34,476 nucleotides of DNA. It comes from Anaerolineales bacterium. GTDB taxonomy: Bacteria > Chloroflexota > Anaerolineae > Anaerolineales > Villigracilaceae. The stretch lies in contig JAHDWC010000018.1 in the NCBI GenBank assembly GCA_023382575.1, positions 1 to 34,476 on the forward strand. Direction: 5' to 3'. Below the pieces are notes generated by a model. It ran no database searches, was not told the origin of the DNA, and was given only the letters and a program-made list of their open reading frames with translations. The translations under genes and the position numbers were made by a program. Below, piece by piece: positions 1-34,476 of the stretch. Position 1 is the first letter of the stretch. Every line of letters starts with the position of its first letter.

Positions 1-323
1 ATTTCAAAATCGCCAATAAAGACATCCACTTTCATGCCAGTCTTTTCGTCGTTGTAAATCTGACGTTGCGAACCATTGAGGATGTTAAATTGTTTATCCG
101 GGCTGTAGCCGACTTCAGGCATGAAGGCTTCAAACTCGCGGCGTTGTTTTTTCGCAACGGCAAAATCCAGGTCGGCAAAGTCACGCACAAAGAGCGGATG
201 ATTCCGCTTGTTGTGCGCCTGTACTGCCAGCCCGCCAATGGCACGGAGTTGAATGTTCCTTGCATTGCCCTCCTCAATCAGTCGATGCATTTCCGTCAAA
301 ATTTCCTGCGAAGTTAACGCCAT
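1..323 (-). CDS. Nucleotidyltransferase-fold protein, 3' end cut by window edge
   Basis: The reading frame begins at ATG 323 (AAGGTG five bases upstream) and runs off the left edge, so about 107 N-terminal residues are visible. They contain a helical start, then the glycine pair of IGGLAV, then an FADLDFAV stretch, and later MKVDVFIGDF. This order (GG, then D-x-D strand, then a second acidic strand) is what is seen in minimal nucleotidyltransferase and AbiEii-like folds, which move a nucleotide onto a protein or small molecule. The exact family cannot be decided without the C-terminus. It lies downstream of the APC permease gene on the same strand, separated by 57 bp holding a strong hairpin. 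It could be an orphan nucleotidyltransferase or half of a toxin-antitoxin pair; no partner is visible. Confidence 0.6.
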   Translation of the reverse strand, partial: MALTSQEILTEMHRLIEEGNARNIQLRAIGGLAVQAHNKRNHPLFVRDFADLDFAVAKKQRREFEAFMPEVGYSPDKQFNILNGSQRQIYNDEKTGMKVDVFIGDFE

Positions 324-338
324 CCATTCACCTTAAAC

Positions 339-371
339 AGATCTGACAGGTTTCAGGAACCTGTCAGATCT
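339..371. repeat. Perfect 14-bp inverted repeat (hairpin)
   Basis: Arms AGATCTGACAGGTT (339-352) and AACCTGTCAGATCT (358-371) match perfectly around the 5-base loop TCAGG. A T-rich tract (ttctatttttt) follows on the plus strand only. It sits just after the permease stop codon on the minus strand, where it may end or stabilise the permease mRNA. The T-run points the other way, where no gene ends, so a dispersed palindromic repeat is an equally good reading. Confidence 0.7.
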
Positions 372-380
372 TTCTATTTT

Positions 381-2006
381 TTATTCCACCGGAATCTCAG
401 ATTGCACCTTGCTCAGGTCGATGCCTTTGCCCTTACGGTAGGCTTTGAATCCAAAGTAGATGACCGCGGCAAGCACATAGTTCCCAAGCATGTAGTAAAT
501 CGAGCTGGTGTTTGTGATCCCGATGCCATACAAGCCGTTCGGGTCGATCAACCACTGATAGAGCAAGTAGACCAGGAATGCACCGAAGATGGTTCCCGCT
601 ACGGTAATGAGCGGAATGCCCAACACATTGTATTTGGAAATCGGCGACGAGCGATATAGGTCAGGTTTGGTATACGGCAGGATGATCGCTGAAATGGTTG
701 TGCCGAGAAAGGTCACAGCGATGACCAACGTGGAGCACAAGGTCAACGAGGCGAAGCTAAACAGGTTGTAATTGAAAAGATACGCCACCAGCACAGACGG
801 GACGACCATCAGCAACAACGCATTGACCGGTGTCCCCGTGCGTTCGTCCACCTTCGCGACCGATTCGGGTAGCAAACGGTCGAACGCGGCGGCGAAAATA
901 ACGCGGGTGGACGAAAGGAACACAGTAGCGCACCAGCCGAACCACCACAAACTCATCAGCGCCACAACGATAAACTGGACGAGTTTATTCGTCGTTAAGA
1001 AAGAAGCGAGCAGAGCTGGGTACGGCCAAACCGGAAGTGCCGGAATGACATCTGTATAGCCCCAAGCATAATTCCACCACGCCGCGCCTGCCTGCACATA
1101 GAATTCCCAGCCCATCGTGTTGCGGATGGAAAAGAGCAGGATGATCCCCAACAAGGTGGTGATGCCAAGCGCCGAACCCATGCCAGCCATGTTTCGTTTG
1201 AAATCCGTCGCGCCGCGGACTTCGCCATAGAGTGTCGCGCCCCAGTTCGGCCATAAATTGAAGAAGACCATATACGGAATGACAAGGAATACCACGGAAA
1301 GCGAGCCGCCCGCAAATGGCGTGATCGCGCCAGCCTCGGTGCCGAGTTGAACCGTCGCATCATAGACGCCGGGAGCCGCACCAAACATGGAAGTGGCATT
1401 CGCCTCCAAACCAGATTTGAACGCTTCAGGCGAACCGGTCAGCAAGAGCACAATCACAATCAACAGACCGAGCATCCCACCATAGAAAGAGAATTTCTGA
1501 ATGCGGGCATAGGTCTTCATGCCGAGCATGATAAATCCGCTGACGATGGCAAGCGTGATGATCGAAGCCGTGAACGCGCCATTTTGAGTCCCTGCAAACC
1601 AAAGCGCGATATCTTTCAAACCGAGCACACCCAAAATGGGCACCAACACAATATGACGGAACATATCACCGTAGAGCGGAACCCACAGCCACAGGATGAA
1701 CCACCAACCCGTCACAGCCAGGATAAAACCAGCCGCTCCGCCAAGGATGCGGCTCTGCCAGACGTAGTCACCGCCCGAGCGCGGCATCACCGCGATCAAC
1801 GCGGCATAGACCACCACTTCAAAGAAGATGAAGATCGCACTGATGATAAGCGCATTCACCATCCCACCTTCGAAGTAATACATCTGACTAAAGCTGTACA
1901 AACCCAGTGTGATCAGGTTGATGGAAAACAACGCGTAGACGAACGCGTCGAAGACCGACCACGAGCGGACAAGCCCAGTCGCTTTACGGACAAACAAGTT
2001 GCTCAT
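381..2006 (-). CDS. APC-superfamily amino acid permease
   Basis: A 541-residue integral membrane protein with about twelve to fourteen hydrophobic helices. It carries the APC-family signature MPRSGGDYVW near residue 75 after TM2, the loop typical of amino acid/polyamine permeases that use a proton or sodium gradient or exchange. ATG 2006 is chosen over a longer in-frame start at 2045 because GAGGAGAG lies seven bases upstream of it. The gene is 52 bp behind the phosphoesterase gene on the same strand and may share its transcript. The substrate cannot be told from sequence. The length is slightly above the usual 450-500 residues, mainly because of long extracytoplasmic loops and C-terminal helices. 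Confidence 0.85.
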   Translation of the reverse strand: MSNLFVRKATGLVRSWSVFDAFVYALFSINLITLGLYSFSQMYYFEGGMVNALIISAIFIFFEVVVYAALIAVMPRSGGDYVWQSRILGGAAGFILAVTGWWFILWLWVPLYGDMFRHIVLVPILGVLGLKDIALWFAGTQNGAFTASIITLAIVSGFIMLGMKTYARIQKFSFYGGMLGLLIVIVLLLTGSPEAFKSGLEANATSMFGAAPGVYDATVQLGTEAGAITPFAGGSLSVVFLVIPYMVFFNLWPNWGATLYGEVRGATDFKRNMAGMGSALGITTLLGIILLFSIRNTMGWEFYVQAGAAWWNYAWGYTDVIPALPVWPYPALLASFLTTNKLVQFIVVALMSLWWFGWCATVFLSSTRVIFAAAFDRLLPESVAKVDERTGTPVNALLLMVVPSVLVAYLFNYNLFSFASLTLCSTLVIAVTFLGTTISAIILPYTKPDLYRSSPISKYNVLGIPLITVAGTIFGAFLVYLLYQWLIDPNGLYGIGITNTSSIYYMLGNYVLAAVIYFGFKAYRKGKGIDLSKVQSEIPVE

Positions 2007-2058
2007 AACACTCTCCTCTTTTGGCGTTTTTGATTGTAGAGACACATGTCCTACAAAG

Positions 2059-3000
2059 TTAACCTGTTGTCAAAACGTAATCTTCCACCTTCTTCTTTCC
2101 AAGCCGGACAATGGCACCCAACAGCGTCCCCTGCTCATACATCGAACCGGGATTGATGCACAACGTCTTGCCGATGCGCGAAACGCCGCGCCCTTCATGG
2201 ATGTGACCGTGCAATCCCAAAAGCGGCTGTGTTTTCTCGATGGCTTCGCGCAGCGCAGTCGAACCGACCGGCTTCAGCGACTGCCCCGCCATTTTGGGGC
2301 GCAAATTTTCATCCAACTCAGGCGCTTCATCGAGATTCGATTTATAAGGTGGCACATGGATGTTGAAGATGGCAGTGTGCGGATCTTTGAGCTGTGAGAT
2401 CATCGCCTCATACCGGACTTTGAGTTGATCCTCATCCTCTTCACGATGCGTATCCCAAGGCGTGCGGTTGGACCAGCCCGATGCGATCATCTCATGTCCG
2501 CTCTTCAAGTTTGTGACTCGTCCCTCTGCCAGCACCACGCTCTTGCTGGCGCGGACAATTTCATCGACTTCGTCCATGTCATCGTTACCCGGGCAACAGT
2601 AGACGGTCATCCCTGTCCCTTCGAGTTTTTTATCTGCCAATTCCATCCATTGTTGCACAACCTTGAGCACTTCCTGCAAAAAGATTTTGCCTACACGCTC
2701 CGGGTCTTTCTCCAACTCAGCGATCTCATCGGGCGTCGTCAAATACGGATAGTAACCACGGCTGCGGACACGCTTTTTCATGTCCGTCAGTTCGTCGTCG
2801 TTCGTAATATCAAACACCTGTTCCAGCAAAGTGACGCGGTAATTCGTCCCACCCTGATGAATGAACGGGACGACCGCCTTGCCCGTCATGTCGCCGCCGA
2901 GGATCAACTGATCGGCGTTATAAAACTTCCCCGCATTGAGAAACTTGCTCCAGCAAATATCCGACCCGTGAATGTCTGTGGCGAAAAAAATAGTGGTCAC
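2059..3000 (-). CDS. Calcineurin-like metallophosphoesterase
   Basis: A 313-residue cytosolic protein with the full metallophosphoesterase motif set in order: TDIHGS (D9, H11), LGGDMTG (D37), CCPGNDD, FNIHVPP and GLHGHIHEG, then INPGS. These residues bind the two metal ions that hydrolyse a phosphomonoester or phosphodiester. The start is taken as GTG 3000, seven bases after AAAGGA; a longer frame from 3087 would add about 29 residues before the first beta strand and lacks a ribosome site. The substrate is unknown. The ~100-residue helical insertion between the GGD and GND motifs is larger than in YfcE-type enzymes. The APC permease gene follows in the same direction. Confidence 0.85.
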   Translation of the reverse strand: MTTIFFATDIHGSDICWSKFLNAGKFYNADQLILGGDMTGKAVVPFIHQGGTNYRVTLLEQVFDITNDDELTDMKKRVRSRGYYPYLTTPDEIAELEKDPERVGKIFLQEVLKVVQQWMELADKKLEGTGMTVYCCPGNDDMDEVDEIVRASKSVVLAEGRVTNLKSGHEMIASGWSNRTPWDTHREEDEDQLKVRYEAMISQLKDPHTAIFNIHVPPYKSNLDEAPELDENLRPKMAGQSLKPVGSTALREAIEKTQPLLGLHGHIHEGRGVSRIGKTLCINPGSMYEQGTLLGAIVRLGKKKVEDYVLTTG

Positions 3001-3055
3001 ATGCAAATCCTTTGACGATGAAATGGCTTGCAGAGGTGGTGCGAATATCGGATTA

Positions 3056-3083
3056 ATTATACTCACCGAAGCCGGGATTGCAA
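3056..3083 (-). promoter_or_regulatory. Probable promoter of the phosphoesterase gene
   Basis: On the minus strand, TTGCAA (3083-3078) is separated by 16 bp from a consensus TATAAT (3061-3056). This predicts a leader of about 50 nt before GTG 3000 with its AAAGGA site. Confidence 0.5.
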
Positions 3084-3153
3084 CCAATTCTCAAGAATGG
3101 ACATCGGACACTTCGATCTTTGTCCATTTTGTCACAACGTGTCGAGTGACATC

Positions 3154-3182
3154 TTCAAAATCGGCTGGATACATGCTATAGT
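3154..3182 (+). promoter_or_regulatory. Probable promoter of the PilZ gene
   Basis: TTCAAA (3154-3159), a 17-bp spacer, then TATAGT (3177-3182). The expected start near 3189 gives a leader of about 28 nt containing the AGGAG site of the PilZ gene. Confidence 0.45.
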
Positions 3183-3216
3183 CTTAGTGTGTCTTTGATG
3201 CGAACAGGAGATTGCC

Positions 3217-3570
3217 ATGTTTGATAAACGTAAAGACCAACGCAAGAAACTGACCTCCTTTGTGCCGGTCTATGCTCTTAATCCCAAAACCCTGCTCGGG
3301 TACCTGGAAGACCTGACCATTCACGGCGCCAGAGTGGTGGGAGATGTTTCATTGGAAACGGGGAAGTTGGTGACTCTCTCCATCGAATTCCCCGAAGGGA
3401 TCCCCAACGTACCGCCTTACCCATTTGCCATCCACGCCCGTGTGGCCAGAGCCTATAGCGACGAAGCTAAGTATGAAAACCTTGGTTTCGAATTCATCGA
3501 TGTAACCGATGAGCAGAATGCAATCCTCGAATCTGTGCTTCAAAGATATGAGTTTAAGCGGGCTGCATAA
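3217..3570 (+). CDS. PilZ-domain protein (probable c-di-GMP receptor)
   Basis: A single-domain protein of 117 residues. It has the two PilZ signatures that grip cyclic di-GMP: RxxxR near the N-terminus (R5 and R9 in DKRKDQR) and a D-x-S/T-x-x-G motif (D32, T34, G37 in DLTIHG). In PilZ proteins these surround the beta barrel that changes shape on ligand binding. The second motif has Thr instead of the usual Ser. There is no attached output domain, so it probably acts by binding a partner protein, for example a motility or surface-polysaccharide component. AGGAG lies seven bases before the ATG. The gene stands alone between its own promoter and a strong terminator. Confidence 0.8.
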   Translation: MFDKRKDQRKKLTSFVPVYALNPKTLLGYLEDLTIHGARVVGDVSLETGKLVTLSIEFPEGIPNVPPYPFAIHARVARAYSDEAKYENLGFEFIDVTDEQNAILESVLQRYEFKRAA

Positions 3571-3582
3571 ATTTTGCGTAGC

Positions 3583-3622
3583 AAAAAGAACAGACAGTCG
3601 AAATAATGTCTGTTCTTTTTTT
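3583..3622 (+). terminator. Rho-independent terminator after the PilZ gene
   Basis: Arms aaaaaGAACAGACA (3583-3596) and TGTCTGTTCTTTTT (3607-3620) enclose a 10-base loop and end in a run of seven T. Confidence 0.9.
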
Positions 3623-3771
3623 ATTTCAGATTTCATGACATTTGTTACAGAGCGAAAAAAGAGATTGGTCGTAAAATAAATAGGTCATTGGAGACCGAAT
3701 GGCAACACACAGGGGCACACGCCAGGCTCGCTACCCAAAATTTGACGCAACCTCAAATTTCAGGAGAAAAA

Positions 3772-5154
3772 ATGACCAAGCACCCCTATCCACCCGAACC
3801 GTTCCGCATCAAAGTCGTGGAACCCATCCGTCTCATTCCGCGTGAAGCGCGCGAGGCTGCTTTAAAAGAAGCGGGCTACAACCTCTTCCTCATGAAAGCC
3901 GAAGACATGTTCATTGACCTGTTAACCGACTCCGGCACTGGAGCGATGAGTCAGGAACAATGGGCAGCCATCATGCGCGGCGACGAGTCGTATGCGGGCG
4001 CGCGCTCGTATCATCGGCTCAAAGCTGCCGTTGAAGATGTGTTCGGGTTCAAGCACTTCATGCCCACCCATCAAGGTCGCGCCGCTGAAAATATTCTTGC
4101 GGCGGTCTTGGTCAAGCCGGGTCAGTGGGTACCGAGCAACATGCACTTCGACACGACGGATGCCAACATCCGCGCACGGCATGGTCGCCCCGCCAACCTC
4201 GTCATCGACGAAGCCAGCGACCCTGAGAACCGCCATCCCTTCAAGGGCAATATGGATATCAACAAGCTCAAGGCTTTCATCGCAAAGTATGGGCGTGAAC
4301 AAATTCCAATGGGCATGATCACCGTCACGAACAATGCCGGAGGCGGTCAACCCGTTTCGATGGAGAATCTCAAAGCCGTCTCGCAGGTCTATCACGAGAA
4401 CGACATTCCTTTCTTTATCGACGCTGCCCGCTATGCCGAAAACTGTTTCTTCATCAAACAGCGTGAACCCGGCTATGAAAACAAATCGGTCAAAGAGATT
4501 GCACGTGAAATGTTCTCACTGGCAGATGGCATGACCATGTCCGCAAAGAAAGATGCCATCGTCAACATCGGCGGTCTGTTGTGTTTGAATGACGATACGC
4601 TTTTCCAAAATTTAAAGAATGAGTTGATCCTGCGCGAGGGCTTCCCCACCTATGGCGGACTCGCTGGTCGTGATCTGGATGCGATGGCGGTCGGATTGTA
4701 CGAAGGCTTGGATGAAGACTATCTCTCGTATCGCCTTGGGCAAACAGCCTATCTCGCCTCACGCCTGAACGACAACGGGATTCCCACCATTCAGCCAACC
4801 GGCGGACATGGCGTGTACGTCAATGCCGGAGCCATCTTCCCGCACATCCCCAATTATGAATTCCCCGCTCAGGCTCTGGCTGTGGAACTCTATCGCGAAG
4901 GCGGCATTCGCGGTGTGGAGATCGGATCGGTCATGTTCGCCTGTCTCGACCCGGAAGATAACACTTGGCATTACCCCGCGCTTGAGTTATTGCGTCTCGC
5001 CATCCCGCGCCGAACCTACACCCAAAGCCATCTCGACTATGTGGCAGATTGTCTCGCCGCCATCAAATCTCGAGCGAATAAAGTAAAAGGTTACAAGTTC
5101 ACCTACGCTCCAGAGTTACTGCGTCACTTCACAGCGCGGTTCGAGCCGCTGTAA
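3772..5154 (+). CDS. tnaA: Tryptophanase (tryptophan indole-lyase)
   Basis: A 460-residue PLP enzyme of the beta-eliminating lyase family that splits tryptophan into indole, pyruvate and ammonia. The PLP lysine is K260 in MTMSAKKDAIV, with D217/R220 in FIDAAR. Two positions separate it from the close relative tyrosine phenol-lyase: FDTT (D127), where the tyrosine enzyme has FTTT, and VEIGS (I384), where that enzyme has an arginine. Both match tryptophanase. H346 (GGHG) is also kept. ATG 3772 follows AGGAGA; an in-frame TTG at 3688 has no support. No TnaC-like leader peptide or TnaB transporter is seen. The gene ends in its own terminator, so it appears monocistronic. Confidence 0.88.
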   Translation: MTKHPYPPEPFRIKVVEPIRLIPREAREAALKEAGYNLFLMKAEDMFIDLLTDSGTGAMSQEQWAAIMRGDESYAGARSYHRLKAAVEDVFGFKHFMPTHQGRAAENILAAVLVKPGQWVPSNMHFDTTDANIRARHGRPANLVIDEASDPENRHPFKGNMDINKLKAFIAKYGREQIPMGMITVTNNAGGGQPVSMENLKAVSQVYHENDIPFFIDAARYAENCFFIKQREPGYENKSVKEIAREMFSLADGMTMSAKKDAIVNIGGLLCLNDDTLFQNLKNELILREGFPTYGGLAGRDLDAMAVGLYEGLDEDYLSYRLGQTAYLASRLNDNGIPTIQPTGGHGVYVNAGAIFPHIPNYEFPAQALAVELYREGGIRGVEIGSVMFACLDPEDNTWHYPALELLRLAIPRRTYTQSHLDYVADCLAAIKSRANKVKGYKFTYAPELLRHFTARFEPL

Positions 5155-5174
5155 CTGACGATTGACCATAGATA

Positions 5175-5206
5175 ACGGACGATAGACCATCTATCGTCCG
5201 TTTTTT
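5175..5206 (+). terminator. Rho-independent terminator of tnaA
   Basis: Arms ACGGACGATAGA (5175-5186) and TCTATCGTCCGT (5190-5201) enclose the loop CCA and are followed by T-run 5201-5206. The right arm carries part of a word repeated elsewhere in the window (see findings). Confidence 0.88.
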
Positions 5207-5222
5207 AATGAAAAACTGGGGC

Positions 5223-5259
5223 TTGACTTAGAGCACACTCTAAGATGTAAACTAGGGGT
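5223..5259 (+). promoter_or_regulatory. MerR-type promoter/operator with leaderless start
   Basis: The -35 box TTGACT (5223-5228) and the -10 box TAAACT (5248-5253) are 19 bp apart, the over-long spacing that MerR proteins correct by twisting DNA. Inside lies a perfect palindrome: CTTAGAG (5227-5233), CACA, CTCTAAG (5238-5244). Only six bases separate the -10 from the ATG at 5260, so transcription should start at or next to the A of the start codon. The regulator therefore very likely controls its own operon. Confidence 0.85.
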
Positions 5260-5655
5260 ATGGATATCCAAAATAAGAAACTCACCATTCAAGAAGTTGC
5301 CAAAGCGACCGGGTTGACGCCGCACACGCTTCGTTATTACGAGCGCATTGGGTTGATCCATCCCATCAACCGCGAGGAGAACACCCGCCGCTGTTACACC
5401 ATGGACGATGTCGGCTGGATCGAATTTCTGCTCAAGCTGCGGGCTACGGGCATGTCCATCAAGGACATGCAGCGTTATGCGGAATTGCAGCGTCAGGGTG
5501 ACGAAACGCTGCCAGAGCGGGTCGAGATGTTGAAGTCGTTGCGGGATAAGGTTGAGTCTCATATTGAAGAAATGAACGAACACTTGAAGCTGATCCATTA
5601 CAAGATCGACTACTACTCGAAAGTGGTCGAAGAAAGGGAATTGGTAAAGGTATGA
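5260..5655 (+). CDS. MerR-family transcriptional regulator
   Basis: A 131-residue regulator. The winged helix-turn-helix starts at residue 8 (LTIQEVAKATGL, then TLRYYERIGL), followed by the wing region and a long C-terminal coiled coil from about residue 80 that would form the antiparallel dimer. No cysteine pair or metal-binding loop is seen at the C-terminus, so it is not a metal sensor; the small effector region resembles regulators of aldehyde/reductase genes. It is the first gene of a three-gene operon with two aldo/keto reductases and overlaps the next gene by ATGA. AGGGG lies only one base before the ATG, too close to act as a ribosome site. Confidence 0.9.
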   Translation: MDIQNKKLTIQEVAKATGLTPHTLRYYERIGLIHPINREENTRRCYTMDDVGWIEFLLKLRATGMSIKDMQRYAELQRQGDETLPERVEMLKSLRDKVESHIEEMNEHLKLIHYKIDYYSKVVEERELVKV

Positions 5656-6593
5656 AACTGCGTCCATTTGGAAAGACTGGCATGAACGTCTCAGAGATCG
5701 GGCTTGGGGCGTGGCAGTTGGCAAACCCCGATTGGGGAATAAACGATAAAGCTGAAGCATTGAAGATCGTGCAAAAGTCGCTTGAGGCGGGCTGTACCTT
5801 CTTCGACACCGCTCCCGGCTACGGTGGAGGAAGAAGCGAGGAACTTCTCGGCGAAGGCTTGAAGTCCGTTCGCAAGGATATCATCCTTTGCACGAAGTTC
5901 AGTTACTACAATGAAAAGCATGAAAGCGAATGGAAGGCGGAGCATGTGCGTCCCGTCCTTGAGGGCAGTTTCAAACGCCTGCAAACCGATTATGTGGACA
6001 TTCTGCTGCTGCACAATCCGCCGCGCGAATTGATGGATGGAAATGTTTCGGCGGAGTTGTATGCCGAGATGGAGCAACTCAAGACCGAAGGCAAGATCCG
6101 CGCGTACGGTGTTTCGCTTGATTGGCGCGTTGAATTGGAGAACGTGCTGGATACAACCAAAAGCAAAGCGGCAGAAGTTTTCTTCAATGCTTTGTATCAA
6201 GACTGTCTGCCTGCTTTTGCAAAGGCACAGTCACAAGGCATGGGATTGATCGTCAAAGTGCCATTGGACTCGGGCTGGCTTTCGGGACGCTATCGGGGGA
6301 ATCATAAATTTGATGATGTGCGCAGCCGTTGGTCGCCGGATGTATTGAAGCGCCGCAGCGATCTGGTGGAAAAATTTGCGGCGCTTGTTCCCGAAGGAAC
6401 TTCAATGGCTCATGCGGCATTGCAATTCGTGCTGGCACAACCAGAAGTTTCCACGGTGATCCCCGGCGCGAAGACCGTGGAGCAGGCATTGGATAACTTC
6501 GCCGCCGCAGATAAACACTTGAGCGCCGAAACTGTTCAGGCGATGCGCGCTCTGTGGACAAATGAGATCGAGAGCAATCCATTGCCGTGGTAG
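5652..6593 (+). CDS. Aldo/keto reductase 1
   Basis: A 313-residue TIM-barrel oxidoreductase that reduces carbonyls with NADPH. The catalytic tetrad is visible: D52 and Y57 (FFDTAPGYGGG), K82 (LCTKFSYY) and H121 (LLLHNPP). The C-terminal VIPGAKTVEQ segment is the usual cofactor phosphate-binding loop. Its ATG overlaps the merR stop by four bases, so translation is probably coupled. The substrate is not predictable; the MerR context suggests a stress aldehyde or sugar-derived carbonyl. Confidence 0.9.
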   Translation: MKLRPFGKTGMNVSEIGLGAWQLANPDWGINDKAEALKIVQKSLEAGCTFFDTAPGYGGGRSEELLGEGLKSVRKDIILCTKFSYYNEKHESEWKAEHVRPVLEGSFKRLQTDYVDILLLHNPPRELMDGNVSAELYAEMEQLKTEGKIRAYGVSLDWRVELENVLDTTKSKAAEVFFNALYQDCLPAFAKAQSQGMGLIVKVPLDSGWLSGRYRGNHKFDDVRSRWSPDVLKRRSDLVEKFAALVPEGTSMAHAALQFVLAQPEVSTVIPGAKTVEQALDNFAAADKHLSAETVQAMRALWTNEIESNPLPW

Positions 6594-6623
6594 AGGGCAG
6601 ATTTTTAGGAAAGGAAAATCAAA

Positions 6624-7604
6624 ATGAGCACAATCACTGGAATGTCACAAAGAACACTTGGGCGTTCTGAAATTAAAGTCAGCCCTATGGGGTTGGGATG
6701 TTGGGCAATTGGCGGACCTTGGAAATGGCTGGACGGCGAAGGCGGTTGGGGCGACATCGACGATAACGAGTCAGTGCGCGCGATTCATGCTGCGCTTGAT
6801 CTTGGAATCAATTTCTTCGATACCGCCGCCAACTACGGGACAGGTCACAGCGAGTGGATATTGGCGCGCGCCTTGGAAGGTAAACGCGATAAAGCGGTCA
6901 TCGCCACCAAGTTTGGCTTCAAGGTGGATGAGGCGAAAAAACAGGTCACCTTCCGCGATGATGACCATCTCTTGCATGTTCGTCAAGAATGTGAAGACAG
7001 CCTGCGCCGCCTCAATACCGATGTGATTGACCTGTATCAACTGCATGTGTGGGACTACCCGATTGAAAAAGTCCCTGCGATGTTGGATGTATTGGATGGG
7101 CTTGTAAAGGATGGCAAGATCCGCTATTACGGCTGGAGCACGGACTCTGTCGAGAACGCGCGCGAGTTCGCCAAAGGCAAGCATTGCGTCTCGATTCAGC
7201 ATGACTTGAATGTGATTCTCGATACACCAGACATGCTGGCGGCATGTGAAGAATTAAATCTTGCCAGTGTGAATCGCAGTCCGTTGGCACGCGGGGCGCT
7301 GAGCGGAAAATATTCAAAAAATGCGACCTTCCCGCAAAACGATGTCCGCAATGATACCTGGTCTAAAGATCATTTCTTCGCGCCGACGCTTGAACAGTTG
7401 GAGAAGATCCGCGAAATTCTGACTAGCAACGGGCGGACGTTGGTGCAGGGCGCACTGGCATGGATCTGGGCGCGCAGTGAAAAGACTGTTCCGATCCCCG
7501 GCTTCAAGACCGTGGCGCAGGTGGAAGAAAATGCAAAGGCAATGCAGTTTGGACCACTGACGAAGGAACAGATGAAAGAGATCGATTCGTTGTTGGGAAG
7601 ATAA
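6624..7604 (+). CDS. Aldo/keto reductase 2
   Basis: A second, clearly distinct member of the same family, 326 residues, with tetrad D66/Y71 (FFDTAANYGTGHSE), K96 (IATKFGF) and H141 (YQLHVW). VPIPGFKTVAQ near the C-terminus should bind the NADP phosphate. An insertion around residues 30-47 (rich in Gly and Trp, after LGCWAIGG) distinguishes it from reductase 1 and is usual in the YajO/general-stress subgroup. AGGAAAGG lies upstream of the ATG, 30 bp behind reductase 1, so both are likely co-transcribed from the MerR promoter. Confidence 0.9.
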   Translation: MSTITGMSQRTLGRSEIKVSPMGLGCWAIGGPWKWLDGEGGWGDIDDNESVRAIHAALDLGINFFDTAANYGTGHSEWILARALEGKRDKAVIATKFGFKVDEAKKQVTFRDDDHLLHVRQECEDSLRRLNTDVIDLYQLHVWDYPIEKVPAMLDVLDGLVKDGKIRYYGWSTDSVENAREFAKGKHCVSIQHDLNVILDTPDMLAACEELNLASVNRSPLARGALSGKYSKNATFPQNDVRNDTWSKDHFFAPTLEQLEKIREILTSNGRTLVQGALAWIWARSEKTVPIPGFKTVAQVEENAKAMQFGPLTKEQMKEIDSLLGR

Positions 7605-7605
7605 T

Positions 7606-7664
7606 TCCCATTGCGAAAATGGGAGATGGACGGTAGCTCATGGTTCATGGTCTATCGTCCATCT
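7606..7664 (+). terminator. Two adjacent hairpins after the reductase operon
   Basis: TCCCATT/AATGGGA (7606-7612, 7618-7624) is directly followed by a 13-bp stem with one G-T pair (7624-7636 with 7652-7664). The T-run is poor, so it may be a weak terminator or mRNA-stabilising repeat. The second stem contains a 14-base word shared in inverted orientation with the tnaA terminator. Confidence 0.55.
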
Positions 7665-7726
7665 TCGTATTTAAAGATAGAATCGGTCGAGCGTAAACCA
7701 AATCCCAAGCCAAAGTGAGGAACGCA

Positions 7727-8764
7727 ATGACGGAAGAATCTTTGTATTACACCGATTATCTCGAACTCGACAAAATTTTGGGTAGTCAACACCCCAAGAG
7801 CAACGAAAAGACGGATGAGATGCTATTCATCATCATCCATCAAGCCTATGAGCTATGGTTCAAGATGGTCATCCACGAGTTGGATGCAGTGCGCGGCATC
7901 TTTGCCAGCGGCAGCGTCAATGACAATGCCGGAGAGATGAGCATCGCTGTGCATAAATTGAAGCGGATCGTGAAAATCTTCGAAGTCGTGAATCGTCAGG
8001 TGGATGTTCTCGAAACAATGACGCCAATGGACTTCCTTGAATTTCGTGATCTACTCGTGCCGTCTTCGGGATTCCAGAGCCTGCAATTTCGCATCATCGA
8101 AGCCAAGCTGGGACTCAAAATGGAACAACGTTACAAGTCCAACTATTACAAGAACACGCGTCCGGGTGGATTCAACCAACGAGATTATGATGCAATTACC
8201 GCCGTCGAGTCTGAGGCGACGCTCAAGAGTCTGATCACTGGATGGGCGGAGCGAACTCCCTTCTTTGATATGTCGCTCTGGCAGGACTTCAAATCCCAAT
8301 ATCCGTTGGAGGAAGGCGAGCATCGATTCTGGAGTGACTACAAGCAGATCTATAAGAATAGTCTTTCGGGGATGGTGGAAATGCGCCAGTTCGAGGAATT
8401 GGAGCGCATCTTCTACAGGGAAGGTTTGGGCGATTTCTCAGCGGAAGCGATGCGTGCAATCTTATTCATTATGATGTATCGCAATTTACCCATCTTCCAC
8501 ATGCCATTCGAATTACTGACCACGCTGATCGACATCGATGAATTGCTTTCACAGTTTCGATACAAGCACATGCTGATGGCGCGTCGGATGATCGGGATGC
8601 GTTCCGGCACAGGCGGCACGAGTGGAGCCGGGTATCTCGAAGGGGCACTACGTCAGCATTATATTTTCAAAGAGTTGACCGAGATGACGACTTTCTTAAT
8701 CGAGCGTAGTCAACTGCCGGAATTGCCCAAGGCAGTCAAAGAAAAATTGAGTTTCAACGCTTAG
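7727..8764 (+). CDS. kynA: Tryptophan 2,3-dioxygenase
   Basis: A 345-residue heme enzyme that inserts O2 into tryptophan to give N-formylkynurenine, the first step of the kynurenine route. Key residues all appear in context: F34 and H38 (MLFIIIHQAYELWFK), R107 (DFLEFRD, substrate carboxylate), SGFQSLQFR, the proximal heme ligand H281 (RYKHMLMARRMIG) and T295 (GTGG). The length is closer to the animal type than to the ~300-residue proteobacterial enzymes. ATG 7727 follows GAGGAA; a GTG twelve bases earlier is less likely. No kynureninase or formamidase is nearby. Together with tnaA 2.6 kb away, this gives two competing tryptophan-degrading enzymes. Confidence 0.88.
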   Translation: MTEESLYYTDYLELDKILGSQHPKSNEKTDEMLFIIIHQAYELWFKMVIHELDAVRGIFASGSVNDNAGEMSIAVHKLKRIVKIFEVVNRQVDVLETMTPMDFLEFRDLLVPSSGFQSLQFRIIEAKLGLKMEQRYKSNYYKNTRPGGFNQRDYDAITAVESEATLKSLITGWAERTPFFDMSLWQDFKSQYPLEEGEHRFWSDYKQIYKNSLSGMVEMRQFEELERIFYREGLGDFSAEAMRAILFIMMYRNLPIFHMPFELLTTLIDIDELLSQFRYKHMLMARRMIGMRSGTGGTSGAGYLEGALRQHYIFKELTEMTTFLIERSQLPELPKAVKEKLSFNA

Positions 8765-8779
8765 AGTGGACACACCAAC

Positions 8780-9715
8780 ATGCCTCGACTAATTTTCTTC
8801 GGAAGCCTTGCAGCTTTATTTTTCAGCAGCACCTTCGTCATCAATCGCGCCCTAAGCCTGCAGGGAGGTCATTGGGTATGGACTGCCAGTCTGCGTTTTG
8901 GATTTATGCTGTTGATGCTGATCGTGATCCTGCTTGTCACCAAGGGCAAGCAAGCGCTTGCAGATGTAAAAGAGCTATTCTTCAAACATTGGCTGTTTTG
9001 GGTGATCTCTGGCAGTATTGGGTTTGGAATTTTTTACTCGCTCATCACCTTTAGTTCACAATACGCCGCCGGTTGGATCGTTGCTACCACATGGCAGACT
9101 ACCATCCTTGCCACGCCCATCGTCATCGCGCTCTTTGGGCGGAAAGTCCCACGCAATGGATTGATCTTCACAGGGATCATCTTCATTGGGATCGTGTTGG
9201 TAAATATTGAACATGCCGCGTTGACAAGCCTGCGCGAAGTGCTGCTCAGCGCCCTGCCCGTCCTCGGCGCGGCATTCGCCTACCCCATTGGCAATCAACT
9301 CGTCTGGGAATCGCGCATGGGATATCACCCACGCCTGCCGCACATCCAACATCCCATTTTGGAAAATGCCTTTGCTCGCGTCCTGCTTCTGACGCTTGGC
9401 TCGCTTCCATTCTGGGTCGGATTGCTGCTTTTCGTCGCGCCTCCCCCACCGACCAGCGATCAACCATTTAGCACGGCATTGGTGGCTTTGCTTTCCGGCG
9501 TAATCGCTACAACTTTGTTTTTGTACGCACGTCATCTGGCGCACAAGCCTTATGAAGTCTCAGCAGTTGATTCAACCCAATCCCTTGAAGTCATTTTCTC
9601 TTTGCTGGGAGAGATCATCTTTCTTGGCGGCGTCTTTCCAGGTTGGGTTGGAATGACGGGCATCCTGCTCACTGTGCTGGGACTGGTAGCGTATATCAGT
9701 TTCCAAAACAAATAA
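8780..9715 (+). CDS. DMT/EamA-like membrane transporter
   Basis: A 311-residue protein with about ten hydrophobic helices in two five-helix halves, the drug/metabolite transporter layout. It resembles the multidrug-resistance efflux subgroup: an N-terminal SLAALFFSSTFVINRAL helix, and a C-terminal helix following the SAVDSTQSLEV stretch. It follows the dioxygenase by 15 bp and probably shares its transcript, so export of tryptophan or a kynurenine product is possible but only guessed from position. No clear Shine-Dalgarno site is present. Confidence 0.75.
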   Translation: MPRLIFFGSLAALFFSSTFVINRALSLQGGHWVWTASLRFGFMLLMLIVILLVTKGKQALADVKELFFKHWLFWVISGSIGFGIFYSLITFSSQYAAGWIVATTWQTTILATPIVIALFGRKVPRNGLIFTGIIFIGIVLVNIEHAALTSLREVLLSALPVLGAAFAYPIGNQLVWESRMGYHPRLPHIQHPILENAFARVLLLTLGSLPFWVGLLLFVAPPPPTSDQPFSTALVALLSGVIATTLFLYARHLAHKPYEVSAVDSTQSLEVIFSLLGEIIFLGGVFPGWVGMTGILLTVLGLVAYISFQNK

Positions 9716-9734
9716 AACGAAAAGGGTAAACCAC

Positions 9735-10535
9735 ATGCTATCGAATGCCTCCCACCTGTTGACATACTGTAGCGCAGTTTTATATGCAGTCACCGGATCG
9801 TTATTATTTATCTTTCCCGAAGTCTTTGCCCCAGTCTTCGCATGGAAAGTGACCGCTTTCATGGTTATGACCATTGGTGCATGGTGTTTGGGGAATGCCT
9901 GGCTGGCATTTATCAACGCCCGCCGCTGGGAGTGGTCCCTAAACCGCACATCCCTACTTTATTTCTGGCTGTTTGGAATTGGAGAGTTGCTGGTTTTGTT
10001 TGCCTTTCGCGAGAAACTAATTCTGCAACATCCCATTGCATGGCTGTATCTTCTAACTCTCATCATCAATGTGCTAACAGCCTTCCTCGGCATTACAGAC
10101 TATATCCGCCTTCGCCCGGCAAACACATTACAGGGGGATGTTCTATCGTGGACACAGAAGGTCCCTGCCGCACTTTTCGTTCTCTTAGTCGGCCTTCTAG
10201 GCATATACGGCATAACCGCCCAGATCGGCGACGTGGGCACCAATGGCGGAATCTTTCCCGAAGTTATGTCACTGTTTACACTGCGGAGTTTTGGGATGTT
10301 TTATTTCTCACTTGCAGTGGGATTCATCCCGTTTTTTTGGCGCATCGGGCACAGAACCGTCTTGCATCATTCCTTTGCTGCATATGGCTTGATCGTTTTC
10401 ATCACGCTCGCTGCGCTCATATACCTCCCTCTCTTTGATTTTTCCCAACGACCGGGCGGCTTGCTCTATTTTGGAGCATATCTACTTGTCGGAATCCCGC
10501 TTACATTTCTCTTTCGCAAGTATGGAACAGGATAA
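9735..10535 (+). CDS. Unknown multi-pass membrane protein
   Basis: I do not recognise this 266-residue protein. It shows about eight hydrophobic segments with short charged loops, no signal peptide cleavage site, and no catalytic motif I can name. AAAGGG lies upstream of the ATG and the gene starts 19 bp after the transporter, so it is likely the last gene of the dioxygenase-transporter transcript. The -10 box of recJ overlaps its final codons. Confidence 0.7.
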   Translation: MLSNASHLLTYCSAVLYAVTGSLLFIFPEVFAPVFAWKVTAFMVMTIGAWCLGNAWLAFINARRWEWSLNRTSLLYFWLFGIGELLVLFAFREKLILQHPIAWLYLLTLIINVLTAFLGITDYIRLRPANTLQGDVLSWTQKVPAALFVLLVGLLGIYGITAQIGDVGTNGGIFPEVMSLFTLRSFGMFYFSLAVGFIPFFWRIGHRTVLHHSFAAYGLIVFITLAALIYLPLFDFSQRPGGLLYFGAYLLVGIPLTFLFRKYGTG

Positions 10536-10544
10536 AATCCAGGT
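10533..10544 (+). promoter_or_regulatory. -10 box placing recJ start at the transcript 5' end
   Basis: TAAAAT (10533-10538) is followed by six bases and then ATG 10545. No good -35 hexamer is visible at 16-18 bp. The box overlaps the end of the preceding gene. Confidence 0.5.
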
Positions 10545-12821
10545 ATGACTCGCTGGCTCGACCCTCACCCTGTTGACATCCCCGCCTCTTTCCAAGACTT
10601 GGGCTTGCCACGCCTCATCGCAGAGACTCTCCTCCGACGTGGAATCCACTCTCCCGTCGAGGCTGAGGCGTTTTTATATCCTGAAAAGAATCCGTCAACA
10701 CAATTTCCCGATATCGACAAAGCCGTCGAGCTTATTCAGCGAGCCATCCGCAATGGAGACAAAATTTGCGTGTGGGGTGACTTTGACGTGGACGGACAAA
10801 CATCCACAGCTTTGCTGGTGCAAACTTTACGGGCGTTGGATGCGAATGTTATTTATTACGTCCCCGTGCGCGGACGTGAAAGTCATGGCGTTCACATCGA
10901 GAGTTTGCGACCGATCATCGAGAGCGGCACAAAATTGTTGTTGACTTGTGATACTGGCATCACAGCTCATGCAGCAATCAATCATGCCAACTCACACGGA
11001 CTAACCGTCATCGTCACCGATCACCATGACCTCGGCGAGACGTTGCCCAATGCTCAAGCCATCGTCAATCCAAAACTATTGCCTGAAGAACATCCACTCC
11101 GAAATGTAGCCGGTGTGGGCGTAGCCTATAAATTAGCCGAAGCGTTATTAACCGAAAATCAAAAATCTGAAATCGTAAATCTTCTCGACCTGGTCGCCCT
11201 CGGTCTCATCGCGGACGTTGCCTTGCTGAAAAACGAAACCCGCTCGCTTGCCAAACAAGGCATTGAACAACTGCGCAATACAAAACGCCTTGGTCTGCGT
11301 GTAATGGCTGAGCTTGCTGGCGCCTCTTTCGATGCGCTGACCGAAGAAACCATCGGCTTCACGTTTGCACCGCGCCTCAACGCGCTCGGTCGTTTGGGCG
11401 ATGCGAACCCCGCTGTCGAGCTTTTGCTCACCGACGACTCCGCGCGTGCGCGTGTCCTTGCCGCCCAGATTGAAGGGTTGAATGCGCAGCGTCGCATGCT
11501 CACCAAACAAGTCACCGATGCGGCTGAGGCACAACTCAAAGAAAATCCCGAACTGCTGAATCAGCCTGCCATTGTCCTTTCGCATCCCAACTGGCCCGGC
11601 GGCGTGGTCGGCATTGTCGCCAACAAACTCGTCGAGCGGTATCACAAACCAGCCATCCTCTTCAACGAATCGGATGACGATATTTTGCGCGGCTCGGCGC
11701 GTTCCATCGAAGGCTTGCACATCACCGAAGCCATCACCACGCAAAAAGATTTATTGCTCGGCTTTGGCGGACATCCCATGGCGGCGGGCATGTCTTTGCT
11801 AAAAGAGAATCTCCCTGCATTTCGAAAGGGACTCAGCAAAGCGATTGAAAAGCAGTTGGGGGACATTGTCTTTGAAGAACCCACGCTTCAAATCGACGCC
11901 TGGCTTGCGTTGACCGACCTGAGCCTTGACTTCGCTGAAAGTTTGGAACTACTCGCTCCATTCGGCGCAGGCAACCCGGAATTGACTCTCGCCACGCGCA
12001 ATGTCCGATTAAAGTCCGTCAAAGAAATCGGGAAAACGAAGGAACATCTGCGCTTGAACGTGGAAGATGAACATGGCGAGATCGCCAGCTTCCTTTGGTG
12101 GGGCGGCGCAGGTGAAGAACTTCCGCCAACCGATTTCAAATTTGACGTCGCATATACTCTGCGTGCCACCTCCTACCGCGGACAAAAACAAGTCACCTTG
12201 CAGTTTAGGGAATTCCGCGTCACCGAAGAAAAACCCGTCGAGGTGCGCGAAGCGCGAGTCAATATCCAAGACATGCGCTTGAATATTTCCGCTTTACAAT
12301 CTTTGGATGCACAAACCCTCATCTGGGCAGAAGGCGCGGACAAGTCCAGGGGCAAATCACGTTTTGAATTGATGCGCGCCGATGAGTTCGCGATCTACAC
12401 ATCTCCCCCATCCCCGGCAGAATTGCGAAAAGCATTGGAAGTTGTCAAACCAAAAACGATTTATGTGTTTGCCGTCCCACCCGTGGAAGAAAAACCGGAA
12501 GATTTTCTCAACCGACTGGCGGGACTTTGCAAATTTGCTTTGAATAAAAAGTCGGGCAAGACCACCCTCCATGAGTTGGCGGCGGCAATGGCAGCAAGAG
12601 AGATCGCTGTGCAATTTGGACTGGAATGGCTCGCTGCGAGTGGTCAACTGAGTGTGACCATCGAAGACGATACTGTCACATTATCGAAGGAAATACAAGC
12701 GAAAAATCCTTATCTGCAAGCAGAGTTGTTCATTGCCTTACGAGGGACGCTCAACGAAACATCAGCTTATAGAAAATATTTTGCAACCGTCAATGATCTT
12801 CAGAGCATCTTCAAACCATGA
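10545..12821 (+). CDS. recJ: Single-stranded-DNA exonuclease RecJ
   Basis: A 758-residue 5'-to-3' ssDNA exonuclease used in recombination and mismatch repair. The DHH-phosphoesterase motifs are in order: DFDVDG (79-84), CDTG (135-138), TDHH (158-161), then the DHHA1 part with HPNWPGGVVGIVA (347-359) and GGHPMAAG (408-415), and an OB-fold near 440-560. The last ~190 residues form the extra C-terminal domain of long (Firmicute/Deinococcus-style) RecJ. Residues about 203-212 (ENQKSEIVN region) are encoded by an AT-rich repetitive stretch unlike the flanks. The stop overlaps the next gene by ATGA. Confidence 0.95.
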   Translation: MTRWLDPHPVDIPASFQDLGLPRLIAETLLRRGIHSPVEAEAFLYPEKNPSTQFPDIDKAVELIQRAIRNGDKICVWGDFDVDGQTSTALLVQTLRALDANVIYYVPVRGRESHGVHIESLRPIIESGTKLLLTCDTGITAHAAINHANSHGLTVIVTDHHDLGETLPNAQAIVNPKLLPEEHPLRNVAGVGVAYKLAEALLTENQKSEIVNLLDLVALGLIADVALLKNETRSLAKQGIEQLRNTKRLGLRVMAELAGASFDALTEETIGFTFAPRLNALGRLGDANPAVELLLTDDSARARVLAAQIEGLNAQRRMLTKQVTDAAEAQLKENPELLNQPAIVLSHPNWPGGVVGIVANKLVERYHKPAILFNESDDDILRGSARSIEGLHITEAITTQKDLLLGFGGHPMAAGMSLLKENLPAFRKGLSKAIEKQLGDIVFEEPTLQIDAWLALTDLSLDFAESLELLAPFGAGNPELTLATRNVRLKSVKEIGKTKEHLRLNVEDEHGEIASFLWWGGAGEELPPTDFKFDVAYTLRATSYRGQKQVTLQFREFRVTEEKPVEVREARVNIQDMRLNISALQSLDAQTLIWAEGADKSRGKSRFELMRADEFAIYTSPPSPAELRKALEVVKPKTIYVFAVPPVEEKPEDFLNRLAGLCKFALNKKSGKTTLHELAAAMAAREIAVQFGLEWLAASGQLSVTIEDDTVTLSKEIQAKNPYLQAELFIALRGTLNETSAYRKYFATVNDLQSIFKP

Positions 12822-13258
12822 CCGACAAAATCCCGGAAACCTTTCTCGACCTTGTAAACCATCCACGTGTAGCAGCGCTGACAACACTCATGCCAAACGG
12901 ACAGCCGCAGACCACACCCGTCTGGTGTGACTTCGATGGAACCTATGTCCGCCTCAACACCATGCGCGGCTTTCGCAAAGAGAAGAACATGCGCGCCAAT
13001 CCCAAAGTGACCTTGCTGTGCTACGATCCGCGCGAGCCGTTGCGCTCGCTCGAAATCCGCGGCGAAATTGTCGAAATGACCGAAGATGGCGCAATGGAAC
13101 ACCTTGACCATCTCACCTTGCTTTACACGGGAAAAACACCATACTTTGGCGAGTGCGTCCCTGCTGAATTGAAGGAAAAAGAAACACCCATCCTTTGTAA
13201 AATCCGCCCGACCCATGTTGTGGCCTTGGATGCGAGAAAAAAAGAAGCGACAAAATGA
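12818..13258 (+). CDS. PPOX-class (F420/FMN-binding) oxidoreductase, copy 1
   Basis: A 146-residue protein of the pyridoxamine-phosphate-oxidase-like split barrel. LTTLMPNGQPQTTPVWCDFDGTYV is the typical first hairpin, followed by R-x-x-N-x-x-x-NPKVTLL and EIRGEI, which in this family contact FMN or F420. Such small proteins reduce substrates with deazaflavin F420H2 or act as FMN oxidases; which cofactor is used cannot be told. ATG 12818 overlaps the recJ stop by four bases, and its own stop overlaps copy 2 in the same way, so the three genes are likely translated in a chain. Confidence 0.8.
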   Translation: MTDKIPETFLDLVNHPRVAALTTLMPNGQPQTTPVWCDFDGTYVRLNTMRGFRKEKNMRANPKVTLLCYDPREPLRSLEIRGEIVEMTEDGAMEHLDHLTLLYTGKTPYFGECVPAELKEKETPILCKIRPTHVVALDARKKEATK

Positions 13259-13677
13259 CCGAACAAATCCCCGCCTCGCATCTCGACCTTTTGACTCGTC
13301 CCATCCATGGAGTGTTGACTACACTGATGCCAGATGGCCAGCCGCAGTCCAGCCTCGTGTGGTGTGACTACGATGGTGAATGTGCGCGAGTCAACACTTC
13401 ACTCGAACGTCAAAAGGGACAGAATATGAACCGCAACCCAAACGTCTCCCTGCTCATCGTAGATCCGGAAAATACCAGTCGCTTCATCCAAATCCGCGGA
13501 GAGGTCGAGTTGATTTACGACAACGCGTTAGCACACTTGGATGAAATCACCCGCCAATATACAAAACACCCGCAATATTACGGCTATGTCTTCCCAGTTG
13601 AAAAACGCGAACAGGAAACCCGAGTCATCTGCCGCATCCACGCCAAACGTGTGACAGTGGATGCGATCCACAGTTAA
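13255..13677 (+). CDS. PPOX-class oxidoreductase, copy 2 (tandem paralogue)
   Basis: A 140-residue protein clearly homologous to the preceding one along its whole length: TTLMPDGQPQSSLVWCDYDGE, QNMNRNPNVSLL, QIRGEVE and the ICRIHAKRV end all have counterparts. The pair looks like an old tandem duplication that has diverged, and would let the two chains form a heterodimer, since this fold binds flavin at the dimer interface. It ends one base before the stop of the convergent YkgJ gene. Confidence 0.8.
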   Translation: MTEQIPASHLDLLTRPIHGVLTTLMPDGQPQSSLVWCDYDGECARVNTSLERQKGQNMNRNPNVSLLIVDPENTSRFIQIRGEVELIYDNALAHLDEITRQYTKHPQYYGYVFPVEKREQETRVICRIHAKRVTVDAIHS

Positions 13678-13678
13678 T

Positions 13679-14167
13679 TTAATCGAAGAAGTCCATCACA
13701 CCAAAGAAATCTTCGAAATAAGAAATCAACGCCTGAGCCTTCTCACGGAAGGCTTTACTTTCCGCGCTGCGGTCTTCCATTTTGGTTAGCAACCGTTCTC
13801 GAAAACTGACGGTCCGTGAAGCGGGTAGATCGTTCTCCAACTCTCGAATCAATTCGTGCGCGTGTTGAATCTTCTCCATCGCCTCAGGCAGGGACGTTTT
13901 TTCGTCTATCAATTCCTTGAACTGCTTGCATTTGTATCTCGCACAACTGCGCGGATAATCTGGCGAGGTGTAGACTGTGCAAGTCCCATCCCAAACTGCG
14001 CATGGCTGTAAAAATCCACGCTGACGCGGGTCATCGCGGATGACATTCAACCCAAGTTTTTCCACTTTATCTAGTTCGTTGGCGTCGAGCCGCACCCAGG
14101 CGAAGAGATGCCCGGAACAGCACAATCCGCAGGCTTTACAGAGAAGGTTGGCAGGAGAATCGGTCAT
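13679..14167 (-). CDS. YkgJ-family cysteine-cluster protein
   Basis: A 162-residue protein with the CxxCGxCC motif (C10, C13, C16, C17) and further cysteines C56, C63, C75 and C80 in the order seen in the YkgJ/CxxCxxCC family, thought to bind an iron-sulfur cluster or zinc. The last 75 residues are charged and helical and are not part of the core family. Its function is not established. TATAAC lies seven bases before the ATG and there is no ribosome site, so the message may be leaderless. Confidence 0.8.
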   Translation of the reverse strand: MTDSPANLLCKACGLCCSGHLFAWVRLDANELDKVEKLGLNVIRDDPRQRGFLQPCAVWDGTCTVYTSPDYPRSCARYKCKQFKELIDEKTSLPEAMEKIQHAHELIRELENDLPASRTVSFRERLLTKMEDRSAESKAFREKAQALISYFEDFFGVMDFFD

Positions 14168-14174
14168 GCCGAGG

Positions 14175-14180
14175 GTTATA
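14175..14180 (-). promoter_or_regulatory. -10 box of the YkgJ gene
   Basis: TATAAC on the minus strand (14180-14175), seven bases from ATG 14167. The -35 region is weak. Confidence 0.5.
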
Positions 14181-14226
14181 CCAAAGATTCAGGAAACAGA
14201 AATAGCTATCCGTTAAGTAAAGAAGC

Positions 14227-14258
14227 GAGAGACCGGATGGAGATTCATCCGGTCTCTC
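14227..14258 (-). terminator. Hairpin terminator after the aldehyde oxidoreductase gene
   Basis: A perfect 13-bp stem, GAGAGACCGGATG (14227-14239) with CATCCGGTCTCTC (14246-14258), encloses a 6-base loop. On the minus strand it is followed by a T-rich CTTCTTTACTT. It lies 29 bp past the stop codon. Confidence 0.7.
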
Positions 14259-14287
14259 ATGACAGTCTATTGGTGACGTCCCACCAT

Positions 14288-16120
14288 CTAATTAATCGGC
14301 AACCCCAATTCCATCAATTTTTCCTTGGTGGGATAACCCTTCTCATCCCAACCGCGTTTTTCGTAGAATTCGGGCAGCATCTTATCGAGTTCGGCAACCA
14401 TGCCCTTGGCGGGACCATCCGGCAGAGGTTCGTGCAGCATACGATACGGAAGCACGTCCCACTCAGGACCCGAACCCGCTTTGATGAGGAACATGCGCTC
14501 GAGCGTGTATACGCGGTCAGCGGCTTTCATTACTTCTTCGGGAGTGTAGCCCGCCCCCGTGCTGAGATTCATCATCGTGGCGAGGGTCTGGGGCCAAATC
14601 AAACGGTTCTTGTCGAAGACGTAGCGGATGGCAACGAACACGCACAGACCCGAGGAGTCGATCAACGCGAACGAATCCTGGAAGTGTTTGACGAGTTCCG
14701 GTTTGCCCTCGGTGCTGTGCGGATTTTCCTTCACTGGCACACCGAAGACTTCTTCGTACGCAACATCGCCTTCCATGTGCGATGCGCCCTTGTTAGAGGT
14801 GGCATACAGCAAGCCCATGCCCTGTGAGCCGCGCGGATCGTAGCCGGGGAATTCCTGTTTGCGGGTCGTGACCGCAAGTTCGGGATGACCGTATTTTTCC
14901 GCGAGGCGGTAACTGCCCATCGCAAGATCTTTGCCGAAGCCTTCGTTGTACGCCATCTTCTTGATCATCGCGATCATCGCATCGTGATCGCCGAACTTCA
15001 ATGGCATACCGATCAATTCTTCAGAGATATAGCCCTTCTCATACATCTCCATTGCAACGGCAATGGTCATACCGGTGGTGATGGTATCCATCCCATATTC
15101 GTTGCACAGATAATTTGCCTTTACGAGCGCAGCGAGATTGCTCACACCGCAGCCTGTGCCAAGCGATGAGATGGTTTCGTATTCGGGACCTTCGCCCTTG
15201 CCTTTATACGGACCATCTGGGACTTCAGTTAAACGTCCGCACGAAAGCGGACAGCGATAGCAAGGCGTGTGGCGGATCAGATATTGATCTTTGAGCGCAT
15301 CGCCATCCACGTTATGAACGTGTTCAAATGTTCCTTGCAGGAAGTTGCGCGTCGGCAAAATGCCGAGCGTGTTGGTCACTTGCGGCACATAAGACGTGCC
15401 GTAAATGCGCATGTTCGAGCCCTTCTTCACATCCGCGCCCACGTTCTTGGATGTCTCCACGCTGATGGCACGCATCCCTTCGGTGTCGTGCAGAGGCGGG
15501 TTCTTATTCCCCATCGCCACCACGGCTTTGAGATTCTTGCTGCCCATCACCGCGCCCACGCCAGAGCGAGCCGCAGCACGGTGCTTGTCGTTCATGATGG
15601 CTGCCATGAGGGCGAGATTCTCACCGGCAGGTCCGATACAGGCGACTCTCGCCTCTGCGGACGTTTCTGCTTTTAGGATGTCCGTCGTCTCGTGCGTATC
15701 CTTGCCCCAAACATGCGCCGCGGACCGGACCTCAACCTGGTCTTCGTTCACCAAAACGTACACTGGCTCTGAGGCTTTGCCTTCAAAGATGAACAGATCG
15801 AAACCCGTGCGCTTCATCCAGGTGGGGAATTCGCCGCCGGAGTTGGAGTGCGCCAACGCACCCGTCAACGGGGATTTGGTGACCACCATGTAGCGGTTGC
15901 CCGTCGGCGCGGGAGTCGCCGTCAGCGGACCGGTGGCGAAGATGAGTATGTTCTCCGGCGAGAGCGGGTCAACGGCGGGATTCATTTCCTTATATAGATA
16001 ATGGATCGCCCATCCGCGTCCGCCGAGATAGTCGCGGGCAATTTGCGGGTCAACGTCTTCGGTCGTGACCTTGTGAGTGGTGAGATTTACTCGTAATAAT
16101 TTGAGGTGCCAGCCGTACAT
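14288..16120 (-). CDS. aor: Tungsten-type aldehyde:ferredoxin oxidoreductase
   Basis: A 610-residue enzyme that oxidises aldehydes to acids, or the reverse, with ferredoxin, using a tungsten bis-pterin and a [4Fe-4S] cluster. The cluster cysteines are C287, C290, C294 (CYRCPLSC) and C493 (SGLC), a spacing almost identical to the Pyrococcus enzyme. Pterin contacts include LGGRGW near residue 32 and RSGVGAVMGSKNLKAV (185-200). Length matches the family (~605). ATG 16120 follows AGGAG. The upstream gene on the same strand encodes a MoaD/ThiS-like carrier, a common partner of this family. No electron-transfer subunit lies next to it. Confidence 0.92.
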   Translation of the reverse strand: MYGWHLKLLRVNLTTHKVTTEDVDPQIARDYLGGRGWAIHYLYKEMNPAVDPLSPENILIFATGPLTATPAPTGNRYMVVTKSPLTGALAHSNSGGEFPTWMKRTGFDLFIFEGKASEPVYVLVNEDQVEVRSAAHVWGKDTHETTDILKAETSAEARVACIGPAGENLALMAAIMNDKHRAAARSGVGAVMGSKNLKAVVAMGNKNPPLHDTEGMRAISVETSKNVGADVKKGSNMRIYGTSYVPQVTNTLGILPTRNFLQGTFEHVHNVDGDALKDQYLIRHTPCYRCPLSCGRLTEVPDGPYKGKGEGPEYETISSLGTGCGVSNLAALVKANYLCNEYGMDTITTGMTIAVAMEMYEKGYISEELIGMPLKFGDHDAMIAMIKKMAYNEGFGKDLAMGSYRLAEKYGHPELAVTTRKQEFPGYDPRGSQGMGLLYATSNKGASHMEGDVAYEEVFGVPVKENPHSTEGKPELVKHFQDSFALIDSSGLCVFVAIRYVFDKNRLIWPQTLATMMNLSTGAGYTPEEVMKAADRVYTLERMFLIKAGSGPEWDVLPYRMLHEPLPDGPAKGMVAELDKMLPEFYEKRGWDEKGYPTKEKLMELGLPIN

Positions 16121-16177
16121 GAGGACTCCTTGGGTGTGGATTGAAGGATATGAGCTACAGTTTACAGGTTGAAGGTC

Positions 16178-16417
16178 TTATCCGCCTGCGATCGCGGAAA
16201 AGGCAGTGACCATATCCCCTTCTTTGAGCGGGGTGTTCATATCTACGGTCAAACCGTTCAACACGATGACGCTTTCATCATTAAGGGGGATATCAAAGCG
16301 CGAGATGGCTTCGTACACCGTGGTTCCGTCGGGGACATCGATCTCGATCACCCCATGTTTTGCCTCCGGCGGCAGGACTGCGCGGTAATTGGCGATCATT
16401 TTTATGCGAATCATCAT
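16178..16417 (-). CDS. MoaD/ThiS-like sulfur-carrier protein
   Basis: A 79-residue ubiquitin-fold protein ending in AIAGG, the C-terminal Gly-Gly that is thiocarboxylated to donate sulfur to molybdopterin. LNGLTVDMNTPLKEGDMVTAFSAIAGG is the classic MoaD/ThiS ending. It lies 57 bp upstream of the aldehyde oxidoreductase in the same direction and probably provides a pathway-specific carrier for tungstopterin. ATG 16417 is preferred, with a second ATG directly after it; TAGAAT ends seven bases upstream and there is no ribosome site, so the mRNA is probably leaderless. Much longer in-frame extensions exist, but they run through the opposite-strand thioesterase gene. Confidence 0.85.
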   Translation of the reverse strand: MMIRIKMIANYRAVLPPEAKHGVIEIDVPDGTTVYEAISRFDIPLNDESVIVLNGLTVDMNTPLKEGDMVTAFSAIAGG

Positions 16418-16424
16418 CTGATTG

Positions 16425-16476
16425 ATTCTAGCACGAGGAAGGGAAGATTGGCAAACCTCGGCTGTGGGCATAAAAT
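16425..16476. promoter_or_regulatory. Back-to-back divergent promoters with overlapping -35 boxes
   Basis: Plus strand: TTGGCA (16448-16453), 17 bp, TAAAAT (16471-16476), seven bases, ATG 16484. Minus strand: TTGCCA (16454-16449), 18 bp, TAGAAT (16430-16425), seven bases, ATG 16417. The two -35 boxes share five base pairs within TTGGCAA, so two polymerases could not occupy them together. Both start sites fall at or next to the ATG. Confidence 0.8.
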
Positions 16477-16483
16477 ACGCTAT

Positions 16484-16924
16484 ATGAAACGACAACTTCC
16501 CTATCATGGCTGGTGTTTTGTATGCGGAAATGATAATCCGCATAGTATTGGAATCACGATGTACGTGGACGATGAAGGCGTTTTGACCTCTGAATTCACG
16601 CTTTCTGACCGGCATCAAGGTCCGCCCGGGCACGCACATGGAGGTGCGTCTGCGGCGATTCTGGATGAGGTAATGGGATTGGTGGTCTGGGCGGCGGGGC
16701 ACAAAGTACTGGCAGCGAACATTAACATCAACTATCGCAAACCATTGCCTTTACATCAACCCTTGCTGGCAGAAGCCCGCATCACGGAAGTGGCGGAGAG
16801 AAAAATTATCAGCGAGGGAAAGATCATCCTCCCTGATTCAACCGTCGCCGTGGAAGGAAGCGGCGTGTATGTGATCGCATCCCGCTTTTTCGAGAAGGCA
16901 ATAATGAATGGAGCAAATTCATGA
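16484..16924 (+). CDS. Hotdog-fold thioesterase (PaaI/THEM4-like)
   Basis: A 146-residue protein with the hotdog thioesterase layout: an N-terminal CFVCGNDNPHSIG (C11, C14), then GPPGHAHGGASAAILDEVMG, where the His-Gly-Gly and acidic residue build the acyl-CoA hydrolysis site, then the ININYRKPLPL strand. It would hydrolyse a CoA thioester, substrate unknown. The start at 16484 is fixed by the promoter seven bases before it; a longer frame back to 16169 overlaps the MoaD-like gene and is not protein-like. It is the first gene of a four-gene operon and overlaps the racemase by ATGA. Confidence 0.85.
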   Translation: MKRQLPYHGWCFVCGNDNPHSIGITMYVDDEGVLTSEFTLSDRHQGPPGHAHGGASAAILDEVMGLVVWAAGHKVLAANININYRKPLPLHQPLLAEARITEVAERKIISEGKIILPDSTVAVEGSGVYVIASRFFEKAIMNGANS

Positions 16925-17619
16925 AGACTATCGGTTTGATCGGCGGGATGAGCTGGGAATCATCCATCGAGTATTACCGCATCATCAACGAGACGGCAAA
17001 AGCGAAACTGGGTGGGCTGCATTCGGCGAAGAGCATCATGGTGACTGTGGATTTCGCCGAGATCGAAAAACTTCAACACGAAGACCGCTGGGAGGAAGCG
17101 GGTGAAATTCTGGCGAAGTGTGCGCAAGACCTCGAGCGTGGCGGCGCGGACTTTATTGTATTATGTACGAATACAATGCACAAACTTACGGATCAAATCA
17201 CTGCGAGTGTGAAGATTCCATTTTTACATATCGCCGATGCGACAGCGGAAAAGATCGTCGCGGCGGGAATGAAGCGCATCGGTCTGCTGGGTACGCGCTT
17301 CACGATGGAACATGATTTTTACAAAGGACGCCTCATCCACAACTTTGGGCTGGATGTGATCGTGCCGGAGAAGGAAGATCGCGACCTTGTCCATCGTGTC
17401 ATCTACGAAGAATTGGTACAAGGCAAGATCGTGGATGCCTCGCGCGAAGAATATAAACGCATCATGGAATGGTTGATCGCGCAGGGTGTGGAGGGTATCA
17501 TCCTTGGCTGTACAGAGATCGAGTTGCTGGTGAAGCAAACCGATAGCCGCGTGCCACTCTTCCCCACCACCTACATCCATGCTGTTGCTGCCGTGGAAAA
17601 GGCGCTGAGAGAAACATGA
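16921..17619 (+). CDS. Aspartate/glutamate racemase family protein
   Basis: A 232-residue two-domain racemase with the paired catalytic cysteines: VLCTNTMHK near residue 83 and LGCTEIELL near residue 200. The N-terminal IGLIGGMSWESS is typical of the YgeA/aspartate-racemase branch, which interconverts L- and D-amino acids without PLP. The preferred amino acid cannot be decided. It is joined by 4-bp ATGA overlaps to the thioesterase before it and the lipoprotein after it, so the three are translated together. Confidence 0.9.
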   Translation: MKTIGLIGGMSWESSIEYYRIINETAKAKLGGLHSAKSIMVTVDFAEIEKLQHEDRWEEAGEILAKCAQDLERGGADFIVLCTNTMHKLTDQITASVKIPFLHIADATAEKIVAAGMKRIGLLGTRFTMEHDFYKGRLIHNFGLDVIVPEKEDRDLVHRVIYEELVQGKIVDASREEYKRIMEWLIAQGVEGIILGCTEIELLVKQTDSRVPLFPTTYIHAVAAVEKALRET

Positions 17620-18074
17620 AATTTCGTTATCTGATTTTAATAGCTGTCTTTCTTTTAACTGGCTGTGTTGCCGCGCCGACAGCAGAGCCGACTCCAACTG
17701 CTGTTTTGCCATATCGCATCACCCCGGAGGATAATCCCTACGCACCAAAAACCGGAGACATAGGCATGACCATTGGAGGCGTCACGTTGACATCGATCAG
17801 CTTGTCAGAACGCTTCGACCTGACGCCTTCACGAGTGGTGGTACGATTGCTAGGTTCCATGCCAAGCGTTTGCAACGAATTACGGGTCGAAGTCAACCTG
17901 CCAGATGCACAAGGACGCATCTTCATGGATGTATATAGTTTGATCAACAAAGATATGGATTGTGATAACGTCTTCCAGCAGTTTGAAGCGACGATTCTGC
18001 TCGGCACCTATTCCAGCGGACGGTACACCATCTGGATCAATGAAGGTTTGATCGGCGACTTCGTTGCCTATTAG
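17616..18074 (+). CDS. Small lipoprotein 1, unknown function
   Basis: A 152-residue secreted lipoprotein: hydrophobic signal, lipobox LLTGC with C17, then a Pro/Thr-rich linker and a beta-rich domain of about 110 residues holding two cysteines (SVCNELRV and DMDCDNVF) likely to form a disulfide. It ends in a YTIWINEGLIGDF strand. The same pattern, cysteines included, recurs in the next gene. I do not recognise the domain. ATG overlaps the racemase stop. Confidence 0.75.
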   Translation: MKFRYLILIAVFLLTGCVAAPTAEPTPTAVLPYRITPEDNPYAPKTGDIGMTIGGVTLTSISLSERFDLTPSRVVVRLLGSMPSVCNELRVEVNLPDAQGRIFMDVYSLINKDMDCDNVFQQFEATILLGTYSSGRYTIWINEGLIGDFVAY

Positions 18075-18121
18075 GAACATTTCCACCCATCGAAACGTCA
18101 ACAACCTGAAGGAGATCTACC

Positions 18122-18616
18122 ATGAGACGATTGCTTTACACCTTACTCACCCTGACTTTAATTCTCGCGGCGTGTGTGCCTGCCGCAGATTCCAATGACG
18201 GGTCGGTCAGTTATCCGAATGTCAGTTACCCGAACGCCAGCTATCCAAACTCGGAGGAGAATCCAGCCGCCATGCCTATCCAGGATTATGCGCCTCAACC
18301 CGGTGACGCCGCATTGACTCGCGGAAACGTCTACCTCGAATCCACCGATTTGCTGACTCTCGAAAGCTTTCCGCTGCAATTTATGCTTCAACTTAAAGGA
18401 AACCTCCCCACACCCTGCAACGCGTTGCGCGTCATCGTCAGCCCGCCTGATGCCGATAATAAAGTGTTGGTGGATGTTTACTCTGTGACCGATCCGAACA
18501 AGGTCTGTGCGCAAGTCATCCAGCCTTTCGACGTGAACATTCCACTGGGAAGTTTCTCCGCTGGCGCGTATACGTTGTGGGTCAACGGCGAGCAGGTTGC
18601 TGAATTCCAAGGATAA
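18122..18616 (+). CDS. Small lipoprotein 2, paralogue with SYPN repeats
   Basis: A 164-residue lipoprotein with lipobox LAAC (C18). It is homologous to lipoprotein 1 from about residue 55 on: PCNALRVIVSPPDA, VDVYSV, KVCAQV, IPLGSFSAGAYTLWVNGE. Between the lipid anchor and that domain are three tandem copies of the five-residue unit V/A-SYPN, absent from the sister protein. AGGAG lies seven bases before the ATG, 47 bp after lipoprotein 1. Function unknown; both probably sit on the outer face of the cytoplasmic membrane. Confidence 0.75.
   Translation: MRRLLYTLLTLTLILAACVPAADSNDGSVSYPNVSYPNASYPNSEENPAAMPIQDYAPQPGDAALTRGNVYLESTDLLTLESFPLQFMLQLKGNLPTPCNALRVIVSPPDADNKVLVDVYSVTDPNKVCAQVIQPFDVNIPLGSFSAGAYTLWVNGEQVAEFQG
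18206..18250 (+). repeat. Three tandem 15-bp units inside lipoprotein 2
   Basis: Units begin GTCAGTTATCCGAAT, GTCAGTTACCCGAAC and GCCAGCTATCCAAAC. They differ mostly at third codon positions, so the peptide SYPN is kept while the DNA has drifted. Confidence 0.85.
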
Positions 18617-18625
18617 ATTCGTACA

Positions 18626-18660
18626 AATAAAAGACCGCAGAAATTCTGCGGTCTTTTATT
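18626..18660. terminator. Bidirectional terminator, 17-bp arms
   Basis: Arms AATAAAAGACCGCAGAA (18626-18642) and TTCTGCGGTCTTTTATT (18644-18660) are perfect around one A. T-rich ends on both strands suit the convergent lipoprotein 2 and YbaK genes. Confidence 0.88.
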
Positions 18661-18670
18661 TTCCGAACAC

Positions 18671-19147
18671 CTATCCCTCGCGGCTGACATCACCCAATTT
18701 GGCATTGACCAGTGCCACCAAATCATTGACCCCCAGCCTAATGTTCAGTCCGCGCTGCCCACCAGAAACGAAAATCTCATCGAATGATCGTGCCGCCGAA
18801 TCGATGACCACTTGAAAGCCCTTATTGATCAGCGCCAACGGCGAGATGCCGCCCGCCTGCAAACCGGTCAACTGTTCGGCTTCGCGCTCAGTCGGCAGAT
18901 GCATTTTCTTCTCGCCCAAAAAAGAAGCGAGTGCCTTTAAATCCACCACGCGCGGACCGGGAATCACCGCCAGCACCGACTTCCCCTTTTCCCGCTTGAC
19001 AACGATGGTCTTGAAAACCTGTTCGGGCGGCACACCGATGATCTGCGCCGCCTCCAACGCGCCAAGTTTTTCCGCAGGCAATTCATGTACCGCGTACTTC
19101 ACCTTGCGCGAATCCAAAAATCTGGTGACATTATTCGTGACTGCCAT
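18671..19147 (-). CDS. ybaK: YbaK/EbsC-type aminoacyl-tRNA deacylase
   Basis: A 158-residue trans-editing protein that hydrolyses mischarged tRNA, typically Cys-tRNA(Pro). The fold markers are visible: the LGALEAAQIIGVPPEQVFKTIVVK helix and strand, the GGISPL loop around residue 106 that shapes the active site, and the DEIFVSGGQRGLNIRL end. Length is typical (~155-160). ATG 19147 is chosen; a longer frame from 19168 adds seven residues and would start before the likely transcript 5' region. TATAAT lies 20 bases upstream, giving a very short leader. Confidence 0.88.
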   Translation of the reverse strand: MAVTNNVTRFLDSRKVKYAVHELPAEKLGALEAAQIIGVPPEQVFKTIVVKREKGKSVLAVIPGPRVVDLKALASFLGEKKMHLPTEREAEQLTGLQAGGISPLALINKGFQVVIDSAARSFDEIFVSGGQRGLNIRLGVNDLVALVNAKLGDVSREG

Positions 19148-19167
19148 AATATTTAAAATCCTGTACA

Positions 19168-19173
19168 ATTATA
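19168..19173 (-). promoter_or_regulatory. -10 box of ybaK
   Basis: Consensus TATAAT on the minus strand (19173-19168), 20 bases before ATG 19147, with no clear -35. The predicted leader is about 13 nt and holds only AGGA. Confidence 0.4.
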
Positions 19174-19292
19174 AACATATCTGGACGTTCTTTTCCTTTC
19201 GGGAAAATATCACAAGACATTGCGCCTCACACCGAACCCGAAGCTGATTCAACAAACGTAGTTTACCCTCGCTCAAAGCAAAGGAGACCCAC

Positions 19293-19745
19293 ATGATCAG
19301 CACGCAAACCCTCTCGCAATTCAACCTGTTCAACGGACTGCCGGAATCGCTCCTCAAAGAAATTGCCGCCATCAGTTCTGAAGTCTCGGTAAAGCAAGGC
19401 GAGGTAATCTTCCGCGAAGGTGAAAAGGCAGATAAATTGCATTTTCTGTTGAATGGCAGCGTCGCCCTGCGTGTCAAGTTGACCTCCCGTCCAGATAGCG
19501 TCACCGTCTCTTTTGTCTCCATACCGTATCAAAGTTTTGGTTGGTCTGGCATTGTCTCACCGTTTCACTACACCTCCAGCGCCGAATGTGACGAAGACTC
19601 GAGTCTTCTCATCATCCCTGCTGAACCGTTCATGAAACTGCTGGAGACAAACCCCGAATCTGGTTTTGTGGTGATGAAGCGCGTAACCGAAATCATCTCC
19701 GACCGTCTGCGTAACAGCCGACAGGCGTTGCTGAAAACCCTATAG
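19293..19745 (+). CDS. Cyclic-nucleotide-binding-domain protein without DNA-binding domain
   Basis: A 150-residue protein consisting only of a Crp-type beta-roll domain (LFNGLPESLLKEIAA start, VSVKQGEVIFREGEKADKLHFLLNGSVAL core) and a closing helix. There is no helix-turn-helix, so it is not a transcription factor by itself. The phosphate-binding cassette that should read FGE-x-A/L...R-A is replaced by FGWSGIVSPFHYTSSA, so cyclic-nucleotide binding is doubtful. AAAGGAGA lies before the ATG. It is followed 15 bp later by a two-helix membrane protein that may be its partner. Confidence 0.8.
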   Translation: MISTQTLSQFNLFNGLPESLLKEIAAISSEVSVKQGEVIFREGEKADKLHFLLNGSVALRVKLTSRPDSVTVSFVSIPYQSFGWSGIVSPFHYTSSAECDEDSSLLIIPAEPFMKLLETNPESGFVVMKRVTEIISDRLRNSRQALLKTL

Positions 19746-19760
19746 AAAGCAGTTAAATTA

Positions 19761-20096
19761 ATGGATATCGAAAAACAATCTGACTCAAACGACGATAACG
19801 AGATCGAAAAGGTCTATAACTTTGACCGTGTGCTGCAACTGACGACCTGGGCGCGAGTGGTCTCCTGGGTGCTGATCGGGACGGGTGTTCTGATGATCGG
19901 GCTGGTGCTCTTCATCATTGGCACTCAGCTTATCCAAGCCGGGATGCCAGACGCTTTTAATCTGGTTTCGTTAGTGGTGCTTTTCGGTGTTGCTTTGCTG
20001 CCCATCTTCCTTGGGTTGATTCTGCAATTTTTCTCCGAGGGTATCTTCCTGCTGGTGGATATTGAGCAAAACACCAGCGGAAAAGCCAACTCCTAG
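19761..20096 (+). CDS. Small membrane protein, unknown
   Basis: A 111-residue protein with an acidic N-terminal tail (about 20 residues, rich in D, E and N) and two long hydrophobic helices at about residues 35-58 and 66-92. I recognise no family. It follows the cyclic-nucleotide-domain gene by 15 bp and has no obvious ribosome site, so it probably relies on translation of that gene. Confidence 0.65.
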   Translation: MDIEKQSDSNDDNEIEKVYNFDRVLQLTTWARVVSWVLIGTGVLMIGLVLFIIGTQLIQAGMPDAFNLVSLVVLFGVALLPIFLGLILQFFSEGIFLLVDIEQNTSGKANS

Positions 20097-20173
20097 TCAA
20101 AACTATCCGAAGACTGAAACAGGCACGGGCGGAGAGAGAGGCGTTCGTGTCGTATTTTGATTCTTTGGCGTAG

Positions 20174-20185
20174 TAAAATTATCGT
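20174..20185 (+). promoter_or_regulatory. -10 box placing rel start at the transcript 5' end
   Basis: TAAAAT (20174-20179) is followed by six bases and ATG 20186, with no Shine-Dalgarno site between. The -35 match is weak. Confidence 0.55.
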
Positions 20186-22411
20186 ATGAAATCGGCACTT
20201 GCCGCCATTCCGCTTGAAAAACTTCTCGAACAACTCCCGGAGAATTATTCGCCAGCCGACCGGGAGTTGGTTGTCCGCGCATATAACGTGGCAGAGGAGG
20301 CGCATCGCGAGCAAAAGCGGCATTCTGGTGAGCCGTATATCAATCACTGCATTGCGGTTGCCAGCATCCTTGTGGATTTGAAAGTTCCGTCGGAAGTGAT
20401 CGCGGCTGCGCTTCTGCACGATACGGTGGAAGATACGCCCGTCACGCTGGCGGATATCCGCCGCGAATTTGGGGATACGGTGCGCCTGCTCGTGGATGGC
20501 GTGACCAAGCTGACACAGTTGCCGCGCGTCTCACGCGGTGACCAGCATGCGGAGTGGGGCAACAATGGCAATGACGTAGAAGATGATCCCATTCAGCCTG
20601 CTGCCCGCCTCGGAAGAAAAGAGGATATGGTCTCTGAAACGCTGCGCAAAACCTTCCTGGCCATGGGCGAGGATGTGCGCGTGGTGTTGATCAAACTGGC
20701 AGACCGTCTGCACAATATGCGGACGTTGGGTCATATGCCAGAGCATAAGCGGAAGCGCATCGCGCAGGAAACGTTGGATATTTTTGCGCCGCTCGCCAAT
20801 CGCCTTGGCATCTGGCAGTTGAAGTGGGAGTTGGAAGACCTGAGCTTCCGTTATGTCAACCCGGAGAAATATAAAGAGATCGCCGAACAGTTGGCCGAAC
20901 GCCGCCCTGACCGCGAAAATCAACTGGAAGATATCAAAGAGAAACTTCTCAAGCTTTTGGAGAAAAACAACATCAAGGCTGAGATCAGCGGACGCCCGAA
21001 ACACATCTACTCCATCTATAAGAAGATGCAGAAGAAGGAAAAGGCCTTCAGCATGGTGTATGACGTGCGTGCTGTCCGCTTGATCGTGCCGGATGTGCCA
21101 TCCTGCTATGCTGCGTTGGGAGTGATCCATACCACATGGCGACCCATCCCCGGCGAATTCGATGATTACATCGCCGCCCCGAAGGATAACTTTTATCAAT
21201 CGCTTCATACAGCGGTCATCTACGATGATAAACGTCCGCTGGAAGTGCAGATCCGCACACAGGAAATGCACCTGAACGCCGAATATGGTATCGCCGCTCA
21301 TTGGCGATATAAAGAGGGTGGACGCCATGACCGCAACTTCGAGCAGCGCATCAGTTCGCTGCGGAAGATGATGGAGTGGCGTTCAGATGTGAGCGATGCG
21401 GCGGAATTTGTCGAGTCGATGCGCACAGACGTATTCCGCGACCGGGTGTATGTCTTCACACCGCGCGGCGATATCATCGACCTGCCGGCTGGCTGCACCC
21501 CCATTGACTTTGCCTATCACGTCCACACAGACATCGGGCATCGTTGTCGCGGTGCACGGGTTAATGGAAAACTTGTCCCGTTGTATCAGGGACTCAAAAC
21601 TGGCGACCAGGTCGAGATCCTGACAGCGAAGCGTGGAGGTCCCAGCCGTGATTGGTTGAATGCCAACCTCGGACTCGTCCGCACACAACGGGCGCGTGCC
21701 AAAATCAAAGCCTGGTTCAAGAAACAGGAAGATGAACAAAACCTCTCGCAAGGTCGCAACACGCTCGAGCGTGAGTTGCAGCGCCTTGGCATCAACGAGA
21801 TCAATTTTGAAAAGATGGCGCGCGAACTGGGTTTCAAAACCCCGGATGAAATGTTCATCGCGCTTGGGAACGGCGACCTTTCCATTAGTAAGGTCATCCG
21901 GCAATTTCAACAGGATGAAGAAATTCAGGACATCCTTGAGGCAAACGCGCCACCGCCTCAAACCATCTCAACTGATGCAGTGGAAGTGGTGGGGCTCAAA
22001 GGGATGCTCTCGGTGATGGCGAAATGTTGCAGCCCCATGCCGGGCGATCAGATCGTCGGTTTTGTCACCCGCGGACGCGGCGCCACCATTCATCGGCAGG
22101 ATTGTCCCAACGTGCTCAAGACGAAGGATCGCGAGCGGTTGCTCAAGGTTGGTTGGGGGCACGTGGAACGCACCTACCCGGTTTCGGTCAAGATCAAGGC
22201 GTATGACCGGCAGGGATTGATGAGCGATGTCTCGAACTTGCTGGCAGAGGAAAATATCAACATTGCAAATGTGACCGTTAATGTCAACCGCAGCATCGCG
22301 GACCTGAGGCTGATCATCGAGGTGAAGGATATCTCACAGCTTAGCCTGATCCTCACGCGGATCGAGAATCTTCCAAACGTGATGGAAGCGCATCGCACCA
22401 AGCCAGGGTAG
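20186..22411 (+). CDS. rel: (p)ppGpp synthetase/hydrolase Rel
   Basis: A 741-residue stringent-response enzyme. The HD hydrolase domain (about 35-200) keeps R45, H54, H78/D79 and E82/D83 (LLHDTVEDT) and D173/N177 (LADRLHN), so ppGpp hydrolysis should work. The synthetase domain (about 265-375) has GRPKHIYSIYKK, YDVRAVRLIV and YQSLHT, but with EFDD (324-327), the motif of synthesis-only RelA, where bifunctional Rel enzymes usually have RxKD. TGS spans about 419-480 and ACT the last 75 residues. An extra ~30-residue hydrophilic insertion (about 113-147) sits inside the HD domain. Confidence 0.93.
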   Translation: MKSALAAIPLEKLLEQLPENYSPADRELVVRAYNVAEEAHREQKRHSGEPYINHCIAVASILVDLKVPSEVIAAALLHDTVEDTPVTLADIRREFGDTVRLLVDGVTKLTQLPRVSRGDQHAEWGNNGNDVEDDPIQPAARLGRKEDMVSETLRKTFLAMGEDVRVVLIKLADRLHNMRTLGHMPEHKRKRIAQETLDIFAPLANRLGIWQLKWELEDLSFRYVNPEKYKEIAEQLAERRPDRENQLEDIKEKLLKLLEKNNIKAEISGRPKHIYSIYKKMQKKEKAFSMVYDVRAVRLIVPDVPSCYAALGVIHTTWRPIPGEFDDYIAAPKDNFYQSLHTAVIYDDKRPLEVQIRTQEMHLNAEYGIAAHWRYKEGGRHDRNFEQRISSLRKMMEWRSDVSDAAEFVESMRTDVFRDRVYVFTPRGDIIDLPAGCTPIDFAYHVHTDIGHRCRGARVNGKLVPLYQGLKTGDQVEILTAKRGGPSRDWLNANLGLVRTQRARAKIKAWFKKQEDEQNLSQGRNTLERELQRLGINEINFEKMARELGFKTPDEMFIALGNGDLSISKVIRQFQQDEEIQDILEANAPPPQTISTDAVEVVGLKGMLSVMAKCCSPMPGDQIVGFVTRGRGATIHRQDCPNVLKTKDRERLLKVGWGHVERTYPVSVKIKAYDRQGLMSDVSNLLAEENINIANVTVNVNRSIADLRLIIEVKDISQLSLILTRIENLPNVMEAHRTKPG

Positions 22412-22423
22412 AAAGGTCAAGCC

Positions 22424-22588
22424 ATGAAACCAAACAAGCGCGCGTCGATGGTATTTCTTATCCTCGGGATGATTTTTCTGACCATTGGTCTCTCCACCGA
22501 TAATACTGCCTTTACCTGGGCGGCATTGGCATTCGTGGTAATTTCGCTGGTTCTTGGCGGGCGTTGGATGAGACCCAGAAGGAAGTGA
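22424..22588 (+). CDS. 54-residue two-helix membrane peptide
   Basis: A short gene starting 12 bp after rel, with AAAGG eight bases before its ATG. The product has a basic start (MKPNKRAS), two hydrophobic segments (about residues 9-23 and 29-46) separated by a short STDNTAF loop, and a strongly basic end (GGRWMRPRRK). This is the layout of small inner-membrane peptides with both ends in the cytoplasm. I do not recognise a family. Its position in the rel transcript suggests growth-linked expression. Confidence 0.6.
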   Translation: MKPNKRASMVFLILGMIFLTIGLSTDNTAFTWAALAFVVISLVLGGRWMRPRRK

Positions 22589-22657
22589 TTTACAGCGGAT
22601 TCAGACCGAATCGCTGCGTTGCAACAACAGATTAATCGTACCCGCAAGGTTTGGAGC

Positions 22658-22666
22658 TGGTACACT
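22658..22666 (+). promoter_or_regulatory. Possible extended -10 promoter of the DUF4258 gene
   Basis: TGG followed by TACACT (22661-22666) forms an extended -10. The leader would be about 27 nt and contains GGAGG. Confidence 0.35.
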
Positions 22667-22699
22667 CGTGCAGGTGTGACAATAGAAAAGGAGGCAACC

Positions 22700-23050
22700 T
22701 TGTTACCCATCTCGTTTGCACTGTCAGAACATGCGGTGCTCCGCATGTCGCAACGAAACTGCTCGCCGGAGGACATTGAGTATGTCTTGACGCATGGCGA
22801 GCCCGTCCATGGAGCCGGGGTCACGACGTATTTCCTGGCGAAGAAGAACATTCCCAAAAGCGACCAAAAGTTACCTGATGTCTCTCGGCGGGAAGGCATC
22901 ATTGTGCTCACGAAGACCCTGGAGGATGGCAGGTTGATCGTCATCACCGTTTACCGCAATCGATATGCATTCAAGACTGTCCGCCAAAAACATAAGTATG
23001 ACTCGCGAAAACCCGGAAGCTACATTGAAAATCTCGGGCATGCCCGTTGA
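22700..23050 (+). CDS. DUF4258-like protein, TTG start
   Basis: A 116-residue protein beginning at TTG 22700, which has a full GGAGG five bases upstream; an earlier in-frame start has none. SEHAVLRMSQRNCSPEDIEYVLTHGEPV is the H-A-x-x-R-x-x-x-R plus helix pattern of DUF4258, a small family related to RelE/BrnT-like RNase folds but without proven activity. The end is basic. No antitoxin-sized neighbour is present, so a toxin role is not supported. Confidence 0.7.
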   Translation: MLPISFALSEHAVLRMSQRNCSPEDIEYVLTHGEPVHGAGVTTYFLAKKNIPKSDQKLPDVSRREGIIVLTKTLEDGRLIVITVYRNRYAFKTVRQKHKYDSRKPGSYIENLGHAR

Positions 23051-23057
23051 AATCAGA

Positions 23058-23094
23058 ATCAAACAGCCTGTGGAAATTCCACAGGCTGTTTGAT
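23058..23094. terminator. 18-bp perfect hairpin after the DUF4258 gene
   Basis: Arms ATCAAACAGCCTGTGGAA (23058-23075) and TTCCACAGGCTGTTTGAT (23077-23094) are perfect around one A. It begins seven bases past the stop codon. There is no real T-run, so termination may be partial. Confidence 0.75.
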
Positions 23095-23127
23095 ATATCC
23101 ATAGGATATCACTCTTCGTCCTGCCGC

Positions 23128-23136
23128 TGATAAAAT
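23128..23136 (+). promoter_or_regulatory. Extended -10 promoter of the lyase gene
   Basis: TGA followed by TAAAAT (23131-23136) matches the TGn extended -10. The leader would be about 29 nt and holds GGAG. The -35 is weak, as expected for this class. Confidence 0.45.
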
Positions 23137-23171
23137 CAACTTCCAACTCAGAAAAGCCAAAGGAGCGATTC

Positions 23172-24602
23172 ATGCATATCCCTCAAACTGGTTTATCGAA
23201 ACAGGAAATCCTTGCCGCGTTGCAAGCCTTCAAAGGCAAAGACATGGACTGGAAGGCTGGTAAAGTTTTTTGTTACACCTACGACCCCGGCGAAGACCCC
23301 GCCGAAGTGACACGTGAAGCCTACCTGCAATTTCTCAGCGAGAATGGGCTCGACCCAACCGTCTTCCCCTCCCTGTTCAAGCTCGAAACTGACGTGGTAC
23401 GCATGGTCATCAACCTCTTGCGCGGCGACGCAAACGCCGTCGGCAACCTCACTTCGGGCGGCACTGAGAGCATCATGCTGGCTGTCAAAACTGCGCGCGA
23501 CATGGCACGCTTCACCAAGCCGCACATCAAAGAACCTGAGATGATCGTGTCCAAGACCGCGCATGCCGCCTTCCACAAAGCCGCGCATTACCTCAGCGTC
23601 AAACCCGTCGTCGTGGATATTGACCCGCAGACCTTCCAAGTCCGCGCGGAGGATATGGAAAACGCCATCACCGAAAGCACCATTCTACTGGTGGCATCCG
23701 CGCCGAGTTATTCACAGGGCGTCATCGACCCCATCCGCGAGATCGGTGCAGTTGCGCAAAAACACAACCTGCTCTTCCACGTGGATGCCTGCGTGGGCGG
23801 CATTCACCTCTCGTTCATGCGCGACCTCGGCTACGACGTGCCCGACTTCGACTTCAGCGTGCCAGGCGTCACGTCCATCTCCACCGACCTGCACAAATAC
23901 GGCTACGCCGCCAAAGGCTGCTCTGCCATCATGTATCGCAGCAAAGAGATTCGGCGCTTTCAAATCTTCGCCTGCAGCGACACCACCGGCTACACCCTCA
24001 TCAATCCCACCATGCTTAGCAGCAAAAGCGGCGGTCCGTTCGCAGGGGCATGGGCGGTGCTCAACTTTCTGGGGCAAGAAGGTTACAAACGCAACATCAA
24101 AACCGTGCAAGATGCTACGCAAAAGATTATCGCTGGCATTCAAGCCGTTCCCGAATTGCGCATCCTCGGCAAGCCCGCCATGAGCCTGCTCTCTTTCGCT
24201 TCGGATTCGATCAACGTGTATCAATTGGCAGATGAAATGGCAAAGCGCGGCTGGTTCATTCAGGGACAGTTCTCCACGCCTCAGACTCCCCGAAACCTGC
24301 ATCTCTCCATCAGCTTTGGCAACGCCGGTAACGCAGACGTCCTACTTACCGACCTGCGCGAATGCGTGGAACTCGTCAAAGCCAAGCCGCCCATAGATTC
24401 AGACGCGATAAGGCAAATGGTGGGCTACGCGCTTCAAGGTCCAGACCCTGAGGCGGCATTTGGTCAACTCGCCGCTTCCGCCGGGCTGAGCGGTTCCGAC
24501 CTCCCCACCGAGATGGCGTTCATCAACGAAGTCCTCGATATTTTGCCCGATGAAGTATGTAATATGTTTCTGATAAACTATTTCAATGATTTATACGTTT
24601 GA
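23172..24602 (+). CDS. Sphingosine-1-phosphate-lyase-like PLP decarboxylase
   Basis: A 476-residue fold-type I PLP enzyme of the group II decarboxylase family, closest by eye to sphingosine-1-phosphate lyase. Matching blocks are NLTSGGTESIMLAVKTARD, KTAHAAFHKAAHY (ring-stacking His), VIDPI, HVDACVGG (Asp to the pyridine N) and STDLHKYGYAAKG (PLP Lys in the H-K pair). The eukaryotic N-terminal membrane anchor is missing, as in known bacterial versions. It would cleave a phosphorylated long-chain base into an aldehyde and phosphoethanolamine; another amine substrate, as in tyrosine/aspartate decarboxylases, cannot be excluded. GGAG precedes the ATG. Confidence 0.82.
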   Translation: MHIPQTGLSKQEILAALQAFKGKDMDWKAGKVFCYTYDPGEDPAEVTREAYLQFLSENGLDPTVFPSLFKLETDVVRMVINLLRGDANAVGNLTSGGTESIMLAVKTARDMARFTKPHIKEPEMIVSKTAHAAFHKAAHYLSVKPVVVDIDPQTFQVRAEDMENAITESTILLVASAPSYSQGVIDPIREIGAVAQKHNLLFHVDACVGGIHLSFMRDLGYDVPDFDFSVPGVTSISTDLHKYGYAAKGCSAIMYRSKEIRRFQIFACSDTTGYTLINPTMLSSKSGGPFAGAWAVLNFLGQEGYKRNIKTVQDATQKIIAGIQAVPELRILGKPAMSLLSFASDSINVYQLADEMAKRGWFIQGQFSTPQTPRNLHLSISFGNAGNADVLLTDLRECVELVKAKPPIDSDAIRQMVGYALQGPDPEAAFGQLAASAGLSGSDLPTEMAFINEVLDILPDEVCNMFLINYFNDLYV

Positions 24603-24653
24603 TTAAAGATTGCCAATGGTCCATCGTCGGTCGTCCAAAAAGGAGAATGAATT

Positions 24654-25052
24654 ATGGAAACCAAACCCGCTTTAGAAGCAACACTCGTCCAAGAATTTGT
24701 AGGCAACGCTCATGGAAATTTTGAGCGTGTCAAAGAACTGCTGACGCAAGAACCGGCTCTCATCAACGCCACATGGGATTGGGGCGGTGGCGACTTTGAG
24801 ACCGCGCTCGGTGCCGCATCGCACATGGGTAACAAACAGATCGCCAACTATCTGCTCGAACACGGCGCGCGGCTCGACATTTTCGCCGCCGCCATGCTCG
24901 GCAAACTGGATGTGGTCAAAGCCGCACTCGAAGCCTATCCCGAAATGGTCAATACGCCCGGTCCGCACGGCATTCCACTCGTCACCCATGCCGAAGCCGG
25001 TGGCGCAGACGCCAAAGCCGTGCTTGATTACATCAACTCGCTGGAAGATTAA
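24654..25052 (+). CDS. Ankyrin-repeat protein
   Basis: A 132-residue protein made of about three ankyrin-type helix pairs: GNFERVKELLTQEPALIN, ETALGAASHMGNKQIANYLLEHGARLD, and GKLDVVKAALEAYPEMVN followed by a GIPLVTHAEAGG turn. Such repeats bind other proteins. AAGGAG lies before the ATG, and the gene is 51 bp past the lyase and likely on its transcript. No signal peptide, so cytosolic. Confidence 0.8.
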   Translation: METKPALEATLVQEFVGNAHGNFERVKELLTQEPALINATWDWGGGDFETALGAASHMGNKQIANYLLEHGARLDIFAAAMLGKLDVVKAALEAYPEMVNTPGPHGIPLVTHAEAGGADAKAVLDYINSLED

Positions 25053-25090
25053 ACAAAAAAACGGACACGCCTTTTACAGCGTGTCCGTTT
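25051..25090. terminator. Bidirectional terminator between convergent genes
   Basis: Stem AAACGGACACGC (25059-25070) with GCGTGTCCGTTT (25079-25090), 8-base loop. The A-run 25054-25061 gives a long T-run on the minus strand; on the plus strand the T-run is shorter. Confidence 0.88.
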
Positions 25091-25093
25091 CTG

Positions 25094-26065
25094 TTATTGA
25101 CCCATACGCAGTTTGTGTCGGGCAAAGGCTGTTTTGATGATGCGGTCAAAAAATCCCTTATACCCTTCAGAGTCATACAGGATCATGTAATCTGCGGGAC
25201 CATATTCCTTGGGCGGAAGCATGATGGCAGGATTGGGATTAATCTCCAAAATGAACAATTCACCTTTATCGTTCACACGAATGTCACAACGCCCATAGCC
25301 GATAATGCCCATGGTCTGGAACATGCGCTTGCCCTCATTTTGAAGCTTCGCTCTCAACACAGGTTCTGTGACTTCCTTGAAATCGAATGGAATGTTGTAA
25401 TCCCATTTGATGTCGGTGTGCCAGAATTCCTCGCCATCGGGGAAGATCAATTCGGCAGGCGGGTACACAAACGGCTGACTGAAATCATCGGGATTATCGA
25501 CCACCAACACGTTGTATTCCTTGCCGACGATAAACTCTTCCATGCGAGCTGCGCCAAACTCGCTGCAAATCCGCTTGACTTGCGTCAACACCTGCTCGAG
25601 CGTATCTGCCCGTGATTCTTTGAACATACCTGTACTGCCATAGCTTTTGGGATGTTTGACCATGATGGGGAAGCGAAGATTCCCGACAAGCTGCTCCGCT
25701 TCTTCCACACTGCTGACGCGATACCCCTTCGCAAACCCAATTCCATTTGCATCTGCAACTGCCTGCATCTCTTCACGAGTTGGGTCGAAGCAATTCGAGC
25801 CGGCGCCGGTAAATGGCACATTGAGCGTTTCGAGAGCCTGTACCACCTCAATGGCTTGATAGCCCAACTCATCATCTTCTTCGTCTTCAAATTCATATCC
25901 TTCGCAGATATTCATGAACACATCGAATTCTTTCGATTCTGCCAATGCCTTGATCTTCTCGAGCACAGGCGCGGTCAGGGTGACCATTTTCCAATCGAAG
26001 TCCTTCAGATATGGGGATGGATCAAAGTATGAAATTTCCTCATCAGACAATACGCAAATACGCAT
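25094..26065 (-). CDS. ATP-grasp ligase (D-Ala-D-Ala ligase-like)
   Basis: A 323-residue ATP-grasp protein. The N-terminal domain runs to about residue 100. The central part shows FPIMVKHPKSYGSTG, the ATP-binding strand and glycine loop, then RMEEFIVGKEYNVLVVD. The C-terminal metal site is FILEINPNPAIM. It resembles D-alanine-D-alanine ligases in layout but lacks their serine/tyrosine signature, so it probably joins a different carboxylate and amine. ATG 26065 with GGAG upstream is preferred to a GTG at 26104. It is not obviously part of the amino-sugar operon, which ends with its own terminator upstream. Confidence 0.8.
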   Translation of the reverse strand: MRICVLSDEEISYFDPSPYLKDFDWKMVTLTAPVLEKIKALAESKEFDVFMNICEGYEFEDEEDDELGYQAIEVVQALETLNVPFTGAGSNCFDPTREEMQAVADANGIGFAKGYRVSSVEEAEQLVGNLRFPIMVKHPKSYGSTGMFKESRADTLEQVLTQVKRICSEFGAARMEEFIVGKEYNVLVVDNPDDFSQPFVYPPAELIFPDGEEFWHTDIKWDYNIPFDFKEVTEPVLRAKLQNEGKRMFQTMGIIGYGRCDIRVNDKGELFILEINPNPAIMLPPKEYGPADYMILYDSEGYKGFFDRIIKTAFARHKLRMGQ

Positions 26066-26172
26066 GGGAGCTCCAGCCTTCACGGGATACACAATGACCG
26101 TCACAGGAAAATGGTGACCATCAACTTGTTAAGTGCATTATCATCCAAAACCCAACCTGCATAATAATTTTT

Positions 26173-26202
26173 AAGAAAAAAAGAGCAGATGACTCTGCTC
26201 TT
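26173..26202 (-). terminator. Terminator of the amino-sugar operon
   Basis: On the minus strand, AAGAGCAGA (26202-26194), loop GTCA and TCTGCTCTT (26189-26181) run into a T-run. The stem begins inside the TAA stop codon of the SIS gene. Confidence 0.9.
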
Positions 26203-27238
26203 ACTTCGTCTCCGTCACTTTTCGAATACTGCGCGGATTTTCTGTATCGTAGCCTTTTGCACGCGTCAGGTGATAAGCGAACAGTTGTGCGGGCAAAATG
26301 CTCGCAATCGGCGAAAGCCATTCGGGGATATCAGAGGGAATCGTCAGCGGAACTTGTGCCAATGAGAGCGCTTTTTTGTCATTTGAGATCACCACCAACT
26401 CGGCGGAAATATCTTCACGCAGACGATGAAGCATCTGAAGCATCGAATCAAAGACCTTACCTTTCGCCGCCACCGCAAAAACAGGATACCCGCTCTCAAC
26501 CATGGCGATCGGTCCGTGCGCAAAATCAGCCGAAGAATAGGGTTCGGCGATGATATAAGTCAACTCTTTCATCTTCAACGCCCACTCGAACGCTGTCGAA
26601 TAATTGAAGCCGCGCCCCAGCACCACAGTCTGATCGATATAACGATAACGTTGAACCGCCTCGGCAATAAAGTCGCTTTGCTGCAAGGTTTGTTTCATCC
26701 AAGCTGGGACCTTCGCCAACTCTGTCCATGCTTTTTTGTTTCCGCTCAACGCGGCGGAAAGCATCGCAACTGCGGTCAACTCGGCAGTATAGGTCTTCGT
26801 CGCAGCCACCGCCTTTTCAGGACCAGCTTGAACATCCAGAATAAAATCTGAAGCCTTAGCCAGAGGCGAAGCGGGTTCGTTCGTGATCGAAACGGTCAAA
26901 CATCCCTGCCGTTTGCCTTCCTCCAACACGCTGACAATGTCCGGCGATTTGCCCGATTGCGAAATTCCAATGACCAGTGCATTCTTCAAAACGGGCGGCT
27001 GTTTGTAATATGTGAACAATGAAGGCGTTGCCAAGGCCAGCGGAAGTCCGTTCATCGCGCCGAGCAAATAATTGGCGTAGCGTCCGGCATTGTCCGATGT
27101 GCCGCGTGCCGCGAGAAACACATAACGAATATCACGCTTTTGAATTTCAGCCGCAATGCGTTCCACATTCCTGCGTTGGGAAGATAACAATCGTTTGATG
27201 GACTGGGGTTGTTCGGAAATTTCAGAAAATAGTGACAT
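26201..27238 (-). CDS. SIS-domain amino-sugar deaminase/isomerase (GlmS isomerase-like)
   Basis: A 345-residue protein with two SIS domains matching the isomerase half of GlmS: AARGTSDNAG (about 43), ISQSGKSPD (about 91), ATKTYTAEL, LGRGFNYSTAFEWALKMKELTYIIAEPY and AHGPIAM. The glutaminase domain of GlmS is missing, so it cannot use glutamine and more likely deaminates glucosamine-6-phosphate to fructose-6-phosphate, as the archaeal GlmD and NagB-II/AgaS enzymes do. Its ATG is three bases after the NagZ stop, with GGAG inside the end of that gene. It is last in the operon. Confidence 0.85.
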   Translation of the reverse strand: MSLFSEISEQPQSIKRLLSSQRRNVERIAAEIQKRDIRYVFLAARGTSDNAGRYANYLLGAMNGLPLALATPSLFTYYKQPPVLKNALVIGISQSGKSPDIVSVLEEGKRQGCLTVSITNEPASPLAKASDFILDVQAGPEKAVAATKTYTAELTAVAMLSAALSGNKKAWTELAKVPAWMKQTLQQSDFIAEAVQRYRYIDQTVVLGRGFNYSTAFEWALKMKELTYIIAEPYSSADFAHGPIAMVESGYPVFAVAAKGKVFDSMLQMLHRLREDISAELVVISNDKKALSLAQVPLTIPSDIPEWLSPIASILPAQLFAYHLTRAKGYDTENPRSIRKVTETK

Positions 27239-27241
27239 GAT

Positions 27242-28831
27242 TTAACTCCGCGCCTCGACCAACCCGGGAATGGATACCGGCAAACGCCCCGTCATCTCCC
27301 CGAAGCCGAAGATGGCTTTCGCTACCGCCCGCATGGACGGCTCCAGAATGCTGTACGTGCAAACAAACGTGGAGGCTTGCGGGAAGGCAGCCAGATCATA
27401 AGGCAGGCGCAAGGCAATGATAATGACAGGTTTATCCATTTGCAATAGCTGGCGGACAAACTCTGCTTGTTTTTCTTCGGCATAGGCATTGATCGTCCCC
27501 ATCACAACCAAATCATACCCGCGGACTTTCTCCAACAATTCCATTGTTTCCTGTTCACTCGGCGCAAGGGAGATCTTGAATTCATCCGTCTGCGTGTGAT
27601 ATGTGCGAATGGACTCAGCAAGCTTTGGTTGAATGTACGAGGACGTGTCTGCTGGCGTGAGATCTTGCGGAACGGGCAGAATAACGGCAATGCGTTTGTC
27701 CGCTTCCAGTTTAATGGGCAGATATTTCTTCTCATCGCGAACCAAGGTGATGGATTTTTCTGCAATTTCGTTCGCCACTTGCATATGTTCTTCAGATTGA
27801 ATGACACTCATGTCAGGCGATGTGAAATTTTCGGCGAGCCACTTTTTCAGACGGGTAATCCGCTCAACAGAGACTTGCAAGTCAGCGTTGGAGAGTTTTC
27901 CATTTTGAGCACCCTGCAACAGGGCTTCGTATGCACGCGCTTGATCGAGTGGGTCGCTGGTCATCAACAAAATGTCCGCGCCAGCTTGGGCGGCACGCAA
28001 AACGTCTTCTCGCAGCAGCTCGCCCTGACGGATGGCGTGCATGTCCATCGCATCAGTGATGACAACGCCATCATAGCCGAGGTCCTGACGTAACAGTCCC
28101 TTGATGATGTTGGGTGAAAGCGTGGCAGGCGGCGCATCTTCCCCGTCGATAGAGGGGATGCCAAGATGAGCGGTCATCACCAGTTTGGCATCCGCTTGAA
28201 ATGCGGAGCGGAACGGAGGCAACTCCACAGCGTGGAGTCGCTCGCGCGAGTGTGGCACTGTCCCGAGTCCATGATGCGAGTCGCTGGCGGTATCTCCGTG
28301 ACCGGGAAAATGTTTGACTGTCGCGGCCACTCCTTGAGATTGAATCCCAGCGATCATCGCCGCCGACAATTCCCCCACCAAAATCGGATCTTCGCCAAAC
28401 GAACGTACTCCGACGACGGGGTTATTGGGGTTGATGTTGACATCTGCACTGGGCGCATAATCGACATTGATGCCAAGCGCAGCCATCTCACGCCCAAGGA
28501 CCTCGCCAGCCTTGCGGGCAAGTTCAGGCGAACAGGTTGCGCCAAGTGCCATATTGCCAGGCAGAGGGGTGCCATCGCCGAACGCCATAAGCTGGCCACC
28601 CTCTTGATCGGTGGCGATGAGCAAAAGTGGCAGACCCAACTCCTGCGCAAGGTTTTGAAGCGATTGCGTCAGAGATTTGATCTGCATGGGCGCATCCATA
28701 TTGAATGGACGAAATAAGGTCACGCCGCTGGGGTGATACGATTTGAATGCTTGAATGATTTCAGGAGAAAGATGTTCCTTGCCGCGAAATGCAAACAAAA
28801 GTTTTTGACCGATGAGATGTTCGAGGTTCAC
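27242..28831 (-). CDS. nagZ: GH3 beta-N-acetylhexosaminidase (NagZ-like)
   Basis: A 529-residue glycoside hydrolase family 3 enzyme. KHFPGHGDTASDSHHGL (173-189) contains the Asp-His dyad (D184, H186) that serves as acid/base only in the NagZ branch, and the nucleophile is D260 in VITDAMDM. It removes terminal beta-linked GlcNAc from chito-oligosaccharides or peptidoglycan fragments. A second domain of about 200 residues follows the barrel, as in the Bacillus enzyme. No signal peptide, so it acts on imported sugar. GTG 28831 follows AAAGG and comes one base after the permease stop codon. Confidence 0.9.
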   Translation of the reverse strand: MNLEHLIGQKLLFAFRGKEHLSPEIIQAFKSYHPSGVTLFRPFNMDAPMQIKSLTQSLQNLAQELGLPLLLIATDQEGGQLMAFGDGTPLPGNMALGATCSPELARKAGEVLGREMAALGINVDYAPSADVNINPNNPVVGVRSFGEDPILVGELSAAMIAGIQSQGVAATVKHFPGHGDTASDSHHGLGTVPHSRERLHAVELPPFRSAFQADAKLVMTAHLGIPSIDGEDAPPATLSPNIIKGLLRQDLGYDGVVITDAMDMHAIRQGELLREDVLRAAQAGADILLMTSDPLDQARAYEALLQGAQNGKLSNADLQVSVERITRLKKWLAENFTSPDMSVIQSEEHMQVANEIAEKSITLVRDEKKYLPIKLEADKRIAVILPVPQDLTPADTSSYIQPKLAESIRTYHTQTDEFKISLAPSEQETMELLEKVRGYDLVVMGTINAYAEEKQAEFVRQLLQMDKPVIIIALRLPYDLAAFPQASTFVCTYSILEPSMRAVAKAIFGFGEMTGRLPVSIPGLVEARS

Positions 28832-28832
28832 A

Positions 28833-29675
28833 TTAACCTTTCAAGCCGGAGACGACAACACTTTCAAGTATGAAGCGTTGAGCAAAGAAAAAGACAACGA
28901 TCAACGGAACCGTGGTCAACACGGCAGCCGTCATAATCGTAGGCCACGGCTGGACAGTCTGATTGATGTTGTACAGTGTGGACACATACACAGGCAAGGT
29001 GTAAAGGTCGATAGTTTGCAAATACATCAACGGCGTGAGCAGGCTGTTCCACAAACCAACAAAAAGGAAGGTGGCGACGGTTGCCATGGGCGCTTTGACC
29101 AGCGGCAGGATGATCTCCCACCAAATCTGAATGTGATTCGCCCCATCCACAAATGCGGATTCGTCCAGTTCCTTTGGAATTTGCGCCATCGCCTGACGCA
29201 GTAAAAAGATCATCGCTGCGCCGCCCGCGAAATAACCGGGAATGATGAGCGGATTGAACGTGCCGATCCAATCCAGTTTATTGAAGAAGACATATTGCGG
29301 AACGATAAGCGCCTGCGGGGGAATCATCATCGTGGAAAGCATCAGGAAGAAGACAACATTCCGCCCCGGCCACTCCAGTCGACTAAAGGCATACGAGACA
29401 GCCGCGATGGAAATCAACGTGCCGACCAATGCTAATGTGACGTAAAAAACCGAGTTGAAATACGAACGCAGAAAATCCTGATTTTGGAAAATGGCAAAAT
29501 ACGCCTCAAACGTCGGATTTTGAGGAACCCACACAATACCGGGAGAGTTGGTCTCTTCGATGGTCTTGAGCGAAGACGAGATCATCCAGAAGAGCGGGAA
29601 ACTCATCAAAACTGTCGCACCGGTTAGAAGCGCGTACAGGAGAATACTTTTGATAATGGGAAGATATTTTTTCAT
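28833..29675 (-). CDS. Sugar ABC transporter permease (MalG type)
   Basis: A 280-residue CUT1-family inner-membrane permease with six predicted helices and the EAA loop ELDESAFVDGANHIQIWWEIILPLVKAP that docks to the ATPase. ATG 29675 is preceded by AGGATGGG and sits ten bases past the stop of the partner permease; a longer start at 29699 would overlap it. Works with the MalF-type permease and the lipoprotein upstream. No ATPase gene is present in the window. Confidence 0.92.
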   Translation of the reverse strand: MKKYLPIIKSILLYALLTGATVLMSFPLFWMISSSLKTIEETNSPGIVWVPQNPTFEAYFAIFQNQDFLRSYFNSVFYVTLALVGTLISIAAVSYAFSRLEWPGRNVVFFLMLSTMMIPPQALIVPQYVFFNKLDWIGTFNPLIIPGYFAGGAAMIFLLRQAMAQIPKELDESAFVDGANHIQIWWEIILPLVKAPMATVATFLFVGLWNSLLTPLMYLQTIDLYTLPVYVSTLYNINQTVQPWPTIMTAAVLTTVPLIVVFFFAQRFILESVVVSGLKG

Positions 29676-29685
29676 CGCGCCCATC

Positions 29686-30840
29686 CTAATAGACATCATA
29701 AGTCACCCAACGATCTTGCAAGCGGAATTGGATGACCGTCACGATCATGATAATGACGAGGATCACCCATGAAATGGCAGAGCCATAGCCAATTTCAAAA
29801 TGACTGAAACTCTTCTGCCAGAGGTAATACACCATAGAGATCGTCGATGAGAGGATCGGCTGGTTATCGCGATACAAGACGAAGACCGGCTCAAAAATCT
29901 GCAAGGCACTGATCATGCCCACCACAAGATTATAAAAAATGTACGGGGTTAGAAGCGGAAAGGAAATCTTCCAGAAGCGCTGCCAGCCCGTAGCGCCATC
30001 CACCTCGGCGGCTTCGTGCAGTTCCTTGGGAATGTTGTTCAAGCCCGCAAGGAAGATCAACATCATTGCGCCACATCCCCACACCATCAACAAGACAACC
30101 GACATCTTCGTCCACAGCGGACTTTGTATCCAAAGCGGCACACGGTTCTCGGCAGGGAAGCCTGCCTCAAGAACTTTTAACAACAAGTTGTATTTGCCTG
30201 TGTTCAGTCCGAGGAAGAAGGCCGCAACAACTTCCTGCACATAGATCACTCCGCGGCTCAACAGACCGAATGGCGGAAAAGCCTCCGTCATGGCGCGAAT
30301 AATTTGATTGATAATCCCTGTCCCGGTATTCAGCATCAGACGCCAGCACAACAAGACGGCCGTATTGAAACCCAGGATGACCGGAAGATAGAACGCCATG
30401 CGAAAAATCCGCTCGCCTCGCATCTTCTGATTGAGCAGGACCGCCAAAAAGAGAGCGACTCCCAGCTGCAAGGGCAGACCGATCACGGTCAGATATAGCG
30501 TGTTGATGATCGAAGCGCGAAAACCTTCATCTTCAAATAAGATCGTTTTGTAATTATCCAACCCTAACCATTGAGCGGGGTCTGGAGATGTCACACGATA
30601 ATCAGTGAAACTCCAATATAAGGAGAACCCCAGTGGAACCAGAACGAAAATCAGAAAGCCGACGATCCACGGAGAGGCGAAAAAGTATCCGGCGAAGGTA
30701 ACCTCTTGGGCTTTGGGAGAAGCGCCGCGCATCCTTGCAATGAAGCGGGCAAGGAATCCCAATCCATAACTGGTGACGATGATGAATGCTATCGTCAACG
30801 CAGCCGTGATCAAAACATTCAAATATGGATTTTGGGGCAT
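29686..30840 (-). CDS. Sugar ABC transporter permease (MalF type)
   Basis: A 384-residue permease with an extra N-terminal helix before the usual six, and an EAA loop reading ELHEAAEVDGATGWQRFWKI. A loop of about 60 residues around residue 200-250 is longer than in most CUT1 MalF-like proteins. AGGAGA precedes the ATG. It lies 85 bp after the solute-binding protein gene. Confidence 0.9.
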   Translation of the reverse strand: MPQNPYLNVLITAALTIAFIIVTSYGLGFLARFIARMRGASPKAQEVTFAGYFFASPWIVGFLIFVLVPLGFSLYWSFTDYRVTSPDPAQWLGLDNYKTILFEDEGFRASIINTLYLTVIGLPLQLGVALFLAVLLNQKMRGERIFRMAFYLPVILGFNTAVLLCWRLMLNTGTGIINQIIRAMTEAFPPFGLLSRGVIYVQEVVAAFFLGLNTGKYNLLLKVLEAGFPAENRVPLWIQSPLWTKMSVVLLMVWGCGAMMLIFLAGLNNIPKELHEAAEVDGATGWQRFWKISFPLLTPYIFYNLVVGMISALQIFEPVFVLYRDNQPILSSTISMVYYLWQKSFSHFEIGYGSAISWVILVIIMIVTVIQFRLQDRWVTYDVY

Positions 30841-30878
30841 GGCGTCTCCTGTTCGTGGATATATTTCTCAAACATTAA

Positions 30879-30908
30879 AGTTGGGTGGAGATTGCTCCCC
30901 ACCCAACT
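30879..30908 (-). terminator. Attenuator-like hairpin between binding protein and permeases
   Basis: A 10-bp stem AGTTGGGTGG (30879-30888) with CCACCCAACT (30899-30908) lies just past the binding-protein stop codon. The downstream T-run on the minus strand (CTTTAATGTTT) is weak. Such hairpins often let the binding protein be made in excess over the permeases. Confidence 0.65.
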
Positions 30909-30925
30909 CTCGTACGAATTCTAGA

Positions 30926-32290
30926 TTATTGACCGAGCGCGGTGATGTATTCTTCTTGGATCTTCGCGTTCACTTCTTCGACGGTGAGTTCCTCGGTGAT
31001 GAGCTTGCCGAGCGCATCTTGCATGATGGTGGAGAGCTTGGCAGCTTCTATGATGCCGGCAAAGCCAACGCCGTATTCAGCGGCGAGTTCTGCTTCACGC
31101 TGGAGTTGCGGAGATTCGGTCACGTAGCCGTACTGCGCATCGTTGCGAGCAGGGATCAAGCCCATGGTCTCGTTCCACTTGTGGTTGCCTTCCTTGCTGA
31201 ATGCAAGTTTCAACCATTCGGCGGCGAGTTCTTTGTTCTCGCTGTATTCAGGGACGGCGAGCCAGTCATTGAATGCGAGCACGACCGGCTTGCTGTTGGG
31301 GAAGTTCTCAGGATCGCCATAGAACGGCTCGATGGAGACGTTGTCCCAAACCGGGCGGTCGAATGCGGGCGCAGCCCAACCGGAGTGAGCGAGACATACA
31401 GCGCCATTTTCCTTGCCCGTTGTGTCGTCCACGTCGATGACAGAACCGGTTCCAGTCGGGAGGGAACCAACAGCATCGATGGCTTCGCCATAGGTCGCCT
31501 GACGCATGTCAAGCAGGAACTGGGTCGCAGCCAGCGCTTCGGGGGAATCGAAGTTGGGGGTGCCATCGGCTTTGTAGAGTTCGCCACCGAGGGAGTAGAA
31601 CACGAGCAGCCACCATTGCCAGTCGGCCATGGAGCCAGCGTCAACGGGGACAAGCGCCTGCTGAGTCAAAGAATTGGTAGCAGGATCAATTTCCGTCGCG
31701 GTGGAGGCGAATTCTTTCCAGTCCGCAAAGTTCTGCGGAGTGCCAGTCGTCCAGCCGGAGGCTTCCATCAAATCGGTGCGGCAGAAAACGTAGCGCGGCG
31801 CGGTGAAGATGGGCAGACCACGCAGTGTGCCTTCGTACTTGGCATTCTCGAGCGCAGGTCCAAAATTGGAAATTTCATCCCAAGCGCCTTCGCCAAGGTA
31901 GGCTTCCATGTCAGCGAGGTTTTCGCCGTACAGGGTGTTCATTTCAGAGCCGAGGTTGATGATGTCGGGACCAGCGCCAGCGGCAAAGAAACCGCTGAAG
32001 GTCGTATCCCAACCAGACCAGGAACCTTCGGTGATTTCAACCGTCACACCAGGGTGAGCCGCTTCAAACGCGGGATTGATCTCTTCCTTCAACCAGGTAA
32101 TGGTTTCGGGCGTGTAGTCCAACAGGTAGATCTTCAGGGTGGCGCCTTCACCAGAAGCAGGCTCTTCAGCAACTTCTTCAGTGGTGGCGGGTTCATCTAC
32201 TGCCGGAACTTCTGCGGGAGTTCCACAGGCGGCCAGCACAAGGCTTGCCAGCACCAGCAGGGATAACAAAACGTACAGTTTCTTTTGCAT
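30926..32290 (-). CDS. Sugar-binding lipoprotein of the ABC transporter
   Basis: A 454-residue extracellular solute-binding protein family 1 member. Signal peptide and lipobox LAAC with C22, then a Glu/Ala/Thr-rich linker to about residue 47, then the binding domain beginning TLKIYLLDYTPETITWL. NPAFEAAHPGVTVEI and AGAGPDIINLGSE are typical of this family. GGAGAAG lies before the ATG. The ligand is probably a GlcNAc-containing oligosaccharide, inferred only from the neighbours. Confidence 0.92.
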   Translation of the reverse strand: MQKKLYVLLSLLVLASLVLAACGTPAEVPAVDEPATTEEVAEEPASGEGATLKIYLLDYTPETITWLKEEINPAFEAAHPGVTVEITEGSWSGWDTTFSGFFAAGAGPDIINLGSEMNTLYGENLADMEAYLGEGAWDEISNFGPALENAKYEGTLRGLPIFTAPRYVFCRTDLMEASGWTTGTPQNFADWKEFASTATEIDPATNSLTQQALVPVDAGSMADWQWWLLVFYSLGGELYKADGTPNFDSPEALAATQFLLDMRQATYGEAIDAVGSLPTGTGSVIDVDDTTGKENGAVCLAHSGWAAPAFDRPVWDNVSIEPFYGDPENFPNSKPVVLAFNDWLAVPEYSENKELAAEWLKLAFSKEGNHKWNETMGLIPARNDAQYGYVTESPQLQREAELAAEYGVGFAGIIEAAKLSTIMQDALGKLITEELTVEEVNAKIQEEYITALGQ

Positions 32291-32400
32291 CTTTCTTCTC
32301 CTTTTATATGTAGAACGATTTGTTCGAATTGCAGATCCAAAGTATGAAACGTCTTGGCTTCGTCTCTCCTTTCCGAGGATGATCTGATTTCAGGATGTTC
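32291..32400. other. Intergenic region between deacetylase and binding-protein genes
   Basis: These 110 bp hold the binding-protein ribosome site and a short inverted repeat GAAC-N5-GTTC (32313-32325). I see no convincing promoter or terminator, so the deacetylase and transporter genes are probably on one transcript. Confidence 0.4.
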
Positions 32401-33249
32401 CTAACTCATCCTGCCAACTCGCTCAAGCACATCAGTTGCAAACCGTTGCACGAACTCACGGATGAACTCTTTGGGGTCGATGGTCGCATCGTTCATCAAC
32501 GCGGTCATATCCATGCCATACGACAAACCTTGCGCATCGTCCACGCCATGTGACTCAAAATACGTGGCATTTGCGCGGCGGCGTCCCATCGAAGCGAGAT
32601 CGTAGCGTTTGCCGCCCACGATCTGCGAATCGAATACCCCCAACAACGCCAATTGCAGATTTTCGTGATGGGATAGATCCATTGTGACCTTATCCGAATC
32701 GACCAGCCAATCCAACGCGCGCCAAACTTCACAACCCACGCATCGCTCGGGACGTTCAGCCGGATCCAGTTTTCTGAGAGCTTCGATCACCCTGAGAGCG
32801 ACACCCACATGCGTATCGTGCTTGTCTGCCAGGTTATGGGTGTAAACCACCTTCGGCTTCGTCGCGCGTAGGATCGCCACGATGTCATCCACCGGCTCGA
32901 CCTTTGATGCATCCTTGATGATCTTGCTGGGATAATCCAACATCACCTGCGCCGCAAATTCACCGACAATGGCTGCCTTGCGCTGCTCCTTAAAGCGGAC
33001 AAGACGCATCTCATCATCGCTGTAATGCTCGTAAATGCTGTTACGCGGAGAGCCGCGTCCATCCGTCACGACCACACCTGTAAACCACTTGTCCTTCTGC
33101 TGAAAGCACTCAATGATCGGCTGCGCCGCCATGATCTCAATGTCATCCTGATGCGCGGCGAGACAAAGATGCGTCGTCCGCGCCAGGGCTGATTCCATTG
33201 GCTCGTTATCGGGAATATAAATTTCTGCTGTATTGAGATGAAACTTCAT
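32401..33249 (-). CDS. PIG-L/LmbE-type zinc deacetylase
   Basis: A 282-residue member of the family that removes acetyl groups from GlcNAc-type sugars. The first motif reads AAHQDDIEI (H33, D35, D36), with Gln where the family usually has Pro; the second reads THNLADKHDTHVGVA, supplying the last zinc His. The archaeal diacetylchitobiose deacetylase is of this family. AGGAAAA precedes the ATG, nine bases past the ROK-like gene's stop. Its place in the operon suggests deacetylation of GlcNAc, chitobiose or their phosphates. Confidence 0.85.
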   Translation of the reverse strand: MKFHLNTAEIYIPDNEPMESALARTTHLCLAAHQDDIEIMAAQPIIECFQQKDKWFTGVVVTDGRGSPRNSIYEHYSDDEMRLVRFKEQRKAAIVGEFAAQVMLDYPSKIIKDASKVEPVDDIVAILRATKPKVVYTHNLADKHDTHVGVALRVIEALRKLDPAERPERCVGCEVWRALDWLVDSDKVTMDLSHHENLQLALLGVFDSQIVGGKRYDLASMGRRRANATYFESHGVDDAQGLSYGMDMTALMNDATIDPKEFIREFVQRFATDVLERVGRMS

Positions 33250-33258
33250 TGTGTTTTC

Positions 33259-34476
33259 CTATTCAATCACCGGCAAACTCGCCGCCGCAACCGACTGCCC
33301 CACCCGGCGGATCTTTTCATCGGGCAGATGCAGTTCGATCTTCTTCAATAATTCAGGAAACTCGGCTGCAAAAACTTTCTTCGCCCCTTCGATCAACAAG
33401 TCACCGCCGCACCCGGAGGTGCAACGTCCCAGGATCAAAACATGCTTGATATCGTAGAACTCTGCATAATGAGCAATGCCATAACCAAGATAAATGCCCA
33501 TGCTGCGCCAAATGTTCAATGCACCTTCATCGCCCGCTTCCAGTTTCTTTTGCACGAACTTGAGCTTCTCGGCATCCGTCACATCGGCAGGGACTTCAAT
33601 TCCCGCCTTCGGTGCCAGCCGAAAAACACATTGCTGCGAGAAATACAACGCACCCACGCCTTTATCACCCGACCATTCATCGACAGGGGCATCGGGGTTG
33701 TAGTCAATGGGCGCGAATGCCAGCTCATTCAACCAGCCCATGATGTGACCTTCCATGTTCACATATCCAGCCGCTTCACTCGAACCGAGCGCAATACCCA
33801 GGATGCCATTATCTTCAATCGACATCGAACCTGCCAACGCAGTCACATCACCATCGTTGATTACTTCCAGCGGCACCTTCATCTCGTCGCGGATGCGCAG
33901 GAACATATTTTTGATATCGCCAAATTTTTCAGCGGGAATGCCTCGAAATAGCGAAGCCACCATCGGGCGATTGTCCACGTAAATGCCTGCCGAGCTGCCA
34001 CCAATCGCATCCACGCGCGGCATTTTGCTTGCGGCAGTCTTCAACGCAGTCATCACCTCGCGGTAGTGATAGTCAGGGTCGGTGTTCTTACGCGGCTCCC
34101 AGATCACTTCTTCGCTGTAGATGGCGTTCCCATCCACCACGGCGCTCACTTTGCGGTCTGAAGCGCCAAGGTCAAACCCGATACGGCAACCAGCTAAATT
34201 TCGTCCGAGCAACTTTCCAGTCTCGCATGAGGCTGGCACTTCATCCGCAGAACAAATCACGACCGAAAATTCCTTCTCGTAGACCTGCGTCCCCATGAAA
34301 TGAAAATCAAATTTCTGCACGCCATCCGCCGCATACACGTTGCGGATGTGTTCGCCGATCTGCTTCGGCGCGCCAATGTACACGGTATGTCCGCCACGCT
34401 GCCAAAGCAAAAATTTAACGATACGTTCGATGTATGAAAAATTGGATTCAAAATCGGAATGACCTTCGGGATAGAC
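33259..34476 (-). CDS. ROK-like sugar kinase, 5' end cut by window edge
   Basis: The frame stays open to the right edge, so 405 C-terminal residues are visible and the start lies outside. The ATPase core begins at about residue 125 of the visible part with RIGFDLGASDRKVSAVVDG (phosphate loop), then INDGDVTALAGS and GIALGSSEAAGYVN, matching the ROK/hexokinase fold. The ROK zinc motif (C-x-CG-x-x-GC-x-E) is absent; a different cluster, GRCTSGCGG, appears near the end. About 120 residues precede the ATPase core, including RGGHTVYIGAPKQIGEHI, with no recognisable helix-turn-helix. It probably phosphorylates an amino sugar, but this is inferred from the operon. Confidence 0.75.
   Translation of the reverse strand, partial: VYPEGHSDFESNFSYIERIVKFLLWQRGGHTVYIGAPKQIGEHIRNVYAADGVQKFDFHFMGTQVYEKEFSVVICSADEVPASCETGKLLGRNLAGCRIGFDLGASDRKVSAVVDGNAIYSEEVIWEPRKNTDPDYHYREVMTALKTAASKMPRVDAIGGSSAGIYVDNRPMVASLFRGIPAEKFGDIKNMFLRIRDEMKVPLEVINDGDVTALAGSMSIEDNGILGIALGSSEAAGYVNMEGHIMGWLNELAFAPIDYNPDAPVDEWSGDKGVGALYFSQQCVFRLAPKAGIEVPADVTDAEKLKFVQKKLEAGDEGALNIWRSMGIYLGYGIAHYAEFYDIKHVLILGRCTSGCGGDLLIEGAKKVFAAEFPELLKKIELHLPDEKIRRVGQSVAAASLPVIE

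Follow-up and report, generated by a model that had tools for sequence, protein, structure and literature searches.

Gene content and layout of the locus

The window is a stretch of 34,476 nucleotides that constitutes one entire contig of an Anaerolineales genome (98% complete). Seven collinear open reading frames (ORFs) on its minus strand (Table 1) bear out the gene set and order that an initial annotation had read from the sequence.

Table 1. Features of the proposed GlcNAc operon, in the direction of transcription
Feature	Position	Strand	Remark
ROK-like protein	33259..34476	-	open at contig end
PIG-L deacetylase	32401..33249	-	proposed GlcNAc-6-P deacetylase in NagA's slot
ABC sugar-binding lipoprotein	30926..32290	-	SBP_bac_1, 79.7 bits
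ABC permease 1	29686..30840	-	best NCBIfam match UgpA, below cut-off
ABC permease 2	28833..29699	-	best NCBIfam match UgpE, below cut-off
GH3 beta-N-acetylglucosaminidase, two domains	27242..28831	-	Pfam GH3 N-domain, 286 bits
SIS protein, GlmS-isomerase/NagB-II-like, probable glucosamine-6-phosphate deaminase	26201..27238	-	Pfam SIS, 120.7 bits
Terminator-like hairpin (9 pairs and a T run) directly after the SIS stop codon	26181..26202	-	

The hairpin probably marks the end of the operon. The scanned region holds 13 hairpin-type sites against a mean of 10.1 in shuffled sequences, so the terminator call depends on the position of this hairpin. At the other end of the operon, the first ~60 residues of the ROK-like protein lie beyond the contig. 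The opening 45 residues of a protein of this kind stand at the start of contig C79, with a ROK-family regulator encoded upstream of them; this regulator copy is 83% identical to the orthologue in genome G027, whose best match is NagC (187 bits, below the cut-off of 650). The complete operon was found again in 8 more loci.

Proteins encoded by the operon

The PIG-L protein is a member of the PIG-L/LmbE superfamily (Pfam PF02585, 59.2 bits against a cut-off of 28.2), and its H33, D35, D36 and H147, which we take to be metal-binding residues, are invariant in 25 of 25 aligned sequences. Its family carries the segment GGKRYDLA...GRRRANAT. Two loci (L059 and L060), for which ORF selection took other frames, were omitted from one comparison. 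The best NCBIfam match is BshB1 (TIGR04001), at 34.4 bits below the cut-off of 182.5. By sequence profile, the nearest solved chains are 2ixd (E = 2.4e-6) and 6p2t (E = 1.6e-4), with BC1534 and BshB matched, and no chain of a chitobiose deacetylase (Dac) appeared at E <= 10. In the best 20 rows of a fold search, BshB-type and Dac-type chains lie close together at 16-20% identity, and the closest structures include Pyrococcus chitobiose deacetylases. The PIG-L protein does not appear nearer to the archaeal chitobiose deacetylase than to BshB.

A domain search of the SIS protein returned SIS domains only and no glutaminase domain, in keeping with its earlier description as GlmS-isomerase-like. 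The GlmS isomerase has counterparts of the K and E of ALKMKEL, the H of AHGPIAM and, at the C-terminus, the K of RKVTET; these are presumably catalytic residues of that type. The protein scores 238 bits to the glmS model, 236.8 bits to the NagB-II model NF046059 (SO3506; residues 5-344, cut-off 430), 73.8 bits to the GlmD model NF041128 (cut-off 580) and just 48.6 bits to the AgaS-family model. It may function like NagB-II, though it falls short of membership in NF046059. A role as the cell's GlmS is rejected, as two full-length GlmS proteins over the cut-off are encoded elsewhere in the genome.

The GH3 enzyme shows no signal peptide by eye. Among solved structures it is closest to 6k5j (334 bits) and 4zm6 (306 bits), GH3 N-acetylglucosaminidases that align over both domains. 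The NagZ model NF003740 gives 165.7 bits, below its cut-off of 207. The sugar-binding lipoprotein matches NgcE weakly, at 27.5 bits where the cut-off is 399.65, and Pfam permease domains were recognised in the importer.

The ROK-like protein drew no Pfam or NCBIfam match at E <= 0.001, PF00480 included, and is absent from the genome's 6 PF00480 matches. It is assigned to ROK by predicted fold and by profile comparison of its family, whose full-length members have an extra N-terminal region of ~150 residues. A model of the G027 orthologue, taken over residues 151-460, aligns with eight ManNAc/GlcNAc kinase entries at Z 21.3-23.2, with an rmsd of 2.4-3.6 over 256-285 residues, and the ROK repressor Lmo0178 (5f7r) and glucokinases fit the model equally well as the amino-sugar kinases. 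Most rows of the fold comparison cover residues 149-460, and some eukaryotic hexokinase rows start at residue 11-13. The DLGAS and NDG motifs align with DLGGT and NDA of ROK kinases (E = 5.4e-9), and the G027 orthologue retains the phosphate loop and catalytic Asp of these enzymes. Zinc cysteines and the histidine of ExGH are missing, and EWSGDKGxGA and NELAF are found instead. The protein is a probable N-acetylhexosamine kinase; a separate ROK kinase is also present in some loci.

NagA, NagB and related genes in the genome

Neither NagA nor NagB was found by a profile search of the genome, which extends to the genome the absence first noted in the window. The best NagA match reaches 23.9 bits against the TIGR00221 cut-off of 225.65, and the best NagB-family match 41.3 bits, with none at E <= 1e-30. 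This one NagB-family match, on contig C200, adjoins ORFs for Gnd and glucose-6-phosphate dehydrogenase and was dismissed by eye as a 6-phosphogluconolactonase. The reading of the locus as an amino-sugar catabolic operon with a PIG-L protein and a stand-alone SIS protein where NagA and NagB are expected is upheld.

The genome yielded no MurQ, the two matches to the MurQ model being the SIS protein and GlmS, and no GH18 chitinase. On a search that covered MurQ and GH18, we set aside peptidoglycan recycling via the former and chitin breakdown via the latter. The operon may serve to scavenge the cell walls of other bacteria, as suggested at the outset.

Exchange of PIG-L and NagA across the Anaerolineae

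We surveyed 199 genomes of the class, counting NagA at E <= 1e-30 (132 genomes; 126 over the curated cut-off). NagB is present in 49 of the 199 at the same threshold and in none over the curated cut-off, indicating that this cut-off is too strict for the class. The ROK-like gene occurs in 38 genomes, 25 of which also contain PIG-L. In 8 of the 13 that have the ROK-like gene but lack PIG-L, the gene that comes next downstream is NagA, at distances of at most 1.25 kb, and 6 of these 8 loci continue with a SIS gene. The two such NagAs that were scanned, from L149 and L155, clear the cut-off of 226 bits with 300 and 344 bits; two scanned NagA-adjacent SIS proteins score like that of the window. 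Of the 137 class genomes with a relative of the SIS protein, at least 31 have it within 7 kb of NagA, a lower bound since the 150 NagA positions used (119 and 31 others, which left the result unchanged) cover 122 of the 132 NagA genomes; relatives lie within 7 kb of PIG-L in 8 class genomes.

The two deacetylases share the slot and were never found in one locus: NagA is present in none of the 131 fetched PIG-L loci (some of which are one place fetched twice), and the 8 NagA loci are all without PIG-L. NagA occurs in 11 of the 31 PIG-L genomes versus 121 of the 168 others (Fisher p = 1.5e-4, kinship ignored), and the ROK-like gene in 25 of 31 versus 13 of 168 (p = 6e-17, kinship again ignored). 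At E <= 1e-30, 20 of the 31 PIG-L genomes are without NagA, including that of the window, and 4 of the 11 NagAs in the remaining ones are weak (G002, G015, G080 and G187; E 4e-45 to 6e-52).

A tree of 87 non-identical ROK-like sequences has PIG-L as the next gene in 68, NagA in 8 and neither in 11, and implies at least three switches between the two partners, with weak support for the deep forks. ROK-like ORFs shorter than 380 residues, scoring below 350 bits or sharing their last 250 residues with another were left out, and the window's sequence was assigned to PIG-L by hand. The SIS gene comes after the ROK-like gene without either deacetylase in G064 (L156), an alpha/beta-hydrolase-like ORF does so in G193 (L158), and the ROK-like and PIG-L genes lie on different contigs in G015, G080, G124, G133 and G142. 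Among 22 loci titled as other groups, several of them short stretches, none has a SIS gene beside the ROK-like/PIG-L pair, and GH3 appears only in L134, as a 25% match on the opposite strand.

Proposed route and alternatives

Because PIG-L and NagA hold one slot between the same neighbours and NagA is rarer in PIG-L genomes, we consider it likely that the PIG-L protein is a non-orthologous replacement of NagA in a GlcNAc operon, with a route from the ROK-like kinase through PIG-L to the SIS protein. From homology and gene context we infer the catalytic steps, including the kinase activity of the ROK-like protein and the deacetylation of GlcNAc-6-phosphate, the most likely substrate of PIG-L, rather than of free GlcNAc. 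The ABC importer would take up GlcNAc or short GlcNAc-containing oligosaccharides, and the GH3 enzyme, probably cytosolic, would cleave the oligomers. The ROK-like kinase would convert GlcNAc to GlcNAc-6-P, PIG-L would take off the acetyl group in NagA's stead, and the SIS protein, in NagB's stead, would turn glucosamine-6-P into fructose-6-P and ammonia, under a NagC-like ROK-family regulator encoded upstream. With somewhat more reserve, we also think it probable that a nameless PIG-L subfamily is the GlcNAc-6-P deacetylase that replaces NagA, without orthology, in Anaerolineae GlcNAc operons, and that this subfamily and its partner, a ROK-like kinase of a new type, extend to Hydrogenedentota, Armatimonadota, Planctomycetota and Acidobacteriota.

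It is unlikely that the steps follow an archaeal order, as in Thermococcus. In that order PIG-L would deacetylate free GlcNAc, or imported disaccharides at their non-reducing end, the ROK-like protein would phosphorylate glucosamine, and the SIS protein would come last. Although the kinds of activity match the Thermococcus route and Pyrococcus enzymes are among the fold neighbours of PIG-L, it is NagA, a GlcNAc-6-P enzyme, that occupies PIG-L's place between the ROK-like and SIS genes, which argues that phosphorylation precedes deacetylation. Sequence affinity is also lacking, both of PIG-L to Dac (by profile, at E <= 10) and of the SIS protein to GlmD. On these comparisons we reject an archaeal origin of the pair, and the archaeal link drawn in the initial annotation is not supported: the SIS protein scores far below the cut-off for GlmD and much higher to glmS and NagB-II, PIG-L matches BC1534 and BshB by profile, BshB-type and Dac-type chains are close together by fold, and SIS relatives also lie near NagA.

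Slightly more doubtful is an operon for mixed glycans, where the substrate of PIG-L would be a different N-acetylated hexosamine such as GalNAc-6-P, ManNAc-6-P or a sugar linked to a uronate. In the 11 PIG-L genomes with NagA elsewhere, PIG-L may indeed act on another N-acetyl sugar; a GH88-family gene adjoins the pair in one locus (L117), and ManNAc kinases are among the closest solved kinases of the ROK-like protein. However, the SIS protein is much closer to NagB-II (237 bits) than to the AgaS family, the regulator is most like NagC, and the majority of PIG-L genomes have no NagA at the survey threshold. We give very little credence to PIG-L as a mere neighbour that works in the synthesis of bacillithiol- or mycothiol-like compounds, be it a thiol cofactor or another conjugate. 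BshB1, the one step of bacillithiol synthesis that the analysis covered, is its top NCBIfam match, yet far under the cut-off, and PIG-L's place beside the ROK-like, importer, GH3 and SIS genes is conserved and swaps with NagA.

If the replacement of NagA by PIG-L is true, it would give NagA-less relatives a route (compare the passage in PMC9942424) and could account for GlcNAc use without NagA in some uncultured bacteria. The prediction of GlcNAc use from genomes would change, as rules that require NagA miss 20 of the 31 PIG-L genomes.

Comparison with known systems

For GlcN-6-P deaminase, GlcNAc kinase and a galactosamine isomerase, a comparative genomics study of 2017 names known pairs of non-orthologous enzymes, in a passage that gives no such pair for NagA (PMC5583593). 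A search of open-access text for PIG-L, LmbE or GlcNAc-PI de-N-acetylase together with GlcNAc catabolic enzymes matched PMC5901876 alone; the replacement may be published elsewhere.

The bacterial NagK-NagA-NagB pathway, including its NagB-II variant from Shewanella, shares with our locus the proposed reaction order, a NagB-II-like SIS protein, a NagC-like regulator and NagA's neighbours. It differs in that here PIG-L sits in NagA's slot, the SIS protein is under the NagB-II cut-off and the ROK-like protein has no Pfam ROK match. The Thermococcus chitobiose route consists of Dac, GlmA and GlmD, and there, too, a PIG-L deacetylase and a SIS deaminase replace NagA and NagB. Our locus has a bacterial GH3 enzyme rather than GlmA, no GH18 was found in its genome, GlmD and Dac show no sequence affinity to its proteins, and phosphorylation probably comes before deacetylation. 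The LmbE-type deacetylases BC1534 and BshB have metal-site motifs that align with those of PIG-L, whereas the window's PIG-L family is set apart by an identity of about 17-20% in fold alignments, its GGKRYDLA...GRRRANAT segment and gene context. In Bacteroidota, NagB is fused to PIG-L/LmbE, which likewise pairs PIG-L with a GlcN-6-P deaminase; the deaminase there is a classical NagB, whereas here PIG-L and the SIS deaminase are separate proteins and PIG-L is exchanged with NagA.

Operon organization and borders

The window spans one entire contig, C18. The operon carries, as the initial annotation had read it, genes for a ROK-like protein (a probable kinase), a PIG-L protein, an importer, a GH3 protein and a SIS protein without a glutaminase domain. 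On the minus strand, they are transcribed in the order ROK-like, PIG-L, sugar-binding lipoprotein, two permeases, GH3, and SIS, with spacings of 9 bases between ROK-like and PIG-L and 3 bases between GH3 and SIS. The two permease genes overlap, and none of the seven genes encodes an importer ATPase. The SIS stop codon is followed immediately by a 9-pair hairpin and a T run, so the D-Ala-ligase-like gene behind it is probably a separate unit. The SIS-ligase pair is kept in genomes G061 and G179 (loci L167 and L168), which have no match to PIG-L, NagA, or ROK-like at E ≤ 1e-20, 1e-30, and 1e-60, respectively. The ROK-like gene is truncated by the contig end, its copy starting at profile position 61. 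At its start, another contig of the genome, C79, encodes the N-terminal 45 residues of a ROK-like protein of this family, 76% identical to the copy in genome G027; upstream of this start lies a regulator sharing 83% identity with its counterpart immediately before ROK-like in G027. On these sequence matches, we take C79 as the putative upstream neighbor missing from the window contig.

Features located in the window, in contig C6 of the same genome, and in fetched loci L044 and L129
Feature	Location	Strand	Remark
Operon, ROK-like to SIS	window 26201-34476	-	
ATP-grasp D-Ala-D-Ala-ligase-like gene	window 25094-26104	-	directly behind SIS
Pyridoxal-dependent decarboxylase-like ORF	window 23172-24602	+	by eye
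Two further PIG-L genes	C6:32680-33915		side by side
ROK-like, conserved N-terminal region (residues 1-150) fused to zinc-less ROK module without Pfam match	L044:8129-9508		
PIG-L, nucleotidyltransferase-family gene, APH-family kinase gene, SIS	L129:10029-13244		in this order

Exchange of PIG-L and NagA in Anaerolineae

The proposed absence of nagA and nagB was borne out in the source genome (4.37-Mb draft, 98% complete), where NagA reaches only 23.9 bits and the best NagB-family match, at 41.3 bits, is a 6-phosphogluconolactonase judging by its neighbors. A GH18 search of the genome gave no hit, and a MurQ search gave nothing over the model cut-off.

Among 199 genomes of the class, we found PIG-L in 31 (E ≤ 1e-20), NagA in 132 (E ≤ 1e-30; 126 exceed the cut-off), NagB in 49 (E ≤ 1e-30; none exceeds it), and SIS and ROK-like in 137 and 38 (both E ≤ 1e-60). 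PIG-L accompanies ROK-like in 25 of these 38. In 8 of the other 13 (L149 to L155 and L157), the first gene after ROK-like is NagA, across gaps of up to 1.25 kb, and SIS comes next in six (L149 to L152, L154, and L155; truncated by the contig end in L154). The NagA proteins of L149 and L155 exceed the NagA cut-off, and the SIS proteins of L149 and L152 resemble that of the window in profile scores. Elsewhere among the 13, the ROK-like gene finishes at or near a contig end (G108 and G129), is truncated by one (G049), or precedes SIS with no deacetylase between (G064) or an alpha/beta-hydrolase-like ORF (G193). Within 176 loci, tblastn found PIG-L in 131 (several being one place fetched twice), NagA in 8, and both in none. 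At least 31 genomes have SIS no more than 7 kb from NagA, and 8 have it that close to PIG-L. NagA is rarer alongside PIG-L (11/31 genomes versus 121/168 others; odds ratio 0.21, P = 1.5e-4, kinship ignored), and when 87 ROK-like proteins are placed on a quick tree, its deep forks weakly supported, the partner switches between PIG-L and NagA at least three times. The pattern is that of nonorthologous displacement inside one pathway.

Properties of the encoded proteins

H33, D35, D36, and H147 of PIG-L are unchanged in all 25 aligned orthologs, as are K214, R215, R223, and R224 within a family segment (residues 207 to 229) predicted with low structural confidence; we would guess that these four bind phosphate. 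The genome has seven PIG-L matches.

The SIS protein scores 238 bits with GlmS isomerase and 237 bits with NagB-II, each under the model's own cut-off; full-length GlmS is encoded elsewhere in the genome. Aligned to GlmS isomerase, it keeps the Lys and Glu of ALKMKEL, the His of AHGP, and the Lys of the C-terminal tail, which we take to be active-site positions. The GH3 protein is nearest to the N-acetylglucosaminidases 6k5j and 4zm6, shares the KHFPGHGDT..DSH segment with both, and shows no leader peptide by eye.

A Pfam search of the ROK-like protein gave no hit. In the G027 ortholog model (pLDDT 80.8), residues 151 to 460 align structurally with kinases for ManNAc and GlcNAc, such as 6jdb (Z 23.2; rmsd 2.7 over 276 residues) and 7p9l (Z 22.1; rmsd 3.0 over 285 residues); the ROK repressor 5f7r ties with them at Z 22.6, as does glucokinase 3vgk at Z 21.8. 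The catalytic Asp and phosphate loop are retained; the zinc cysteines and ExGH His are lost.

Distribution and variant loci

Scanning genome contigs with the PIG-L alignment confirmed at least 568 relatives among at least 592 pattern matches. The best 80 of these loci come chiefly from Anaerolineae, and 22 have record titles naming other groups (Hydrogenedentota, Armatimonadota, Planctomycetota, Bryobacteraceae, Holophagales, and others, as MAG labels). The full gene order recurs in L044, L069, L070, L074, L075, L081, L109, and L113. Close to ROK-like and PIG-L, nine loci (L052, L054, L115, L120, L063, L065, L066, L071, and L073) also have a URO-D-family gene (PF01208), which scores 149 bits in L073; in the last five it comes after the second permease, the position of GH3 in the window. 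The L129 arrangement is perhaps a different amino-sugar route built on the same core.

Proposed function and comparison with known systems

NagA acts on GlcNAc-6-P; since the ROK-like protein is a partner shared with NagA, its likeliest product is GlcNAc-6-P, which PIG-L would then use as its substrate. With each enzymatic step inferred, the operon would serve ordinary GlcNAc use via an unusual deacetylase; its new element is the exchange of PIG-L with NagA. The chief difficulty for this GlcNAc reading is SIS, which was not seen within the 3- to 19-kb stretches of the 22 other-group loci; in those genomes, either the deaminase gene is not linked to ROK-like and PIG-L, or these two work on a different sugar.

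The initial annotation likened the operon to the archaeal chitobiose route of Thermococcus. The PIG-L and SIS pair is indeed present, but the GlmD model matches SIS weakly (74 bits, under its cut-off), and by profile the closest solved relatives of PIG-L are BC1534 and BshB, not the archaeal deacetylase Dac; fold comparison matches BC1534, BshB, Dac, and MshB alike. The likeness is at most convergent. In Bacteroidota, NagB is fused to a PIG-L domain, a precedent that would fit the same activity for PIG-L here.
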